Positions 1 to 64,000 of a stretch of 64,000 nucleotides of DNA are shown here, piece after piece (the first letter of the stretch is position 1; the number at the start of each line of letters is the position of its first letter). A program made the position numbers and the translations under genes. The DNA lies in assembly GCA_027488985.1 (NCBI GenBank), contig JAIYAR010000010.1:62001-126000 (forward strand). Direction: 5' to 3'. The notes below the pieces were generated by a model. It saw only the letters and a program-made list of their open reading frames with translations, searched no databases and was not told the origin of the DNA. This DNA is from Comamonadaceae bacterium (lineage in GTDB: Bacteria; Pseudomonadota; Gammaproteobacteria; Burkholderiales; Burkholderiaceae_C).

Positions 1-1175
1 CACTTGTCTTTGGCTACTGCCGAAATGTGGATGTCCGCAATGCCGGTATGCACGGATTTGCCATAGCGCCGGGCGTTCTCCAGCAGGTTGGTAATGACGC
101 GTCCGAGCTCGACCTCGTCAGCGTAAACCAGCATGTCATCTTCCATGTCCACCCGCACTTGGACGTCCGGCAGTTTGCGCATGGAGTAAATGCAGGTGTC
201 CACCACATCACCCAGGACCACCGGCGTGAGGCTCACCCGGTCAGGTCGGGCGTAGTCGAGAAATTTGTCAATAATGGCGTCGAGCTGGCTGATGTCGGCC
301 GCCATGTGGGCGCGGGCCTCTTCGTTGTTGACGCTCATCTCGGTTTCAAGGCGCAGGCGGGCGAGTGGAGTGCGCAGGTCATGTGAAATGCCGGCCAGCA
401 TCAGCGCGCGATCTTGCTCCACCTTGGCCAGTTTCTGGGCCATGCGGTTGAAACCGATATTGACCTCGCGGATCTCGCTGGTGTTCACGTGCTCATCGAG
501 CTGGCTGGCGCTAAAGTTTCCTTCCCTCATGCGACTGGCCGCAAACGACAGTTCTTTGAGCGGGCGGTTGATCAGACCTGCAATCAGCGCAGCGCCTGCC
601 AGGGACATGACGGTCGCCACAATCAGCCAGATCAGCCAAGTCGTGCCGCCTGCAGGATTGAACTTGGCCTGGTCGGTTTGTAGCCAGTAGTCATCGCCGT
701 CAATCACAAAGCTCACCCACAGACCCTGCTGGCCATTCATGCTGCTGGCCACCACGGTGCCTTTGCCTAGCCGGGTGCCCAGCTCGGCAACGACAAGGCG
801 GCTGAAGGCGTCGTTGTCTTTGGACTCAAAGGTGTCGCCAGGCTCACGCGGCACAATGCGCAGACCTTCCTCGTCCTTCATGGTCTTGATGAGCGAAATG
901 CGTGCAATGCCGTCAGCATAAACAAGCGCTGCCCGGCTCAGGTTGACTTGGGAGGCCAGTAGCTGGGCGGTCTGCACCGCACGGGGTTCAAATTCCAGGG
1001 CACGCAGAGTCTGCAGCCACGCCATGATGCTGCCGATCAGCAGAATGGCGATCAGGAAAAAAGTGCGCCAGAACAGACTGACCCGCGAGAACGGCTTGCG
1101 CCATCCACTGGGTTCATCTTCAGCCAGATCAGCGGGAGCACTGGCGTCAAAGTCAGGAATTTGGGTGGCTTGCAA
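1..1175 (-). CDS. envZ: EnvZ-type sensor histidine kinase (C-terminus cut by window edge)
   Basis: Membrane sensor kinase expected to phosphorylate the OmpR-like regulator encoded just upstream on the same strand. Reading the minus strand from a TTG at 1175 gives a first membrane segment near residues 25-45, a periplasmic stretch, a second segment near 180-200, a HAMP-like linker, an H-box reading GISHDLRTPLARLRLE around residue 264, and an N-box NLLENARRYG around residue 365. The G-boxes lie beyond base 1. No ATG is available in frame before the first membrane segment; the TTG has a GGAAA about 8 bases upstream, so the start is inferred. The coding frame opens just after the regulator stop at 1193, so the two form an operon. 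EnvZ is the closest well-known family; the signal sensed cannot be read from the sequence. Confidence 0.85.
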   Translation of the reverse strand, partial: MQATQIPDFDASAPADLAEDEPSGWRKPFSRVSLFWRTFFLIAILLIGSIMAWLQTLRALEFEPRAVQTAQLLASQVNLSRAALVYADGIARISLIKTMKDEEGLRIVPREPGDTFESKDNDAFSRLVVAELGTRLGKGTVVASSMNGQQGLWVSFVIDGDDYWLQTDQAKFNPAGGTTWLIWLIVATVMSLAGAALIAGLINRPLKELSFAASRMREGNFSASQLDEHVNTSEIREVNIGFNRMAQKLAKVEQDRALMLAGISHDLRTPLARLRLETEMSVNNEEARAHMAADISQLDAIIDKFLDYARPDRVSLTPVVLGDVVDTCIYSMRKLPDVQVRVDMEDDMLVYADEVELGRVITNLLENARRYGKSVHTGIADIHISAVAKDK

Positions 1176-1192
1176 ACGGTTTTTCCAGTGGG

Positions 1193-1927
1193 TCAGGCAG
1201 CTGCTTCATCCGGCACAAACACATAGCCGACGCCCCAGACCGTCTGGATAAAGCGGGGGGTGGTGGGGTCGGTTTCCAGCAGTTTGCGCAAGCGGGAGAC
1301 TTGGACATCCAGGCTGCGGTCAAAGGGTTCGAACTCCCGGCCACGCGAGAGCTGGGCCAGTTTTTCCCGGGAAAGTGGAATGCGGGGGTGGCGCACCAGC
1401 GCCTTGAGCATGGCAAATTCACCCGTAGTCAGCGTGATCTCCTGGTCCGCTTTTTTGAGGGTACGCAGGCCGAGGTCAAACACGAAGGTACCGAACTTCA
1501 CCACTTCGTTGTCGCTGGAGGGCGCGCCTGGCGCCTCCTGGGTAGGCCGGCGGCGCAACACTGCATGGATACGCGCCAGGAGCTCGCGGGGGTTGAACGG
1601 TTTGCCCAGGTAGTCGTCCGCACCCACTTCAAGGCCCACGATGCGGTCGATGTCCTCGCCCTTGGCAGTCAGCATGATGACGGGGGTTACATCGTTGGCA
1701 GCGCGCAGGCGGCGGCAGATGGAGAGGCCATCTTCACCGGGCATCATCAGATCCAGCACGATGAGATCTGCGGTTTCACGCAGCATGATTCGGGTTAGCG
1801 ACTTGCCGTCTTCGGCCAAAAAGACCTCAAAGCCTTCCTGGGTCAGGTACCGGCGAAGCAGGTCACGGATGCGCGCATCGTCATCCACCACAAGGATTTT
1901 GTTGGGTCGGTTGGATTGGGCTTGCAT
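1193..1927 (-). CDS. ompR: OmpR-family DNA-binding response regulator
   Basis: Response regulator of 244 residues. The receiver domain (about 1-125) carries the acidic pair in VVDDDARI, the phospho-acceptor Asp59 in LIVLDLMMPG, the Thr in VIMLTAKG and the Lys in DDYLGKPFNPREL. A winged-helix effector domain follows, with SRGREFEPFDRSLDVQVSRL typical of OmpR itself rather than PhoB. It is followed directly by the kinase gene, as in ompR-envZ. A nested pair of inverted repeats in the upstream region is a candidate autoregulatory site. The family is certain; identity as OmpR sensu stricto is inferred from the motif and the partner. Confidence 0.92.
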   Translation of the reverse strand: MQAQSNRPNKILVVDDDARIRDLLRRYLTQEGFEVFLAEDGKSLTRIMLRETADLIVLDLMMPGEDGLSICRRLRAANDVTPVIMLTAKGEDIDRIVGLEVGADDYLGKPFNPRELLARIHAVLRRRPTQEAPGAPSSDNEVVKFGTFVFDLGLRTLKKADQEITLTTGEFAMLKALVRHPRIPLSREKLAQLSRGREFEPFDRSLDVQVSRLRKLLETDPTTPRFIQTVWGVGYVFVPDEAAA

Positions 1928-1937
1928 GGCGTCCTCA

Positions 1938-2019
1938 GATTTGTAACAGGCGGGATTTTGCGCGGATGGACGCGCAAACCGGCGCCTTGGGCTGCCGCTT
2001 TGACACTATGTTACAAATC
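1938..2019. promoter_or_regulatory. Nested inverted repeats between ompR and a divergent gene
   Basis: GATTTGTAACA at 1938-1948 is matched exactly by its reverse complement TGTTACAAATC at 2009-2019. Inside lies a second dyad, TTTGCGCG at 1957-1964 and CGCGCAAA at 1971-1978. The position just upstream of the ompR start and between divergent genes suggests operator sites. Binding by OmpR is inference only. Confidence 0.45.
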
Positions 2020-2088
2020 CGGGCCGGGTTTGATGGCCTTGCCGTCCCGGAACTGACACCATGTCGGTTCGCCTTGTCCATACAGATC

Positions 2089-2337
2089 ATGCACCTTATC
2101 CGGTTTGTTGTCCCCATTCTGCTTGCCAGTGGTACCACGCTCTCGCAGTCCGGCCCTGCTCGCGGAGATGCAGCGCCCACGGAATCGTCTGCCGGTGTGG
2201 CGGCTGCCAAACGACGCAGCGAGCTCAAAGCCGTTCTCAAGGCGGAAATTCCCGCCAACCCGGGACCTGGGGAGGGGCTGGATGCGGCGGAACGCCAGCA
2301 ACTGCGCAAGCAACTCAAGGAACAGCCAGCGCACTGA
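2089..2337 (+). CDS. Small exported hypothetical protein
   Basis: An 82-residue protein if started at the ATG at 2089, chosen because it begins with a basic residue and a hydrophobic stretch (MHLIRFVVPILLASG) that looks like a signal peptide; the longer frame from 1966 would hide it. The mature part is charged and ends with RRSELKAVLKAEIPANP and DAAERQQLRKQLKEQ, a layout seen in small periplasmic proteins of Burkholderiales. No function recognised. It is divergent from ompR and shares the inverted-repeat region with it. Confidence 0.6.
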   Translation: MHLIRFVVPILLASGTTLSQSGPARGDAAPTESSAGVAAAKRRSELKAVLKAEIPANPGPGEGLDAAERQQLRKQLKEQPAH

Positions 2338-2423
2338 GGTCGCGCCCACGGGTTTCCCGGAAACAACCGGCTAAATCCGGGGCAAACATACTGCTCAAAA
2401 AACAGGCTAAGCGCCATAATGCT

Positions 2424-2439
2424 CTGAATAATTATTCAG
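2424..2439. promoter_or_regulatory. Perfect 16-bp palindrome upstream of a GGDEF-EAL gene
   Basis: CTGAATAATTATTCAG reads the same on both strands and lies about 48-64 bases before the two possible starts of the downstream c-di-GMP gene. Perfect even-length palindromes of this size are typical dimer operator sites. The binding protein is unknown. Confidence 0.45.
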
Positions 2440-2487
2440 GGAGAGACGTTTGGTTTTCCATAACGATCTTTGCTACGGGAGAGCCCT

Positions 2488-5400
2488 GTGGCGCTAGACC
2501 TTGCCAAAAGCGTGGCGTTGCTGCTTGCGCTGAGCTTGACGTACAGCTTCACCATCCGGTCCATGCGCCGGCATCCGTTCCTGAGCCAGGCGGCAACAGG
2601 CCTGCTGTTCGGTGTTATCGGAATCGTCGGCGTGCTGAACCCGGTGGCGCTGGCGCCCGGCGTTCCAGTCGATGCCAGTGCGGTTGTTCTGGCCATGGTG
2701 ACGGCTGTTACGGGCCTCTGGACGGGCGGCTTGGCGGTAGCCCTGTTGATCCTCTTGAAGTTTGGAATGGACGGCCTACAGGCATCGTCATCGGTGGCGG
2801 TGCTTTTGGCGGGTCTTTTGGCTGGGTGGGGCTACCACCAAGGTGTGTACAAGGCAAGGCGTGAGCATGTCAAAGCCACGTTGCTGTTTTTCAGCGCGTT
2901 TGCCACTCTGGTACTGGGATGTGGTTTGCTGTTGCTCCCAGGCATTGGTGCCGGGCCAGCTGCTGCCGATCTGGCGGTCATGTTGCTGGTTTACACCTTC
3001 GCAGGCTGGGTGCTGGGCCGGATTCTTGTGGATGCCCGCGAGCGTTTGCACAGTGAAGAGGCGCTGCGTGCGCACGAAGCGCGCTTGCGGGCTACCGTTA
3101 GCGCGATTCCAGACCTTTTGTGCCTGTTGGACCACGAAGGGCGACTGGTTGAAGTGCTGAGCCAAACCGAACTGGACCCCTCCATGCCCCTGAGCGCGCT
3201 GCTCGGTCGCCGTCTGCATGATCTTTTGCCGGGTCCTGAGGCGGATCGGGTGTTGGCGCAGGTCCATGCCACGCTCAAAAGCCGGGAAACGCTGTCATTT
3301 GAGGCGGATTTCCCCACCCGCGATGGCTTGCGGCGTTTAGAGGGGCGGATACACGCCTTGGCGGAGGACGAGGGGAAAGGCAACCTCGTGGTTTTGCTTG
3401 CCAGAGATGTCACCAGCCGGCACGCTGCAGCCCAAGCGCTGTTGGCGTCTGAGTTGCGATTTCGCAGCCTCCTACAAAACATTGGTGCAGTGGCAGTGCA
3501 GGGCTTCCGCCCGGACGGCACGATCACCTACTGGAATCACGCCTCCGAGACGCTCTATGGCTATCCGGAAGCCGAAGCGCTGGATCGCGATCTGCTTGAG
3601 CTCCTCCTCGCGCCGCAGGCCCAGCCGGAGTACCGTGACGCACTGGCACAGATGCGCGAGAGCGGCCAAGCCATGGAAGCGCGGGAAATGCTCCTCGTAC
3701 ATCGCAATGGGCACGAAATTCCGGTGTTGTCCGGTCACGCCGCAGTAACCGGTACGGCAGGCGCGCAGGAGTTCTTCCGCTTTGATATTGATCTATCGGA
3801 GCGCAAGCGCACCGAGGCAGAGCTCCGGGTGGCCGCGACGGCTTTTGAAGCCCAGGAGGGCATGATGGTGACGGATGCCCAGCGGCGCATCTTGCGTGTG
3901 AACCAGGCCTTCACCCGGATTTCTGGCTATGAAGATGTGGAGGTAATAGGCCAGACGCCCACCATGTTCAGTTCCGGCTGGCACGACAACAACTTTTATG
4001 CCGAGATGAACGGCGCGCTCGCCAACATCGGCACGTGGGAGGGGGAAATGTGGAACCGCCGCAAGAACGGCGAAATTCATCCCCAGTGGTTGCATGTGAC
4101 GGCGGTAACAGATGACACAGGCGCCGTCAGCCATTTTGTGGCAACCGTCACCGACATTACCCAGCGCAAGGCCGCAGAGGACCAGATCCGGCAACTCGCG
4201 TTTTACGACCCGCTCACAGGCCTGCCCAACCGGCGCATGCTGATTGACCGGCTGCGCCACGCACTGGCCAGCAGTGCCCGCAGTGCGCATTGCGGGGCAT
4301 TGCTTTTCATCGACCTCGATCATTTTAAGAACCTCAACGACACGCTGGGACATGACAAAGGGGACTTGTTGCTGCAACAGGTTGCGCAACGCCTGCTCGA
4401 TACCGTCCGCGAGGAAGACACGGTGGCCCGGTTGGGCGGCGATGAGTACGTGGTGATGCTTGAAGGGCTGGATGAGTCCTCTGAAATCGCGGCCTCCCAG
4501 GCCACGACCGTGGGTGAAAAAATCATCACCAAGCTCAATTGGCCCTACCAGCTTGCAGGGCACGAATTTCACAGCACACCGAGCATAGGATTGACCTTGT
4601 TCAACGGTCACGAGGTAGAGGTGGAAGAGCTGCTCAAGCATGCGGACCTTGCCATGTACCAGGCCAAGGGAGCCGGTCGCAACGGCATGCGCTTTTATGA
4701 CCCGCAGATGCAGGCTGCAGTGACCAAGCGCGCCGAGCTCGAGGCCGACATCCGGCAGGGCATTTTGTACGGACAGTTCCTGCTGTATTTCCAGCCTCAG
4801 GTAGACGGCGCAGGCCGTGTAGTGGGCGCTGAGGCCCTGCTGCGCTGGAAGCATCCGTCACGGGGTATGGTATCGCCGGTGGAATTCATTCCAGTTGCCG
4901 AGGACTCCGGGCAGATCCTGACCCTGGGCAGCTGGATTCTGGAGACGGCGTGCGCGCAGCTGGTGGAGTGGGCGGGACATCCGGATACTGAAGCCCTGAC
5001 ACTGGCCGTCAACGTGAGCACCCGCCAGTTCCGGCAGCAGGATTTTGCGCAGCACATCCTCGACATGCTGGATTACACCGGAGCCAATCCGCATCGGCTG
5101 AAACTGGAACTCACAGAAAGTTTGTTGGCAGACAACCTGGATGATGTGATCCAGAAAATGTCGGCCTTGCGTGCGCGGGGCGTCGCTTTTTCATTGGACG
5201 ATTTCGGCACTGGTTACTCCTCGCTGTCCTACCTCAAACGCTTGCCGTTGGACCAGCTGAAAATTGACCAGTCCTTTGTGCGGGATTTGCTCACAGACCC
5301 CAACGATGCGGCGATTGTCAAAACCATCTTGGCTCTGGGGCAAACCCTGGGCATGAAAGTCATTGCCGAGGGCGTGGAAACCAGCGCTCAGCAGGACTTT

Positions 5401-5514
5401 TTGCGGGCCAATGGATGCACCAGTTACCAAGGGTATTTGTACAGCCGGCCGGTGCCTGCGGACGAGTTTCTCGAATTCCTCCAGCGTAGTCTTGCAGTGT
5501 CGGAGGCCTCGTGA
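2488..5514 (+). CDS. Membrane PAS-GGDEF-EAL cyclic-di-GMP signalling protein
   Basis: About 1,008 residues. The N-terminal 180 residues form several membrane segments of the LytS-like 5TM type, with NPVALAPGVPVDAS matching that family's signature. Three PAS-like domains follow (roughly 205-570). A GGDEF domain begins at DPLTGLPNRRML and carries the active-site variant RLGGDEY. The EAL domain starts at GAEALLRWKHP and keeps the catalytic residues in ELTESLL, LDDFGTGYSS and IAEGVET, so phosphodiesterase activity is expected; cyclase activity is plausible because GGDEY is a tolerated variant. GTG at 2488 was preferred because GGGAGAG precedes it; a TTG at 2470 in the same frame is possible. The gene overlaps the next EAL gene by 4 bp. 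Confidence 0.9.
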   Translation: MALDLAKSVALLLALSLTYSFTIRSMRRHPFLSQAATGLLFGVIGIVGVLNPVALAPGVPVDASAVVLAMVTAVTGLWTGGLAVALLILLKFGMDGLQASSSVAVLLAGLLAGWGYHQGVYKARREHVKATLLFFSAFATLVLGCGLLLLPGIGAGPAAADLAVMLLVYTFAGWVLGRILVDARERLHSEEALRAHEARLRATVSAIPDLLCLLDHEGRLVEVLSQTELDPSMPLSALLGRRLHDLLPGPEADRVLAQVHATLKSRETLSFEADFPTRDGLRRLEGRIHALAEDEGKGNLVVLLARDVTSRHAAAQALLASELRFRSLLQNIGAVAVQGFRPDGTITYWNHASETLYGYPEAEALDRDLLELLLAPQAQPEYRDALAQMRESGQAMEAREMLLVHRNGHEIPVLSGHAAVTGTAGAQEFFRFDIDLSERKRTEAELRVAATAFEAQEGMMVTDAQRRILRVNQAFTRISGYEDVEVIGQTPTMFSSGWHDNNFYAEMNGALANIGTWEGEMWNRRKNGEIHPQWLHVTAVTDDTGAVSHFVATVTDITQRKAAEDQIRQLAFYDPLTGLPNRRMLIDRLRHALASSARSAHCGALLFIDLDHFKNLNDTLGHDKGDLLLQQVAQRLLDTVREEDTVARLGGDEYVVMLEGLDESSEIAASQATTVGEKIITKLNWPYQLAGHEFHSTPSIGLTLFNGHEVEVEELLKHADLAMYQAKGAGRNGMRFYDPQMQAAVTKRAELEADIRQGILYGQFLLYFQPQVDGAGRVVGAEALLRWKHPSRGMVSPVEFIPVAEDSGQILTLGSWILETACAQLVEWAGHPDTEALTLAVNVSTRQFRQQDFAQHILDMLDYTGANPHRLKLELTESLLADNLDDVIQKMSALRARGVAFSLDDFGTGYSSLSYLKRLPLDQLKIDQSFVRDLLTDPNDAAIVKTILALGQTLGMKVIAEGVETSAQQDFLRANGCTSYQGYLYSRPVPADEFLEFLQRSLAVSEAS

Positions 5515-6839
5515 GCCCGCAGGATGTTGCCCTGGGTATTCACAGGCGCCGCATACGTCTGATTCTTTGGGTCAGCGCAGCTTTGCTGAGCACGCTCGGG
5601 GCCGGTTGGGCCTTGTTCTTCGGACTCACAGGCCAGCCGGTGATCGCTTGGGTGGAGTCCATTTTGCTCATCACCGGCGCATGCGTGGCCTGGTTGACGC
5701 ATAAGCGGCGCACGCGGGCGGCCTTTCTGCTGGTGCTGGCAGTGTCTTACACGGCATTGACCCTTTTCTCGCTGTATCTCGATATACCGGACTCGGTGGC
5801 TCCCCGTACCTCGCACCTGTATCTGCTGGTGCTATCGCTGGCTAGTCTGCTGGTTTTCAAGCATGAGTCGCGTGCACTGCGCTGGTTTCTGACATCGGTA
5901 CTGATGCTCACATTTCTGGTGTTTGCCAGCACGTCTTGGGGCATTGCGTCTGAATTCGCCATTCCTGCCACCGTCCGCAAGTCGGGTGTCTGGATCAACA
6001 CTGCTGCAGCCATGGTCGGCCTTTTGGCGCTGGTCCACATCATGCTGACCGATACAGCAGATTCCAATTCCCTGGAGCGTGACCTGGAACAGGGCTTGGC
6101 GCGCCGGGAGTTTTTTCTCGTGTATCAACCGCAGGTGCAGGCGGACGGCACGGTGGTTGGCGCGGAAGCACTGTTGCGCTGGCGGCATCCCCGGCTGGGG
6201 CTGGTCTCACCGGGAGAGTTTATTCCCGTGGCGGAGCAGTCCGGCCTGATTCTGCCCTTGGGCGCGTGGGTGCTTGATACCGCCTGCCAGACCTTGCTGC
6301 GTTGGGCGACGCTACCGGCCATGGCGGGCCTGACGCTCTCGGTCAACGTGAGTGCCAAGCAATTTTTGCAGCAGGATTTGGTACAGCAAGTCGAAGCGGC
6401 CCTGTTACGTTATGGGGTGTCGGCCTCGAAGCTGAAATTGGAGCTGACAGAGAGCATGTTGGTGCATGACATGGACGACATCGTCCGGAAAATGCACAGC
6501 CTGCACGCCTTGGGTGTGGGGTGCGCGCTGGACGATTTCGGTACCGGATTTTCGTCATTGAGCTATCTGAAAAAGCTGCCCTTGGACCAGATCAAAATCG
6601 ATCAGGCTTTTGTACGTGATGTATTGACCGATCCCAGCGATGCCGCCATAGCCCGCACGGTGCTGCAATTGGGGGAGAGCCTTGGTTTTGCGGTGATTGC
6701 AGAGGGTGTGGAAACTGAAGGGCAACGCGACTTCCTTCTGGATAACCATTGCCGCCTGTTTCAGGGTTATCTTTACAGCCGCCCGCTCGCTGTCTCTGAT
6801 TTTGAAATGTATGCGGCCGATCAATCGGCCGCTTCCTAA
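5511..6839 (+). CDS. Membrane EAL-domain cyclic-di-GMP phosphodiesterase
   Basis: 442 residues: about six hydrophobic segments in the first 185 residues, then one EAL domain starting at GAEALLRWRHP. Catalytic motifs are intact (NVSAKQF, ELTESML, LDDFGTGFSS, KIDQAF, IAEGVET), so it should cleave cyclic di-GMP at the inner membrane. There is no GGDEF domain. The GTG start overlaps the TGA stop of the upstream gene (GTGA), so translation is probably coupled. Its EAL domain resembles that of the upstream protein along its whole length (for example LTDPNDAAI versus LTDPSDAAI and QGYLYSRP in both), which points to a tandem duplication. Confidence 0.9.
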   Translation: MSPQDVALGIHRRRIRLILWVSAALLSTLGAGWALFFGLTGQPVIAWVESILLITGACVAWLTHKRRTRAAFLLVLAVSYTALTLFSLYLDIPDSVAPRTSHLYLLVLSLASLLVFKHESRALRWFLTSVLMLTFLVFASTSWGIASEFAIPATVRKSGVWINTAAAMVGLLALVHIMLTDTADSNSLERDLEQGLARREFFLVYQPQVQADGTVVGAEALLRWRHPRLGLVSPGEFIPVAEQSGLILPLGAWVLDTACQTLLRWATLPAMAGLTLSVNVSAKQFLQQDLVQQVEAALLRYGVSASKLKLELTESMLVHDMDDIVRKMHSLHALGVGCALDDFGTGFSSLSYLKKLPLDQIKIDQAFVRDVLTDPSDAAIARTVLQLGESLGFAVIAEGVETEGQRDFLLDNHCRLFQGYLYSRPLAVSDFEMYAADQSAAS

Positions 6840-6860
6840 CTGACTTACTCCCTGACCCTC

Positions 6861-9320
6861 ATGCCAGATATTTCTACAGCCCCTAGCAGTGATGACATTC
6901 GCGGGCGTTCCCTCGCCAAAAACCTTCTTGGGCGCTTTGAGCTGGTGCGGGTGCTCGGCAAAGGTGCCCAAAGCACGGTGTGGTTGGCATTTGACCCTCG
7001 CCTGGAACGTCAGGTCGCACTCAAAGTCATGAAATCGGGCATGGGCGCAGACGGGCAGGCGGTCGCGCAGTGGCTACAGGAGGCGCGCAGCGTAAGCCGT
7101 TTGACGCACCCGAACATCGTTCCGGTGTATGAGGCCGATATCCATGAGACGCAGCCTTACTTGGTGTTCGAGTACATCGCAGGCGCCACCTTGGACCAGC
7201 ACATCAAGCAAAACGGCGCCTTGCCGGCAAGCCAGGCCGTCGCGTTGATGATGGACGTTCTGGATGCCGTGGCGGTGGCCCATGCAGCGGGCGTGGTGCA
7301 CCGGGACCTGAAGCCGTCGAATATCGTGATTGATAGCGCCGGACGTGCCCGGGTGATGGACTTCGGTATTGCCGCCCGCATCCGCGATGCAAATAACAAA
7401 GACCCCCAAACAGATAGCGGCGGCACCATCGGTTACATCTCACCCGAGGCTGCACACGGGGCAGCGCCCAGCCCGGCGATGGACATTTTCTCCGCAGGGC
7501 TGGTGCTGGCCGAAATGCTCATGGGCCGCCAACTGCTCTCCGAGTCCGATCCTTACCGCGCCATTTACCGCGTGACCCACGAGCAGTTGGAGTTGCCCAA
7601 GGTCATGCCTGCTGCGGTGGACGATCAGTTGCGCGCCATCGTGTTGCGTGCTTTGGCGCTGGACCACGGCCAGCGATTTGTCAGTGCCCGTGTTTTCCAG
7701 AGTGAGCTGGAGTTGTGGGTCAACTCTTTGCAGGCTGCCGCACAAAGCCAAGCTGCGCCCAGCAATGCCACCCTAGAGTTTCTCTTGCGCCGCATGCGGC
7801 ACAAAAGTGATTTCCCTGCGTTGTCGGATTCCGTCACCCGCATTCAGAGCATGGCCCGCTCGGACAAAGAAAGTGTGGGCAGCGTCACCAACGAAATTCT
7901 TAAAGACGTGGCGCTTACCAACAAGCTGCTGCGCCTCGTGAACAGTGCGCACTACGCGCGGGGCGGGAGCATCAGCACCGTCTCCAGGGCAGTGCATCTG
8001 GTCGGGTTCAACGGTATCCGCAACATGGCGTTGAGCCTGGTTTTGCTGGAGCACATGCAGGACAAAGCGCATGCGGCCCAATTGAGGGAGGAGTTCTTGC
8101 GCTCACTCATGGCCGGCTCTGTCGGGGGCGAACTGTGCCCGGTGCTGCGTGACAGCGAAGAGGCCTTTATCGGCTCCATGTTCCAGAACCTGGGGCGGTT
8201 GTTGGCGCAGTTCTACTTCCCCGAAGAAGCCAACAACATCCGCACGCTGACCCAGTCGGCACGGGACCCCAAGACGGAAGAGGCTGCGTCCATCAGCGTG
8301 CTCGGACTGAGTTACGAAGAGCTGGGTTTGGGCATTGCCAAAAGCTGGGGTTTGCCGCCGGGTATCCAGCGTTGCATGCGCAAACCCACAAGTACACCGC
8401 CGCCCAATCCGCCCTCTGACATGGCCGAACGCATCCGCTGGATTGCTCTGGCGTCCAATGAGATTGCCGACGTATTGCTGCGCAGCGACCCCAAGGACGT
8501 AGATGACCGCATCGCCGGCGTAGCCAAGCGCTACGCGCATGTGATGGGCAGCAGCAGCAAACTGGTGTTGGAGGCTACCGCCAAGGCAAGGCTTAAGCTG
8601 GTGGATCTCGCTGTGGCCATGGACATTCATGTGGCACCCGGCTCCGCCGCTGCCAAGCTGTTGCAGTTGCCGCCTGAAGTCAGCAGCCGGGCGGCACCGT
8701 TGCAAGCCGAAACAGACGCCAATCTGGGTAGCTTTGCGTTGCAAGCCACCCAAGCTGCGCCCTTGGATGAACCGGATGCTCCGATCTCGGCAGCGCGCAA
8801 ATCTGTGGTGGCAGAGACCCTGTCTGCCGGCATCCAGGACATTACCAACGCCATGGTGGACGACTTCAAGCTGACCGATGTGTTGCGCATGATTCTGGAG
8901 ACCATGCTGCGCGCGCTGGAGTTTGACCGCATCATCTTCTGCATGCGGGATGCCAAGACCGAGATGATGACCGGCCGGTTCGGGCTGGGCCGAGGCGTGG
9001 AAGCTCACGTCAAGGGCTTCAAGACCCATCTCAAGGCGGCTTCACCGGATCTGTTCGGGGCGGTGTGCCTCAAAGGCGCAGACACCATGATCAGTGACGC
9101 CGCAGAGTTGCGGGTGGTACAGCGGCTGCCGGCCTGGTACCGCACCGGCCTCAATGCACCTGCATTCCTGTTGCTGCCGCTGCAGATCAAAGGATCGCCC
9201 TTTGGTCTGATCTACGCCGACAAGCTCAAACATGGAGCGCTGGAGCTGGACGAAAAAGAACTCGCTCTGCTGCGCACCTTGCGTAACCAGGCCGTGATGG
9301 CATTCAAACAGTCGAGCTGA
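6861..9320 (+). CDS. Serine/threonine kinase-HDOD-GAF fusion protein
   Basis: 819 residues. A Hanks-type kinase domain (about 22-285) shows the glycine loop VLGKGAQSTVW, VALKV lysine, catalytic VHRDLKPSN, the MDFGIA metal motif and YISPEA. An HDOD domain (about 300-510) follows, with ILKDVALTNKLLRLVNSAHY and the later HDOD core. A GAF-like domain fills about 640-815. HDOD domains usually act as signalling or scaffold modules without hydrolase activity. Its position after two EAL genes suggests one signalling locus, but with 21 bases between genes and no clear ribosome site it may have its own promoter. The substrate is unknown. Confidence 0.85.
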   Translation: MPDISTAPSSDDIRGRSLAKNLLGRFELVRVLGKGAQSTVWLAFDPRLERQVALKVMKSGMGADGQAVAQWLQEARSVSRLTHPNIVPVYEADIHETQPYLVFEYIAGATLDQHIKQNGALPASQAVALMMDVLDAVAVAHAAGVVHRDLKPSNIVIDSAGRARVMDFGIAARIRDANNKDPQTDSGGTIGYISPEAAHGAAPSPAMDIFSAGLVLAEMLMGRQLLSESDPYRAIYRVTHEQLELPKVMPAAVDDQLRAIVLRALALDHGQRFVSARVFQSELELWVNSLQAAAQSQAAPSNATLEFLLRRMRHKSDFPALSDSVTRIQSMARSDKESVGSVTNEILKDVALTNKLLRLVNSAHYARGGSISTVSRAVHLVGFNGIRNMALSLVLLEHMQDKAHAAQLREEFLRSLMAGSVGGELCPVLRDSEEAFIGSMFQNLGRLLAQFYFPEEANNIRTLTQSARDPKTEEAASISVLGLSYEELGLGIAKSWGLPPGIQRCMRKPTSTPPPNPPSDMAERIRWIALASNEIADVLLRSDPKDVDDRIAGVAKRYAHVMGSSSKLVLEATAKARLKLVDLAVAMDIHVAPGSAAAKLLQLPPEVSSRAAPLQAETDANLGSFALQATQAAPLDEPDAPISAARKSVVAETLSAGIQDITNAMVDDFKLTDVLRMILETMLRALEFDRIIFCMRDAKTEMMTGRFGLGRGVEAHVKGFKTHLKAASPDLFGAVCLKGADTMISDAAELRVVQRLPAWYRTGLNAPAFLLLPLQIKGSPFGLIYADKLKHGALELDEKELALLRTLRNQAVMAFKQSS

Positions 9321-9338
9321 GCTTGCGGGTTCCTCATG

Positions 9339-9374
9339 AAAAAAGCCCCTGCAGAAAACTGCCGGGGCTTTTTG
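9339..9374. terminator. Bidirectional rho-independent terminator
   Basis: AAAAAGCCCC at 9340-9349 pairs with GGGGCTTTTT at 9364-9373, with an inner GCAG/CTGC extension around an AAAA loop. T runs on both strands make it usable from both sides. It lies between two convergent genes, the kinase-HDOD gene and bdhA. Confidence 0.9.
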
Positions 9375-9428
9375 CTATTGAATTTATAGCTGCACGCGCA
9401 TATTCGTCGGGCGCGAGGGCCCGATTTG
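9374..9428 (+). repeat. Short palindromic repeat, copy 1
   Basis: One of seven related copies in this window. Core: ATAGCTGCACGCGCATATTC followed by GGGCGCGAGGGCC and GATTTG. The family outline is GCTAT, a short AT-rich spacer, TAGCTGC-YN-GCGCA-ATTC, N3-4, GRGCGC, then GGCC and TTTG. This copy is intergenic, directly after the terminator and before the 3' end of bdhA. Confidence 0.75.
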
Positions 9429-9435
9429 TTCAGAA

Positions 9436-10206
9436 TTACTGCGCTGTCCAGCCACCGTCCATATTCCATGCCACGCCGCGTACGTTGTCGCCGGCGGGGG
9501 AGCAGAAGAAGACGGCCAGCGCACCCAGCTCCTCAGGGGTGGTGAACTGCATGGAGGGTTCTTTTTCGCCCAGCAGCTGTTTGGTAGCGTCCGCGTTGCT
9601 GATGCCTTGCGCTGCCGCCTTGGCATCCACCTGTTTTTGTACCAGCGGGGTCAGTACCCAGCCCGGGCAGATGGCGTTGCAAGTCACGCCGGTGGTGGCG
9701 TTTTCCAGAGCCGTCACCTTGGTCAGGCCTACGACACCATGCTTGGCGGCCACGTAGGCGGACTTTTCGGCCGACCCCACCAGCCCGTGGACGGAGGCCA
9801 CGTTGATGATACGGCCCCAGTTCTTCGCCTGCATGCCCGGCAGGGCCAGGCGCGTGGCGTGGAAAGCGCTGCTCATGTTGATGGCGATGATGGCGTCCCA
9901 TTTCTCGATGGGGAAGTTTTCGACCCGCGCCACATGCTGGATGCCTGCGTTGTTGACCAGAATGTCCACGCTGCCGAAAGTCGTCTTGGCGTGCTCGATC
10001 ATGGCTGCGATCTCGTCAGGCTTACTCATGTCCGCACCGTGGTAAGTCACTTGCACGCCCAGTGCGGCCACTTCGGCCTCGGGGCCCTCGACGTCGCCAA
10101 AGCCGTTCAGCACGATATTGGCGCCTTGTGCGGCCAATGCCTTGGCGATACCCAAACCGATGCCGCTGGTGGAGCCGGTTACGAGGGCGGTTTTACCTTT
10201 CAACAT
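9436..10206 (-). CDS. bdhA: 3-hydroxybutyrate dehydrogenase
   Basis: 256-residue short-chain dehydrogenase that interconverts 3-hydroxybutyrate and acetoacetate with NAD, the oxidative step after depolymerisation of polyhydroxybutyrate. Cofactor loop TGSTSGIG near residue 10, NNAG at 85-88, catalytic Ser138 in NVAS and Tyr151/Lys155 in YVAAK. The C-terminal part (LLGEKEPSMQFTTPEELG, ending MDGGWTAQ) matches this enzyme family closely. ATG at 10206. It is convergent with the kinase-HDOD gene and divergent from a hydrolase gene over about 70 bp. Confidence 0.93.
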   Translation of the reverse strand: MLKGKTALVTGSTSGIGLGIAKALAAQGANIVLNGFGDVEGPEAEVAALGVQVTYHGADMSKPDEIAAMIEHAKTTFGSVDILVNNAGIQHVARVENFPIEKWDAIIAINMSSAFHATRLALPGMQAKNWGRIINVASVHGLVGSAEKSAYVAAKHGVVGLTKVTALENATTGVTCNAICPGWVLTPLVQKQVDAKAAAQGISNADATKQLLGEKEPSMQFTTPEELGALAVFFCSPAGDNVRGVAWNMDGGWTAQ

Positions 10207-10276
10207 GCGTCTTCCTTCACAAAGTGGTGGGGGGATTCCATTAGGATGTGGTCATTATCAAACGAGTGATTGCACC

Positions 10277-11164
10277 ATGGCTGAACCTACGCTGAATTAC
10301 GTACCCTGCGCTGACGCCAATGGTCCGCGCCGCATGGCGTATTGGCAGTGGGGAGCTGCAGACGCAGCCCACACCGTGGTGTGTGTGCATGGCCTCTCGC
10401 GCCAGGGGCGCGACTTCGATGTGCTGGCCCAGGCGCTGGTGGCTCGCTCATCCCAGCCCATCCGCGTGGTGTGCCCCGATGTGGCCGGCCGTGGCCAGAG
10501 TGATTGGATCAAGGACCCTGCCGGCTATGGCGTGCCGACCTATGCCGGCGACATGTTGGGTCTGCTGGCGCACCTGACGCCCGCCACTCTGGACTGGGTG
10601 GGTACCAGCATGGGCGGCCTGATCGGCTTGGCTGTAACTGCGCATGCCGCTTCGGTGGGTGTGAAAGTACGCAAATTGGTACTCAACGACGTGGGCCCGG
10701 TGATCCAGTGGTCGTCGCTGCAGCGTATTGGCACCTATCTGGGCCGCGCGGTGAGCTTTGACGATTTGCAGCAAGCGGCTGATGCTATGTGGGCCATTTC
10801 GAGCAGTTTCGGGCCGCACACGCCGGCGCAGTGGCTGGAGTTGTCACGCCACATGGTCAAGACCCTGCCGGATGGCAAGGTGGGGCTGCATTACGACCCC
10901 GCAATTGCCATTCCGTTCCGGGCAGTGACAGAGGAGCTGGGGTTAGCCGGCCAGGCCCAGCTGTGGCAGTTGTATGACGCTATTACGGCAGAGACCCTGC
11001 TGCTGCGCGGCGCAGAGTCCGACCTGTTGTCGCCCGAGACAGCGCAGGCCATGACCCAGCGTGGTCCTAAAGCCCGCCTCGTGGAGTTTGCAGGTGTGGG
11101 CCACGCCCCGACCCTGATTGCACAAGACCAACAGGACGCAGTGACTTCTTTTTTGCTGGGGTAA
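10277..11164 (+). CDS. Alpha/beta hydrolase
   Basis: 295 residues from the ATG at 10277, chosen over a longer in-frame extension that would run into the divergent bdhA gene. Oxyanion-region CVHGLSRQGRDF near residue 36, nucleophile elbow GTSMGG with Ser111, and a late histidine in GVGHAPTL. These are the three catalytic parts of a serine alpha/beta hydrolase. The closest guess is an esterase; the substrate cannot be told. It is followed 24 bases later by relA and may be cotranscribed with it. Confidence 0.8.
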   Translation: MAEPTLNYVPCADANGPRRMAYWQWGAADAAHTVVCVHGLSRQGRDFDVLAQALVARSSQPIRVVCPDVAGRGQSDWIKDPAGYGVPTYAGDMLGLLAHLTPATLDWVGTSMGGLIGLAVTAHAASVGVKVRKLVLNDVGPVIQWSSLQRIGTYLGRAVSFDDLQQAADAMWAISSSFGPHTPAQWLELSRHMVKTLPDGKVGLHYDPAIAIPFRAVTEELGLAGQAQLWQLYDAITAETLLLRGAESDLLSPETAQAMTQRGPKARLVEFAGVGHAPTLIAQDQQDAVTSFLLG

Positions 11165-11188
11165 CGTCCCCCGCCTTGTGAGCTCTTC

Positions 11189-13423
11189 ATGAAAAGTTTG
11201 TACGCCGGGGACTTACCCACGGCCACCCCGCAAGTGATTGCGGCCACTGCAGACAGCACCCCTGAGCAGGCGGGAGCCCTGCAGCGCGCTCGGGCCTTTG
11301 CCGAGCCTTTGTTGGCCACCGAATCACTGGATACCGGCGAAAACGTGCTGCAACACGCAGACGCCGTAGCTGCCATCTTGCGCACCATTGGCGGCTCGGA
11401 GGCCATGCAGGCTGCCAGCTACCTGGTGTATGCCTGTGACCACCTGAATAAGCCCCATGAGGTGATTGCCAAGGCCTTCGGCGACAACTTTGCCGACCTG
11501 GCCTTGGAAACCACCAAGTTGGTGCGCCTGCAGCGCATGGCACGGCTGGCCCAGCAGTCGGCCAGCCATAGCAGTAGTGCGGCTCCCATGGCACAGACCG
11601 CCGCCGCGCAGACGGAGAGCATTCGCAAGATGCTGCTGGCCTTCAGCAAGGACTTGCGTGTGGTCATGCTGCGCCTGGCATCGCGCTTGCAGACCTTGCG
11701 GCACTTTGCGGCGACCAAGCTGCCGGTACCGCGCGGCTTGGCCTCAGAGGGCTTGCAGGTGTTTGCACCCTTGGCCAACCGGCTGGGCATCTGGGAAATC
11801 AAGTGGGAGATGGAGGACTTGTCGTTCCGCTTCCTCGAGCCCGATACCTACAAGCAGGTCGCCAAGCTACTGGATGAAAAACGGGCAGAGCGGGAAGCCT
11901 CGGTGGAGCGGCTGCGCCAGCAGCTGGCGGACGAGTTGGCCGCGCAGGGCGTGCAGGCTATCGTGCAGGGGCGGCCCAAGCACATTTATAGCATCGTCAA
12001 GAAGATGCGGGGCAAGTCGTTGGGCTTCGATCAGGTGTATGACATCCGGGCGCTGCGCATCGTGGTGCCTACGGTACCGGACTGCTACGCGGCACTCAGC
12101 CTGGTGCACACCCGCTTCACACCGATCACCGAGGAGTTTGACGATTACATCGCCCGGCCAAAGCCCAATGGGTACCAGTCGTTGCACACCGTTGTAAGGG
12201 ACGCAGGCAGCCAACCTATTGAGGTGCAAATCCGCACCCAAGCCATGCACGACCATGCCGAGCATGGTGTCGCCGCCCATTGGGCCTACAAAGAGGCGGG
12301 CGCCAAAGGCTACGGTGGCAGCGTGACGGCCGCCGGCGAGTACGACGCCAAGATTGCCGTGCTGCGCCAATTGTTGGCCTGGGAGCGCGACCTCTCCGGC
12401 GCCCATGCGTCCGACGGGCAGGGCATGTTTGACGACCGCATCTATGTGCTCACGCCGGATGCCGCCATTGTGGAGCTGCCGCAGGGGGCCACCGCGGTGG
12501 ACTTTGCCTACAGCGTGCACACGAACCTGGGCCACCGTTGCAGGGGTGCCAAGGTGGATGGCGCCATGGTGCCGCTGAATACGCCGCTCAAAAACGGCCA
12601 GACCGTGGAAGTGACTGCCGTGAAAGAGGGTGGCCCTTCGCGCGACTGGCTCAATCCTGAGCTAGGCTACCTGGTCAGCCACCGCGCGCGCGCCAAGGTG
12701 CGGGCCTGGTTCAATGCGCTGGCCATGGGCGAGACCATGGCCAAGGGCCGTGAGGCGGTAGAGAAGCTGCTGCAGCGTGAAGGCAAAACCGCCATCAAGC
12801 TCGACGATCTGGCCAGCCAGCTCGGCTTCAACAATGCCGACGCCTTGTTTGAAGTGGTGGGCAAAGACGAGTTTTCGCTGCGCAACATCGAGCTTCTGCT
12901 ACGCCCGCCCGAGCCTGCGGGCACGCAGGACGACTACATGCCGCTCAAAAAGCCACGCGGTGTGTCCGGCGGCAAGGGCGGGGTGCTGGTGGTGGGTATC
13001 GACTCGCTAATGACCCAGTTGGCCAAATGCTGCAAGCCGGCACCGCCGGATTTGATCAGCGGCTTTGTGACCCGGGGCAAGGGCGTGAGCGTGCACCGGT
13101 CTGACTGCTCCAACCTGCGCAACATGGTGCAACGCAGTGGCGACCGATTGATCGAGGTGGAGTGGGGCGCTCCGGTCGGGAAAGACGGCAATGTCTACCC
13201 GGTGGACGTTGCGGTCGAGGCTTTGGACCGCCAAGGCCTGCTGCGCGATATCTCGGAGGTGTTTGCCAAAGAAAAGATGAACGTCATCGGGGTGCAAACC
13301 CAGTCTGTCAAAGGCACCGCCTGGATGACGTTCACTGTAGAAGTGGCTGAGTCGGGCCGCTTGACCCGGGTGCTCAAGATCGTGAACGAGCTCTCCGGCG
13401 TGCGCTCTGCACGGCGGCGCTAA
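11189..13423 (+). CDS. relA: GTP pyrophosphokinase (RelA type)
   Basis: 744 residues, RelA/SpoT family, makes (p)ppGpp in the stringent response. The N-terminal HD-type hydrolase region is degenerate: where SpoT has a His-Asp pair this protein reads YLVYACDHLNKP, so hydrolase activity is probably lost. The synthetase region (about 265-385) has GRPKHIYSIVKKM and the EFDDYIARPKPNGYQSLHT loop, whose acidic form marks RelA rather than SpoT. A TGS domain (about 410-475) and a C-terminal ACT domain (about 665-744) follow. SpoT must be encoded elsewhere. Confidence 0.93.
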   Translation: MKSLYAGDLPTATPQVIAATADSTPEQAGALQRARAFAEPLLATESLDTGENVLQHADAVAAILRTIGGSEAMQAASYLVYACDHLNKPHEVIAKAFGDNFADLALETTKLVRLQRMARLAQQSASHSSSAAPMAQTAAAQTESIRKMLLAFSKDLRVVMLRLASRLQTLRHFAATKLPVPRGLASEGLQVFAPLANRLGIWEIKWEMEDLSFRFLEPDTYKQVAKLLDEKRAEREASVERLRQQLADELAAQGVQAIVQGRPKHIYSIVKKMRGKSLGFDQVYDIRALRIVVPTVPDCYAALSLVHTRFTPITEEFDDYIARPKPNGYQSLHTVVRDAGSQPIEVQIRTQAMHDHAEHGVAAHWAYKEAGAKGYGGSVTAAGEYDAKIAVLRQLLAWERDLSGAHASDGQGMFDDRIYVLTPDAAIVELPQGATAVDFAYSVHTNLGHRCRGAKVDGAMVPLNTPLKNGQTVEVTAVKEGGPSRDWLNPELGYLVSHRARAKVRAWFNALAMGETMAKGREAVEKLLQREGKTAIKLDDLASQLGFNNADALFEVVGKDEFSLRNIELLLRPPEPAGTQDDYMPLKKPRGVSGGKGGVLVVGIDSLMTQLAKCCKPAPPDLISGFVTRGKGVSVHRSDCSNLRNMVQRSGDRLIEVEWGAPVGKDGNVYPVDVAVEALDRQGLLRDISEVFAKEKMNVIGVQTQSVKGTAWMTFTVEVAESGRLTRVLKIVNELSGVRSARRR

Positions 13424-13434
13424 ACGGTTCCGCG

Positions 13435-13926
13435 CTAATCCAGCGCCACCTCGTGCAAAGGCACACCGCAGAGTTCTGCGAGTGCTTTGATGGCCATGGC
13501 GTGGTCGTCCCGCTGCGGGATGCCTGAAACGGTCACCACCCCGACCACACCCACGCCGCGTACCCGTATGGGAACGCTACCGCCGTGCGTGGCGTAGTCG
13601 CGCAGGGGCAGGCCTTGCTTGGCCTCCAGGGTGCTGCCTTCTTTTTCCAGCTTGAGGTTGAGCGCGTACGAGCTGGTGTGCAACAGCTCTACCGAGTTGC
13701 GCTTGCGCCGCGCCCAGTCCGCGTTGGTGGGGCCGGTTCCGGGCATGCTGTAGAAGAAAACGGTGTCCTTGCCCAGGCGAATTTCTATCGCCAGCGCCAC
13801 GCTAGCTTCTTCGCTAAGGGCCTTGATGCGGCTGCCCAGCGCCCATGCGGTGCGCTGGTCAAAGGCATCAAACTGCAGGCGCTCCTCCTGCAGGGCGAGG
13901 CGGGCGAGGTCAGTGTCTATGGTCAT
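13435..13926 (-). CDS. UPF0303 family protein (heme-degrading-domain fold)
   Basis: 163 residues from the ATG at 13926. Characteristic stretches are RKRNSVELLHTSSYALNLKL, YATHGGSVPIRVRGVGVVG and TVSGIPQRDDH near the C-terminus, which I recognise as the UPF0303/GlcG-like group; its cellular role is not established. A TTG further upstream at 13941 is open in frame but its codons come from the adjacent short repeat and it has no ribosome site, so the ATG was chosen. Convergent with relA with 11 bases between. Confidence 0.75.
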   Translation of the reverse strand: MTIDTDLARLALQEERLQFDAFDQRTAWALGSRIKALSEEASVALAIEIRLGKDTVFFYSMPGTGPTNADWARRKRNSVELLHTSSYALNLKLEKEGSTLEAKQGLPLRDYATHGGSVPIRVRGVGVVGVVTVSGIPQRDDHAMAIKALAELCGVPLHEVALD

Positions 13927-13933
13927 GGTTTTT

Positions 13934-13983
13934 GCTATCAATTAAGGAGCTGCTCGCGCATATTCCATGAGCGCGAGGTGCTT
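13934..13983 (+). repeat. Short palindromic repeat, copy 2
   Basis: Contains GCTAT, then GAGCTGCTCGCGCATATTCC and GAGCGCGAGG. The arms CTCGCGC and GCGCGAG are an exact inverted repeat. It covers the region just upstream of the UPF0303 start, so it probably contributes to that gene's leader. Confidence 0.75.
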
Positions 13984-14004
13984 GTTAGATGATGAATTGG
14001 CCCC

Positions 14005-14412
14005 TCAGGCCGCCAGCAGCTGAATGGCCATCCAGAGGCAAATCACCAGCTGTACGCTCCAGAAACTGGCTCGCACAAACACCTGCAGCGGGCCGGTGCC
14101 CCACAGGTGCGCCAGTGTCTGGCCGATCCGGGCGTAGAGCACGAAGGGCGCGATCGTTTGAATGGAGTTGGTCTTGTCCATCAGGCTGGCCGCAAGCACC
14201 AGCGCCGCAAACACCGGCAGGTTTTCCATGCAGTTGGCGTGGGCGTCTTCGAGGCGTTTGACCAAGCCGGCATCGTCCTGCGGTTTGTTGCCCCGCGGCC
14301 AGTGATTGATGGGCGTACCCCGCAGAAAGCGCAGCCCGCGGTACAAAAACACCAGCGTGATCAAGGCCAGCGTCCAAAGTGCAAAACCCACCAATGCTTG
14401 CAATGCAGTCAT
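14005..14412 (-). CDS. MAPEG-family membrane protein
   Basis: 135 residues from the ATG at 14412, which has a strong AAAGGAGA eight bases upstream; the frame extends further 5' without support. Four hydrophobic segments, and the N-terminal pattern RGTPINHWPRGNKPQDDAGLVKRLEDAHANCMENLPVF matches the MAPEG group (membrane-associated proteins in eicosanoid and glutathione metabolism), including the conserved HANxxENLP. Bacterial members are poorly defined enzymes of the inner membrane; function here is by family only. Same strand as the AraC gene upstream, separated by 63 bases. Confidence 0.8.
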   Translation of the reverse strand: MTALQALVGFALWTLALITLVFLYRGLRFLRGTPINHWPRGNKPQDDAGLVKRLEDAHANCMENLPVFAALVLAASLMDKTNSIQTIAPFVLYARIGQTLAHLWGTGPLQVFVRASFWSVQLVICLWMAIQLLAA

Positions 14413-14475
14413 GAAACTTGTCTCCTTTGTTGTGATGCGAAACCATAGCAGACCGCCCCCTGGGGGCAACCCGCA

Positions 14476-15489
14476 TTACATGGGGGCAGCCCGGGGTGGC
14501 ATGTTGCTGCGGTACTGGCCGGGCGTGCTGCCGGTCCAACCCTTGAAGGCGCGAATGAATGAGTTGCCATCCTGAAAGCCCAGCAGCCACGACACTTCGC
14601 CGGGCGTGATGGCATCCTGGCGCAGGTAGTGCTCGGCCAGCTCCCGGCGGGTGCGGTTGAGCACATCCTGAAAGCTCAGGCCTTCTGCGAGCAACTGCCG
14701 TTGCAAGGTTCGCCGGCTGGTGAGCAGTTTGGTAGCTACATCGTCAATGCCGCTACGCCCGCCGGGCAGCAGCTCCAGCAAGGCGCTGTGCACCCGCTCA
14801 GAGGCTTTGGCGGTGTGGTCCTGATCGGTGATGCGCTTCATCAAGGCAGGCTCAAAGCTCTCCCACATGGCGTTGTCTTCGGTCAGAAACGGGTGTGCTG
14901 CGTCTTGAGGGCTGAAGGTGATGCGGTTGCGATCGGCGGATTGCAAGGCGCAGCCGAAGAAGGCCTCCAGCGGGGCGCGGTCATCCGGCAATTGCACCAG
15001 CTCCACCCGCAAGGGCACCACTGGTTTGCGGGTGGCCAGGCGCGCCAACTGGGTAAAAAACACCATTTCAGTGGCCGCCAGACTGCGGGGCAGATGCCCC
15101 TCATAGCCGTAGCAGCTCAAGTCTGCCGAGGTGCCGTTGGAGGTCACTTGCACTTCCAGAATCATGGGCCCGATAAGGCGCTTGAAGCTGGAGAGCCGCT
15201 GCAGTGCCACATTCATGTTCGGCGCACACAGGCTCGCGAAGATGGGCGGATCGAATGCTTCGACCGAAATGGCCCGGCCGAAGCGCAGGGGCAGGTCGTC
15301 GCCACCGGCCACTTGCTCCATGCCGTCCCAGAGCTTGAAGAAGTCTGCCGGGCTCAGGCTGGCATCCGGGCGCGAAAACATGTCGCCCGGCAGGCCGGCC
15401 CACGCGAGCACCTCACCCACGGGGAGCGCCATGTCGGCCAGAAGCAGCTTCCAGCCGCGTTGGATGGCAAATTTGCTGGCGTGTTTCAC
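14476..15489 (-). CDS. AraC-family transcriptional regulator
   Basis: 337 residues. The first 200 residues match the arabinose-binding-like ligand domain found in ArgR/OruR-type AraC regulators. The C-terminal 100 residues form the double helix-turn-helix: TSRRTLQRQLLAEGLSFQDVLN and EVSWLLGFQDGNSFIRAFKGWTGSTPGQYR. The likely targets are neighbours such as the dehydrogenase encoded just upstream on the same strand, 26 bases away. The inducer is unknown. Confidence 0.88.
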   Translation of the reverse strand: MKHASKFAIQRGWKLLLADMALPVGEVLAWAGLPGDMFSRPDASLSPADFFKLWDGMEQVAGGDDLPLRFGRAISVEAFDPPIFASLCAPNMNVALQRLSSFKRLIGPMILEVQVTSNGTSADLSCYGYEGHLPRSLAATEMVFFTQLARLATRKPVVPLRVELVQLPDDRAPLEAFFGCALQSADRNRITFSPQDAAHPFLTEDNAMWESFEPALMKRITDQDHTAKASERVHSALLELLPGGRSGIDDVATKLLTSRRTLQRQLLAEGLSFQDVLNRTRRELAEHYLRQDAITPGEVSWLLGFQDGNSFIRAFKGWTGSTPGQYRSNMPPRAAPM

Positions 15490-15515
15490 CGGGTGCTCCT
15501 GTCAGCTGGCGATGG

Positions 15516-16352
15516 TTACTTCATCTGGCTCATGACCGCCATGTCAAAGAAGCGGTCACCGAACCATTTGCGGATGAACATCAGAGGTTTGGCCATTTTG
15601 CCCGCCACATAGCGGGTTTTGGGCTTGGGTGCGGCAATCGCTTCGGCGATCACGTCCGCAATCACGGAAGCGGGGGACGCAGCATTGGGCTTGCTGTAAG
15701 CGTCTCCGGTGGCCCTGGCCACGATGTGCGCCAACTTGGCGTAAGGGCCTTTGCCGGAGCGTTCCAGCAGCGGGCCGGTCATCACGTCGCCGAACTCGGT
15801 GGCAATGATGCCGGGCTCCACAATCACCACCTGTATGCCGAAGGGCGCAAGTTCCAGGCGCAGGCAATCGCTCCAGCCTTCGAGCGCGTGCTTGGTGGCG
15901 TGGTACCAGCTGCCCAGCGGGGTGTACATCTTGCCGCCCATGGACGAAATGTTAATGATGCGGCCACGCTGTTGGCTGCGCATATGGGGCAGCACCATCT
16001 GGGTCATGCGTGCCAAGCCAAAGAAGTTCACATCGAACTGGTAGCGCGCATCGGCCATGGTGGTGTCCTCCATGGCGCCATAAATGCCGAAGCCGGCGTT
16101 GTTCACCAGTACATCCACGCCGCCATGGGCTGCAGTGATTTGCGCGACGCCGGCCTGCATCTGGGCTTCATCGGTGACATCCATTTTGAGCGGGTGTGCG
16201 CCCAGCGCCTGCAGGTCTTGCATCAGCTCGACGCGGCGTGCAGCGGTGTAGACCACATGGCCTTGGCGAAGCAGCAGCTTGGCGGCTTCTTTGCCCATGC
16301 CGGACGATGCACCGGTGATAAGGACGACTTGGGGGCGAGTGTTGGTAGTCAT
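15516..16352 (-). CDS. Short-chain dehydrogenase/reductase
   Basis: 278 residues from the ATG at 16352, which has CAGGAAAA upstream; the longer frame to 16454 has no support. Cofactor loop TGASSGMG near the N-terminus, NNAGFG, and catalytic YHATK, all of the classical SDR type. The C-terminal region (KTRYVAGKMAKPLMFIRKWFGDRFFD) is like oxidoreductases acting on hydrophobic substrates. It probably forms a unit with the AraC regulator downstream. The substrate cannot be assigned. Confidence 0.85.
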   Translation of the reverse strand: MTTNTRPQVVLITGASSGMGKEAAKLLLRQGHVVYTAARRVELMQDLQALGAHPLKMDVTDEAQMQAGVAQITAAHGGVDVLVNNAGFGIYGAMEDTTMADARYQFDVNFFGLARMTQMVLPHMRSQQRGRIINISSMGGKMYTPLGSWYHATKHALEGWSDCLRLELAPFGIQVVIVEPGIIATEFGDVMTGPLLERSGKGPYAKLAHIVARATGDAYSKPNAASPASVIADVIAEAIAAPKPKTRYVAGKMAKPLMFIRKWFGDRFFDMAVMSQMK

Positions 16353-16477
16353 GGCGTTTTCCTGTGAATGCGGAGAGGGTTGTGGATGGAATAGCTGAAT
16401 CGTAGGCGGCAAGACGCGCCACGTCACTCGCCATTCGCGCCAAGGCACATGCAAATCGCGCCTGCCCTTGCCGGTGA

Positions 16478-18376
16478 TCAGCGGGGCGCCGGCGTGAATT
16501 CCATGCGAACCCAGGCATTGCCGGTGGCGGCTTGCAGGAGGCGGATCGCTGTGCGGTTGAAGGTGAGTCCTTCTTCTGTCACCGTCTCGGTCCGGAGCTC
16601 GAAGGCCTGCGAGGCGCTGATTTTGGCCCGCAGGTGTTCCCGCTTTTGCCAGAAATCCAGGGTGTCGTCCGCCACACGCTGGAACTGGCCGGTGCTGATG
16701 ATGGCCGACTCAAAGGTCTGAGGGGTGCTGAAGCGAAAAGCATCCTCAATGATCACTTTGGGCTTTGGCCCCCGTATATGCTGCGCGGAGCGCTCCAATT
16801 TTTGTAGCGACTCCACAGCATAGGCGGGCTTCATGTCGATGCGCATCATGCTGCCATTGACGTCGCCTCGTTGCTCGAGAACTGGCGCCTTGACCTTGGT
16901 GGACTCGCGTTGCAACTGGCCCGCCACCACGGGAACCGGGTGGCCCCAGGAGTTGATGCCGCGGATGGTGAAGCGGTCTTTGCTGAAGGTTTTGGAGGAG
17001 TACACGGTGGCACCCGCATCGCCCACCGGCTGTTCGGCGCCAAGGGCAATGGTGTAAGAGCCCACATCGTTATGGCTGTGATTCCCGTTACCGCCCGCCT
17101 TGATGGCAAAGCCCAGAGTCTCGCCCGGCCCGGGGCGGGACACCAGCACGCCCACGGTGTTGAAATAGGTCTGCAAGCCAACGGCCGAGGCGCTGCCATG
17201 ACCTGCAGGCGCCGGCTTGCTGAACAGCTTGATGGATGCCTGCACCAGCGGGCTGGAGTTGGCCGGGGCATTGACGCTCACGCTCTGGCTGAACAGGGTT
17301 TGCGGCTGGCCCAGACCATAGGCTTCGTTGGCATAGGCGCGGGTGGTGTCATCCATGCGGGTGTTACGCCCAGCGTCTCCAAAGAGCGCCACGTTCCCCG
17401 GCGTCATCTCAAACCGGTACCCGTAGAGCGCCACTTCGCGCACCAGCGTGTGGTCAAACAGGTCTAGCTGGTTAGCGGTGGTCTGCAGCAGCATTTCCCG
17501 TAGTTCGGTGTAGTGCGAGAAGCCATAGTTCCAGTAGCCGGGGCCTTCCAGCGCGTAGCCGTCCGGCGGGAATCCACCCAGATAGTTGCGGATGTAATGC
17601 TCCGCGCCCGCCAAAAACACTGCACGGTCTTCGCGGTCGGGCAGCAGCGCCAGCGCAGTGCCTGTAACCCCTTTAAGGCACACCGCGTTCCAGTTGTGGT
17701 CTGCCTTGAGCCACCAGTGGTCTTTGCCTCCGGTCTCGTAGCTGGCGCGTACCGGTGCGAGTACGCGTTGCACCACGGCATCCCGCACCATTTTTCGGGT
17801 CGGGCCGTCCAGCTTGTCGCCCAGCAGGTAGAGCGTTTGCGCCAGTTCGTTGGCTGTGTCGGCGGCAAACAAATCCACCTCAAAACGCTGCCCGCGGAAA
17901 TTGCGCAAATCCTTGTCATGGGCCGGCCAGGTCCAGGTAGGCTGTGAGCTCAGGGCCTGAAGCAAGCGTGAGATGGCGGGCAAGTAGCTCCCGGCCCATT
18001 GGCTGCATTCCGCCAGCACCAGCACATGCAGGCCCGCTTTGCGCGCATTCATCATGCGTTCGCCATTGCCGCGAACACCATTGCGGCTGTAGTCGAGGTA
18101 GGCCTCGTCGTCCCAAGCGGGCACGGGCTGCGCGGCGATTTTTTCTGCGGCTTTGGTGATATCTTGGAGGCGCCGTTGAACGTCCGAGCGCCCCCACGCG
18201 GAGCGATCTTGGTAGGCAGGCCCCAAACCGGATGGTTTTTCCGGCAATTGTTGGATAAGGCTGGCTACTCGTTCCGGCGCAATCTCTGCGAAGCGACTGG
18301 CATGGGCACTGGACAACCACGCACCTGCCAGCCACAAGGCGCACGCCATTGGCTTAGTAAAACGCGGCCACGACAT
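16478..18376 (-). CDS. Secreted heparinase II/III-like polysaccharide lyase
   Basis: 632 residues with a signal peptide (PMACALWLAGAWLSSAHA). An alpha-helical toroid domain (about 60-330) is rich in aromatic residues, with HWWLKADHNWNAVC and PPDGYALEGPGYWNYGFSHY. The C-terminal beta domain has GNGNHSHNDVGSYTIAL, the signature of heparinase II/III-like lyases. Such enzymes act in the periplasm or outside the cell on uronic-acid polysaccharides such as alginate; the exact substrate is not readable. It follows the EVE gene by 3 bases on the same strand, so the two may share a transcript. Confidence 0.85.
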   Translation of the reverse strand: MSWPRFTKPMACALWLAGAWLSSAHASRFAEIAPERVASLIQQLPEKPSGLGPAYQDRSAWGRSDVQRRLQDITKAAEKIAAQPVPAWDDEAYLDYSRNGVRGNGERMMNARKAGLHVLVLAECSQWAGSYLPAISRLLQALSSQPTWTWPAHDKDLRNFRGQRFEVDLFAADTANELAQTLYLLGDKLDGPTRKMVRDAVVQRVLAPVRASYETGGKDHWWLKADHNWNAVCLKGVTGTALALLPDREDRAVFLAGAEHYIRNYLGGFPPDGYALEGPGYWNYGFSHYTELREMLLQTTANQLDLFDHTLVREVALYGYRFEMTPGNVALFGDAGRNTRMDDTTRAYANEAYGLGQPQTLFSQSVSVNAPANSSPLVQASIKLFSKPAPAGHGSASAVGLQTYFNTVGVLVSRPGPGETLGFAIKAGGNGNHSHNDVGSYTIALGAEQPVGDAGATVYSSKTFSKDRFTIRGINSWGHPVPVVAGQLQRESTKVKAPVLEQRGDVNGSMMRIDMKPAYAVESLQKLERSAQHIRGPKPKVIIEDAFRFSTPQTFESAIISTGQFQRVADDTLDFWQKREHLRAKISASQAFELRTETVTEEGLTFNRTAIRLLQAATGNAWVRMEFTPAPR

Positions 18377-18379
18377 CGT

Positions 18380-18853
18380 TCAGGCTCCCGGATGTCCGAG
18401 CAGGCTCACGATGTGCTCCCAATGCGCAGGCTCCACCGGTGTGATGGATAGCCGGTTGCCCTTTTTGAGAATGAGCAACTCGGCGAGTGCCACATCAGCC
18501 CGCAACTCGGGCAAAGTGAGGTTGCGCGTCTTGTGGACTATCTGCACATCGACCATGAGCCAGCGGGGCGCTTCTGGCTTGCTGGCTTTATCGAAGTAGG
18601 GCGAAGCGGGGTCAAATTGGGTGGGGTCCACCTTGATGCCGGAGGCGACCCGCGCAATGCCCACCACACCGGGCTGCGCGCAGCTGGAGTGGTAGAACAG
18701 AACGCCATCGCCCACCTGCATGCTGTCGCGCATGAAATTGCGGGCTTGGTAATTGCGCACGCCGGTCCAGCCCAAGGTGGCGTCGGGCATGGCCAGCACA
18801 TCGTCAATCGAGGCCTCGGCGGGCTCGGCCTTCATGAGCCAGTAGTGGGGCAT
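18380..18853 (-). CDS. EVE domain-containing protein
   Basis: 157 residues, nearly all EVE domain: starts MPHYWLMKAEP, then WTGVRNYQARNFMRDSMQVGDGVLFYHSS, typical of the THYN1/EVE family. The PUA-like EVE fold is linked to recognition of modified bases in nucleic acids; the role in bacteria is not settled. ATG at 18853. Upstream is a 243-base divergent region. Confidence 0.9.
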   Translation of the reverse strand: MPHYWLMKAEPAEASIDDVLAMPDATLGWTGVRNYQARNFMRDSMQVGDGVLFYHSSCAQPGVVGIARVASGIKVDPTQFDPASPYFDKASKPEAPRWLMVDVQIVHKTRNLTLPELRADVALAELLILKKGNRLSITPVEPAHWEHIVSLLGHPGA

Positions 18854-18941
18854 GGGGGTAGTGAATTTGTATTTGACAGGCCTAAAGAATAGCGCGCTGA
18901 TCGTTTGCTCATGGCGTCGCTGAAAGCGAAACGCTGTCTTT

Positions 18942-18964
18942 TCAATTACCTGTGAAGTAATTGA
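18942..18964. promoter_or_regulatory. Inverted repeat in a divergent intergenic region
   Basis: TCAATTAC at 18942-18949 and GTAATTGA at 18957-18964 are exact reverse complements around a 7-base spacer. It lies upstream of a two-gene membrane-protein unit and looks like a dimer operator. Otherwise the 18,854-19,013 region shows nothing else I can name. Confidence 0.4.
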
Positions 18965-19013
18965 GTCGATTCAACTTTGCGAACACACTGGACTTACGTT
19001 GAAAGGAACCACT

Positions 19014-19100
19014 GTGAAGAAACCACATTTGTATCTCGCGCTCTCAACCGGATCCTTGGGTCCATCTCTCCAATTCATCAGTGGAGGGGAAAAAGCATGA
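19014..19100 (+). CDS. Possible 28-residue leader peptide
   Basis: A GTG at 19014 preceded by AAAGGAAC opens a 28-codon frame (KKPHLYLALSTGSLG and onward) that ends in a TGA overlapping the ATG of the next gene as ATGA. Spacing of the ribosome site and the overlap suggest translational coupling to the membrane protein. It may equally be a chance open frame. Confidence 0.4.
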   Translation: MKKPHLYLALSTGSLGPSLQFISGGEKA

Positions 19101-19486
19101 CTCCCTCACTCAGCGAGTGGTTTATCCGCATCAGTTTCGGGCTGACAGGTGTGATCCACGTCCTGCCATTGGCGGGTGTTCTGGGACGATCCACGCTCGA
19201 ACGAGCATATGGAGTCACGCTGGGTGAAGGGCAGGATTTGACTATTCTCATGCAGCATCGGGCCCTTCTTTTTGGCTTGTTGGCTGCGGCTTGCTTTGCA
19301 GCAATGTTCAACGCCGCATGGCGCTGGCCGGTAGGTATCGCAGCGTTGATCAGCATGATTGGTTTTGTGTTTTTTGCGGCATTGCAAACCCATGGCGCGG
19401 CGGTCGCCAAAGTCATGTGGGTCGATGTGGGGGCAGCCCTTTTGCTAAGTGTTGGGCTGATTTTTCACTCCAATGGTGGCCGCTGA
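19097..19486 (+). CDS. Small four-helix membrane protein
   Basis: 129 residues from the ATG at 19097, which has GGAGGGG upstream and overlaps the stop of a short leader frame. Four hydrophobic segments: FGLTGVIHVLPLAGVLG, LLFGLLAAACFAAMF, IAALISMIGFVFFAAL and VDVGAALLLSVGLIF. Similar proteins are often mislabelled phosphopantetheine adenylyltransferase; no such enzyme motif is present. Function unknown. The next gene follows after 15 bases and also encodes a membrane protein. Confidence 0.75.
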   Translation: MTPSLSEWFIRISFGLTGVIHVLPLAGVLGRSTLERAYGVTLGEGQDLTILMQHRALLFGLLAAACFAAMFNAAWRWPVGIAALISMIGFVFFAALQTHGAAVAKVMWVDVGAALLLSVGLIFHSNGGR

Positions 19487-19501
19487 ACTGGAAGGCTTTT
19501 G

Positions 19502-19894
19502 ATGCTTATGCAGAAGACGCTTGTTCAGCTCATGCTGGCTGTACTTTTCACCCATGAAATGGATGCAATTACCCAGTCCGAGTGGCGGCTGCTCTATGTG
19601 TTACGGAGCTTGGGTGACGACCCAGGCCGGTGGTGGTTTGTGGCTATGCACATACCGCTGTTTTGGGCACTCATTGCGCTCACGCACCATGCCAGCGATC
19701 TGGTGCAACGAGTGAGCCGACGAGGCTTGGCAATGTTTTGCATCATCCATGCAGTGTTGCACTGGCGTTTGGCCGACGATCCTCTTTCTACCTTTAGTTC
19801 GCCGCTTTCGTGGGGCTTGATTTTGGGCGCTGCCGCATTGGGTGCCGCATATTTAGGTATCGAAGTTCAGGACGCGAGGTCACGAAAGAACTAA
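19502..19894 (+). CDS. Small membrane protein (resembles DUF6713)
   Basis: 130 residues from the ATG at 19502, preceded by GAAGG; a second ATG is at 19508. Three to four hydrophobic segments, with the early motif LFTHEMDAITQSEWRLL and later FVAMHIPLFWALI. The HEMDA-EWR pattern is what I associate with the uncharacterised DUF6713 group, though this is from memory. Probably cotranscribed with the preceding membrane protein. Confidence 0.65.
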   Translation: MLMQKTLVQLMLAVLFTHEMDAITQSEWRLLYVLRSLGDDPGRWWFVAMHIPLFWALIALTHHASDLVQRVSRRGLAMFCIIHAVLHWRLADDPLSTFSSPLSWGLILGAAALGAAYLGIEVQDARSRKN

Positions 19895-19963
19895 TGCACA
19901 AGTGGCGCGGTTCATAGTTTTCCATGCCACCAAGCCAAAAGATGGCTAGACCCTGAAAAAGGT

Positions 19964-20707
19964 TCAAGTGGTCCGAGCCACTACCAAGCAATCCCCTGTA
20001 TCCGCAGCTTCCACCAGCAGGGCTCCATCGGTTCCCCAGATTCCGCTTCTCCCTGCCGATACATAGCCTCCCGAAGGGCCGCCATGGTTGGCAATCACCA
20101 CGGTCATCGCGTGTTCCCGCGCGTAGCCGGCCCACAGAGGTGCTTCGGCGGCGTAACCATTGGCGGAATTGAGGATGCCTGCTGCGTAGACGCGGGCGCC
20201 TGCTGCTGCAGCTTGCGCTGCATGGCCGGGGTGATTGGTGTCGGCACAGATGGCACTGGCGATTTGCTGTCCTCCCCATTCCTGCAAGCCTACCGGCGCA
20301 GAGCCGGCCGTGGCGAACCGGGTTTCGCTGCCGTGCAGGTGGTGCTTCGCGTAAACGTAGTGTTGGCCATCCGGTCGCAGGGTGATCGCGCCTATGAAGG
20401 GCAGGGCGCTGCCGCTGTCCACCGGAGCGCCCAAGGTAATGGCCATGCCTGTGCGTTGGGCTGCTTCGCGCAGTGGCGCCAGCAAGGCGTGCTCGGGGTG
20501 GAGCACGAGGTCGGGCATGGCCGCCAGCTCATAGCCGGTCAGTGAGAGTTCGGGGAAGACCAGCCACTGCACGCCAAGCTGCGCAGCGGCTTCCACAAAG
20601 CGCAGGTGGTTTTGCACATTGGCCACCACGTCCAGCGGGACCGAAGTACTCTGCGCAGCAGCGATCGTGAATGCTATGTTTTTGCTAGCTGCTTGCGCAA
20701 TATCCAT
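19964..20707 (-). CDS. Carbon-nitrogen hydrolase (nitrilase superfamily)
   Basis: 247 residues. The catalytic triad of the superfamily is visible: Glu in VFPELSLTGYE, Lys in YAKHHLHG and Cys in SAICADTNHP. Such enzymes cleave amides or nitriles; as the third gene of a cytosine-salvage group it may act on a ureido or amide compound, but this is inference. The first residues, MDIAQAASKNIAF, are encoded by a copy of the dispersed short repeat, which supplies the start codon; the conserved domain starts immediately after (TIAAAQ). Confidence 0.88.
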   Translation of the reverse strand: MDIAQAASKNIAFTIAAAQSTSVPLDVVANVQNHLRFVEAAAQLGVQWLVFPELSLTGYELAAMPDLVLHPEHALLAPLREAAQRTGMAITLGAPVDSGSALPFIGAITLRPDGQHYVYAKHHLHGSETRFATAGSAPVGLQEWGGQQIASAICADTNHPGHAAQAAAAGARVYAAGILNSANGYAAEAPLWAGYAREHAMTVVIANHGGPSGGYVSAGRSGIWGTDGALLVEAADTGDCLVVARTT

Positions 20708-20730
20708 GAGCGCTAGCGACCTATCTGATA
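20673..20730 (+). repeat. Short palindromic repeat, copy 3 (gene junction)
   Basis: GCTAT, then GCTAGCTGCTTGCGCAATAT, GAGCGCTAGC and a degenerate GACCTATCTGATAT. The arms GCTTGCGC and GCGCTAGC pair with one mismatch. On the minus strand it provides the ATG of the nitrilase gene (20707) and the TAG stop of codA (20721-20723). Confidence 0.75.
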
Positions 20731-22007
20731 TGCAGAAAAGACGTGCTTGTTGGTCGGCCGGGCAGAGTCAACGCCGCTGTCCGAGCCGGTGTTTGCGCCA
20801 CCAGAGCACCCCGGCGCCAGACCTTGAGGCGCGTGGCCTTGAGGCGGATGGCCTCGATGGGGTTTTGTGCTTGCAACAGCACCAGGTCGGCGTGGCAGCC
20901 TTTTTCGAGGCCATAGCCTTCCAGGTGCAGGATGCGGGCGGGGTTGGTGGTGACGGCATCAAAGCACTGCTGCATGGCCGGCTGGCTGGTCATTTGCGCC
21001 ACGTGCAGGCCCATGCTGGCGACCTCCAGCATGTCGCCACTCCCCATGCTGTACCAGGGGTCCATGCAGCAGTCCTGACCGAAGGCCACGGTCATGCCGG
21101 CGGCCATGATTTCAGGCACGCGGGTCATGCCCCGACGCTTGGGGTAGCTGTCGTGCCGGCCTTGCAGGGTGATGTTGATGAGCGGGTTGCTCACCACGCT
21201 CAATTGCGCCTCCGCCATGAGCGGCAGCAGCTTGCTGACGTAGTAGTTGTCCATGCTGTGCATGGAGGTGAGGTGGGAGCCGGTCACGCGGCCATGCAGG
21301 CCCAAGCGGTTCGCTTCAAAAGCCAGGGTTTCGACGTGGCGCGAGAGCGGGTCGTCCGACTCGTCGCAGTGCATGTCGACCAGCTTGCCTTGCTCAGCAG
21401 CCAGCTCGCACAGGAGCTTGACGCTGGCAGCGCCATCCGCCATGGTGCGCTCGAAGTGGGGAATACCGCCAACCACGTCCACGCCCAGGCTCAGCGCTCT
21501 TTTGAGGTTCTCCATCCCACCTTTGCTGCGCAGCACGCCGTCTTGCGGGAACGCGACCAGCTGCAGGTCGATATAGGGCGCCATTTTCCTTTTGACGGCC
21601 AAAAGGGCTTCCACCGCCAGCATGCTCGAGTCGCTGGTGTCCACATGGCTGCGTATGGCCAGCAGACCGTTGGCGACCGCCCAGTCGCAGTAGGAGAGTG
21701 CCCGGTCCACCAGCGCGTCAAAGGTGAGTTGCGGTTTGAGCTCGCCCCACAGCGCAATGCCCTCCAGCAAGGTGCCGCTTTGGTTCAGCCGCGGCAGGCC
21801 CAAGCTGAGTGTGGCGTCCATATGGAAGTGCGCATCCACAAAAGGGCTGCTCAGCAACATGCCGCCGGCGTTCACCACCTCAGCGGCTGGAGCTGCCTCA
21901 GGCGTGAGCCCCTGCGTCACTTCGGTGATGCGGCCGCCTTGCACCGCGACCGACATGTGGCGGCGCCCGTCCGGCAGGGATGCGTTGTGGATGAGTAGGT
22001 CGAGCAT
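20721..22007 (-). CDS. codA: Cytosine deaminase
   Basis: 428 residues from the ATG at 22007, with GGGAG eight bases upstream, close to the 427 of the E. coli enzyme. Metal ligands are visible in VDAHFHMDATL, the later HCDESDDPLSRH and FGQDCCMDPW, in the pattern of the CodA amidohydrolases; it converts cytosine to uracil and ammonia. The adjacent uracil phosphoribosyltransferase gene would use the product. The last residues (about FLHIR) and stop codon derive from the short repeat. Related enzymes act on other N-heterocycles (isocytosine, creatinine), so substrate is probable, not certain. Confidence 0.85.
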   Translation of the reverse strand: MLDLLIHNASLPDGRRHMSVAVQGGRITEVTQGLTPEAAPAAEVVNAGGMLLSSPFVDAHFHMDATLSLGLPRLNQSGTLLEGIALWGELKPQLTFDALVDRALSYCDWAVANGLLAIRSHVDTSDSSMLAVEALLAVKRKMAPYIDLQLVAFPQDGVLRSKGGMENLKRALSLGVDVVGGIPHFERTMADGAASVKLLCELAAEQGKLVDMHCDESDDPLSRHVETLAFEANRLGLHGRVTGSHLTSMHSMDNYYVSKLLPLMAEAQLSVVSNPLINITLQGRHDSYPKRRGMTRVPEIMAAGMTVAFGQDCCMDPWYSMGSGDMLEVASMGLHVAQMTSQPAMQQCFDAVTTNPARILHLEGYGLEKGCHADLVLLQAQNPIEAIRLKATRLKVWRRGALVAQTPARTAALTLPGRPTSTSFLHIR

Positions 22008-22039
22008 GGTGAAAACTCCCGTACCCTGCATGGCAGAGT

Positions 22040-22093
22040 GCTATCAATAACCTAGCTGCCCGCGCATATCTCACGGGCGCTAATGGCCATTTC
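22040..22093 (+). repeat. Short palindromic repeat, copy 4
   Basis: GTGCTAT, CCTAGCTGCCCGCGCATATC, CACGGGCGCTAATGGCC. Intergenic, filling most of the 99-bp gap between the end of upp and the start of codA. Confidence 0.7.
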
Positions 22094-22106
22094 TATTGCT
22101 AATTGC

Positions 22107-22760
22107 TTACTGGGTGCCGAAAATGCGATCGCCCGCATCCCCCAGGCCCGGCATGATGTAACCATGGTCGTTCAGGCCCCGGTCGATGGCAGCGGTGAAG
22201 ATGCGCACATCGGGGTGTTCTTTGTACATGGTGTTGATGCCTTCAGGGCAGGTCAGCAGGCACAAGAATTTGATGGACTTGGGGTTGCAGGCCTTGAGGC
22301 GCGTGACGGCCGCAGCCGCTGAGTTGCCGGTGGCCAGCATGGGGTCCACGACGACGACATCGCGTTCTTCCATATTGCTGGGCATCTTGAAGTAGTACTC
22401 CACCGCCTGCAGGGTTTTGGGGTCACGGTACAGGCCCACATGGCCTACGCGGGCGCCTGGTACTACAGAGAGCACGCCGTCCAGAATGCCATTCCCGGCG
22501 CGCAACACGCTGGCGAACACCAGCTTTTTGCCGTCAATAACCTTGCCGGTGGTAGTTTCCAGCGGGGTTTCAATCTCCAGATCTTGCAGCGGCATGTCGC
22601 GGCAGACTTCGTAAATCATCAGGCCGGCCAGTTCGTTGAGCAGCCGACGGAAGCTGCTGGTGCTGGCTTCCTTTTTGCGCATGAGGGTGAGCTTGTGCTG
22701 CACCAGCGGGTGATCGATGAGAGTGACGTTGGCACGTGCTGCGGGATCGATGGTGACCAT
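22107..22760 (-). CDS. upp: Uracil phosphoribosyltransferase
   Basis: 217 residues. Converts uracil and PRPP to UMP in pyrimidine salvage. The PRPP-binding motif [14 protein letters not shown] is intact; the N-terminal [28 protein letters not shown] and C-terminal [22 protein letters not shown] are typical of Upp. ATG at 22760 with AAGGAAC upstream. It precedes codA on the same strand, giving a cytosine-to-UMP pathway. Confidence 0.97.
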
Positions 22761-22780
22761 GTTCTTGTTCCTTGTGGTGG

Positions 22781-24364
22781 TTATCGCTTGCTGCCGCCCA
22801 GGATGCTGCCCAGCACCCCGCGGATGATCTGGCGGCCCACTTCGCGGCCGATGGAACTGGCAGCACTCTTGATAAGCTGCTCGCCCACGCTGGCGCGGGA
22901 ACGGCGGGCGCCGCCACCCAGCATGTTGCCAATGCTGTCCAGAATGCCACCGCCGGCGGGTGCCGCCTCCGGCTCGGCAGCAGGCGCTGCGCGGCCGGCA
23001 CGGGTACGCGGGGCGGCCGGGGCGGCATCGCCTTCAGCTTCCGCTGCAGCGGGCGCTCGGTTTTGCGTGCGGCCCTTGAGTGCTTCGAATGCAGATTCCC
23101 GGTCCACGGCTTTTTCGTACACGCCGGCCACGATGGATTCGGTGATTAGCGTCTTGCGTTGCTCGGGGGTGATGGGGCCGATCTGACTGGCCGGTGGGAT
23201 CACAAACACGCGCTCGGTCAACGATGGCCGGCCTTTTTCGTCCATCAGGCTGACCAAGGCCTCGCCCACCCCCAGCTCGGTGATGGCGTTTGCCACGTCC
23301 AGCCCAGGATTGGCGCGCATGGTGTCGGCAGCGCTCTTGACGGCCTTCTGGTCGCGCGGGGTGAACGCGCGCAAGGCGTGCTGTACGCGGTTGCCCAGCT
23401 GGGCCAGCACGCTGTCCGGAATGTCCAGCGGGTTTTGGGTCACGAAGAACACGCCCACGCCCTTGGAGCGTACCAATCGCACGACCAACTCAATGCGCTC
23501 AATCAGCACCTTGGGCGCATCGGCAAACAGCAGGTGGGCTTCATCAAAGAAGAACACTAGTTTGGGTTTGTCCAGATCGCCCACCTCGGGCAAGGCCTCA
23601 AAGAGCTCGCTCAGCATCCAGAGCAAAAAGGTGGCATACAAGCGGGGCGACTGCATGAGCTTGTCTGCCGCGAGGATGTTGACCACCCCTTTGCCCGAGC
23701 CATCGGTCTGCATGAAGTCTTCGATGTTGAGCATGGGCTCGCCGAAGAATTGGTCGCCACCTTGTTCCTCGATCTGCATCAGGCCGCGCTGGATGGCGCC
23801 AATACTGGCAGCGCTGATGTTGCCGTATTCGGTGGTGTAGCTGGCGGCGTTGTCGCCCACGTCCTGGCACATGGCGCGCAGGTCTTTCATGTCGAGCAGC
23901 AGCAGGCCGTCGTCATCCGCAATCTTGAACACCAGTTGCAGCACGCCGGCCTGGGTTTCGTTCAGGTTGAGCATTCGGGCCAGCAGCAAGGGGCCCAGGT
24001 CGCTCACGGTGGCGCGCACCGGGTGGCCTTGTTTGCCGAAGACGTCCCACAGCGTGGTGGGGAAGGCGGAGAACGCGGGTTCTTCGAAACCCCGCTCCTT
24101 GATGATCTTGCCCAGTTTCTCGGTCAACGCACCTTTTTGGGAGATGCCGGTCAGGTCGCCTTTGACGTCGGCCATGAATACGGGCACGCCCAAGGCAGAA
24201 AAGCCCTCGGCAAGACTTTGCAGTGTGATGGTTTTGCCGGTGCCGGTGGCGCCGGTGATGAGGCCGTGGCGGTTGGCCTTGTCGGGCCGGAGGAAACATT
24301 GCACTGCAGACTTGCCTGCGGCGTGCTGGGCAATCAGGATGCCTTCGTCTTGGATGGAAGCCAT
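22781..24364 (-). CDS. yjgR: HerA/YjgR-like ATPase (DUF853)
   Basis: 527 residues. Walker A GATGTGKT at about 38-45 and Walker [12 protein letters not shown], with the family stretch [31 protein letters not shown]. This is the YjgR-type relative of the HerA DNA translocase; its cell role is not defined. The C-terminal 90 residues are a low-complexity Ala/Arg/Pro segment (from about 430) followed by a Gly-rich conserved tail. It is divergent from yebC and 20 bases upstream of upp. Confidence 0.88.
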
Positions 24365-24387
24365 GGGTGTCTCTCAAGTAAATGCTG

Positions 24388-24470
24388 GGCCGCCCCAAGT
24401 TTACTTGCACCCCCTCGGGGGGCCAGCCGCAAGGCTGGGGTGGGGGCGCTGAACTTACAATCGAGGGAGT
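24388..24470. repeat. GC-rich hairpin element between divergent genes
   Basis: The palindrome CCCCCTCGGGGGG (24410-24422) is followed by AGCCGCAAGGCT and GGGGTGGGGGC, able to fold into stacked hairpins. I recall similar CCCCTCGGGGG elements between genes in Comamonadaceae. It lies between the divergent yjgR and yebC. A TTACAAT near 24465 could be the -10 box of yebC; this is weak. Confidence 0.45.
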
Positions 24471-24498
24471 AGCGTAACGAATTTTTAAAGGGTTTCGT

Positions 24499-25218
24499 GT
24501 GGCAGGACATAGCAAATGGGCCAATATTCAGCACCGCAAGGGGCGACAGGACGAGAAGCGAGGCAAGATTTGGACCCGCATCGTCCGTGAAATCACGGTA
24601 GCGGCCCGACAAGGCGGGGGCGACCCAGCCATGAACCCGCGTTTGCGTCTGGCCATCGAAAAAGCCAAAGCCGCCAACATGCCCGCAGACCGGGTGAAAT
24701 ACAACGTCGACAAGGCCACCGGTTCGCTGGACGGCATCAGCTACGAAGAAATCCGCTACGAGGGCTACGGCATCGGTGGCGCGGCCATCATCGTGGACAC
24801 CATGACGGACAACAAGGTGCGCACCGTGGCTGAAGTGCGCCACGCGTTCAGCAAGCACGGCGGCAACATGGGCACCGAGGGCTCGGTGGCCTTCCAATTC
24901 AAGCACGTGGGTCAAATGATTTTTGCCCCTGGCACCAGCGAAGACAAGGTCATGGAAGTGGCGCTGGAGGCCGGCGCCGAGGACGTGATTACGGATGACG
25001 AAGGCGCGATTGAGGTGCTGACCGCGCCGGCTGACTTTGAGGCCGTCAAAGCCGCTTTGGAGGCTGCCGGCCTGACCGCTGAAATCGCCACGGTGACCAT
25101 GCGTTCTGATTCCACGATTGAGCTCTCCGGCGAGGACGCCGAGCGCATGCAAAAACTTCTGGATGTACTGGAAGACCTGGACGACACCCAGGACATCTTC
25201 CACAACGCCGCACTCTGA
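24499..25218 (+). CDS. yebC: YebC/PmpR-family regulatory protein
   Basis: 239 residues, GTG start with AAAGGG upstream. N-terminus [18 protein letters not shown] and the later [14 protein letters not shown] are diagnostic of YebC. Members bind DNA as regulators and some are reported to help ribosomes through proline-rich stretches; the role here is not readable. First gene of a forward run with purD 9 bases later. Confidence 0.95.
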
Positions 25219-25227
25219 ACCATAGAT

Positions 25228-26535
25228 ATGAACGTACTCGTAATTGGCGGCGGTGGCCGTGAACATGCGTTGGCCTGGAAATTGGCCCAGTCCCCCAAGG
25301 TGCAGATGGTCTATGTGGCGCCCGGCAACGGCGGCACTGCCACCGACCCGCGCCTCAAAAACGTGCCCATCACCGATGTGGTGCAACTGCGCCAGTGGGC
25401 GCAGGACAACAAGATTACCTTGACCCTTGTTGGCCCCGAAGTGCCGTTGGCAGCCGGTGTGGTGGATGAGTTCCGCGCCCATAGCATGCGCATCTTCGGC
25501 CCTACAAAGGCCGCCGCTCAGCTGGAAAGCTCCAAAGCCTTCAGCAAGGCGTTTATGCGCCGCCATGGCATTCCGACAGCCGAATACGCCACCTTTTCCG
25601 ATCCGGTGGCTGCCCACGCTTATGTGGACAAAATGGGCGCGCCTACGGTGGTCAAGGCTGACGGCTTGGCTGCCGGCAAGGGCGTGGTGGTGGCCATGAC
25701 CGTGGCCGAAGCCCATGAAGCCATTGACTTCATGCTGGTGGACAACACCCTGGGCGTGGCGCACAACGACGGCGCGGATGGGGTGGCGGTGCCGCGCGTG
25801 GTCATTGAAGAGTTTCTGGAAGGGGAAGAGGCCAGCTTCATTGTCATGGTGGATGGCAAAAACGTGCTGCCCCTGGCTACGAGCCAGGATCACAAGCGCT
25901 TGCAGGATGGCGACCAGGGCCCCAACACGGGTGGTATGGGTGCTTATTCGCCCGCACCGGTGGTCACCCCGGATGTGCATGCAAAGGCGATGCGCGAGAT
26001 CATTCTGCCCACGGTCAAGGGTATGGAAGCCGACGGCATTCCGTTCAGCGGCTTTTTGTACGCCGGGCTGATGATCGACAAGAACGGCCAGCCCAAGACG
26101 CTGGAGTTCAACTGCCGCATGGGCGACCCCGAGACGCAGCCCATCATGATGCGTTTGAAGACCGATCTGGTGGACGTGCTGATGGCCGCCACCGAGCCGG
26201 GCTCTCACGGCAAGCTGGATGAGGTTGAGTTGCAGTGGGACCGTCGCACAGCGCTGGGCGTGGTGCTGGCTGCTCACGGCTACCCGATGAACCCACGCAA
26301 GGGTGATGCCATTACCGGTATCCCCAAGGAGAGCGAAGACGCCGCCGTGTTCCATGCCGGTACCACTCTGCAAGACGGCACGGTGTTGACTTCCGGAGGC
26401 CGCGTGCTTTGCGTGACGGCGTTGGCTGACAGCGTCAAGCAGGCGCAGCAGCGTGCCTACCAAGTGATCGACGAGATTCAGTTCGACGGCATGCAATTCC
26501 GCCGTGACATCGGGTACCGCGCCGTCAAAGGCTGA
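25228..26535 (+). CDS. purD: Phosphoribosylamine-glycine ligase
   Basis: 435 residues. Catalyses the ATP-dependent joining of glycine to phosphoribosylamine, second step of de novo purine synthesis. N-terminal MNVLVIGGGGREHALAWKL, FGPTKAAAQLESSKAFSK, the ATP-grasp region VVKADGLAAGKGVVVA and the GARS signature FNCRMGDPETQPIMMRL are all present. Length is normal. Followed within 4 bases by an acyltransferase gene. Confidence 0.97.
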   Translation: MNVLVIGGGGREHALAWKLAQSPKVQMVYVAPGNGGTATDPRLKNVPITDVVQLRQWAQDNKITLTLVGPEVPLAAGVVDEFRAHSMRIFGPTKAAAQLESSKAFSKAFMRRHGIPTAEYATFSDPVAAHAYVDKMGAPTVVKADGLAAGKGVVVAMTVAEAHEAIDFMLVDNTLGVAHNDGADGVAVPRVVIEEFLEGEEASFIVMVDGKNVLPLATSQDHKRLQDGDQGPNTGGMGAYSPAPVVTPDVHAKAMREIILPTVKGMEADGIPFSGFLYAGLMIDKNGQPKTLEFNCRMGDPETQPIMMRLKTDLVDVLMAATEPGSHGKLDEVELQWDRRTALGVVLAAHGYPMNPRKGDAITGIPKESEDAAVFHAGTTLQDGTVLTSGGRVLCVTALADSVKQAQQRAYQVIDEIQFDGMQFRRDIGYRAVKG

Positions 26536-26539
26536 TCCG

Positions 26540-27193
26540 GTGGTATCCGTCAGACATGCACCACACCCCGTGCAACTTCGGGGCAGCCCTTTGGCCCGAA
26601 AGATTCTCGGGTTCTTGGGCTGGAGGGTGGACTTTGACGGGCTCCCGGCGCTGCAGGGCGTGATGGTGGTGTACCCCCACACCAGCAACTGGGACTTCAT
26701 CGTGGCCATCCTGGCCAAGTGGGCAGTGGGGCTGCAGCTCAATTTCTGGGCCAAGGACACGCTGTTCAGGTTCCCGCTGTTCGGCCGTTGGCTGAAGTGG
26801 GTAGGGGGCATTCCCGTCCAGCGGCATTCGCCTCAAGGTGTAGTGGGACAGGTGGTGGAGGGCGTTCAACTCGCCCGGCAGCAATCTGAACTCTATTGGC
26901 TGGGTTTGTCGCCAGAGGGGACTCGCAAGCGCACCGAAGGCTGGCGCAGTGGTTTTTACCAGGTGGCACTCAAGGCAAATGTGCCTGTGGGCGTGGTCAG
27001 TTTGGACTATGGCCGCAAAGTGGTGGAGGCAACCCGGTTCATGACCTTGAGTGGGGACCCGCAGGCAGACCTCGCCCACATGGCCGGCCTGTTGCAAGGC
27101 GTGCGTGGCAAACATCCTGAGGCGGCAGCGCCTGTGACATTTCTGGCAGCCAAGCGGCCGGACCTGCATGAAAGAAAGCAAGACCATGTCTGA
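26540..27193 (+). CDS. Lysophospholipid acyltransferase family protein
   Basis: 217 residues from a GTG at 26540, chosen because AAAGG lies 8 bases before it; an in-frame GTG at 26504 overlapping purD is an alternative. Acyltransferase motif I, H-x4-D, appears as PHTSNWDF, and the glycerolipid-binding motif as LSPEGTRKR. Related short proteins acylate lysophospholipids at the inner membrane. The 3' end overlaps the start of hemF by 8 bases. Confidence 0.85.
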
Positions 27194-28109
27194 CACCATA
27201 GCGACCCCTGAGCGGGTGCGCGCTTACCTGATGGGTTTGCAGGACCGCATCACAACCGCTATTGCAGCGATGGATGGCGGCACTTTTCTTTCCGACGCAT
27301 GGGAAAAAGCGCCAGGGGAGCCGTTGCAAGGCAATGGCATCACCCGCATTCTGGAAGGTGGCGCCGTGTTTGAGCGCGCCGGCTGTGGTTTCTCGCATGT
27401 GCGGGGCCCCAAGCTGCCGCCCAGCGCGACCCAGCATCGTCCGGAGTTGTCCGGCGCGCCTTTTGAAGCCATGGGCGTTTCACTGGTATTTCACCCCCGC
27501 AACCCCTATGTGCCCACCGTGCATATGAATGTGCGCATGCTGGCTGCCAAGAACCCGCAGGGTGACACCGTCTGCTGGTTCGGCGGCGGCATGGATCTGA
27601 CACCTTATTACGGTTTTGATGAAGACGCGGTGCATTTTCATCAGGTGTGCAAGGACGCGTTGTCGGATTTCGGGGAAGACAAGTACCCCCGTTTCAAAAA
27701 GTGGTGTGATGAATATTTCTTCCTGAAGCACCGCAATGAACCCCGTGGCGTGGGTGGCATCTTTTTTGATGACTTTTCAGAGTTGGGCCAAGACCGCAGC
27801 TTTGCGATGTTGCAGTCGGTGGGCGATGCCTTTTTGGAAGCCTACCTCCCCATCGTCGAACGCCGCAAGGACATGGCCTACACCCCGCGCGAGCGGGATT
27901 TCCAGTTGTACCGCCGCGGGCGCTACGTGGAGTTCAACCTGGTCTGGGACCGGGGCACCCATTTCGGCCTTCAGTCAGGCGGGCGTACAGAGTCAATTCT
28001 GCTGTCCATGCCGCCGCATGCCAGCTGGTCCTACCAGCATGTTGCGGCTGCCGGTTCGCCGGAAGAGGCGCTGACCTCTCACTTCCTCACGGCGCGGGAC
28101 TGGGTTTGA
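27186..28109 (+). CDS. hemF: Aerobic coproporphyrinogen III oxidase
   Basis: 307 residues from ATG 27186. Oxidative decarboxylation of coproporphyrinogen III to protoporphyrinogen IX in heme synthesis, oxygen dependent. Family stretches: [52 protein letters not shown] and [28 protein letters not shown]. An ATG six codons earlier (27168) is possible but lengthens the overlap with the acyltransferase. The stop overlaps the TTG start of nadD. Confidence 0.96.
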
Positions 28110-28723
28110 CCACATCTGCCAGCAGCCCCCAGCGCATTGGCGTGTTCGGGGGGGCGTTTGACCCCCCGCACCTCGGGCACGTGGCTCTGGCCAAGGCCGC
28201 CATCGCTGAACTGTCGCTGGACAAGCTGTTGGTCATTCCGACCGGGCATGCGTGGCACAAGGCGCGGGCCTTGAGTCCTGCAGAACACCGCTTGGCCATG
28301 GCCACGCTGGCCTTTGCTGATATTCCGGAAGTGCAGGTAGATGCGCGCGAAATCCAGCGCTCTGGTGCCAGCTACACCGTGGACACCTTGCGCGAACTGC
28401 ATGCGGAAAATCCGGGTGCGGTGCTGTACTTGCTGATCGGCGAAGACCAGGCGTTAGCCCTGCATACCTGGCATGAATCCGAGGCGCTGCCGGCAATTGC
28501 TATAATTTGTGTAGCTGCTCGCGCAGATTCAACGGGCGCCAAGGGTCAATTTGATGCCTTGAGTGCCGAAATCTCGGGCCTGACTGTGCTGCACATGCCC
28601 CCCACGCCTGTAAGTGCCACCGAAATCCGACAGCATGTAGCCTCGGGCGAAAGCATTGCCCCACTGGTTTTTGAACCGGTTGCACGTTATATTGACCAAC
28701 ACCTTCTTTACCGACCTCACTGA
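28106..28723 (+). CDS. nadD: Nicotinate-nucleotide adenylyltransferase
   Basis: 205 residues from a TTG that overlaps the hemF stop. Transfers AMP to nicotinate mononucleotide in NAD synthesis. Nucleotidyltransferase motif [12 protein letters not shown] near the N-terminus, [13 protein letters not shown], and the late SATEIRQ. Residues about 132-150 ([18 protein letters not shown]) are encoded by an in-frame copy of the dispersed short repeat, inserted between the conserved LYLLIGEDQ region and the C-terminal motif. The ATGs of rsfS and this stop overlap at 28723. Confidence 0.93.
28499..28554 (+). repeat. Short palindromic repeat, copy 5 (inside nadD)
   Basis: GCTAT, GTGTAGCTGCTCGCGCAGATTC, ACGGGCGCCAAGGG and AATTTG. 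It stays open in the nadD frame and adds a VAARA-containing loop. Confidence 0.75.
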
Positions 28724-29454
28724 TGACTACTTCCACCGTTGCCAAAAATACCCAGAAACTTCAACGTGCCGTCGTCGATGGTCTGGAAGATGTGAAGGCG
28801 CAAGATATTGTGGTGTTCGACACCGAGCACCTGTCAGCCTTGTTTGAGCGCGTGATCATCGCCTCCGGCACCAGCAACCGCCAAACCAAAGCCTTGGCTG
28901 CCAGCGTGCGCGATGCGGTGCGTGAAGCCGGTTTTGCCAAGCCGCGTATTGAGGGCGAAGGCAACGGCGAATGGATCATTGTGGATTGCAACCAGGTGGT
29001 AGTGCACATCATGCAGCCCAACTTCCGCCAGTACTACCACCTCGAAGAGCTGTGGGGCGAGAAGCCTGTGCGCCTGAAGCTGGGTGCCGCCAAGCCCGTG
29101 GTCGCAAAAGCCAGCGAAGAGGCCAAACCTGCCGCCAAGAAAGTCACTGCGAAGGCTGTAGAGCCGAACATGCGCCGTTCCAGCGCTGCCAAGAAGGGCG
29201 TGGAAGAAGCCTTCCCGTCCAAGGCGGCCCTGAAGAAAGCGGCGGACAAAGCCGCAGGCATCAAGGCACCTGCCAAGAAGGCCGCAGCCAAAACCAGCAC
29301 CGCCAAGCCCGCCGCTAAACCGGCAGCCAAGGCTGCTGTGAAGACAGTGGTGGTCAAGCCCGAAGTCAAGAAAACGGTCGCCAAAAAAGCAGCAGCCAAA
29401 CCCGCTGCCGCCAAGAAGGCGCCTGCGAAAAAAGCCGCTCCCCGTAAAGCCTGA
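28723..29454 (+). CDS. rsfS: Ribosome silencing factor with histone-H1-like tail
   Basis: 243 residues. The first 115 are RsfS/Ybe[49 protein letters not shown] and [11 protein letters not shown]. RsfS binds ribosomal protein uL14 and blocks joining of the subunits when nutrients are short. The remaining 125 residues are almost entirely Lys, Ala, Pro and Val repeats ([16 protein letters not shown]), like the eukaryotic H1 or bacterial HctB tails. Typical RsfS proteins are about 105-130 residues, so the tail doubles the protein. It may add nucleic-acid binding; this is inference. Confidence 0.93.
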
Positions 29455-29462
29455 GGTCCTGC

Positions 29463-29930
29463 GTGAGGCTGGTCATCGTCGCTGTCGGTCAGCGGGTACC
29501 GGACTGGGCGCAAACCGCGTGGGATGACTACGCCAAGCGCTTTCCGCATGAACTGAAAGTAGAGCTCAAAGCCATTAAGACAGAGCAGCGCGGCTCCAAA
29601 ACGGTGGAGCAGCTCTACGCCGCCGAGCGTAAGCGCATCGAAGAAGCCATTCCCAAAGGCGCGCGCATTGTGGCGCTGGACGAGCGGGGCACCAGCCTGC
29701 GCACCACTGCACTCGCTGACAGACTGAAAGAATGGCAGCTGGGTGGCACCGATGTAGCGCTCATCATCGGTGGCCCGGATGGTCTGGACCCCGAGTTCCG
29801 CCAAGCTGCGCATGAACGCATACGCCTCTCCGACCTGACCTTGCCCCACGCCATGGTGCGGGTGCTGCTGATTGAGCAGCTCTACCGGGCCTGGTCGGTC
29901 AATGCCAATCACCCGTACCACAGGGAATGA
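29463..29930 (+). CDS. rlmH: 23S rRNA pseudouridine-1915 N3-methyltransferase
   Basis: 155 residues from a GTG, equal to the E. coli length. SPOUT methyltransferase with [23 protein letters not shown] and the C-terminal [15 protein letters not shown]. Methylates pseudouridine 1915 in helix 69 of 23S rRNA. Follows rsfS by 8 bases; maf follows directly. Confidence 0.97.
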
Positions 29931-29932
29931 CC

Positions 29933-30541
29933 ATGAGTGCCCCGGATTTCGTCTACCTTGCCTCGCAGAGTCCGCGTCGCCGCGAATTGCTGACCCAAAT
30001 CGGCGTTGCCCATGAATTGCTCTTGCCCACCCCGGATGAAGATGCCGAGAGCCTGGAAGTGGTGCTGGAGGGCGACACACCTGCGGTCTACGTGCAGCGA
30101 GTGACCGCTCTTAAATTGATAGCTGCTCGCGCACGTTTAGCGAGCGCCAAGGGCCTAAATCGTCCTGTACTTTGTGCAGACACGACCGTCGCTTTGGGTG
30201 ACGCCATCCTCGGCAAACCGGAAGATGCAGAAGATGCCAAGCGCATGTTGCGTGCCTTGGCGGGCGGTACCCACCGGGTGTTTACCGCTGTGGCGGTGGC
30301 ATGGGGTGACAGGACTGCACAGGCGTGCTCCGAATCGGTAGTCACTTTTTCTGCCATGAGTGAAGACGATATTGCCGCCTACGTGGAGAGCGGCGAGCCC
30401 ATGGGCAAGGCCGGCGCATATGGTGTGCAGGGCAGGGCAGCCGCGTTTATTGCGCGCATTGAAGGCTCTTACTCTGGCATCATGGGTCTGCCACTCTTTG
30501 AAACTGCACAAGTTCTCCGAGTGATTGGCTTCAAAATCTGA
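29933..30541 (+). CDS. maf: Maf-family nucleotide pyrophosphatase
   Basis: 202 residues from ATG 29933, which has AGGGA six bases upstream; an ATG at 29927 overlapping the rlmH stop is possible. Family motifs: [28 protein letters not shown] and [13 protein letters not shown]. Maf proteins hydrolyse non-canonical nucleoside triphosphates. Residues about 60-76 ([17 protein letters not shown]) are encoded by an in-frame short repeat placed just before the ADT motif, a loop that varies in length in the family. In related genomes rng normally follows; here a prophage does. Confidence 0.93.
30107..30161 (+). repeat. Short palindromic repeat, copy 6 (inside maf)
   Basis: GCTCTT, GATAGCTGCTCGCGCACGTT, GCGAGCGCCAAGGGCC. 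In frame in maf and read in the same frame as the nadD copy, giving AARA...AKG in both proteins. Confidence 0.75.
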
Positions 30542-30558
30542 CGTTTTCCCTTTGGTGG

Positions 30559-30698
30559 ACTGGTTACGCCAGTTCGCCGGATGTAGTCACAACACTCCAT
30601 TGCATTCCTATACACTCCGCGTTTTAGCGTAGCTTTTTAGGGTGCTTTTTCAAAAGTTACGCCAGAGTCACTTTTCTGTTTATGGGGAAAGTTACGCC
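30559..30698. promoter_or_regulatory. Candidate attL region with three GTTACGCC sites
   Basis: GTTACGCC occurs at 30563-30570, 30656-30663 and 30691-30698, all in direct orientation just before the integrase gene. The first sits in a small dyad, ACTGG-TTACG-CCAGT (30559-30573). Repeats of this kind beside an integrase are typical arm-binding sites or excisionase sites. The attachment core cannot be fixed without the right end of the prophage. Confidence 0.5.
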
Positions 30699-30714
30699 GC
30701 AAGGGTGAAAATGC

Positions 30715-31977
30715 ATGAAATTTGACGCACGCGAAGCCAAGCTGCTGCAGCCTGGTCAGCACCTCATGGTTGATGGCTGCCCGGGACTGCGCTTGAAGGC
30801 GACAGAGACACGCCGGTCATGGACCTACCGCTACAAGTCCCCCGTGGACGACAAGATGCGCCAAGTGCAGATCGGGCACTGGCCGGCCATGTCGCTGGCG
30901 GCAGCGGTCGTGGCGTGGGAAGCGCTGCGCGCGCGGCGTGATGCGGGTGAGGATCCGGCGGTCTCCAAGCGTGAAATCCGTGCGGCCGAGAAACCAAAGC
31001 CCAGCGACACCTACACCGTGCGCCAGTTGTGCAACGACTACTTGGACGGCCACGTCGACCTGCACCGCAAGCCAAAGGGCGCAAAAGAAATGCGCCGGCT
31101 GCTGGACACGCATCTGGACGCCATCGCCGAGCGGCCCGCCGTCACCATCACCCGTACTGACGCATTCAACCTGCTGGAAGGGCTGCAACACATACCAGTC
31201 AGCGCTCAGACCCTGCGCGGTGAGCTGGGTGCGGCGTGGGATTACGCGCTCGATGCGGGCCGCATTCCCGACACTACCCCCAACTGGTGGCGCTTGGTGA
31301 TGCGTGGCCGGCTGCGCAGCAAAGGCCGCAACCGCGTGGGGGTGAAGATCGGCACGGCCAAGCGTACGCTCAACGAAGCCGAGGTGGGCAAGCTGCTCCG
31401 CTGGCTGCCGAATTTCAGCACGTTGATTTCAGACGCGCTGATCCTGTACCTCTGGACGGCCACCCGTGGTGCCGAAACCATGAGCATGGAAAAAGGGGAA
31501 ATCAGTCAGGAAGCGGACGGCTGGTGGTGGACCATCCCCAAGGCGAAGACGAAGAATGCGCGCCACGAGCTAGCCACTGATCTGCGAGTGCCCTTGGTGG
31601 GCAGGGCCTTGGCGATTGTGCGGCGCCGGATGGAAGACTACGACGGATGGCTATTCCCTGGCACTCGCGGTGGCCACGTGAATCAGGCCACCATTGGCAC
31701 GCAGGTCTATCAGCGTATGCCTTACTCGAGTCAGCAACAGGAGCGCAACAGTGGGCCAGCGCTGCCGGTGACGGAGTGGAGCCCGCACGATTTGCGCCGT
31801 ACGGCCCGCACCATGCTGGCTGCCATGAAGTGCCCCGACGAAGTGGCCGAAGCCATTCTGGGGCACATGCAGGGTGGGATCAAAGGAACCTATAACCGCC
31901 ACACCTACGATCAGGAGCGGCGGCACTGGTTGACATTGCTGGACGCTAAGCTGGAGCAGCTTGCTGCCTTGCCCTAG
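30715..31977 (+). CDS. int: Prophage tyrosine integrase
   Basis: 420 residues, ATG 30715 with AAGGGTG upstream. An N-terminal DUF4102-type arm domain (LLQPGQHLMVDGCPGLRL) and a SAM-like core-binding domain precede the catalytic domain. Catalytic residues are seen in LWTATRGAE (Arg), EWSPHDLRRTART (His-x-x-Arg), LGHMQ (His) and a Tyr in the YNRHTY region. It should integrate and excise the prophage downstream of maf. The end overlaps the convergent AlpA-like gene by 32 bases. Confidence 0.95.
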   Translation: MKFDAREAKLLQPGQHLMVDGCPGLRLKATETRRSWTYRYKSPVDDKMRQVQIGHWPAMSLAAAVVAWEALRARRDAGEDPAVSKREIRAAEKPKPSDTYTVRQLCNDYLDGHVDLHRKPKGAKEMRRLLDTHLDAIAERPAVTITRTDAFNLLEGLQHIPVSAQTLRGELGAAWDYALDAGRIPDTTPNWWRLVMRGRLRSKGRNRVGVKIGTAKRTLNEAEVGKLLRWLPNFSTLISDALILYLWTATRGAETMSMEKGEISQEADGWWWTIPKAKTKNARHELATDLRVPLVGRALAIVRRRMEDYDGWLFPGTRGGHVNQATIGTQVYQRMPYSSQQQERNSGPALPVTEWSPHDLRRTARTMLAAMKCPDEVAEAILGHMQGGIKGTYNRHTYDQERRHWLTLLDAKLEQLAALP

Positions 31978-32194
31978 GTTTGTGGCAGCTGGTGTTTTTG
32001 GGCGGTGGTAGGTCTGCCACGGGCCTTTCTTCTGCCCAAGCTTCCACCTCCCGCACCAGCCAAGCCACCCGCCGGCCAGACAATAGGCGCGGCTTTGGGA
32101 AGGCTTCCTCCCGCACCAGGCGCTGCACGGTGGTTTCGCTGAGCGCCACAAAGGCGGCGACGCTTTCCAGCTCAAGATAGGCCGGTTTGATCAT
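31946..32194 (-). CDS. AlpA-like DNA-binding protein (putative excisionase)
   Basis: 82 residues from ATG 32194, preceded by GGAGG. Helix-turn-helix VAAFVALSETTVQRLVREEAFPKPRLLSGRRVAWLVREVEAW is the AlpA/HTH_17 pattern. Last gene of the leftward early operon and next to the integrase, the usual place for a recombination directionality factor. The C-terminal tail is basic and proline-rich. Confidence 0.8.
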   Translation of the reverse strand: MIKPAYLELESVAAFVALSETTVQRLVREEAFPKPRLLSGRRVAWLVREVEAWAEERPVADLPPPKNTSCHKPRARQQAAPA

Positions 32195-33081
32195 TGGGCC
32201 TCCGGCGCAATAGGCGCGGCTGTAAGCATTGCGCCCCACTTGTTTGATGCGCTTTCTCCATCCTCAAAGTGGAAGGCATCAATCATTGCCTGTGTAGGCT
32301 CCACCGGCACCAGTTTGTAGCCTGTAGGCTCCGCTTGCTTGGGTGCTGGGTGGGTGTAAAGAAGATTTCGGCCAACTGGCAACGGATGCCGCCAATCGTC
32401 AATCTCGCGCTCTCCGCTGAAGGTCACAAAAATTGAAGCCACGGCTACCGGCTCTTGCACTTGCTCCACACCAGTAATTTTCTGGCGCAATACACGCAGC
32501 TTCTCGGCGACAACATCTAGGCTCTCGACGTTGGCAAAAGTGACTACCGCCAATGTTTCACCGGGCTGGTGCTCGCGCTCTGGTTGTGTCGGTTCACCTA
32601 TCTGGCCTGTTCCGCTACGCCCGAAGATCAGCGCATGTGTGCCTTCGTGATGGCCTTCGGCGACTTCAATGCGCCCATAGCCAAGGCTGATTAGCGGGAA
32701 TGATGGCTCTTGCGCTTGTGCTGGCTGGCCTCCCTTGGCTTGGATTCCGTGAGCCTTCTCGCCGTGGCGTAGACCGTTAATGAAGTCTGCTTTTGATTGC
32801 GCGCTGACGTGGACATATCCAGCTTCTGACAGGATTACCTTTACCTCGTCTCGCCCAAGCGGCACCAGCTTTGCAGCAAGGGCGTCACACTCGGCGCAAA
32901 GCTTTGCCTCGTTGCAAGAGCGATTGATGGTTTCTTGTTGCAGCCGCTTGTTTTCCGCCTGCTGCGCTTCAAAGGCTGCAATGGTTTCATCCTGCAAGGC
33001 GATGATTTCAGCGGGGCAATGCTCGGCTGCATCGCGGTCGCGCTGATCTTTCAGGCGTTCAATTAAGTTTTTGTAGTTCAT
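32191..33081 (-). CDS. Phage early protein, coiled-coil N-terminus (Ead/Ea22-like)
   Basis: 296 residues from ATG 33081. The first 70 residues are predicted helical coiled coil (LKDQRDRDAAEHC to LQQETINRSCNEAKLC). The C-terminal part contains the piece LLYTHPAP and TGYKLVPVEPTQAMIDAF, which recurs in lambdoid Ea22/Ead-like accessory proteins. No enzyme motif. Start overlaps the upstream stop as TAATG, and its end overlaps the AlpA-like start, so it is translationally linked to both. Confidence 0.7.
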   Translation of the reverse strand: MNYKNLIERLKDQRDRDAAEHCPAEIIALQDETIAAFEAQQAENKRLQQETINRSCNEAKLCAECDALAAKLVPLGRDEVKVILSEAGYVHVSAQSKADFINGLRHGEKAHGIQAKGGQPAQAQEPSFPLISLGYGRIEVAEGHHEGTHALIFGRSGTGQIGEPTQPEREHQPGETLAVVTFANVESLDVVAEKLRVLRQKITGVEQVQEPVAVASIFVTFSGEREIDDWRHPLPVGRNLLYTHPAPKQAEPTGYKLVPVEPTQAMIDAFHFEDGESASNKWGAMLTAAPIAPEAQ

Positions 33082-33302
33082 TACATGTGATCCCTGCAAT
33101 ATTGTTCAAACGCATCCTGGTCTGCGATCTGGCGCGCGCACATGTCGTTGTAGGCCTTGGCGCACTCCGGTTTTGTGCAAACGGCTACGCTCCAGCCGTT
33201 GTGCCAATGGAGGCCTGATTCGGCTTTACAGCCCCAGCACTTCCATACTGGTTTGCCGTGGGACTTGTTTATCCCTTCGGGTGATAGGTCAGGCATGGTC
33301 AT
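33081..33302 (-). CDS. Small phage protein with zinc-ribbon-like cysteines
   Basis: 73 residues. WKCWGCKAESGLHWHNGWSV followed by VCTKPEC gives four cysteines spaced like a metal-binding knuckle. Function unknown. It overlaps the upstream stop (ATGA) and the downstream start (TAATG), typical for this tight operon. ATG at 33296 is an alternative start. Confidence 0.7.
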   Translation of the reverse strand: MTMPDLSPEGINKSHGKPVWKCWGCKAESGLHWHNGWSVAVCTKPECAKAYNDMCARQIADQDAFEQYCRDHM

Positions 33303-33817
33303 TGCTGGACTTTCAAAATCCGGCTGCGCTCTTCCACAGCTTCCGTCATCTGGGCGGGACTGCTAGCGCTCACAATGGCTTCGTACACCTCGATGCCTGC
33401 CTCCACCTGGTCAATGGCTGGACCATCAAAGCCCATGCGGCCAATCCGGTGGAATCGTTCCTTGCTCCGGCCAAGTGCCTCGTTGGCAGTTTTGAGAATC
33501 GGCAGCATGGTGTTGGTGAACTCGTCTTCACCGGCAATCTTCACCGCCCGGATCCAAGCCACGCCGATGGCATGGGCCAGAACATCGAAGTCGTGCACCG
33601 GGTCGATGCATGAGTTGTTCTTCATGGCCACGTAAGCCTCACGCACAAGGATCATGGACTTATCAGCAGCGGACTGGGTGCCCGCTACCGATTCCATGCC
33701 TGGCAGTGGCTCGGTGGTGTATTGGCGGCAACGCTGAATAACGTTGAAGCCTTCGGCGCCGTTGTAGACGCCGCCCAAGCGGCGCTGCTTGCGGGCGTAT
33801 GCGCTGGTTTTTCTCAT
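33299..33817 (-). CDS. Hypothetical phage early protein
   Basis: 172 residues, mainly alpha-helical in appearance, soluble. N-terminus MRKTSAYARKQRRLGGVYNG is basic; the middle has DPVHDFDVLAHAIGVAWIRAV. No recognised domain. Coupled by ATGA overlaps to the methyltransferase gene upstream and the small cysteine protein downstream. Confidence 0.7.
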   Translation of the reverse strand: MRKTSAYARKQRRLGGVYNGAEGFNVIQRCRQYTTEPLPGMESVAGTQSAADKSMILVREAYVAMKNNSCIDPVHDFDVLAHAIGVAWIRAVKIAGEDEFTNTMLPILKTANEALGRSKERFHRIGRMGFDGPAIDQVEAGIEVYEAIVSASSPAQMTEAVEERSRILKVQQ

Positions 33818-34725
33818 GCTACTTTCCTCTGTAGTGCTTCAATAACGTCCCGCGCAACCACTGGCACAACGGCATTGCCGAGCATGTGCATGGCGTCTTT
33901 GGCGCGGGTGGGGAGTTGGTATTCAGCGGGGAAGCCCATAGCCTTGCGGCATTCGTCTACTGACAGCATCCGCATGCGGTCACCATCGATGACGGCCCAG
34001 CGGTCACGGGTGGTGATGGTCCCCACGGGGCGGCTCAGGCTTCGGCCGCCCTGCTCGTTGCCGTAATAGGCAGTCAGGAAGCGCTCGCCGTGGGCCTTGC
34101 GGCCTTCGGTGATTCGCGCCAAAGTGGACAGGCTGCGCCCTTGCTTGTTGACGGGAGACCAGCGGCCGGCTTCAAAGTCGATGATCTGGGCAGAGCCAAC
34201 ATGTGCACGGCGGGGCAGATTTAGCACCACAGGGTGCGTGCTGCGGGTTCCCACGATGAACAAGCGGCGGCGGTGTTGCGCCACGCCATGGTCAGCGGCA
34301 TCCAGAATCATGGGCGACAGGGCATATCCCAGTGCACCCATGGCAGAGCACCAGGCGGGAAAGAGTTCCCACTTGCCAAACTCGGGAACGTTCTCCACCA
34401 GCAATGCCTTTGGCCGGTGAAACTCGGCGGCAGACACCACTGCCCATGCAGTGGAGCGCTGCGCGTCATGGTGGGCCCGTTCTTTGCCACGGGCACGGCT
34501 GTGGCCTTGGCAGGCGGGTGACGCCATCAGCAGATCATGCGCGGGCACTTGGCTCCAGTCTGCCTGCTGAAGGTCTTGGCAAAGGTGGATGGTGTCCGGG
34601 TGGTTGTTGGCATGCACTTGCACAGCAGCTGGCCAATGGTTTGCAGCCCAGACAACTTGCACTCCGGCCATAGTGGCTCCAGTGGAAAAGCCACCAGCAC
34701 CGGCAAACAGATCAATGGCTCTCAT
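33814..34725 (-). CDS. dcm: DNA cytosine-C5 methyltransferase (orphan, phage)
   Basis: 303 residues. Motif I DLFAGAGGFS, motif IV SPACQGHS with the catalytic Cys, ENVPEF (motif VI), VAQHRRRLFIVG (motif VIII) and a C-terminal GNAVVPVVA. The residue before the catalytic Cys is Ala rather than the usual Pro, a form I recall in phage enzymes. The variable target-recognition region is short. No restriction endonuclease is encoded nearby, so it probably protects or marks phage DNA. Confidence 0.9.
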   Translation of the reverse strand: MRAIDLFAGAGGFSTGATMAGVQVVWAANHWPAAVQVHANNHPDTIHLCQDLQQADWSQVPAHDLLMASPACQGHSRARGKERAHHDAQRSTAWAVVSAAEFHRPKALLVENVPEFGKWELFPAWCSAMGALGYALSPMILDAADHGVAQHRRRLFIVGTRSTHPVVLNLPRRAHVGSAQIIDFEAGRWSPVNKQGRSLSTLARITEGRKAHGERFLTAYYGNEQGGRSLSRPVGTITTRDRWAVIDGDRMRMLSVDECRKAMGFPAEYQLPTRAKDAMHMLGNAVVPVVARDVIEALQRKVA

Positions 34726-34967
34726 TTGTTACCTCGGCCGCGAATGCGAGAAGTCCGGGCGGTCTGCTCTCGGGTGGTGATGGGGATGTTGAATCCGGGT
34801 GCCACGTTCTCCACCGACTGCAGGCCAGCCCATGCGGCGTGCTTTTTGGCGCTGCTGGGCTTCGGGCCGGTCTTCTTCGGCGGGCGGCAGCTGTCAGGCA
34901 CTGCGCGTTGCTGGTAGATGACCTCAAAGGCGGTGCCTTTGGCGCGGTCAGCGAGAGTGGCGCTCAT
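34722..34967 (-). CDS. Hypothetical phage protein, basic C-terminus
   Basis: 81 residues from ATG 34967; the longer frame reaches into the upstream HD gene. Basic and proline-containing centre (SCRRPPKKTGPKPSSAKKH region) and Arg-rich end. No recognised domain. ATGA overlaps with both neighbours support it as a gene. Confidence 0.6.
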   Translation of the reverse strand: MSATLADRAKGTAFEVIYQQRAVPDSCRPPKKTGPKPSSAKKHAAWAGLQSVENVAPGFNIPITTREQTARTSRIRGRGNK

Positions 34968-35596
34968 GCCGCAACCCGCCCGTTCACCTTGGCCTTCATG
35001 ATTCGGGTCTGCAGCTCTTCGGCCTGCTGGGTGAAGATCGAGGCCCATGTGGCCCAGACGTTGGACCATCGCCATTGCTCATTCAGATCTACGCTGGCCA
35101 CCGGTATCTCTTCGCCTGGTGTGTCCAGAATCGGCCAGAGGCGGTGGTACAGCGGGTTGAAGCGGGTGATCTGGCTGCGCTCGGTCGCCAGTGCGATCAG
35201 GTCCCAGCGCTTGATGCGGGCCTTGTACTGGGTGAACACCTCCAGCAGCTCGTACTGCTCCAGCAAGTGGCGCTGGTGCTTCCATTCAAAGGCTGCCCAG
35301 ACTGCGCCCAGCTCGGACTTGATCGGGCTGGCCACATCGCTGGTGATGCACTCATGGGCGTCATGCATCAGGGCTGCAAACTGCAGCTCAGGCGATGCAT
35401 ATTCATTACGGGCCAAGCTCAGCACCAGCAAGCTGTGCTCTGCGACGCTGTAGGGGCGGGTGGCATGGCCGGTGAACCGGTTGATCTGGGCCAGTGAGTG
35501 CCCGATCTCGCTCAGGCTGGGCACGTTGTCTGGGTGGGTGGCAGCGGTACCGGTGAGCTCATGCTCACGGGCGTGGGCGGTAACAAGCCAGTTCAC
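34964..35596 (-). CDS. HD-domain phosphohydrolase (YfbR-like)
   Basis: 210 residues. HD-superfamily ligands are seen as YSVAEHSLLV, ALMHDAHECITSDVASPIK and a later Asp region. This order matches the YfbR-like 5'-deoxynucleotidase type found in phages, which would alter nucleotide pools during replication. Exact substrate not readable. Start overlaps upstream stop at 35593-35596. Confidence 0.8.
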   Translation of the reverse strand: MNWLVTAHAREHELTGTAATHPDNVPSLSEIGHSLAQINRFTGHATRPYSVAEHSLLVLSLARNEYASPELQFAALMHDAHECITSDVASPIKSELGAVWAAFEWKHQRHLLEQYELLEVFTQYKARIKRWDLIALATERSQITRFNPLYHRLWPILDTPGEEIPVASVDLNEQWRWSNVWATWASIFTQQAEELQTRIMKAKVNGRVAA

Positions 35597-35802
35597 GCTG
35601 CAGCCCTCGTCCGGTTGGTCTTCACCTCGGGCTTGCCCTTCATGGCCATGGCAAGGCGTTCCTTTTGGAAGGCGGCTTTGTAGACGCGGCCGGCCTCGGT
35701 GTAGAAGCTGTAGGGGCAGGCGTCGTTCACGTGCTCATAGATGGCGGCATCGCTGCGCGCTTTGGCCTCGATTGCGGCTTTGGATGTGATTTGTTCGGAC
35801 AT
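35593..35802 (-). CDS. Small hypothetical phage protein
   Basis: 69 residues, charged, with CPYSFYTEAGRVYKAAFQKERLAMAMKG. No domain recognised. Linked to the HD gene by an ATGA overlap. Confidence 0.6.
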   Translation of the reverse strand: MSEQITSKAAIEAKARSDAAIYEHVNDACPYSFYTEAGRVYKAAFQKERLAMAMKGKPEVKTNRTRAAA

Positions 35803-35808
35803 GGGTTA

Positions 35809-35922
35809 TCAATTTGGTTGTTTGCGACGCGCAAGCCGTTTACCTATCTGGACGCCGACATACATAGAAGCGGCAGTCCAGCAAAGCAGCCCAAAGCCCA
35901 GCAATAGGTTCAGGGCTTGCAT
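35809..35922 (-). CDS. 37-residue single-pass membrane protein
   Basis: Starts MQALNLLLGFGLLCWTAAS: one hydrophobic helix followed by a positive tail (GKRLARRKQPN), a typical small inner-membrane phage protein. It fills the gap between two operon genes, 3 bases from the upstream lipoprotein stop, which supports it. The ribosome site is weak. Confidence 0.45.
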   Translation of the reverse strand: MQALNLLLGFGLLCWTAASMYVGVQIGKRLARRKQPN

Positions 35923-35925
35923 GGG

Positions 35926-36342
35926 TTACTTGGCGATCTTGGGAATGGGGAAGGGCACCTTGGTGGTGTCTTGGCAGCGGCCGTCATCGGCGGCATAAGG
36001 CTTCTGCTGAAAGTCGCTCGCAGTCATGCAACCGACGGTGCCGGAGACCGTGCTGCACTTGAGCGCTACCTTGGCTGCAGGATTTGCCTTGTCGACCAGC
36101 TTTGCGCTGGCCCAGCCGTCGCCTTGCGGGCATTCAGGCGACTGCGTGCTGTCTCCTTGCACCTCGAGCGCTGTGTTGCTGAACTGCGGTGATTCAGCGC
36201 GAAACTTTTGGGCGTTGTACTCGGCGTTGGCCTTGGCATTGCTGCGATTTGTTTCCAGCGTCTCAAAAGAAACGCTTTGTTTGCCGCAGGCGGCAAGGAC
36301 CGAAGCAGCAGCTGCGATCGCAATGATGGAACGGACTTTCAT
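35926..36342 (-). CDS. Phage-encoded lipoprotein
   Basis: 138 residues with a lipoprotein signal: MKVRSIIAIAAAASVLAACGKQ, lipobox LAAC. The mature part has paired cysteines and the pattern YNAQKFRAESPQF. A lipoprotein in a prophage early operon may act in superinfection exclusion; that is inference from position only. Confidence 0.7.
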   Translation of the reverse strand: MKVRSIIAIAAAASVLAACGKQSVSFETLETNRSNAKANAEYNAQKFRAESPQFSNTALEVQGDSTQSPECPQGDGWASAKLVDKANPAAKVALKCSTVSGTVGCMTASDFQQKPYAADDGRCQDTTKVPFPIPKIAK

Positions 36343-36383
36343 AATTAACTTTCAGGTTGGTGGTGGAAAAAACAGGAGGGCAG

Positions 36384-36695
36384 TCAGATCAGGTCCGGCT
36401 GCACAATGGGTTTGCGTGGGCCATTGACCATCTGGGTGACGTAGCCCACGGGGTGGCCATCGCTGCCAAGGCGGACGCGGCGCACAGGCACAGTGGTGCG
36501 CTTGGTGGAGGCTTCCCACTCGGCTTTGCGCAGAGCAGCTGCACGGCACTCAATCAGCCGGCGGCGCATGTCAAACTGCATGGCCTGCTCGTACGTCCAG
36601 CCCTTCCAGTGCATGGCCTCAAAGGCTGCATGGCGGTGGGCATTGGTTACGGGCGGCATGCCGGCCGCATCGGCGTGGCAGCGTGTCGGTCTCAT
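36384..36695 (-). CDS. Hypothetical phage protein
   Basis: 103 residues from ATG 36695, which overlaps the upstream stop as ATGA; a much longer frame to 37253 is open but passes through two other genes. HWKGWTYEQAMQFDMRRRLIECRAAALRKAEWEA is strongly helical. Function unknown. Confidence 0.6.
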   Translation of the reverse strand: MRPTRCHADAAGMPPVTNAHRHAAFEAMHWKGWTYEQAMQFDMRRRLIECRAAALRKAEWEASTKRTTVPVRRVRLGSDGHPVGYVTQMVNGPRKPIVQPDLI

Positions 36696-37000
36696 ACGAG
36701 CCACCGTGTGTAGGCCCAGCCAGCTGTGCCACACACCATGGCAACGGTGCAGAAACCGGCAATGCCGGTGACTGCCCAGAAGCTGATGCGGTCCCACACA
36801 TCGGCTGGCATGTCGTTCAGGGTGGCCAAGTCGCTCTCGATGGCTGCTTTCTCTTGCGGAGTGCAGTCCGTGCAGCGTTCTTGCCGGTTTTGGCACACGC
36901 CAAGAGCTTCGCAGGAGCGGCGCTGTAACTTGATCGGTGCCACGGCAGCGGGGCGGGTAGGGCAGTTGCTGCACTGGTGGAGGGAGTCGCAGCACTTCAT
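36692..37000 (-). CDS. Cysteine-rich phage membrane protein
   Basis: 102 residues from ATG 37000. The N-terminal half has eight cysteines (KCCDSLHQCSNCP, SCEALGVCQ, RCTDCTP) and the C-terminus a membrane helix (FWAVTGIAGFCTVAMVCGTAGWAY). No family recognised. ATGA overlaps on both sides. Confidence 0.6.
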   Translation of the reverse strand: MKCCDSLHQCSNCPTRPAAVAPIKLQRRSCEALGVCQNRQERCTDCTPQEKAAIESDLATLNDMPADVWDRISFWAVTGIAGFCTVAMVCGTAGWAYTRWLV

Positions 37001-37296
37001 CGCGCCACCTCGGCCAAAGCCACGACAGCGCCAGTGTTGGCGGGAGCTTTGCGGGGGATGCATCGCACGGTGTGGGAGTCAACCTCCACCCAGTCAGCAT
37101 TTCCGCAAGATTGGGCAGCAGCCCGCATGTACCGTGCGCGGGCAGCTTCTGTTTTGATAGCGTCTTGCGTGGCTGCAGACTGCGCCATTTCGGCGCGGCC
37201 GTCGGGCATGCCATCGACCTGTTGCATGGCAGCGTAGACGGCCACGATGGCAAGGGCCAGCAGGATGTTGACCAGGCGGTGTGCGGTGGTGTTCAT
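36997..37296 (-). CDS. Small phage protein with N-terminal membrane helix
   Basis: 99 residues: VNILLALAIVAVYAAMQQ anchor, then a soluble part with two cysteines (QSCGNAD, VRCIPRK). The layout suggests a periplasmic domain. Function unknown. Coupled to neighbours by 4-bp overlaps. Confidence 0.6.
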   Translation of the reverse strand: MNTTAHRLVNILLALAIVAVYAAMQQVDGMPDGRAEMAQSAATQDAIKTEAARARYMRAAAQSCGNADWVEVDSHTVRCIPRKAPANTGAVVALAEVAR

Positions 37297-37628
37297 GCTG
37301 CCACCTGCAGGTCAAAGTAGGTGGTGTGGGCGTGGGCGAAGGGGAGCATGCCGTCGCGCACTACGTATTCGAGGCTGATTTTTGCCCGGTCCAAGATTGC
37401 ACCCGCGCCGGCAAAAACGCCGTATCGCAAGGCCTTGGGTTCTTTGCCAAAGCTGGCTCGGTTTATGAGCGTTTGCAGCCCTTCGTACTCGGCCATTTCA
37501 ATCAGCCATGCGGCCAAAAAGAATTCCCCGCCTGATGCGCCACGTGGAAGCTCTGGATAAGCCACCTGGGCCTTCTTCGGCGCTTTGCTGCGGGCTTTGA
37601 CTGTCCGCTGAGTCGTAGCTGTCTGCAT
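37293..37628 (-). CDS. First gene of leftward early operon, hypothetical
   Basis: 111 residues, ATG 37628 with GGAG seven bases upstream. Basic N-terminus (QRTVKARSKAPKKAQ), then GASGGEFFLAAWLIEMAEYEGLQTLI. No recognised domain. It lies immediately downstream of the operator at 37671, so it is likely the first gene read from the leftward promoter. Confidence 0.65.
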   Translation of the reverse strand: MQTATTQRTVKARSKAPKKAQVAYPELPRGASGGEFFLAAWLIEMAEYEGLQTLINRASFGKEPKALRYGVFAGAGAILDRAKISLEYVVRDGMLPFAHAHTTYFDLQVAA

Positions 37629-37670
37629 GTTTCACTCCAATCCAGCGTTCGCTTGCTGGGTTGAAATTAA

Positions 37671-37686
37671 TGTAATGGAAATTACA
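37671..37686. promoter_or_regulatory. Operator palindrome for the leftward early promoter
   Basis: TGTAAT-GGAA-ATTACA, perfect 6-bp arms. The same arms occur in the repressor/Cro intergenic region. On the minus strand it falls between a TTACTT and a TACATT spaced 16 bases apart, so a bound protein would cover a promoter for the operon starting at 37628. A further ATTACA half site is at 37703-37708. Confidence 0.6.
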
Positions 37687-37860
37687 AGCAAAGTAAATAC
37701 AAATTACAGAAGATTTGCAATTCCGCTTGTTTTTGGGGGTGCTATCTAGGGAAAGTCCCACGTATCCCGGCTGGAAAAAGCAGCCCGCTGCCCACTTACA
37801 CCCCGTAATCACTCTTTCAAAAGTAAACGTTTTGTGTAAACCCGCTGCCAAAAATGCGGG

Positions 37861-38235
37861 ATGAGTGCCTGGGAGAGATTGGTCAGAGAGATGCGACGCA
37901 AAAGGAAGTCTTTTGTGTCGCTCGCGGACGCATTGGGCACAAGCAAGGGCAACATCAACCACTGGAAGCTGCGCGGAATCCCTCAAAAATACATGCGCCA
38001 GTGCGCTGATTTCGTAGGCTGCACGCTGGAGTGGCTTGAATTCGGAGACTCAGATCGGCGCATGCCCCTGGATGAGGCGCTACGGGTGCTTGCTGAGCAC
38101 TTGCAGGCGGCCGGCGACTATGACAAGGCCACGGTGGTGGCGCTGTTCACCACGCTGGCCCATAGCCCCCACATGTACGAGGTAGTTCACAATGGACTTG
38201 CGGCACTGCATCTGGGCAAGCCGCCGGAATCCTGA
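37861..38235 (+). CDS. Phage helix-turn-helix regulator
   Basis: 124 residues. FVSLADALGTSKGNINHWKLRGIPQKYMRQCADFVGCTLEWLEFG is a Cro/CI-type helix-turn-helix followed by the usual linker. It is divergent from the leftward operon across the 37671 operator and could control it. A hairpin CCCGC/GCGGG sits directly before the ATG and no ribosome site is visible, so translation may be weak or leaderless. Confidence 0.7.
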   Translation: MSAWERLVREMRRKRKSFVSLADALGTSKGNINHWKLRGIPQKYMRQCADFVGCTLEWLEFGDSDRRMPLDEALRVLAEHLQAAGDYDKATVVALFTTLAHSPHMYEVVHNGLAALHLGKPPES

Positions 38236-38253
38236 AACTACCAAGAGGTGCGC

Positions 38254-38538
38254 ATGTTTTTCCTGGTCTACGGTTTGTTGTGTGTGGCGGTGGGCTTCTG
38301 GGCACAGAGCTGGGGCCGCAGTGGTTTCCTGTTCGCCCTGCTTTCATTGCTGCTGAGCCCACTGGTGGGCGCCCTGGTGCTATTGTTTCGCGGCAAAAAC
38401 TCCAACATCAACCCGATCACCGGCCTGCCGCTCGGCGTGAGCGCGCGCAAATGCCCGGAATGTGCCGAATTCATCAAGGTTGAAGCGGTGCGCTGTAAGC
38501 ACTGTGGTGCACCCGTGCCACAGGACCCCGTGAATTAA
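38254..38538 (+). CDS. Small membrane protein with zinc ribbon
   Basis: 94 residues from ATG 38254 with AAGAGG upstream. Two N-terminal membrane helices (VYGLLCVAVGFWAQ, LFALLSLLLSPLVGALVLLF), then a C-terminal zinc ribbon, CPECAEFIKVEAVRCKHCGAPV. The zinc-ribbon end is common in prophage and host small proteins. Possibly a lysogenic-conversion gene. The following 209 bases up to 38,747 are AT-rich and hold an imperfect dyad TTTCTAGAATCGAAA near 38,577; nothing else is seen. Confidence 0.65.
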   Translation: MFFLVYGLLCVAVGFWAQSWGRSGFLFALLSLLLSPLVGALVLLFRGKNSNINPITGLPLGVSARKCPECAEFIKVEAVRCKHCGAPVPQDPVN

Positions 38539-38747
38539 GCTGTTTTTTTGTAACACTCGATTTGTGAATTTTTCATTTCTAGAATCGAAATCTATATTTT
38601 CTTGATCAGGCCTATACGTAGCTGCTGTCCCTCTGGTGAATAGTCTGGCCGGAAAAGGTGTATTTCTCCGGTAGACTTTTTGTGCGCGAATCGTGCAAAT
38701 ACAATTTGTCACAAATCAGCCAAAAATAGGCTTCATCAGGGGGTTTG

Positions 38748-39263
38748 ATGTGGGAATTGAGGTCCAGCAGTGCTGTCACGCGCTGCGAGTACGTGGGGGG
38801 CGGCGTCATGCTGGCGCGTCACTCCGGAATTTTCGGGCATCCAGAAGCCCGATCCATTGTCCCGAGGCTTGCTGCCTCGTATTGCGACGGAATCATTGAG
38901 CGCTACGACGGCGCTATCACCATATTTTCAGAAGAAGCCAAGCAGCCTGAATACCGGGTGCCCGACATTCCGTGGGCGCTGATCGTGAGGGAGGACCAAT
39001 ACCACCAGGCGGTGGGGTTCTGCACCTATCTGGCTACTTGTGGTGTGATGCGGACGGCATGGCTGCCGCAACATGTGGATCTTGCCCTGCAGTGGTGCTC
39101 GCTGCAGATTGAGGCAAGGGCGCCGGCGCGAGGTATGAAATCAGCAGCTGCGTCGCCATTTGGTAGGCTATCAACCGGCGGTCCTCTGGGATGGAGCGTA
39201 AGAGAAGATCCAGTTGTTTGGCCTCAAAGGACACGACCGGCTGCTCTGGAGCAACGCCTTTGA
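38748..39263 (+). CDS. Hypothetical phage protein overlapping the repressor 3' end
   Basis: 171 residues. ATG 38748 with AGGGGG upstream. The first 100 residues read like a real protein (IVPRLAASYCDGIIERYDGAITIFSEEA, DIPWALIVREDQYHQAVGFCTYLA). The last 75 codons overlap the convergent repressor gene by 230 bases, so the C-terminus is in doubt. Function unknown. Confidence 0.45.
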   Translation: MWELRSSSAVTRCEYVGGGVMLARHSGIFGHPEARSIVPRLAASYCDGIIERYDGAITIFSEEAKQPEYRVPDIPWALIVREDQYHQAVGFCTYLATCGVMRTAWLPQHVDLALQWCSLQIEARAPARGMKSAAASPFGRLSTGGPLGWSVREDPVVWPQRTRPAALEQRL

Positions 39264-39498
39264 GCATGTCGCCTTCTTCGGTGGCCAGCCAGTGCGCATT
39301 CACGCGCAGGAAGTTGGCCACTCGGTAGTTGGCCTCGGTGTTGAGCTTTTGATCACCCTGGACGCCACGCAGAATCATCCCAATGTTTTGGGTGGTGCAG
39401 TCCGCGACCTTTGCTACCTCAAGCCGCTCAATTTTTTCGAGCTGCTTGATCTTGGCCGCATGGTCCATGGCAAGTTGTAGGCGTTCACCGTATCGCAT
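39034..39498 (-). CDS. CI-like phage repressor (no protease domain)
   Basis: 154 residues. Helix-turn-helix VAKVADCTTQNIGMILRGVQGDQKLNTEANYRVANFLRVNAHWLATEEG is typical of phage repressors. The C-terminal S24 peptidase domain of lambda CI is missing; the tail is low complexity. Inactivation therefore probably depends on an antirepressor, and such a cassette exists at 45-46.4 kb. Divergent from the Cro-like gene across two operator-like sites. Confidence 0.75.
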   Translation of the reverse strand: MRYGERLQLAMDHAAKIKQLEKIERLEVAKVADCTTQNIGMILRGVQGDQKLNTEANYRVANFLRVNAHWLATEEGDMLKGVAPEQPVVSFEAKQLDLLLRSIPEDRRLIAYQMATQLLISYLAPAPLPQSAASTTAGQDPHVAAAMPSASHHK

Positions 39499-39520
39499 AA
39501 CGTGAGAATAATCCTGTGGT

Positions 39521-39560
39521 TGTAATAAAAATCACGCAGCACTTGTAATAGCTATTACAA
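39521..39560. promoter_or_regulatory. Repressor/Cro operator region
   Basis: TTGTAATAGCTATTACAA at 39543-39560 is a perfect 18-bp palindrome with the same TGTAAT-N4-ATTACA arms as the 37671 site. A degenerate copy, TGTAAT-AAAA-ATCACG, is at 39521-39536. TACAAT at 39556-39561 could be a -10 box placing transcription start at or near the Cro ATG (39568). Confidence 0.65.
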
Positions 39561-39567
39561 TGCCGGC

Positions 39568-39783
39568 ATGCTCAAAAAAACTGCCATCGAACTTCTGGGT
39601 GGAACCCCAGCGAAAGCCGCCAAGGCCATGGGCTACAAGAGCCCGCATGCGATCTACGTGTGGCCTGATGTTTTGACCCAGAGCCTCACCGACAAAGTGA
39701 ACGGCGCAGTGCTGCGCATTCAGGGGCAGCAAGCCCAGCAGCACAGTGCGTCCGCGTCCAGCCAATCGGCTCAACACGCCTGA
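39568..39783 (+). CDS. Cro-like regulator
   Basis: 71 residues. KKTAIELLGGTPAKAAKAMGYKSPHAIYVWPDVLTQSLTDKVNGAVLR is the short Cro/YdaS-like fold. Divergent from the CI-like repressor across shared operators, the classical genetic-switch layout. No ribosome site precedes the ATG and the operator ends 7 bases before it, so the mRNA may be leaderless. Confidence 0.75.
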   Translation: MLKKTAIELLGGTPAKAAKAMGYKSPHAIYVWPDVLTQSLTDKVNGAVLRIQGQQAQQHSASASSQSAQHA

Positions 39784-39791
39784 CAGCTCAG

Positions 39792-40016
39792 TCACTTGGC
39801 CAAGAAGGTGTCTATGAGCGCGGCGTATTCCTTGAGCTCTTCCAAAGCGGCCCCTGCAAAGCTGTGCACCGGGTTGTGCTTCAGCAGATCGGCAGCTGTT
39901 GCGTCCTTGGCTGGTCCTTCCGGCAGGCCTGAAAGCTCCGCTTTCAAAAGCTCTTGCTGCATTTCCTTGGCAATAAGCCGCACCTGCGCAGCCAGCAGCA
40001 ATTCCTGCGTTTGCAT
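39792..40016 (-). CDS. Small hypothetical phage protein
   Basis: 74 residues from ATG 40016. Helical (LLLAAQVRLIAKEMQQELLKAEL) with an acidic C-terminus. It is on the opposite strand to its neighbours. Between 40017 and 40280 several short frames compete on both strands, none convincing; that stretch probably carries the promoter of the CII-like gene. Confidence 0.45.
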   Translation of the reverse strand: MQTQELLLAAQVRLIAKEMQQELLKAELSGLPEGPAKDATAADLLKHNPVHSFAGAALEELKEYAALIDTFLAK

Positions 40017-40280
40017 TATGAGTACCCCCTGTGGTGGCGTTGGTGGTGGTGAGAAGCTCCCATTGTCCACCTGTGGGGGAGCTCGCCCTTGTCAGTCGCT
40101 CACACATTGCGCGGCTCCTTCTTTGCAACAGGCTGAAACCTTCCAAGGTAGCCGCCATAGCTCCGGTACTTGGGATGCGTTGCACGCAGCTCAACGTGGA
40201 CCTGCTGCACACATTCCTTCACCAGCTGGCGCACGGTAGTACCGACGCTTGGCAATTTTGATTTCAAAGAGGTGGTGTTC

Positions 40281-40805
40281 ATGAAAACAAGTATTTCAAT
40301 TCCACGCGCAACTGCCTATGGCGAAGATGAGGGCATTCCCAACATTGCCGATATGAGCGTTCAGGACGCCATCTATCACACAGCGCACAAGTGCCAAGGC
40401 GGTATTCAAGTCCTGGCATCGCGCATGGGCAAGTCGGTGGACACCTTGAACCACAAGGTAAACCCCAACAACACCACCCACCACACGACCGTGGAAGAAG
40501 CCTTGCAGATGCAGGAGTTCTCCGGTTTGCCGTGGATCCTGCAAGCAGAGGCTGCGCGCCTTGGTTACACCGTCATCAAGTCGGTACCGGCCAGCACCGA
40601 CGATCCCCACGCCCTGTACTGGCAGATGAACGCCCTGGTGGCAGACCTGCAGCACGCAGTGTCCGACGCCTTCGCGGCAGGGGTCACAGGCAACAGCATG
40701 CGCCGCTGCGATGGCTTGGCATCTGAGGCCATCAGCGCCATCAACAACCTGCTGGCCGGCCTGCGCGCGCAGCTCCCAACGCCTCCGAAATCCTTCAACT
40801 CATGA
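40281..40805 (+). CDS. CII-like phage regulatory protein
   Basis: 174 residues from ATG 40281 with AAGAGGTGG upstream. The stretch YHTAHKCQGGIQVLASRMGKSVDTLNHKVNPNNTTHHTTVEEALQM is what I recognise as the CII/CP76-type regulator of P2-like and Burkholderia phages, a DNA-binding protein in the lysis-lysogeny decision. The stop overlaps the start of a small gene (ATGA). Confidence 0.75.
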   Translation: MKTSISIPRATAYGEDEGIPNIADMSVQDAIYHTAHKCQGGIQVLASRMGKSVDTLNHKVNPNNTTHHTTVEEALQMQEFSGLPWILQAEAARLGYTVIKSVPASTDDPHALYWQMNALVADLQHAVSDAFAAGVTGNSMRRCDGLASEAISAINNLLAGLRAQLPTPPKSFNS

Positions 40806-40978
40806 GAGCTAGCCCCACCTCCCCATTGGTAGCAGCAGCGGTAAACGCTGGCGATGGTTCCTGCGCGTTGCGTGGTGCTGATGCAGCCACCCCCGGCATT
40901 GGGTCCTTCCCTGTACCTCTGCGTGCGGGTAATTCGAACCCCTTTTTGTGTGTAGCTAGCGGCCCCGAAAGTTACTGA
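40802..40978 (+). CDS. 58-residue phage protein linking CII and primase genes
   Basis: Starts at the ATG overlapping the CII stop (ATGA) and ends in a TGA overlapping the ATG of the primase gene (TGATG). Both overlaps indicate real translation. The product (MRASPTSPLVAAAVNAGDG onward) is small, Ala/Gly/Pro-rich and has no recognised domain. Confidence 0.5.
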   Translation: MRASPTSPLVAAAVNAGDGSCALRGADAATPGIGSFPVPLRAGNSNPFLCVASGPESY

Positions 40979-43425
40979 TGTCCTCCAACTACCATGAAGT
41001 TTTGAGCCAGTTGCAGGTGTTCGGCCTGCTGGTCGACCACCTCGATATTGGCAAGCGTCAGCGCTGCCGGTCGAAGGATGGCGGCAAGGAAAAGCGCGGC
41101 TGGTATCACCTGCATGAAATCCGGCTGGACAACGGCAACGACTTGATCGTGGGTAGCTACGGAATCTGGCAAGGCACCAACAACAATGTCCAGAAGGTGG
41201 AGATTGGCAAGCAGGAGCTGAGCACCGAGCAACGTGACGCCGTGCGCCGTCGCATGGCCGAAGACAAGCGCAATTCCGAGCTGGCAGAGAAGGCCGACCA
41301 GGAGCGCGCAGCCGAGCGGGCCCGCAAAGCATGGGGCCGCTACTCCGAGCAGGGCGAGTGCGAATACCTCACCCGCAAGGGCGTGCTGGGCCATGGCGTG
41401 CGGTACTCACCCGGCGCGGCCATGATCATCCCCGTGCTGGATGTGGCCGGCCAGATTCATGGTCTGCAGGTCATCCGCGGCAAACAAACCGGCGAGCGCA
41501 AAAAGCTGGACAAGGAATTCTGGCCTGCCGGTCTCGCCAAGAAAGGCCACTTTCACCAGATCGGCGTGATTGGCCCCATCGTCCTGGTGGCAGAGGGCTA
41601 TGCCACGGGCGCCAGTCTGTACGAAGCCACCGGCCTGCCCGTGGTCATCGCCTTTGACGCAGGAAACATCATCCATGTAGTGCGCAACCTGCGCGCACGC
41701 CACAAGCGTTCGCAGTTCCTCATCTGCGCGGATGACGACGAAACCCAGAAGTGCCAGCAGCCAGAGTGCCGCAAGCCGGTATGGCCTGCCGATGGCCCCA
41801 ACTGCCCACACTGCGGCCAGCCACACAAAGCCAGCAACGCCGGTATCTCTGCCGCCAGTGCAGCGGCCATGGAAGTGGGCGGTGCATGGATTGCCCCAAG
41901 GTTCACTGATGCAGCAGCCCGCAAGGCCGGCTGGATGGAGAAGGGCACCAAGCTCAACGACTTCAACGACCTCCACCTGCTGGAAGGCCTCCACGCAGTC
42001 CGCAACCAGATCGAGGCCCGCCTCTCGGAATTAAACTGGCGCGCGTCCCCAAAACGCGCCGCCACCGCCACAGGGGGGGAGGGTGGACGCGAAAACAACC
42101 CACTGCGCCCGATTGACAGCGTGGAAGAGCTGCTGGAGCGCTTTGCCTTGGTGTACGGGCAGGGCGGCACCGTGTTCGATCACCAGGAGCACATCCTGCT
42201 GGCCATGGGCGACATGCGCGATGCCTGCCTGGCACGTGAGATTCACCGCGCATGGGCAGAGCACCCAGACAAGCAAATCGTGCGTGTGCAGGAAGTGGGC
42301 TTCGACCCAGCCGGTACCGACCCGAACATCCACTGCAACCTCTGGTCCGGATGGCCCACCGTGCCAAAGGCCGGCAAGTGCGACACGCTGCTGGAGCTTC
42401 TGCAATACATGTGCGCAGAAGACAGCAAGCCTGATCAGCTCTATGAATGGGTGCTGCGCTGGCTGGCCTACCCGATCCAACATCCGGGCGCCAAGATGAA
42501 AAGCACGGTGGTCATCCATGGCCCGCAAGGCACGGGGAAGAACATGTTCTTCGAATGCATCATGGCCATCTACGGTCGCTATGGCCGCGTGATCGACCAG
42601 TCAGCCATTGAAGACAAATTCAACGACTGGGCTAGCCGCAAGCTCTTCCTGATCGCTGACGAGGTGGTTGCACGCTCTGACCTGTACCACATCAAAAACA
42701 AGCTCAAGGCATTCATCACTGGGGACTGGATCCGCATCAACCCCAAAAACATGAGCGCCTACGACGAGCGCAATCATGTAAACATGGTCTTCCTATCCAA
42801 CGAGGCCATGCCCGTGGTGCTCGAGGAAGACGACCGCCGCCATGCTGTGATCTGGACACCGGTCAAGCTGGAAGCCGACTTCTACCGCAAGGCCAAAGCC
42901 GAGATCGACAACGGCGGCATTGAGGCCTTGCACCACCACCTGCTGCACCTTGACCTGGGCGACTTCGGTGAAGCCACCTTGCCCCCGATGACAGACGCCA
43001 AGCGCGAGCTGATCAACCTCGGTTTAGATAGCCCCAGCCGCTTCATCCAAGACTTCGAAGCCGGCGAGATACCCGGATTCCCACCGCTCAAGGGCTGGTC
43101 TACCGACAACATGGTGTCGCCCGGCTTGCTGCTGCCAGCGCTCACGCAGGACTTCTACGAGCTCTACCAGGTGTGGTGTAACAACGTGGGCCTCAAAGCC
43201 CTCAACCTGCCGCGCTTCTCCAACGCCATCATGCGCAAGCACGGCGCCACCACCGAGCGCAAGCGCTACAACCTGCTGGGCTCCGAGACCGCCATCGGCC
43301 CCCATGGCGTCACCTACATGCCCGGCTGCCAAGAGCGCCCCTTTGGCGACAAAGAAGCCACTTGGCTGGGTGGCCGCATCGACGCATTCCGCGTCAGCCT
43401 CAAAGACTACAAGGCCCAAAAGTGA
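40978..43425 (+). CDS. Phage TOPRIM primase / SF3-type helicase
   Basis: 815 residues. TOPRIM region PIVLVAEGYATGASLYEATGLPVVIAFDAGN (about 200-300) for primer synthesis; a four-Cys zinc knuckle-like insert (KCQQPECRKPVWPADGPNCPHCG); then a helicase core with Walker A GPQGTGKN (about 515) and Walker B LFLIADEV. The last 90 residues (FYELYQVWCNNVGLKALNLPRFSNAI, RKRY, YMPGC, WLGGRID) form a separate domain also found at the end of the Rha protein at 45.5 kb. It should start and drive replication of the phage genome; a repeat cluster typical of an origin follows at once. Confidence 0.88.
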   Translation: MSSNYHEVLSQLQVFGLLVDHLDIGKRQRCRSKDGGKEKRGWYHLHEIRLDNGNDLIVGSYGIWQGTNNNVQKVEIGKQELSTEQRDAVRRRMAEDKRNSELAEKADQERAAERARKAWGRYSEQGECEYLTRKGVLGHGVRYSPGAAMIIPVLDVAGQIHGLQVIRGKQTGERKKLDKEFWPAGLAKKGHFHQIGVIGPIVLVAEGYATGASLYEATGLPVVIAFDAGNIIHVVRNLRARHKRSQFLICADDDETQKCQQPECRKPVWPADGPNCPHCGQPHKASNAGISAASAAAMEVGGAWIAPRFTDAAARKAGWMEKGTKLNDFNDLHLLEGLHAVRNQIEARLSELNWRASPKRAATATGGEGGRENNPLRPIDSVEELLERFALVYGQGGTVFDHQEHILLAMGDMRDACLAREIHRAWAEHPDKQIVRVQEVGFDPAGTDPNIHCNLWSGWPTVPKAGKCDTLLELLQYMCAEDSKPDQLYEWVLRWLAYPIQHPGAKMKSTVVIHGPQGTGKNMFFECIMAIYGRYGRVIDQSAIEDKFNDWASRKLFLIADEVVARSDLYHIKNKLKAFITGDWIRINPKNMSAYDERNHVNMVFLSNEAMPVVLEEDDRRHAVIWTPVKLEADFYRKAKAEIDNGGIEALHHHLLHLDLGDFGEATLPPMTDAKRELINLGLDSPSRFIQDFEAGEIPGFPPLKGWSTDNMVSPGLLLPALTQDFYELYQVWCNNVGLKALNLPRFSNAIMRKHGATTERKRYNLLGSETAIGPHGVTYMPGCQERPFGDKEATWLGGRIDAFRVSLKDYKAQK

Positions 43426-43452
43426 TGCGCGCCCCGGCCATTACCCCTCATT

Positions 43453-43697
43453 TGTGCGGTGTGTGCGGTATGCCGTGCGGCATCGTGTGCGGTGCTAAGT
43501 CATTGATTTATATGGCTTGTGCGGTATGTGCGGCATCAATTGCACTTTCCCATGCAGGCGTGCGTGTGTGCAGGCGTGCGCATGTGCGCACACCCGTGCG
43601 CCTGTACCCCGCACATACCGCACACACCGCACACGTCAATGCCCATGCGGGTTTGCGCGTTTTCGCACGCCGCACAACATCCCCCACATCCCGCACA
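43453..43697. repeat. TGTGCGG iteron cluster, candidate phage origin
   Basis: TGTGCGGY occurs at 43453, 43462, 43486, 43518 and 43527; the inverted form RCCGCACA or YCCGCACA at 43609, 43617, 43626, 43669 and 43690. Pairs are 8-9 bases apart. A GTGCGCATGTGCGCAC core (43577-43592) lies between the two arms. The 278-base stretch after the primase gene has no convincing gene of its own. Confidence 0.6.
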
Positions 43698-43703
43698 AAA
43701 GAA

Positions 43704-43961
43704 ATGATGGACTGCCAACCGGTAAAGAAAACCATCCGCTGCACGGAAGAAAACCTCCCCGAGTTCAAGCAAGCCCTGCGCGACTGGCCTGAACTCGGCA
43801 CCCTTTGCCGCGACCTGATCGCCCAAGGCGTCTTCCCCGGCCTGCGCAGCCTGCAAATCACGCTCACCGGTAGCAAAGAAGGTTTGGCGCAGGGGTTGGG
43901 TGCCATCCCCGCGCTGATCGCCTCCAAAGCCGCAAAAACCGAAAGCGAGCAAGCATCATGA
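43704..43961 (+). CDS. Hypothetical phage protein
   Basis: 85 residues from ATG 43704; the open frame extends far upstream through the iterons but that part is compositionally odd (repeats of Ala-His-Thr). The protein has TEENLPEFKQALRDWPELGTLCRDLIAQGVFPGLRSL. Function unknown. The stop overlaps the next start (ATGA). Confidence 0.6.
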   Translation: MMDCQPVKKTIRCTEENLPEFKQALRDWPELGTLCRDLIAQGVFPGLRSLQITLTGSKEGLAQGLGAIPALIASKAAKTESEQAS

Positions 43962-44737
43962 AAATCGGACTCAACATGGTCGGGCTGGAAAAGGTCCGCA
44001 AGGAACTCGATCAGCTCAGTGGTCCCCAGTTCCGGATCGCTGCTGCCAAGGCCATCAACGACACCGCATTCAAGGTTCGTAAGGCCATGCAGGACGAAAT
44101 GGTCAGCGTCTTTCAGGACCCTACACCCCACATCCTGCGCAGCATCCAGTTCAAGTCTGCGACTGCTGAAAAGCTGGAAGTCAACGTTCAGCCGACGTAC
44201 TACGGTGGCAAAGGTATTGACCCCCAGCAGATCCTGCGCGCGCAGGAGGCGGGGGGCACCCGTAGGGATAAAAAATCAGAGGTTCTGTTGCGCCGTGCCG
44301 GCATCCTGCCTGCCGGTTATCAGACCGCGCTGCCCCGCGTTCCCTTCCCTGGCAGTGACGATGGCCGCGGCAACATGCGCGGGCCCTTCCTGGTGCAGCT
44401 CATCAGCTACTTCCAAGCCTTCGGGGAGCAGGGCTTCAAGGCCAACATGAGCGACAAGCGCAAGGCCTCCCTGATCAAAGGCACCAGCAAGGTCTCCGGG
44501 CGGCGCTACTTCGTGGCCTACGGCAAGCTGCGCAGCGGCAAAACCGGCCATCTAGCTCCGGGTATCTGGGCAGTCGTCGGGAAAACCGGCGCGGATGTGC
44601 GCCCAGTGCTCATGTTCGTGCGCACCCCAACTTACACGCCCCGCCTGAGCATGGAGCGGGTTGCTCAAAAAGCAGATGCTGCCAACTACCTTGCCAAACG
44701 CCTGCGTTTCCGCATCAGAGAGGCGGCAGGGGTATGA
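43958..44737 (+). CDS. Minor tail protein Z-like protein
   Basis: 259 residues. GLEKVRKELDQLSG, AAAKAINDTAFKVRKAMQDEMVSVFQDPTPHILRSI resembles lambda gpZ family tail-completion proteins. In lambda, Z lies between FII and U; here those two genes are adjacent (55.9-56.6 kb) and this one sits 12 kb upstream. Family assignment is from pattern memory. Confidence 0.6.
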   Translation: MKIGLNMVGLEKVRKELDQLSGPQFRIAAAKAINDTAFKVRKAMQDEMVSVFQDPTPHILRSIQFKSATAEKLEVNVQPTYYGGKGIDPQQILRAQEAGGTRRDKKSEVLLRRAGILPAGYQTALPRVPFPGSDDGRGNMRGPFLVQLISYFQAFGEQGFKANMSDKRKASLIKGTSKVSGRRYFVAYGKLRSGKTGHLAPGIWAVVGKTGADVRPVLMFVRTPTYTPRLSMERVAQKADAANYLAKRLRFRIREAAGV

Positions 44738-44742
44738 GCATG

Positions 44743-44991
44743 TCAGTTACTTTTACGCGGCAACTTGTCAAAGGCGACTCTTCCGGCCTCCGTGATGTGG
44801 AAGCCTGCTGCCTCAGATCCGGCGAGAAACCCAGCAGTCAGCAGCGAGTCGATCGTTCTTTTTGTATGGCAGTAACCGCCATTTCCGTCCTGGACATGCG
44901 CCCGACCGGGCTCAGCATATCGAATGTGCATGCCACGAATAGCTGCTCCCAGTACGTTTTCTTGATTCAGTCCCAAAACCTTGATAGCCAT
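44743..44991 (-). CDS. Small phage protein, possible winged helix
   Basis: 82 residues from ATG 44991, with a very strong GGGAGGAAA ribosome site. HTKRTIDSLLTAGFLAGSEAAGFHITEAGR reads like a winged-helix core. Oriented against its neighbours and divergent from the adjacent C4-like element, so it could regulate that locus; this is inference. Confidence 0.6.
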   Translation of the reverse strand: MAIKVLGLNQENVLGAAIRGMHIRYAEPGRAHVQDGNGGYCHTKRTIDSLLTAGFLAGSEAAGFHITEAGRVAFDKLPRKSN

Positions 44992-45029
44992 GGTTTCCTC
45001 CCGAGTGTTTCCTCGCATATTAGCTTGCG

Positions 45030-45262
45030 CTACACTCCGCCCGTCACGTCAAAAAAAGGCGTGATCGGGTTTGGCGACTCGTTTCACCCCTACAGCGCAA
45101 GCCGTAGGTTCTCCGCAGAGTCTGCGGCTTCGTTGTCTGTGCCTCCAGTTTTGGTGGCTCGGATGGGGGAGCGCAAGCTCCGCCGGTTCCTGCAAGGGGT
45201 GTCCGGTTCGCCAACCCGTTCGAGTCACCGCCCCCGTTTGGCGATGGGAGCGGTGGTTTTAG
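45030..45262 (+). ncRNA. C4-like antisense RNA of an antirepressor locus
   Basis: About 230 bases without a convincing gene and rich in hairpins: CCTAC/GTAGG (45089-45108), CCGCA/TGCGG (45113-45127), GGAGC/GCTCC (45168-45181). GTTTGGCGA occurs twice (45069-45077, 45236-45244) with a complementary TTCGCCAACCC between (45207-45217); GACTCG (45075-45080) matches CGAGTC (45221-45226). A stem CACCGCCCCC/GGGAGCGGTG (45226-45255) followed by TTTT resembles a terminator. This agrees with the C4 RNA of phages P1/P7, which pairs with the leader of icd-ant. TACACT at 45031 may be a -10 box. Confidence 0.6.
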
Positions 45263-45288
45263 CAAACCACACTCCTTGGAGGCCATTC

Positions 45289-45537
45289 ATGGCTCATACC
45301 GCATCCGCGCCCCGTTGCGCACAAATCATCCCACTTCCCACTGCGCTGGCTCGTCCAGTCAAGCAGTCCCGCAATAAAGGCGGTCGGCTATCCGGCGCAC
45401 CTGCAAATAGCCCTGCGGCTGCAGAGATTCGACGACTGCAAGCTTTTCTGATTGAAAACAAGCGTTTGCATGACATGGTGCGCCAGCAATTGCGCGCCGT
45501 GCAGCTTGCCAGCAAGCAAGGAGGTTGCAATGTCTGA
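45289..45537 (+). CDS. Small icd-like leader gene of the antirepressor
   Basis: 82 residues from ATG 45289 with GGAGG seven bases upstream; the longer open frame to 44734 runs through the C4-like element and the opposite gene and was not used. The C-terminal half is a helix (EIRRLQAFLIENKRLHDMVRQQLRAVQL). The stop overlaps the start of rha (ATGTCTGA), as icd overlaps ant in P1, so translation is probably coupled. Confidence 0.6.
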   Translation: MAHTASAPRCAQIIPLPTALARPVKQSRNKGGRLSGAPANSPAAAEIRRLQAFLIENKRLHDMVRQQLRAVQLASKQGGCNV

Positions 45538-46420
45538 TCTCGTCCTGCTTCACCACAACGAACCCATGACCACCTCGCTGGCAATTGCCCAAGGGGTAGA
45601 GCTACAGCATAAAAACGTGTTGGAACTTGTGCGCAAGTACACAGCCGAACTGATGCAGCTGGGAGAAGTCGCGTTTCAAACGCGACTTAACCCACAGGGT
45701 AGCCCCACAGACGTGGCCTACCTGAACGAGCAGCAAGCCACCCTGCTGGTGACCTTCATGCGCAACAGCCCGCTGGTCATCAAGTTCAAGGTCGCCCTGG
45801 TTCGGGCTTTCTTTGAGCTGCGCGACAAACTGGCTTCCCAGCAACTGCCGCAGCCTGGCGGCGCGCTGTTCCTGTCCCATGCTGCTGATGTGATGGTGGC
45901 GGCTGACCGCACATTCCGCGCCGTCATCCGCTCCGGTCGGGTGGCAGGGTTGACCACCGCCCAGGCCATCCGCCGCGCTAACGAAGTTGCACGTCTAAAA
46001 ACCGGCGTCTGCATGTTGGATGAACTGCAGGCCCACAGCCAGCTGGCCGCGCTGGAAGCGCCCGCACCAATCAACCCCGAAGTGCAGCGCGTGCTGAATT
46101 TCTGGGCTGAGTATGAGGCTGGTGCATTCGCTTCCGGCGCTTGCCTGCCCATCTTGACTGTCAATGCATATGAGCTTTACAGCCGGTGGGTCAAGCAACA
46201 AGGCGCCGAGCCCTTGACCTTGCCCCGTTGGAGCAACGTTCTACAGGCGGCCGGCTTGGTTACCGCCAAGCGCAAGCGCTACCAGGACGCCAACGGCAAT
46301 CTGCGGGGCCCTGCCTCATTCATGTATCCAGCCGGCTGCAAAAGTGGCCCCGATGACATGACCGAGGTGCACTGGCTCGGCACCTGCGTGGACCGTATCA
46401 ACACCTGCATGGAGAAATAG
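45530..46420 (+). CDS. Rha-type phage antirepressor
   Basis: 296 residues from ATG 45530, with AAGGAGG upstream. The N-terminal 110 residues are the pRha domain (VELQHKNVLELVRKYTAELMQLGEVAF, VAYLNEQQATLLVTFMRN, FKVALVRAFFELRD). The middle part is helical. The C-terminal 85 residues (AYELYSRWV, LTLPRWSNVL, RKRYQ, YPAGC, WLGTCVD) match the C-terminal domain of the primase at 40.9 kb. With the C4-like RNA and icd-like gene it forms an antirepressor unit that could inactivate the protease-less repressor. Confidence 0.8.
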   Translation: MSDLVLLHHNEPMTTSLAIAQGVELQHKNVLELVRKYTAELMQLGEVAFQTRLNPQGSPTDVAYLNEQQATLLVTFMRNSPLVIKFKVALVRAFFELRDKLASQQLPQPGGALFLSHAADVMVAADRTFRAVIRSGRVAGLTTAQAIRRANEVARLKTGVCMLDELQAHSQLAALEAPAPINPEVQRVLNFWAEYEAGAFASGACLPILTVNAYELYSRWVKQQGAEPLTLPRWSNVLQAAGLVTAKRKRYQDANGNLRGPASFMYPAGCKSGPDDMTEVHWLGTCVDRINTCMEK

Positions 46421-46425
46421 CCCGT

Positions 46426-46641
46426 ATGAAAACCGCACCCGGTGACTTTGCCACCGCATTACAAGGCCACCGCTACCTGCTCGGCGACAAGTCCGTCATT
46501 GCCATGCAATCCGGCGAAGTCATCCGGGTGCGCGAGCTGGATCAGTCTGAACCCTACCCACTCGGCCCAGCCAAAGAGGTGCACGCCGCCTGGCTGAAGC
46601 CTGAACCCATGAAGTATTTCAAAGGCGAGGTTCCCCGATGA
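46426..46641 (+). CDS. Small hypothetical phage protein
   Basis: 71 residues with GHRYLLGDKSVIAMQSGEVIRVRELD, a likely beta-rich fold. Overlaps the terminase small subunit start as ATGA. Function unknown. Confidence 0.65.
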   Translation: MKTAPGDFATALQGHRYLLGDKSVIAMQSGEVIRVRELDQSEPYPLGPAKEVHAAWLKPEPMKYFKGEVPR

Positions 46642-47264
46642 GCACCCCTGACACCGCAACCCTGTCCGAGTTCTGCCGCCTGATCGGCGTCAAAGTCGGC
46701 TACGGCAGCGAGCTCAAAAAGACCGGCCGCTTGGTGCTGGCCGAAGACGGCAAGACCGTGCGGGTGCAAGAAAGCATTGCACGCATCGCCGAAACCCGCG
46801 ACCCCAGCAAAGCCGGAGTGGCTGCCCGCCACGCCGAAGAGCGCGGCGCCGAGGTGGCTACCGGCCATGCAGAAAGCAAGACAAATCAAGCTCCGGCCCC
46901 CGTCAGTATTGCGCAAGCAGCTACCAATTCTGTAGCGGGTGAGGGCGAGCAGCCACCCGCCGGGCAGGGCTACGACTACCAAGGCAGCAAGGCAAAAAAA
47001 GAGCACTTTGCCGCCCTGGAAGCCGAGGCCAGCTACCGCGAGAAGATCCGCGAGCTGTTGCCCGCCTCCGAGGTCCGCTCCGTCATGGCCGAAGTCATCA
47101 CCGTGCTGCGCACCAGCATCGAGGGTCTACCTTACAACCTAGCGCCGCAGCTGGCCGCCACGAGCGACGAGGTACAAGTCAGAAGCATTTTGAACTCCGA
47201 GGTTGAGCATGCACTGCAAACAGCCGCCGATAGCTTGACCAAGCTGGGCAGGGGAGAGTACTAG
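46638..47264 (+). CDS. Phage terminase small subunit (Nu1-like)
   Basis: 208 residues. N-terminal winged-helix region (LSEFCRLIGVKVGYGSELKKTGRLVLAEDGKTVRV) and C-terminal helices resembling lambda Nu1; recognises the packaging site and recruits the large subunit encoded next. Residues about 82-101 (PVSIAQAATNSVAG region) come from an in-frame, reversed copy of the host dispersed repeat, placed in the linker between the two domains. Confidence 0.8.
   Translation: MSTPDTATLSEFCRLIGVKVGYGSELKKTGRLVLAEDGKTVRVQESIARIAETRDPSKAGVAARHAEERGAEVATGHAESKTNQAPAPVSIAQAATNSVAGEGEQPPAGQGYDYQGSKAKKEHFAALEAEASYREKIRELLPASEVRSVMAEVITVLRTSIEGLPYNLAPQLAATSDEVQVRSILNSEVEHALQTAADSLTKLGRGEY
46881..46938 (-). repeat. 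Short palindromic repeat, copy 7 (inside terminase gene)
   Basis: On the minus strand: GCTACAGAATTGGTAGCTGC, TTGCGCAATACTGACGGGGGCC, then GATTTG. It matches the host family but is in the opposite orientation to the six chromosomal copies. It remains open in the terminase frame. Confidence 0.65.
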
Positions 47265-47266
47265 CC

Positions 47267-49186
47267 ATGCAAGCTACAGGCCTTTTTCACAGCGCATCTC
47301 GCGCCATTGCGCCGCGTAAACCTCTCACAGTCAGTCAGTGGGCAGATGCCAACCGGGTGCTCAGCAGCAAGGCCAGCGCTATCCCTGGCCGTTGGTCTAC
47401 TGACCGGTCCCCGCTGCTTCGTGAACCCATGGACTGCATGTCCGCCCGCAGTCCGGTGCAGGAGATCGTGTGCATCTTCCCGATCCAGTTTGGCAAGTCC
47501 GAGCTGGAGACCAACGTCATCGGCTACACCATGTGCGAGAACCCCGGGCCCATCATGGCGGTGTTGCCCGGCGAAGTCTCTCAGCTCAAGTTCATCAACC
47601 AAAAGCTCAACCCGCTGCTGGAGGAAACCCCCGCCTGCGCCGAAGTCCTCACTAACACCAACAGCCGCAACAGCTCCAACACCAAAGAGTTCAAAGACTT
47701 TGCCGGCGGCCAGCTCTATGTGGAGCACGCCGGCAACGCCAAGCGCCTCAAGGGCACCAGCGCCAAGCTGGTCGTGGCCGATGAATTCAGTAGCTTCGCC
47801 AGCAGCCTTAAAACCGGCGACGACCCCGACGCACTCTTGGACGGCCGAACCAGCGCATTCCCCAGCACCTTCAAGCGCATGAGCGTGGGCACACCTGAAA
47901 TCGTGGGACAGTGTCGCCTAGAGGCGAAATGGGAAATCTCCGATCAGCGCTATGCCCACGTGCCTTGCCCACACTGTGGCCACATGCACCCATTGACTTG
48001 GTCGGGCTTTCACTGGTCCACAGGTGTGGACGGTCGAGTGATTCGTGCATGGGTGGTCTGCCCAGAATGTGGCTCCGAGATTGAAGAGCACCACAAAGAC
48101 TGGATGACTGATCGTAAGCAGTGGGTGCCGACATACCCTGGGCGAAAAATCTGGGGCTACCGCGCCAACTTCCTTTACTACCGTTTCGGCCTCGGTCCCC
48201 GCTGGCAAGACATGGCGCAAGCCTGGGTGGATGCCCAAGGCGACCCCGCCCGCCTCAAAACCTTCATGAACGACCGCCGCGCTGAAGCCTGGGAAGACCA
48301 AGCCATGCGCAACGTCAAGCACAACGCCATTGCCGATCGCGCCGAGCCCTACGCCCTGCGCGTGGCCCCCAAGGGTGTGCTCTGCGTCACTGCCGGCGTG
48401 GACACGCAAGACAACCGCTTGGCCGTGCAGCTCGTGGGCTGGGGCCGTGGCATGGCCTTCTGGGTGCTGGACTATGTCGAGCTGCTCGGCGATCCGGCCG
48501 GCCCCGAGGTGTGGAATGCGCTCACCGAATACCTCAACAAGCCCATCCAGTCCGAGTACGGAGGCACCCTGCGCGTGGAAGCCATGGCCAACGACGCCGG
48601 TGGCCACCGCACCGAGGATGTGAAAAACTTTGTCCGCAGCCGCCGCGTGCGCCGCCCCTTGTGCATCTTCGGCGCCATCCCCAACAACGCGCCCGTGCTC
48701 AGCAAGGGCAAGCTGCAGGACGTTACCTGGAAGGGCCAGCACGACAAACGCGGCGTGATGACCCACCACGTGGGCACTGTCGGCATCAAGCACTGGCTCT
48801 ACAGCCGCCTGAGTGTGGATAGCGCCAAAGACCCCGAGCTGCGCGTCACCCACTTCACCAGCGAACTGCCTGCCGAATACTTCCCCGGGCTGGTGTCCGA
48901 AACCTACAACCCCGCCCAAAACCGCTTCGTGAACCGCCGCGGTGCCCGCAACGAGCCCTTGGACACATGGGTCTACGCCTTTGCCGCCGCTCACCACCCC
49001 GAGTTGCGCCTGCACCGCGCCACCAAGGCCGACTGGGACCGCCTGGAGACCCTGCTGCTCAACCAGGTCGCCCCCGGCGTCTACGAAGCCCCCGAAACCA
49101 AGCCCGCACCGGTCGCTCAGCCGGTGCAGCGCCCCCTTATTCAGCGTCCATCCCATAACCGCAACCCATCGAGGCCCACATGGTGA
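47267..49186 (+). CDS. Phage terminase large subunit (GpA family)
   Basis: 639 residues, lambda gpA type. ATPase motifs: FPIQFGKSELETN (Walker A region, about 70) and LVVADEFSSF (Walker B). A zinc-finger-like CPHCGHMHPLTW and CPECGSEIEEHH pair, then a nuclease domain starting VDTQDNRLAVQLVGWG. Cuts and packages DNA at cos sites. ATG with GGGGAGAG upstream. Confidence 0.93.
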   Translation: MQATGLFHSASRAIAPRKPLTVSQWADANRVLSSKASAIPGRWSTDRSPLLREPMDCMSARSPVQEIVCIFPIQFGKSELETNVIGYTMCENPGPIMAVLPGEVSQLKFINQKLNPLLEETPACAEVLTNTNSRNSSNTKEFKDFAGGQLYVEHAGNAKRLKGTSAKLVVADEFSSFASSLKTGDDPDALLDGRTSAFPSTFKRMSVGTPEIVGQCRLEAKWEISDQRYAHVPCPHCGHMHPLTWSGFHWSTGVDGRVIRAWVVCPECGSEIEEHHKDWMTDRKQWVPTYPGRKIWGYRANFLYYRFGLGPRWQDMAQAWVDAQGDPARLKTFMNDRRAEAWEDQAMRNVKHNAIADRAEPYALRVAPKGVLCVTAGVDTQDNRLAVQLVGWGRGMAFWVLDYVELLGDPAGPEVWNALTEYLNKPIQSEYGGTLRVEAMANDAGGHRTEDVKNFVRSRRVRRPLCIFGAIPNNAPVLSKGKLQDVTWKGQHDKRGVMTHHVGTVGIKHWLYSRLSVDSAKDPELRVTHFTSELPAEYFPGLVSETYNPAQNRFVNRRGARNEPLDTWVYAFAAAHHPELRLHRATKADWDRLETLLLNQVAPGVYEAPETKPAPVAQPVQRPLIQRPSHNRNPSRPTW

Positions 49187-49497
49187 CCCCTACCCACAGC
49201 AAAGCCGCCACCCCTGCCGCCCATGCTGGCAGCGAGAACGACATCATTGAGGACATGCTCTCTCTTGTCCTGGCCATGGCCCCCGGCTTCACCGCCGAGC
49301 TGGCCAAGCAGGCCGACAAGCAGATCCGCGCCAAATGGGCGGGCGACCGGCCCTACATTGCCCGCCGCAGCGGGGAGGGCAGCAGCGAGCGCAATGCCCA
49401 GATCAAAGCCGATTACCTCAAGGGCGAGCGCATTGCCCTGCTGGAGCGTCGCTACAAAGTCAGCCGCTCGCGCCTGTGGCAGATCATCAAGAGCTGA
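49180..49497 (+). CDS. Mor-like transcription activator
   Basis: 105 residues. KQIRAKWAGDRPYIARRSGEGSSERNAQIKADYLKGERIALLERRYKVSRSRLWQIIKS matches the Mor/C family of phage activators, including the helix-turn-helix at the end. In Mu such proteins turn on middle or late genes. Here it lies inside the head operon, between terminase and the gpW-like gene, overlapping the terminase stop. Confidence 0.7.
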   Translation: MVTPTHSKAATPAAHAGSENDIIEDMLSLVLAMAPGFTAELAKQADKQIRAKWAGDRPYIARRSGEGSSERNAQIKADYLKGERIALLERRYKVSRSRLWQIIKS

Positions 49498-49555
49498 AAA
49501 CGTCTAGTTTCTTGCCTTAAAAACTAGACAGCATGGCCCCCAAAGTAGGGGCCAA
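49497..49555 (+). repeat. Duplicated hairpin leader, copy A
   Basis: AAAACGTCTAGT, spacer, TGCCTTAAAAACTAGACA, then GGCCCCCAAAGTAGGGGCCA directly before the ATG of the gpW-like gene. Two hairpins: GTCTAGT/ACTAGAC and GGCCCC/GGGGCC. The likely ribosome site AGGGG lies inside the second stem. Near-identical copy at 53,972-54,028. Confidence 0.7.
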
Positions 49556-50119
49556 ATGGCTGCACCCACACCCACCTCCGAGCCCGATGTACTCATCGCA
49601 GGCGACACTGCCAAGTGGCTCAAAACACTGGCTGACTACCCGGCATCTGAAGGCTGGGAGCTCAGCTATGTGCTTATCAATGGCACCAGCAAAATCACCG
49701 TCATCGGCACCCCCAGCGGGTCCGATCACCTCATCACCGTAGCCGCAACCACCACCGCCAACTGGGTGCCGGGTGACTACACCTGGCGCGCCCGCGTCAG
49801 CAAATCCGGCGAGATCTACACCGTGGGCAGCGGCACCTTCAAAGTGCAAAGCAGCTTCGCCGCTGCCACGCTCGATGCCCGCACCCATGCCCGCCGCGTG
49901 CTGGCCAACATCGAGGCCTACCTCGAAGACGGCGCAAATCTCACCGCCGCCAACTACACCATCGCCGGGCGCAGCCTGCAGCGCATCCCCATGGCTGAGC
50001 TGCTGGCCCTGCGCGACCGTTACCGCGCTGAAGTCGCTCGTGAAACCGCCGCCAACCTCATCGCCCGCGGCATGGGTGATCCGCGTCGCGTGTTTGTGCG
50101 CTTTGGCGGAAACTACTAA
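49556..50119 (+). CDS. gpW-like head completion protein with extra N-terminal domain
   Basis: 187 residues. The first 110 are beta-rich (SYVLINGTSKITVIGTPSG, VPGDYTWRARVSKSGEIYTVGSGTFKV), an Ig-like layout. The last 75 (TIAGRSLQRIPMAELLALRDRYRAEVARETA) resemble gpW-type head-tail connector proteins, which in lambda are only 68 residues. Position between terminase and portal agrees. Start fixed by the leader hairpin. Confidence 0.7.
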   Translation: MAAPTPTSEPDVLIAGDTAKWLKTLADYPASEGWELSYVLINGTSKITVIGTPSGSDHLITVAATTTANWVPGDYTWRARVSKSGEIYTVGSGTFKVQSSFAAATLDARTHARRVLANIEAYLEDGANLTAANYTIAGRSLQRIPMAELLALRDRYRAEVARETAANLIARGMGDPRRVFVRFGGNY

Positions 50120-50127
50120 GGGCTCCC

Positions 50128-51639
50128 ATGGCCATGCAATATCGCAGCCTCATCCAGCGCGCACGCGGTGCCGTGGCCCGCTACTTCGGTGGACAAGCCC
50201 AAACGCGGCGTTTTCAGGGCGCACAGCTTGGCCGCTTGGCCTCTGACTGGATCACCACTGAGCAGTCCATCAACCAAGAGCTGCGCGGCGACCTCAACCG
50301 ACTGCGCTCCCGTGGCCGCGATCTGCGCCACAACAACGACTATGCCGCCAAGTACACGCGCATGGTCACCAGCAACATCATCGGCCCCGGTGGCATCCGT
50401 CTGCAGTCCCGTGTGCAAGACGCACCAGGCAAACCAGACCGCGCTGCCAGCAACGCCATTGAAGAGGCATGGGCCGAATGGGGCCTCGCCTGCGATGTAG
50501 CCGGCCAGCAAAGCCTGCGCGACCTGTGCACCACCATCGTCGGTGGCCTGCCCAGTGATGGCGAGTTTCTGGTCCGCTTCATTCAAGGCAAAGACGCCGG
50601 CAACAAATTCAACTTCGCCCTGCAGGTCATCGATGTAGACCGGATCGACACCACCTACAACGTGGGCGCTACCAGCACCACCAACGCCGTCATCATGGGC
50701 GTCGAGGTCGATGCCTACCGCCGCCCCGTGGCCGTGCACCTGTTTGCTGCTCACCCCAATGACGGCGTCAGCAGCAGCCGCACCCGGATCCGCGTGCCCA
50801 CCACCGAGGTGCTGCACCGCTTCAAAGTCGAGCGCGCCGAGCAGCTGCGCGGCATCCCTTGGATGGCCCCGGGCATGCTCAGCCTGCACCATCTGGGCGG
50901 CTTCATGCTATCTGCCGTGCTGGCTGCCGAGCATGGTGCCAATCACTATGGTTTCTTCACCAGTGCCGAGGCGCAAGCACCCATTGGTGCGCCAGAAAGC
51001 GCTGAGCCGGGTGCCCCCATCATCACCACCAGCCAGCCCGGCGTGTACGACACACTGCCCGCCGGCACAACCTTCCAGCCGCACGAAAGCAAATACCCCA
51101 ACGAGGTGTTTGGCCCGTTCGTCAAAACCGCTCTGCAGCGTGTCGCCAGCGGCTGGTGCGTGGCTTACCACTCCGTCGGTAACGATCTGGAAGGCGTCAG
51201 CTACAGCAGCATCCGCTCTGGTGCCCTGGAAGAGCGCGACCGCTGGATGGATGACCAAGAGTGGTTCATCAATGTCTTCATGGAGCCCGTGTTCCGTGCA
51301 TGGCTCAAGATGGCCCTGCTCAGTGGCGCCATCACATTCCCAAATGGCAACGCCTTGCCCTACAGCAAGCTGGCCAAGTTCAGCCGCCATGAGTGGCAGG
51401 CCCGCCGCTGGGAATGGGTCGACCCCAAAGGCGACATGGAAGCCAAGATCCTCGCCGTCAAAGCAGGCCTCATGTCACCGCAAGACCTGTGCGCTGCCAT
51501 GGGCTACGACTTCGAGGACACGGTCGACGCCATCGCCATGGCCATGAAGCTGGCCGCCGAAGTGGGCGTGCAGCTCACCGCCTACGACGGCACCCCCGGC
51601 GCCACCGCCGCGGTGCCTGCCAAAGCCCCCACCGCTTAA
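50128..51639 (+). CDS. Lambda-family portal protein
   Basis: 503 residues. Family stretches: SINQELRGDLNRLRSRGRDLRHNNDYAAKYTRMVTSNIIGPGGI, FKVERAEQLRGIPWMAPG, and EGVSYSSIRSGALEERD. Twelve copies form the ring through which DNA enters the capsid. ATG with AAGGG upstream, 8 bases after the gpW-like gene. Confidence 0.93.
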   Translation: MAMQYRSLIQRARGAVARYFGGQAQTRRFQGAQLGRLASDWITTEQSINQELRGDLNRLRSRGRDLRHNNDYAAKYTRMVTSNIIGPGGIRLQSRVQDAPGKPDRAASNAIEEAWAEWGLACDVAGQQSLRDLCTTIVGGLPSDGEFLVRFIQGKDAGNKFNFALQVIDVDRIDTTYNVGATSTTNAVIMGVEVDAYRRPVAVHLFAAHPNDGVSSSRTRIRVPTTEVLHRFKVERAEQLRGIPWMAPGMLSLHHLGGFMLSAVLAAEHGANHYGFFTSAEAQAPIGAPESAEPGAPIITTSQPGVYDTLPAGTTFQPHESKYPNEVFGPFVKTALQRVASGWCVAYHSVGNDLEGVSYSSIRSGALEERDRWMDDQEWFINVFMEPVFRAWLKMALLSGAITFPNGNALPYSKLAKFSRHEWQARRWEWVDPKGDMEAKILAVKAGLMSPQDLCAAMGYDFEDTVDAIAMAMKLAAEVGVQLTAYDGTPGATAAVPAKAPTA

Positions 51640-51657
51640 TCATTCAGGAGCATCACC

Positions 51658-53004
51658 ATGCCGCCACCAGATATCAGCTACAAGGTCGACGTACTCTCCG
51701 ACCAAAACCGCGACAACATCGGCTTCAAGAACGCCCAGGGCGTGCAGCGTTATGTGCCCACGGTGAATACCGATCCTTTCACCGGAATGGGTGCATTCGC
51801 TGGGCCAGATGGAAAGCCAATTCTTTCGGGTGGTTTCACCGTCAAGGCTGCACTTGGTATTGCTGGGGCGCAATCCAACGAGCAAGGCACCACACTGCGG
51901 CAGGATTCCATTGGCGTTTGGCAGCGTACATCGGTGGCCGCACCCTCGCAGAACATCTATGAACCAGTCAAGCTTTCAGTGGGTTTTGGTTCCATGTTTA
52001 CCCTGACCGCTGAACTGCTGGCGCGTGATGGTATCCAAGTTGATCTATACAACGGCGCAGTTGGTGGTTCATCTGGCTATCTTGATTGGACTGGCTCGGT
52101 GTTGATGGCGGGGCGCGGCAACTCTGTAGCCTATCGAGGCAAACGCAACAGCCTTGGCGCAGGCGACCCTGGGCACCGTGGCGAACTGATCTTTGTGAAC
52201 GGCGCTACATGGGAAGCAACTACAGGTAACCGGCATTTGGTTTTCTGGTCAGATGCAGCAAACCCGATTACTGTAGGCGGCACTCAGTGGTTTCAAGACC
52301 CTGGCTACATCGTCAAGGAAACCAACCTTGTCACGGCTGGTACGCCTCCGACATTCCCAGGCTCACCCGCTGTCAGCAACACCGTCACCGATGGCGGCAT
52401 TGTGTGGACATGTATCCATGTGGGCGCAAAGACTACAGACGCAGGCAACATCCACGTTAACCGCCTGACTGAGGACGGATTTGACCCTTATTACATGCTG
52501 GTTCGTGTGCGCAATGCGCTCATGTCTGCGCCCGTATCGCCAAATAAGCGCTATGTGTACTTCCAAAACGGCCAATCAGATGCGGGTGTGCAAACTGCGA
52601 TTTACACCATGTGCCTACGGATGATGGCGCAGTATTTTGGGCAGGCTCCCTATCTGATTCAGGCGATTTTTGGGCTGTCCATCTTCAACCCTTCGCAGTC
52701 GCAAGCAAACTGGGATTTGATTGAAACCTCACTATCCGGCAGCGGATTGGCAGGCGCTCCCAACTACGCCACATCGCCCTTGACAACTGGGTTGACCAGC
52801 GGCGGCTATCACTTGGCGAATCCTGGTGAATCAATCACAAACTTTGGCTTCTATTACGGCCAGTCGCTGTATCGGGCCTTCGGCACCAACACAGTGTCCA
52901 TGCTTCAGCCCGGCGACCCTCACACCACGCTAGAGGGTGCTGTTCTTTGTGCGCAAGCGCTCGCACCTACCTTGAGCAAGATTCTGCGCAACAGTGCAAC
53001 GTAA
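51658..53004 (+). CDS. SGNH/SASA-like hydrolase inside the head gene cluster
   Basis: 448 residues, ATG with AGGAG upstream. After a 100-residue N-terminus without known domain comes an SGNH-like core: VGFGSMFTLTAELLARDG (nucleophile block), YNGAVGGSS (block II), YFQNGQSDAG (block III, like the QGESDA of sialate O-acetylesterases) and GGYHLANPGESI (histidine block). Probably a carbohydrate esterase, virion-bound or cargo. Its codons are visibly less GC-rich than those of flanking head genes, suggesting separate origin. It occupies the place of the protease gene in lambda order. Confidence 0.6.
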   Translation: MPPPDISYKVDVLSDQNRDNIGFKNAQGVQRYVPTVNTDPFTGMGAFAGPDGKPILSGGFTVKAALGIAGAQSNEQGTTLRQDSIGVWQRTSVAAPSQNIYEPVKLSVGFGSMFTLTAELLARDGIQVDLYNGAVGGSSGYLDWTGSVLMAGRGNSVAYRGKRNSLGAGDPGHRGELIFVNGATWEATTGNRHLVFWSDAANPITVGGTQWFQDPGYIVKETNLVTAGTPPTFPGSPAVSNTVTDGGIVWTCIHVGAKTTDAGNIHVNRLTEDGFDPYYMLVRVRNALMSAPVSPNKRYVYFQNGQSDAGVQTAIYTMCLRMMAQYFGQAPYLIQAIFGLSIFNPSQSQANWDLIETSLSGSGLAGAPNYATSPLTTGLTSGGYHLANPGESITNFGFYYGQSLYRAFGTNTVSMLQPGDPHTTLEGAVLCAQALAPTLSKILRNSAT

Positions 53005-53020
53005 TCCCCTCAGCACTAAG

Positions 53021-53923
53021 ATGACGCCCCTCTACTTCCTTCTGGGCCGGCTGCTGCCAAGGTTCAGGACGGTCGAGGAGTGGGCTGTCATCTACCGGCA
53101 GCTGGTTGAAGCCCGCCCGATTGGGGCTAAGACCAAGGCAAACCGCCACGGTGCACTGGCTCATGTGCTGAGCTACCTGGGCAGCCGGGTTGTTTCAGCA
53201 GTTCGCCCCCATGAGGTGGCGGCTATGGTGCAAGACATTGCCAGCACTCACCCACAGACGGCAAAGCGGGTGCTGCACGAAGCCGCGGATCTGTTCAATG
53301 AGTGCATAAACTACGGCTGGATCGACCGCAACCCAGCGGCCGGCGTCAAGCCTCCACCATGCCGTGTGCAGCGTAAGCGCCTTACGCTGGGCAATTGGCA
53401 GGATCTGAAGGCCCATGCCGAGGAGCATATGCCCCCATGGGTCTCCAACATGATGGTGCTGGCACTTGTGACTGGTCAGCGCCGGTCTGACCTTGTGAAA
53501 ATGCAGTTTGATGATGTGTGGGATGACCATTTGCACATCGAGCAGGCCAAGACGGGCACCAGGCTGGCTTTGCCGCTCAATCTCAAGCTCGATGCCATCG
53601 GTGTGAGCCTGAAGCAGGCTATTGAGCAATGCAAGAGCACGGGAGTGCAGAGCGCTTACATGCTTCACAAGCACAACGGGGACCGGCTGGCAGATGCAAG
53701 TCTCTCCGCGAGGTTTGAGGAGGCACGAAAGGCAGTGATTCCGAGCAGCGATGGCATTCCCGCATCACTGCATGAGTGCCGGTCTCTGAGTGAGCGGCTT
53801 TATCGGGCTCAAGGCCTCAACACCATGGTGCTGCTTGGCCACAAGCACCAAGCCATGACGGACATTTACAACGACGACCGGGGCCTCACAAAAGGCACTT
53901 GGAAAACGTTGTTGCTGACATAG
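53021..53923 (+). CDS. Second tyrosine recombinase within the structural genes
   Basis: 300 residues from ATG 53021 (a GTG at 52994 in frame is possible). The catalytic set looks complete: Arg in VTGQRRSDLVKMQ, Lys in QAKTGTRLAL, His-x-x-Arg in SLHECRSLSERLY, His in LGHKHQ and Tyr in DIYND. It is unlike the integrase at 30.7 kb, lacking the DUF4102 arm domain. Integrases are not normal in head operons; it starts about where the SGNH gene stops and is followed by a terminator. Confidence 0.88.
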   Translation: MTPLYFLLGRLLPRFRTVEEWAVIYRQLVEARPIGAKTKANRHGALAHVLSYLGSRVVSAVRPHEVAAMVQDIASTHPQTAKRVLHEAADLFNECINYGWIDRNPAAGVKPPPCRVQRKRLTLGNWQDLKAHAEEHMPPWVSNMMVLALVTGQRRSDLVKMQFDDVWDDHLHIEQAKTGTRLALPLNLKLDAIGVSLKQAIEQCKSTGVQSAYMLHKHNGDRLADASLSARFEEARKAVIPSSDGIPASLHECRSLSERLYRAQGLNTMVLLGHKHQAMTDIYNDDRGLTKGTWKTLLLT

Positions 53924-53932
53924 CCCCCACGA

Positions 53933-53951
53933 CCCGCTCCGGCGGGTTTTT
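53933..53951 (+). terminator. Rho-independent terminator after the second integrase
   Basis: CCCGC (53933-53937), TCCG loop, GCGGG (53942-53946), then TTTTT. It lies in the path of late transcription, ahead of the protease-capsid gene. Confidence 0.75.
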
Positions 53952-53971
53952 CATGCCCGCAAAAATCTTCA

Positions 53972-54028
53972 AAAACGTCTAGTCCTTTGCCTTAAAAACT
54001 AGACACCTCGGCCCTGAAAGTAGGGGCC
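53972..54028 (+). repeat. Duplicated hairpin leader, copy B
   Basis: AAAACGTCTAGT, TGCCTTAAAAACTAGACA, then GGCCCTGAAAGTAGGGGCC ending at the ATG of the protease-capsid gene. Same two-hairpin layout as copy A at 49,497; only the short spacers differ. Confidence 0.7.
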
Positions 54029-55888
54029 ATGACTACCAAATCATCCATCCCCGAGAGCTTGCAGCGTCACCTGCAGACCGGTCGCACCGAGCGAGCCTTG
54101 CTGGTGGACCGTGCAGCGGTTGACAAGGAGGCACGCACCGCCACCCTGGCATTCGCCAGCGAGACCCCGTACGAGCGCTACTGGGGCATTGAAATTCTGG
54201 ACTGCACCGCCACCAGCATGCGCACCGGCCGCCTGCGCAGCGGTGCAAACCTCCTGTGCGACCACGACACCAAAGATGTTGTGGGCGTCATCGAATCTGT
54301 CGAGATCGGCAGCGACCGGGTAGGTCGTGCCGTGGTGCGCTTTGGAAAAAGCGCTCGTGCAGAGGAAGTGTGGCAAGACGTGGTTGATGGCATCCGCCGC
54401 AACGTCAGCGTCGGCTACATGATTCACAAAGCCCAACTGGTCGAAAGCGCTGACGGTGTGGAAACCTACCGCGTCACCGACTGGGAGCCCTTTGAAGTCT
54501 CCATGGTCAGCGTTCCCGCTGACGCAACCGTAGGCGTAGGCCGCAGCGCTGAGCAGCTGGAGGCCCCTGTGGCACCCGCAGCCATCGCAGCCGCACCCGC
54601 CACCCCTGCACCCCAAAACCAACCCCAAGGAAAAGCCATGACTGATGTAGTCGTTGTCGAGCAGCGCAATCACGCTGCTGAAATCTCCAAAATCGGTGCC
54701 ACCGCTCCTGGCGGCGCTGAAATGGCCCTGTCCGCCATCCAGCGCGGCATCACCGTCGAAGAGTTCCAGCGTGAGCTCATCGCCCACATGTCCACCAAGC
54801 CTCTGCCCACTGCAGACATTGGTTTGACAGCCAAAGAGGCCAAGCGCTTCAGCGTTCTGAACATCGCCCGCTACCTGGCAGACCCCTCTGCTGCCAACGA
54901 GCGCGCTATGGGCTTTGAGCGCGAGTGCTCTGCAGCCGTCGCCAAAGTAATGGGCCGCGAAGCCCGTGGCGTGTTTGTCCCCTCCGAAATCCAGCGCCGT
55001 GATCTGGTGGTGGGCACACCTACTGCCGGTGGCAACTTGGTTGCCACAGAGCTCAAGGCCAGCAGCTTCATCGAAATGCTGCGCAACGCCATGGTGCTGG
55101 ACCAGCTCGGCGTCACCATGCTGACCGACCTGCGCGGCAACATCGCCATCCCCAAGCAAACCGGCGGCGCCACCATCTACTGGGTTGCTGAAAACACAGC
55201 CCCCACAGAGAGCCAGCAGTCTGTCGGCCAAGTGCTCATGTCTCCCAAGACAGCGGGCGGCTTCACCGATATCAGCCGCACATTGCTGAATCAAGCCTCC
55301 ATCGACGTGGAAAACTTCGTTTTGGGCGACTTGGCAAAGCAGTTGGGTCTGGGCATCCAGTTGGCAGCCATTGCCGGTACCGGTGCAAGCAACCAGCCTT
55401 CCGGCCTGTTGACCCGCATCACCCCATCCGTGATCGGCGGCACCAACGGCTTGGCACCCACTTGGAACAACATCATTGACCTGGAAACCAACGTGGCCAC
55501 CGCCAACGCGGATGTGGGCACCATGGGTTACCTGGTTAACGCCAAGACACGCGGCATCCTCAAGCGCACACAAAAGTTTGCCAGCACCAACGGCGACCCG
55601 ATCTGGGACCGCAACACCAACGAGCCGCTCAACGGCTACCGCGCTGCAGTCACCAACGCCGTGCCTTCCAACCTGACCAAGGGCACCAGCAACGGCGTCT
55701 GCTCCGCAGGCATCTTCGGCAACTTCTCCGATCTGATGATCGGCATGTGGGGTGCCATTGACCTGATGCGTGACCCCTACGCAGCCTCCACCTCCGGCGG
55801 CGTGCGCATCGTGGCTCTGCAAGACGTGGACGTAAACGTCCGCAACACCGAAAGCTTCGCCACAGTCGTTGACTGGCTGACAGCGTAA
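54029..55888 (+). CDS. Prohead protease-major capsid protein fusion (HK97 type)
   Basis: 619 residues. Residues 1-175 are an HK97-type (U35) prohead protease: TLAFASETPYERYWGIEIL, LLCDHDTKDVVGVIES with His, RRNVSVGYMI with Ser. A low-complexity Ala/Pro linker (about 178-202) leads to the capsid part, ending in the HK97-fold stretch PKQTGGATIYWVAENTAPTESQQSVGQV onward. An internal ATG at 54638 preceded by AAGGA could start free capsid protein at residue 204. The start is fixed by the leader hairpin. Confidence 0.9.
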   Translation: MTTKSSIPESLQRHLQTGRTERALLVDRAAVDKEARTATLAFASETPYERYWGIEILDCTATSMRTGRLRSGANLLCDHDTKDVVGVIESVEIGSDRVGRAVVRFGKSARAEEVWQDVVDGIRRNVSVGYMIHKAQLVESADGVETYRVTDWEPFEVSMVSVPADATVGVGRSAEQLEAPVAPAAIAAAPATPAPQNQPQGKAMTDVVVVEQRNHAAEISKIGATAPGGAEMALSAIQRGITVEEFQRELIAHMSTKPLPTADIGLTAKEAKRFSVLNIARYLADPSAANERAMGFERECSAAVAKVMGREARGVFVPSEIQRRDLVVGTPTAGGNLVATELKASSFIEMLRNAMVLDQLGVTMLTDLRGNIAIPKQTGGATIYWVAENTAPTESQQSVGQVLMSPKTAGGFTDISRTLLNQASIDVENFVLGDLAKQLGLGIQLAAIAGTGASNQPSGLLTRITPSVIGGTNGLAPTWNNIIDLETNVATANADVGTMGYLVNAKTRGILKRTQKFASTNGDPIWDRNTNEPLNGYRAAVTNAVPSNLTKGTSNGVCSAGIFGNFSDLMIGMWGAIDLMRDPYAASTSGGVRIVALQDVDVNVRNTESFATVVDWLTA

Positions 55889-55920
55889 GCCCACAGGCCA
55901 CACACACAGCTCTGCGCATC

Positions 55921-56205
55921 ATGTTCGCCGAAAACCTCGCTGCCTTCGTCAACCCCACAGAGTTTGCCCAGAGCATCACTCTGGCGGGGGTGGAGGTGGC
56001 TGCTATTTTCGACAACGCCTATGCGCAGGGCGGTGTGGGTGTCCTCGGCATGGCCAGCACCCAGCCAGCGCTCACGCTGCCCACGGCGAACGTGCCCGAA
56101 GCCCCGGAAGGTGCAGCGGTCACCGTTGGTACCACCGGCTACCTGGTGGCCAGCCACGAGCCTGACGGCACCGGCATGAGCGTCTTGTATCTGGAGGCCC
56201 CATGA
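55921..56205 (+). CDS. FII-like head-tail joining protein
   Basis: 94 residues. The core GVEVAAIFDNAYAQGG resembles the lambda FII pattern, and position directly after the capsid gene agrees. The end overlaps the U-like gene as ATGA. Confidence 0.65.
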   Translation: MFAENLAAFVNPTEFAQSITLAGVEVAAIFDNAYAQGGVGVLGMASTQPALTLPTANVPEAPEGAAVTVGTTGYLVASHEPDGTGMSVLYLEAP

Positions 56206-56639
56206 GCACCATCGTCGTCAAAACCGTCGATGCCATCGAGGCAGCACTGAAGGCAGGCACCCCAGTGGCTTCGCTCATCGAGCGTGGCCGCCGTCGTCCT
56301 GTCCCCATCAGCTCCGCCACTGCAGTGGCCATCCGGCCTGTGCAGATCGAGGTCGCTCAGGCGCAAATGGTCAGCGGTATGCCCGTGAGCTGGAATGGCT
56401 CCTATGCAGTCGAGTGCTATGCCCGCAGCGGCAAGTCCACTTCCCCGGATGTGGCTGTCGATGAGCTGGTGCAAGACGTGTACGCCCGCCTTATGCAAGA
56501 CCCGACGCTGGGCGGCGTGGTGGTGGTCATCCGGCCGCAAGGCATCGCCTACGACTTTGACGCTGACGGTGAGCTCACCGCCTGCGCCACCCTTGTTTTC
56601 AATGTTCTGCACCGTGCCAACGGCGCAACCCTCAGTTAA
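56202..56639 (+). CDS. U-like tail terminator protein
   Basis: 145 residues; IRPVQIEVAQAQMVSGMPVSWNGSYAVECYARSG and ELVQDVYARLMQDP fit the minor tail protein U/tail terminator type. Between FII-like and tail tube genes as in lambda, without Z. Confidence 0.65.
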   Translation: MSTIVVKTVDAIEAALKAGTPVASLIERGRRRPVPISSATAVAIRPVQIEVAQAQMVSGMPVSWNGSYAVECYARSGKSTSPDVAVDELVQDVYARLMQDPTLGGVVVVIRPQGIAYDFDADGELTACATLVFNVLHRANGATLS

Positions 56640-56657
56640 CCCCAGGAGCAATCCACC

Positions 56658-57296
56658 ATGAGCTACTTTTTCCCCGAAGGCGCGAAGTTCCAGTTTTCTA
56701 CGACTTTCGCAGCCGCCAAAACCGTCACCGCCGCATCCAACGCCAACCCCACAGTGCTCTCCAGTGTCGCCCACGGCTTTGTGGATGGCGAAGAGTTCCT
56801 GTTCCTCTCCGGCTGGGAAGATGCTTCCAATACCGTGTTTCAGGCTGACCAGCTGACTGCTGACACCTTGTCTGCTCTGGGCTTGGACACGACCAACACC
56901 CAGTTCTACAGCGCAGGCACCGGCACCGGCACGATCCAAAAGATCAGCAACTGGACCGACATTCCGCAAGTGCTGTCCATCGGCAACTCCGGCGGCGATC
57001 CGCGCTACACAGACGTGCAGCCCTTGAGCGCCCGCAACGGCATCAAGATCCCCACCGGCTTCAATGCCAGCACGATCACATTGAGCCTGGGCCACGATCC
57101 ACAAAACGCCACCTACAAGGCCATGCTCAACATTGCCCGCACTCAGCAAAAGGTGGCGCTGCGCATCGTTGGCGGTGGTGCCACGGTCTACGGCTACGGC
57201 TACATGTCCGTGTCCGAAGTGCCACAGATGCAGTCCGGCCAAGTTAACCAAGTGCAGTGCGCGATCAGCTTCCTGGGTCGCGTCATCAGCTACTAA
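56658..57296 (+). CDS. Major tail tube protein
   Basis: 212 residues, beta-rich, with SSVAHGFVDGEEFLFLSGWEDASNTVF and SLGHDPQNATYKAMLNIARTQQKVALRIV. Forms the tube of a long-tailed siphovirus. ATG with AGGAG upstream. Confidence 0.8.
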   Translation: MSYFFPEGAKFQFSTTFAAAKTVTAASNANPTVLSSVAHGFVDGEEFLFLSGWEDASNTVFQADQLTADTLSALGLDTTNTQFYSAGTGTGTIQKISNWTDIPQVLSIGNSGGDPRYTDVQPLSARNGIKIPTGFNASTITLSLGHDPQNATYKAMLNIARTQQKVALRIVGGGATVYGYGYMSVSEVPQMQSGQVNQVQCAISFLGRVISY

Positions 57297-57429
57297 GCCC
57301 GGTTGCCCGCACGGCAGGGCAGGGCGTGTGTCCAGACAGCACATGCCCTGCTTGCCGGTGTACTCCGAGCCGGCACGCCGTGCGTGCATTCACTTTCGGA
57401 GCTTGTTTACCTGTCTATCGGAGTGATTC
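57297..57429 (+). other. Structured intergenic region before the tail chaperone
   Basis: 133 bases. GCAGGGCGTGTG and CACATGCCCTGC form a long imperfect hairpin, and CTCCGA pairs with TCGGAG downstream. A TCGGAGTGA ribosome site precedes the next ATG and may pair with the first CTCCGA. It could time expression of the chaperone; no gene is seen. Confidence 0.4.
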
Positions 57430-57765
57430 ATGTCTATCGAAATCGAAATTTCTGACACCGTTGGCTTCAAGGTCAAAGGTTCCTACAACAACAACAAAGG
57501 CCAGCCCGTTGCCTTCGACTTCCAGTTGGAGTGCGACCGCCTTGAGCAAGACGGCCTGCAAGCCGCCATCAGCGACCAGGGCAACACCCTGCTGATCGAT
57601 TTCATGCTCGGTATCAACAAAGGCTGGACCGGCGTCAAAGACAAAGACGGCAAGCAAGTGCCCTACAGCGAAGAGGCCTTCCGCAAGCTCTGCCGCATCC
57701 CCGGCATGGCCCGCACCTGTTTCCAAGCCTATCTGGCCGAAGTGGGCGTGAAAGAAAAAAACTAA
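57430..57765 (+). CDS. Tail assembly chaperone, gpG-like
   Basis: 111 residues. FDFQLECDRLEQDGLQAAISDQGNTLLIDFMLGINKGWTGV, helical end. Sits between tail tube and tape measure, the universal place of this chaperone. Ends at TAA directly after an AAAAAAC slippery site that allows a longer form. Confidence 0.8.
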   Translation: MSIEIEISDTVGFKVKGSYNNNKGQPVAFDFQLECDRLEQDGLQAAISDQGNTLLIDFMLGINKGWTGVKDKDGKQVPYSEEAFRKLCRIPGMARTCFQAYLAEVGVKEKN

Positions 57766-58115
57766 CGGCGCTCGCCAGAGCGCTCGCAGAAAACGCCCAA
57801 GCCCATGAGCCACCAGAGCAAGACAAGTCCAACCCGTTCATTGCCGCGGTGCTTGCAGCCCGCGCCAATGAGCCCAAGCCCAGAGTGTTTCTCTGGCCTT
57901 GCAACGTGGGCACCTGGCGCCACTGGTGCGAGCTGCAAACGCAGTGGCGAGTCGGTGTTAACGGTGCCACGGGCATGGACTACGCAGGCGTCGCTGCCTA
58001 CCTCACTGAACAAGGCCTCACTGGTGAAGAGCGCCGCGATGTGTGGGCTGGCATCCGAGCGTGTGAGCGTGGCACCTTGGAAGGCCGCGCAGCCGCACAA
58101 AACCAACCTAAATAG
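57430..58115 (+). CDS. Frameshifted tail assembly chaperone, gpGT-like
   Basis: About 228 residues made by -1 frameshifting from the gpG-like frame at 57756-57762 (join 57430-57762 and 57762-58115). The extension runs LTALARALAENAQAHEPP, then PFIAAVLAARANEPKPRVFLWPCNVGTWRHW, to QNQPK. It is open for 117 codons right up to the tape measure gene. In lambda the GT product bridges the tape measure and the tail tube protein. Confidence 0.75.
57756..57784 (+). promoter_or_regulatory. Programmed -1 ribosomal frameshift site
   Basis: Heptamer A-AAA-AAC in phase with the gpG frame (57756-57762), followed six bases later by a perfect hairpin GCGCTC-GCCA-GAGCGC (57769-57784). This is the standard slippery site plus stimulator. 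Confidence 0.8.
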
Positions 58116-58123
58116 GGTCGCTC

Positions 58124-61100
58124 ATGTTTGAAGGTATCGGCATCCAACTCACGGCAGAGACCGCTGGCTTTGTCAGTGGTATGCGAAATGCAGGCCGCGA
58201 GCTGGACACCTTTGGCGGCCGCGTCAAAGACGCAGAGTCCAGCTCCGGGTCCTTGTCAGATACCTTGCGCTCTGCCTTCATTGGTGGCGGTGTGGTGGCT
58301 GGTATCGGTATTGCCACGCAAACAATCCGCCAGTTCACCAATGAGATGACTGCGGCCCAAATCGGCATCGACAAGCTGCGCAACGGCTTGGCCTTTGCGG
58401 TAGGTGCCAACAACGTGGGTGCAGAACTGGACTTTGTCCGCGCCAGTGCCCGTTCCCTCGGCTTGGAGTTCAACTCCACCGCTGAGCAATACATGAAGCT
58501 GGCCGCCGCCTCGCGTGGCACCAGCCTCGAAGGCCAGAAGACCCGCGACATTTTCACCGCCATCGCCCAGGCATCCACCGTCATGGGCCTGAGCGCTCAA
58601 GAGGCTGAGGGCGCACTGAGTGCCGTGGCCCAAATGATCAGCAAGGGCAAAGTGCAGGCCGAAGAGCTGCGCGGCCAGCTGGGCGAGCGTTTGCCCGGCG
58701 CGTTTCAGATCGCCGCCCGCGCCATGGGGATGACCACCACCGAGCTGGACAAGATGCTGGAAAGCGGCCAATTGCTGGCCAACGACTTCCTGCCTAAGTT
58801 CGCTGCCCAGCTCACCAACGAGGTCGCTCCCTCGGTAGATGCAGCCAGCCGCAGCATGCAGGCTAGCGTCAACCGCCTGAGCACCACCTGGACTGATTTC
58901 AAACAGACCATTGCCGGTGCTGGTGTCACTGACGCCATCGCCAACGAATACAAAGGGCTGGCCAACTACATCCAGTCGGTCAGCGATGCCATCAAGAACG
59001 CGCGTGAGCAGGGCAGTGGCTTCTTCGGCCAGACCCTTGCTGGCGCTGGCAATGTCATTGGCCGCATGCCCTTTGATGTGTTGACCCTCGCCGTCAACTC
59101 GACCAACTCGGCATTCAACACCCTCAGTGGTGGCGTGCTCAAGTTCCGCACCGACATGAACTTGCTGCCCGAGGTGTTCAACACCAACGCACAAAAAGCA
59201 GCCGCCCTCGATGGCAAGTTGGTAGAAGCCACCACCAAACTACAGGCCCTGCGCACCCAGTTCGACGCGCAGCCCTCCGATATTTACCTCAAGAGCGAGA
59301 TCTACCAGACCCAGCTCTACGTGAAGGAGCTGCAGGCTGCCAAATCTGCACGCGACAAGCTCACAAGCGGTGGCGCAGGCCGTGGCAGCGTCAACCCTGA
59401 GACCGTGGCCGCATCGCTGGAGGCCAAGGCCCAGCGAGAGTCTGCCTACAAGGCCGCGCTGACCTCTTACGCCACTGACAGTGAAAAGCTCGCCGCAGAG
59501 ATAGTCAAAAAAAAAGCCGCCATGGGCGAGCTCTACACCCCCGAACTAGAAGCCCGGATCCGCAAGCATTTCATCAAGCCGGTAAAAGACGCCAGCGACG
59601 ATTACGGCCGTCTGGGCGCCACTATTGCCCGCGAGCTGGACCTGGCTAACGAGCAGCTGCTGGCAGGCAGCCGCCTAACAGAGTCCGACAAGTTCCGCAT
59701 CAAGACTTTGTCTCAGATCGATGAGGCCCTGCGCAAAGGCAACATCACCAAGGCGCAGGCGATTACTCTGGAGCAGTCGATGACTGCCGCACAGCAAAAG
59801 CGCGAAGAGGTAGAAAAAGCCGCGGCCCAGCGCCGAGCCAATATCGGCCAATACCAGGACCAGATCGCCTTCCAGTCTGAGCTCGATGCCGCCTATGTGG
59901 CCGACAGCAAGGCCCGCGAGCAGGCTCGCCTCACGGTGGATGCCTACGAAAAGTCCATCCGCGACAGCAACGACATGCTGGCGCTGGAAGCCTCCCTCAT
60001 GGGCCAAAGTGCCACCGTGCGAGAAGCGACGCTGGAGCAGTACCGCATCGAGCTGGAGCTCAAAAAGCAAATCGACGCCATCGACCGAAGCGGCGGCCTC
60101 GATGAGGCGCAGCGCGAAGAACTGCGCGCCCGGGCACGTGTGGCAGCCGCATCTGCCAGCGCTCAAGCAACCACTAAAGCGCGCCTGGAAGTTACCAAGA
60201 AAGACGCCGAGCAGATCCAGCAAACCTTGTCCGACGCCATCATGCGTGGTTTTGAAAATGGCAAGGGTTTTGCAGAGAATTTCCGCGACACCGTGGTCAA
60301 CATGTTCAAGACCTTGGTGCTGCGCCCGATCGTCAGCGCTATCGTCACACCTGTGGCCGGCCTGATCACTGGTGGCCTGCCTGGCGTGGCCACTGCAGGG
60401 CAGGGTGGTGCACTGGGTAGCGTCAATACCGCCATGCAGGCCAAAAGCCTCTACGACACCGTGAGCGGCGCATTCACCACCCTTGGTGAAAGCATCAGCA
60501 CCAGCGCGGCCACCATGGGCAAATGGCTCATGACCAACACCACCGGCGCCCTCCAGACCGCCGGCAACAAGCTGTACGCCTACAGCGGCACCCTAGGCAC
60601 CGCAGGGGCTTACGCCGGCGGTGCGTTCGCCGGCTACGGTATCGGCACGGCCATCAGCGGCGGCAAATCTGCTTTTGGGGATGGCAATGGCGACATCGCC
60701 ACAATAGGCGGCACCGTGATTGGTGCCATCTTTGGCGGGCCGGTGGGTGCGGCCATCGGTGGCGCCATCGGTGGAGTCATTAACCGCGCGTTCGGCCAGG
60801 GCGCAAAACAAACCACGGGCAGCGGCATCGTCGGTACATTCAGTGGCGGCAGCTTTTCCGGCCAGTCGTTCACAGAATGGCGACGCGAGAGCGGCTGGTT
60901 CAACAGCGGCAGCGCTGGCACCGATTACGGCATGCTCAACGCTAGCGTCGCCGACAGCCTGGGCAGGGCCTATGGGCTTATCACCGACCAGACAGCGGCA
61001 CTTGCTGCCACCCTGGGCCAACCCACCAGCCAGATACTGGGCTATGTGAAGTCCATCCGCGTGGAGTCTTCACAGCTCACCGAATCCGGCCTGCAGGCGG

Positions 61101-61894
61101 TGTTTGACAGCATTGCCGACGAGTTGGCCAGCACGGTGGTCACATCGGGTTATCTCAAAGAAAACGAGCGCGCGTCTGTAGCCCTGTCCCGCCTGTCCAC
61201 CAGTCTGGCCACTGTCAATGCTGCTTTCAACACCCTCGACAAAACCGCTCTGAGTGCCGGCCTGTCGACGGCAGACGCTTCCAGCAAACTGCTTGACCTG
61301 TTTGGTGGTGCTGAGGCATTCAACTCCGCCACTCTGAGCTACTACCAAAACTACTACACCGAAGCCGAGCGCAACGCCAAGACCACAGAGAACCTGGTCA
61401 AGTCCTTTGCCAATCTGGGCGTGGCCATGCCTGACACCATGGCTGCCTTCCGCGCCCTGGTCGATGCGCAAGACATCACTACCGAAAGCGGCCGCACCAC
61501 CTACACCGCGCTCATGGGCCTACAGGAAGCCTTCGCCACGGTGAGTAAGGCAGCGGAGGAAAGCGCCAAGGCCCTGATCAAAGCAGCCAACTATTCAAGC
61601 TTTGCAGAGTACGCAGCAGCCACCGCCGCTGCCGGTGGAACGGTGGGTGCTCGGTTTGACGGTGGCAGCGTGTCCAGTGCCCCCATGTTGTCGCTTTCGT
61701 CTTCGCTTGTACCTGCACCGGTAGCCAACGCTGCACTCGGTGCTCCAGCCGATACCGCCACCGCGGCCGAAGTTCAAGCCCTGCGCGAAGAAAACCGCGC
61801 CCAGTCCCGAGCGCTGGCCAGCATCATGGAGCGCTTTGCCCAAATCATCGAAACGTGGGACGCCATCGGCATGCCCGCGGTCCAACCGGAATAA
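58124..61894 (+). CDS. Tape measure protein
   Basis: 1,256 residues; sets tail length. The N-terminal 250 residues are the TMP_2-type domain (RASARSLGLEFNSTAEQYMKLAAASRGTSLEGQ, KVQAEELRGQLGERLPGAFQIAARAMGM). Long helical middle, then Gly/Ala-rich hydrophobic stretches around 750-880 (GAYAGGAFAGYGIGTAI, IFGGPVGAAIGGAIGGVI) likely able to enter membranes. Starts 8 bases after the chaperone stop. Confidence 0.93.
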   Translation: MFEGIGIQLTAETAGFVSGMRNAGRELDTFGGRVKDAESSSGSLSDTLRSAFIGGGVVAGIGIATQTIRQFTNEMTAAQIGIDKLRNGLAFAVGANNVGAELDFVRASARSLGLEFNSTAEQYMKLAAASRGTSLEGQKTRDIFTAIAQASTVMGLSAQEAEGALSAVAQMISKGKVQAEELRGQLGERLPGAFQIAARAMGMTTTELDKMLESGQLLANDFLPKFAAQLTNEVAPSVDAASRSMQASVNRLSTTWTDFKQTIAGAGVTDAIANEYKGLANYIQSVSDAIKNAREQGSGFFGQTLAGAGNVIGRMPFDVLTLAVNSTNSAFNTLSGGVLKFRTDMNLLPEVFNTNAQKAAALDGKLVEATTKLQALRTQFDAQPSDIYLKSEIYQTQLYVKELQAAKSARDKLTSGGAGRGSVNPETVAASLEAKAQRESAYKAALTSYATDSEKLAAEIVKKKAAMGELYTPELEARIRKHFIKPVKDASDDYGRLGATIARELDLANEQLLAGSRLTESDKFRIKTLSQIDEALRKGNITKAQAITLEQSMTAAQQKREEVEKAAAQRRANIGQYQDQIAFQSELDAAYVADSKAREQARLTVDAYEKSIRDSNDMLALEASLMGQSATVREATLEQYRIELELKKQIDAIDRSGGLDEAQREELRARARVAAASASAQATTKARLEVTKKDAEQIQQTLSDAIMRGFENGKGFAENFRDTVVNMFKTLVLRPIVSAIVTPVAGLITGGLPGVATAGQGGALGSVNTAMQAKSLYDTVSGAFTTLGESISTSAATMGKWLMTNTTGALQTAGNKLYAYSGTLGTAGAYAGGAFAGYGIGTAISGGKSAFGDGNGDIATIGGTVIGAIFGGPVGAAIGGAIGGVINRAFGQGAKQTTGSGIVGTFSGGSFSGQSFTEWRRESGWFNSGSAGTDYGMLNASVADSLGRAYGLITDQTAALAATLGQPTSQILGYVKSIRVESSQLTESGLQAVFDSIADELASTVVTSGYLKENERASVALSRLSTSLATVNAAFNTLDKTALSAGLSTADASSKLLDLFGGAEAFNSATLSYYQNYYTEAERNAKTTENLVKSFANLGVAMPDTMAAFRALVDAQDITTESGRTTYTALMGLQEAFATVSKAAEESAKALIKAANYSSFAEYAAATAAAGGTVGARFDGGSVSSAPMLSLSSSLVPAPVANAALGAPADTATAAEVQALREENRAQSRALASIMERFAQIIETWDAIGMPAVQPE

Positions 61895-62803
61895 ATGAAC
61901 ATGAAGGGCATCACCATCATCAAACCCTTGGCGCTTACCGACGCCATGCTGGTCAGCTCCACCGTACCCGAGGCCGACCACCCCGCCTGGGCTGCTGGCA
62001 CCACTTACGCCTTGGCCGCACGGGTCATCAAAAACCACGTGATCTATGAGAGCCTGGCGGCCTCGAACGTGGGCAACGATCCTGAGCTGGTTGGCAGCAC
62101 CAAGTGGGTGGCCGTGAGCGCCACCAATCGCTGGAAACTATTCGACTTGTCCAGCAGCAGCCAAACCGCACAGGCCAACAGCATCAGCTACACCCTGCGC
62201 CCTGGTCAGTTTGTGAATTCAGTAGCGGCGGTCAACCTCACCGATGTGACCAGCGTGCGCGTGCAAGTCATTAGCGATACCTTCGGCAGCGTCTACGACG
62301 AAACCATTAATCGCCCCCGCATCCAGCCAGAGGCGAACTGGTGGAGCTGGTTTTATGGCAAGCGCAGCGAGCCTTTGGCCAGCTACTACATCGACCTCCC
62401 CAGCCTGCTCGATGCGCAAATCATCATCACCTTGACCGGCGGCTCCGCCATGGCGGTTGGCACCCTCATGCTGGGCACCTCCAGCCAGTGGGGCAAGTGC
62501 GTCACCGCCGGCGTGTCCCTGCGCGTCAAAGACTACAGCCGCAAAGAAACCAACGCCTTCGGGGACACCGTGCTGGTCAAGCGCCGTTTTGCCAAACAGG
62601 TGGAAGTGCCCTTGTTGCTGGAGACCGCGCAAACCGATTCCCTCTTCGACTTTGTGGCCGGCATGCGCGCCACCCCAGCGCTGTGGGTGGTGAGCGATGA
62701 ATTCCAGACCTCCACGGTTTATGGCTACTACACCGATTTCAAGGTACTCATCCAGTACCGCGACCTCAGCGACTGCACCCTCTCACTAGAAAGCCTCGCA
62801 TAA
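61895..62803 (+). CDS. Phage distal tail-region protein, hypothetical
   Basis: 302 residues. Early AWAAGTTYALAARVIKNHVIYESLAASNVGNDP is like a carbohydrate-binding module of tail proteins; the later part is beta-rich (VRVQVISDTFGSVYDE, YYIDLPSLLDAQIIITLTGG). Probably a virion tail-tip or baseplate part, by position between tape measure and fibre. The lambda M, L, K, I, J set is not seen in the window. Confidence 0.6.
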   Translation: MNMKGITIIKPLALTDAMLVSSTVPEADHPAWAAGTTYALAARVIKNHVIYESLAASNVGNDPELVGSTKWVAVSATNRWKLFDLSSSSQTAQANSISYTLRPGQFVNSVAAVNLTDVTSVRVQVISDTFGSVYDETINRPRIQPEANWWSWFYGKRSEPLASYYIDLPSLLDAQIIITLTGGSAMAVGTLMLGTSSQWGKCVTAGVSLRVKDYSRKETNAFGDTVLVKRRFAKQVEVPLLLETAQTDSLFDFVAGMRATPALWVVSDEFQTSTVYGYYTDFKVLIQYRDLSDCTLSLESLA

Positions 62804-62805
62804 CC

Positions 62806-64000
62806 ATGATTAACCCACTCGGCCCCGTGCCCACACCGCTCGACAGTTCGGCAGATTTCAACACCAAAGCCTTTGCGCTGCTTGGGCAGCTGCCTAGCTT
62901 TGTGAATGAAGCCAATTCCACGGCAGACAATATTCAAATCACCTCCGACATTCTGGCGGCGGTGCTGCTGGGCATGGCCTTTCCTGAGTACACCGGCACC
63001 AGCACCGGCACGGCCACGGTGGGCCTGGGCGCCAAGGTGTTCCCGACCCAAACTGGCAAGCTCTGGCAGGCAGGCCAGATCGTTGTGGTGAGCAGCGGCG
63101 GCAACATCATGCGCGGCCCCGTGCTGGGCTACAGCGGCGGCAGCCTCACGGTGGACGTTACCAGCACGGTGGGCAGTGGCAGCTATTCCTCCTGGACCAT
63201 AGGCCTGACGTTTGATGGTCTGCTGCTCGCGAAGTCAGGTGCCAATACCGATATCACCAGCCTCTCGGGGTTGACCTCGCCCATCCCCCGCGCAAACACT
63301 ATTAGCAAGATCGAGTCGCTGCCCAACCCTACGCTGTCTGCCAATGCCATGACGCTGCCGGCGTCTACCCATGCACTTGATTTCCGCAACGCGACGCTGT
63401 CGGACGGACTGCCTACAACAATAAATGGCACGGCTGCCGCAATGACCATCCCAGCCGGTGCAAGCCTTGGCACTGTCAGTGGTCAACAAAGCACCCTTAT
63501 CGAAGTGATTTGTAACAGTGGTGGAACCCTACATAAAGCCATCGTCAATTTGGCTGGCGGCAATGATTTATCTGAGTCCGGTGTCATTAACACTACGGCC
63601 ATCAGCGCAGGCGCTAATGCAGCAAATGTCTTCTATTCCAACACTCCGCTGACGAACGTACCGTATCGCCTTGCGCGAATCATTGCGTCTACCCAGGCGA
63701 CGGCAGGGCAATGGATCACACCTCCTAGTTTGATTCAAGGCGCGGGTGGTGCTGCGCTTGCAGCCATGGCATCGGCGGGCTATGGGCAGAGCTGGCAGAA
63801 CATGACCGGTTTGGGTGGTCGCGCTTCAGGGGTGACGATGTACAACACCCGAAGCAAGCCCATTGCGGTCAGCGTTACCGCCTTGGTAGCGGGCGGGGGC
63901 GGTAGCTTTACCGGCAACGTGAACGGAGAGCAGATTGCGCTTTGCCAAAACAACGGCGGCTCTCCGCAGTTTATGACTGTTTGCCTACCCATTGTTGGAC
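62806..64000 (+). CDS. Phage tail fibre protein (cut by window end)
   Basis: At least 398 residues. N-terminus MINPLGPVPTPLDSSADFNTKAFALLGQLPSFVNEAN and the following GTSTGTATVGLGAKVF, QAGQIVVVSS are typical of tail fibre attachment regions in Burkholderiales phages. The rest is Gly/Ser/Thr-rich beta structure. ATG two bases after the preceding stop. No stop before base 64,000. Confidence 0.7.
   Translation, partial: MINPLGPVPTPLDSSADFNTKAFALLGQLPSFVNEANSTADNIQITSDILAAVLLGMAFPEYTGTSTGTATVGLGAKVFPTQTGKLWQAGQIVVVSSGGNIMRGPVLGYSGGSLTVDVTSTVGSGSYSSWTIGLTFDGLLLAKSGANTDITSLSGLTSPIPRANTISKIESLPNPTLSANAMTLPASTHALDFRNATLSDGLPTTINGTAAAMTIPAGASLGTVSGQQSTLIEVICNSGGTLHKAIVNLAGGNDLSESGVINTTAISAGANAANVFYSNTPLTNVPYRLARIIASTQATAGQWITPPSLIQGAGGAALAAMASAGYGQSWQNMTGLGGRASGVTMYNTRSKPIAVSVTALVAGGGGSFTGNVNGEQIALCQNNGGSPQFMTVCLPIVG

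What the first reader, a model, noticed from the sequence alone, without database searches (positions are those of the whole stretch)
51658..53951. SGNH hydrolase plus second complete integrase wedged into the head operon
Lambda order is portal, protease, capsid. Here portal is followed by a less GC-rich SGNH-like gene, then a full tyrosine recombinase unlike the prophage integrase, then a terminator, then protease-capsid. This looks like a mobile cargo module inside the late genes, or a recombination-based switch. The terminator would block late transcription unless antitermination or a new promoter acts.
Basis: partly seen in the sequence, partly recalled or inferred. Interest (0 to 1): 0.8.

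Follow-up and report, generated by a model that had tools for sequence, protein, structure and literature searches.

The report
Phages swap surface-enzyme gene cassettes
The odd gene pair in this prophage's head operon is an exchangeable surface-enzyme cassette lying between two short recombination-site-like DNA sequences, next to a recombinase that probably swaps such cassettes; unrelated phages carry many other cassettes framed the same way.

Summary
Between portal and protease-capsid lie an SGNH-like gene (51658-53004) and a lambda-family tyrosine recombinase (ATG 53021-53923) that keeps its catalytic residues but lacks the arm-binding domain. Most of the SGNH-like gene is a cassette between two 21-bp dyads with different 7-bp centres: a 5' site in frame inside the gene (TCACCGG, 51779-51785) and a 3' site at its stop codon (TCAGCAC, 53010-53016), just before the recombinase. 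The same site pair frames unrelated hydrolase/tailspike-type genes in many unrelated phages. Two phages (L183/L201) about 94% identical on both sides differ between the sites, breaking at the last base of the 5' centre. A 91%-identical relative of this prophage (L305) has another gene in the slot and no such recombinase; 27 of 41 relatives have an empty junction. Two recombinase clades each keep their own site type. I read this as natural two-site cassette exchange of phage surface enzymes, with the recombinase as likely agent. Recombination itself was not observed, most site carriers lack this recombinase, the window's own 5' site is degenerate, and the SGNH call rests on motifs. The terminator belongs to the phage backbone.

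The parts
50128..51639 (+). portal gene, left neighbour
   Evidence: PF05136, E 2e-85
51658..51771 (+). N-terminal anchor part of the SGNH-like gene; the stretch that resembles L305 (66% aa)
   Evidence: that it anchors the protein to the virion is inference
51772..51792 (+). 5' site: arm GATCCTT, centre TCACCGG (51779-51785), right arm degenerate (AATGGGT); 5 mismatches to consensus RATCCYB-TCACCGG-GGGGATT; in frame, starting at codon 39
51779..53016 (+). exchangeable cassette, from 5' centre to 3' centre: C-terminal SGNH-like part and its stop codon
   Evidence: site-to-site exchange in other phages; protein relative L003 (66% over residues 51-448) lacks the 3' site
53003..53023 (+). 3' site: AATCCCC, centre TCAGCAC (53010-53016), weak right arm TAAGATG; overlaps the stop codon 53002-53004
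53021..53923 (+). INT2, arm-less lambda-family tyrosine recombinase (GTG 52994 is the longer reading)
53933..53951 (+). terminator-like hairpin with T-run; phage backbone, shared with L305
53972..54028 (+). dyad leader of the capsid gene; backbone (second copy at 49497-49554)
54029..55888 (+). fused protease-capsid gene, right neighbour
   Evidence: PF04586 and PF05065

Best explanation
A natural two-site cassette-exchange system. A phage carries the anchor-coding start of a surface protein, followed by a slot between two tyrosine-recombinase core-like sites that share their arms but differ in their 7-bp centres. The slot holds one of many hydrolase or binding cassettes. When two phages, or a phage and a prophage, meet, a short arm-less lambda-family recombinase recombines 5' site with 5' site and 3' site with 3' site. 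One C-terminal cassette thereby replaces another, in frame, without excision or inversion, because the two centres do not match each other. The recombinase gene, when present, lies just outside the 3' site. Shown: the sites, their pairing, exchange between them in related phages, recombinase adjacency, and one site type per recombinase clade. Inferred: that this recombinase catalyses the exchange, that it acts in trans (or acted in the past) for the many carriers without it, and that the proteins sit on the virion.
For: 3' site: 49 of 76 stretches found by a blind scan have an ORF of at least 120 aa ending at the site; over all loci held, 59 of 84 distinct sites, against a mean of 0.6 (maximum 2) for random positions, with gene ends in all three frames. 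5' site: in 34 of those 59 genes at <=5 mismatches, against 1 of 59 after one codon shuffle each; same frame in 34 of 34; centre exact in 33 of 34 including wobble positions, although ACC is 24% of Thr codons and GGG 18% of Gly codons in these genes. 18 of 27 stretches with an exact 5' site show a 3' site 1.0-2.0 kb downstream (12 exact, 3 with one and 3 with two mismatches). Exchange: L183/L201 94.7% identical over 6518 bp up to the last base of the 5' centre, no match in the cassette, 94.0% again from the 3' site; L172/L272/L276/L287 and L218/L282 behave alike; L206/L220 share a cassette, not its flanks. Recombinase: of 71 non-redundant relatives, 19 have an A-type and 13 a B-type 3' site at their start, each type confined to one side of the tree; chance about 1% per window for each. 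14 of 17 A recombinases with 3.7 kb upstream also have a 5' site there; controls 0 of 17, 1 of 17 and 0 of 11. Catalytic residues are kept.
Against: No recombination was observed. Only 3 of 76 A-site and 2 of 25 B-site stretches hold this recombinase family; 2 of 40 site-bearing records have a weak match; any PF00589 is in 11 of 30; complete lytic phage P26059A has two A-type cassette genes and no PF00589 match in 84,008 bp. 25 of 59 genes lack a recognisable 5' site. In the window the 5' site just reaches the threshold (5 mismatches), and against L305 the DNA match ends at 51735, before the 5' site, so that pair does not place the breakpoint. The right arm of the 3' site is weak. 29 of 71 recombinase relatives show neither site at their start.
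Confidence: 0.68

Rival explanations
1. The sites are short conserved linkers at which ordinary homologous recombination (phage Red-like or RecA) swaps cassettes; the recombinase is incidental.
For: Most carriers lack the recombinase, including a complete cultured phage. Short shared linkers at phage module borders are known from the literature (recalled, not searched for by that name).
Against: Both sites have the 7+7+7 dyad form with shared arms and different centres; the centre is stricter than the arms, even at wobble positions. Site type follows recombinase clade, and the recombinase abuts the 3' site.
Confidence: 0.17
2. The recombinase is a small selfish element that homes to 3' sites and does not move the cassettes.
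For: INT2 is an insert relative to L305, starting at the 3' centre. The block shared with L004 runs from the 3' site to 7 bp past the recombinase stop codon, where a partial echo of the site (CCCCCAC) stands in the window.
Against: It would not explain the 5' site with the same arms, nor exchange between the two sites. The echo is absent after the recombinase in several relatives, e.g. L005, L049, L050.
Confidence: 0.1
3. The recombinase is a lysogeny integrase (the motif being attP), or drives an inversion switch.
For: It is a lambda-family integrase, and the motif resembles a tRNA 3' end: a site inside the tRNA-His of L133 matched the motif profile.
Against: In bacterial contigs L125, L126 and L130 and in L043 cargo gene, motif (where present) and recombinase lie together among phage genes, not at a phage-host border. 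The window has another integrase with an arm domain, its genome has one exact motif copy, and the two centres differ.
Confidence: 0.04

Closest known systems
Recombinase-mediated cassette exchange (laboratory method with two heterotypic sites)
   Same: Two sites with the same arms and different spacers flank a cassette; swapping needs matching spacers (principle recalled).
   Different: Natural, in phages, and in frame inside a gene; catalysis not yet shown.
Integrons (IntI, attI/attC cassettes; also cassettes without an integrase, CALINs)
   Same: Tyrosine recombinase beside a recombination site, diverse cassettes, many cassettes found without the recombinase.
   Different: Two short dyad sites with different centres instead of folded attC sites, single cassettes, protein domains swapped in frame, recombinase nearest to lambda Int and not IntI. 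Integron features are recalled.
Lambda/phage 21 integrases
   Same: Core-binding and catalytic domains, catalytic residues, 7-bp spacer between inverted core-like arms.
   Different: No arm-binding domain; short, Lys-rich or Pro-rich N-termini instead; in the late operon, with a separate integrase present in the window.
Shufflons (Rci) and tail-fibre inversion systems
   Same: Site-specific recombination varies the C-terminal end of a surface protein (recalled; listing).
   Different: No inverted alternative segments found; variation lies between phages.
Morons and tailspike modularity
   Same: Horizontally moving surface enzymes between structural genes; modular tailspike exchange is described (PMC10408124, listing and start of abstract only).
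   Different: Exchange here is bounded by two defined DNA sites.

Membership tests
Lambda-family tyrosine recombinases | Catalytic R-K-H-R-H-Y and core-binding domain | tested here: met
   Alignment to 1z1b, E 2e-41; residues invariant in 8 relatives
Lambda-family tyrosine recombinases | N-terminal arm-binding domain | tested here: not met
   Match starts at lambda residue 75; short N-termini in relatives
Integron | IntI-type integrase | tested here: not met
   The six PDB sequences matched at E<=1e-4 are all named integrase/lambda integrase and align as lambda Int; no dedicated IntI model was searched
Integron | Array of cassettes each with its own 3' site | tested here: not met
   One 3' site per locus in nearly all; exceptions L055 and L060; P26059A has two complete genes in a row
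Integron | attC single-strand folding | not tested
   -
Two-site cassette exchange (works like) | Two sites, same arms, different spacers | tested here: met
   type B
Two-site cassette exchange (works like) | Cassettes differ between phages with matching flanks, breakpoints at the sites | tested here: met
Two-site cassette exchange (works like) | Recombinase catalyses exchange between like spacers only | not testable with these tools
   needs bench work
SGNH hydrolase (window gene) | Profile match or SGNH fold | tested here: inconclusive
   No profile match, no PDB match, fold models unusable; motifs by eye only
Shufflon / invertible switch | Inverted identical sites around invertible segments | tested here: not met
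   The two centres differ; no inverted copy of the cassette among the 25 longest inverted repeats listed for the region

The most novel reading that the evidence does not exclude
Unrelated phages, lytic and temperate, draw on a shared pool of surface-enzyme cassettes through standardised two-site sockets. Dedicated arm-less recombinase lineages, each with its own site pair, serve the sockets, and the recombinase of one phage can act in trans on another: a phage-level counterpart of the integron that swaps protein domains in frame.
Probability: 0.5. Interest if true: 0.93.

Novelty: categorically new. Interest (0 to 1): 0.88.

Why it matters
How phages exchange host-contact proteins across unrelated backbones is usually put down to illegitimate or homologous recombination (recalled). 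Defined sockets and a dedicated recombinase would turn that question about tailspike mosaicism into one that can be tested with purified parts. The sites would let annotators find exchangeable surface enzymes by sequence alone, and would add a natural dual-site recombinase pair to the laboratory toolbox.

Tried and rejected
Rejected: (a) dyad GTCTAGT-N14-ACTAGAC (49502, 53977) as the recombinase's site: it is a repeated leader of two structural genes, and analogous dyads precede the capsid gene in relatives with an empty junction. (b) tRNA-derived attP: a resemblance, but one exact motif copy in the genome and no tRNA in the window. (c) The recombinase inserted in a terminator hairpin loop: full hairpins occur in L083 and L095, but I saw no right-hand halves just beyond the recombinase; the printout was cut, so this check is partial. 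(d) Integron-like arrays: one 3' site per locus in nearly all. (e) Structure models of the SGNH-like protein: mean pLDDT 28.5 twice, so no fold search was made. (f) The homologue in Curvibacter phage P26059B (29%) has no sites. (g) Pattern scans for close relatives of the SGNH-like gene found none in the bacterial genome collection and one, L003, in the viral one.

Weak points of the counts: the 3' core was fixed by the search pattern, so there only the flanks and the position of gene ends are informative. A 16-base pattern of this kind should also hit by chance in a collection of this size, so the 27 of 76 stretches without a gene end may be chance. In one search the 3' site was sought with up to two mismatches in 5 kb without its own control; by the rate (1% per 381 bp) about one stretch in eight would show one by chance, and 12 of the 18 are exact. 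The second count printed was mis-indexed by one base and is replaced. Of 80 protein references listed, I left out 11 (L173, L184, L217, L222, L224, L226, L227, L232, L038, L262, L264) as short, incomplete or near-duplicate, and added L305 and L337. Of 75 portal relatives I examined 54 (L305-L358); several empty junctions are near-duplicates (L315/L318/L319/L320, L322/L323, L314/L324, L334/L335). The 40 records include some whose motif has no gene end. The clades were read by eye from a FastTree drawing without support values; 77 recombinases passed the length filter and 71 remained after removing near-duplicates. Many gene names in neighbouring phages (P22-like, Mu-like, S49 protease, tape measure, DUF3800, methyltransferase) are my reading of translations, not profile matches.

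Full report
What is there. The window is G000:C3:62001-126000 of a bacterial genome. Its prophage has a lambda-type head module: GpA terminase, a Mor-like gene, a joining protein, a PF05136 portal and a fused protease-capsid. INT2 aligns with lambda integrase residues 75-348 from its residue 17 on (E about 2e-41), so core-binding and catalytic domains are present and the arm domain is not. The six catalytic residues (named by recall of lambda Int) are invariant in eight relatives. The 448-aa gene is SGNH-like by motif only.

First clue. Relatives of INT2 in the viral collection (95 relatives among 164 stretches, best 80 kept) and in bacterial genomes (37 loci) occur in phages with unrelated head genes. 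In many of the closer ones (about 46-84% identical) the recombinase follows a large, unrelated surface-type gene inside the head or tail operon: after a P22-like portal (L004), between portal and S49-type protease (L005), between tail tube and tape measure of a P2-like prophage (L125), after a lambda-type portal (L049) (gene names by eye; part of the printout was cut). In one relative of this head module (L043, a clade-B recombinase) a comparable group sits one gene earlier, before the portal.

The 3' site. The start regions of these recombinases share one DNA motif, TCTAATCCCC-TCWGCAC, at the stop codon of the preceding gene and 0-30 bp before most recombinase starts. A profile of it scores 14 or more just upstream of the recombinase in 20 of the 31 loci listed (in L066 at 124 bp), with seven further hits elsewhere in 1.08 Mb and 11 hits in shuffled sequence. 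Clade B has another motif, GATTCCCATCCCC-TGCCGGT, in the same position. Blind scans of the viral collection with strict forms of the two motifs gave 76 and 25 stretches. In 49 of the 76 an ORF of at least 120 aa ends at the motif. Only 3 of the 76 and 2 of the 25 hold a recombinase of this family.

The 5' site. Those genes share one more thing: near the start of the reading frame many code N/D-P-V/L/F-T-G-G-I. The DNA behind it is a second dyad, RATCCYB-TCACCGG-GGGGATT. It is present at <=5 mismatches in 34 of 59 genes, against 1 of 59 in codon-shuffled controls, in the same frame in 34 of 34, with the centre exact in 33 of 34 through wobble positions, although ACC, GGG and third-position C are minority choices in the same genes (24%, 18%, 21%). 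Both sites are 7+7+7 with the same arms and different centres; the right arm of the 3' site is weaker. Clade B has an equivalent pair (GGTGTCA in the gene, TGCCGGT at the stop): 11 of 25 genes at <=3 mismatches, all 11 in one frame, control 0 of 25. Starting instead from the exact 5' site, 18 of 27 stretches show a 3' site 1.0-2.0 kb downstream; in 6 of the other 9 less than 1 kb of sequence is held beyond the site.

Exchange. Two phages, L183 and L201, are 94.7% identical for 6518 bp up to the last base of the 5' centre, without a match through the cassette, and 94.0% identical again from the 3' site. Four Mu-like phages (L172, L272, L276, L287) share the flanks beside the sites at 76-91% and show no DNA match (E<=1e-8) between them; their left matches end 14-38 bp past the start of the 5' centre and their right matches begin 6-13 bp before the 3' centre. 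L218/L282 behave alike (79.7% and 91.8%). The reverse also occurs: L206 and L220 share a cassette (66% DNA identity from site to site) without matching flanks, and the cassettes of L183, L199 and L272 are 48-60% identical proteins in different phages. The cultured phage P26059A (KY981271) has two such genes with both sites each and related anchors (73% DNA identity, by way of L214, a contig stretch identical to it), separated by an HNH gene. PMC5964084, of which I saw passages only, describes P26059A as a lytic siphovirus isolate; the words integrase and recombinase do not occur in its main text.

The window itself. L305 is 91.6% and 90.6% identical on the two sides. It has a related anchor (66% aa), a different 558-aa protein, the 3' site CCCATCCCCTCAGCAC, and then directly the same terminator and leader as the window, with no INT2 relative; its one tyrosine recombinase lies elsewhere in the record. 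So INT2 is an extra 0.9 kb between the 3' centre and the terminator. Of 54 portal relatives examined none has an INT2 relative; of the 41 with both portal and capsid, 27 have a 65-150 bp junction (some are near-duplicates), 13 carry 1.7-6.3 kb of other sequence, and 1 is a split portal reading; L337 carries both A sites and no recombinase in the stretch. The window's 5' centre is exact but its right arm is degenerate (5 mismatches in 21), and the L305 pair does not resolve the 5' breakpoint, since the DNA match ends at 51735.

Cassette content. Of 71 proteins scanned (69 of the 80 listed, plus L305 and L337), 24 match Lipase_GDSL_2, 11 Lipase_GDSL and 5 polysaccharide deacetylase; single or paired matches go to several glycoside hydrolase families, beta-helix and endosialidase-barrel models. 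PHROG matches include lipase, tail fibre and head decoration. The window's own protein matches none. This fits enzymes acting on cell-surface sugars; that they sit on the virion is inference.

Mechanism. Shared arms, fixed 7-bp centres stricter than the arms, two different centres, exchange at the sites, and site type following recombinase clade (19 A and 13 B among 71 relatives, never crossed, 10 weak and 29 without) together point to two-site exchange by these recombinases. Against it, most carriers lack the recombinase: a weak match in 2 of 40 records, any tyrosine recombinase in 11 of 30, none in the complete genome of P26059A. It must then act in trans or have acted in the past, much as integron cassettes are found without an integrase (recalled). 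Homologous recombination at short linkers remains the main rival.

Known or new. Ten full-text searches of the open library (I saw listings only, apart from passages of PMC5964084) listed no paper whose title or abstract start describes such a system. Preprints and most subscription journals are not in that library, so 'new' means new to what could be searched. It works like recombinase-mediated cassette exchange and resembles integrons, but fails integron membership on integrase type and cassette arrays. I rate it categorically new because no known natural system that I can name combines two heterotypic sites with in-frame exchange of a protein's C-terminal part between viruses.

Noticed in passing
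window 49497-49554 and 53972-54029: A 58-bp repeat (dyad GTCTAGT-N14-ACTAGAC plus AAAGTAGGGGCC) stands just before the joining-protein gene and the capsid gene; L305 has both copies too, and relatives with an empty junction have analogous dyads before capsid. A Mor-like activator gene (49180-49497) lies beside the first copy: possible regulatory leader.
   Followed up: partly
L382 (KY981271.1) 124-4603: Cultured lytic phage P26059A has two A-type cassette genes in a row with an HNH endonuclease gene between them and no PF00589 match in the whole genome.
   Followed up: partly
L043, L044, L045, just upstream of the recombinase: Some clade-B recombinases are preceded by a small divergent ORF (about 59 aa, KPKRGPPFK motif) that is conserved with the recombinase in a sharply bounded 1.3-kb block (91% identical in L044/L045).
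   Followed up: no
L128 and L057, contig ends: Two contigs end at the 3' site or at the recombinase start, as would happen if the upstream cassette varied within the population.
   Followed up: no
L342, portal-capsid junction: The same junction holds a gene that looks like a DNA methyltransferase (by eye), so it may be a general insertion spot.
   Followed up: no
one member of the 71 scanned proteins, probably L268:4268-6511: One cassette protein matches an FAD-dependent oxidoreductase (PF12831, E 1e-41; the assignment to L268 is by its sequence start), so cassettes are not only glycan enzymes.
   Followed up: no
L218 and L235: In some cassettes the 5' site lies in a short first ORF and a second complete ORF ends at the 3' site, so a cassette can hold more than one gene.
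   Followed up: no
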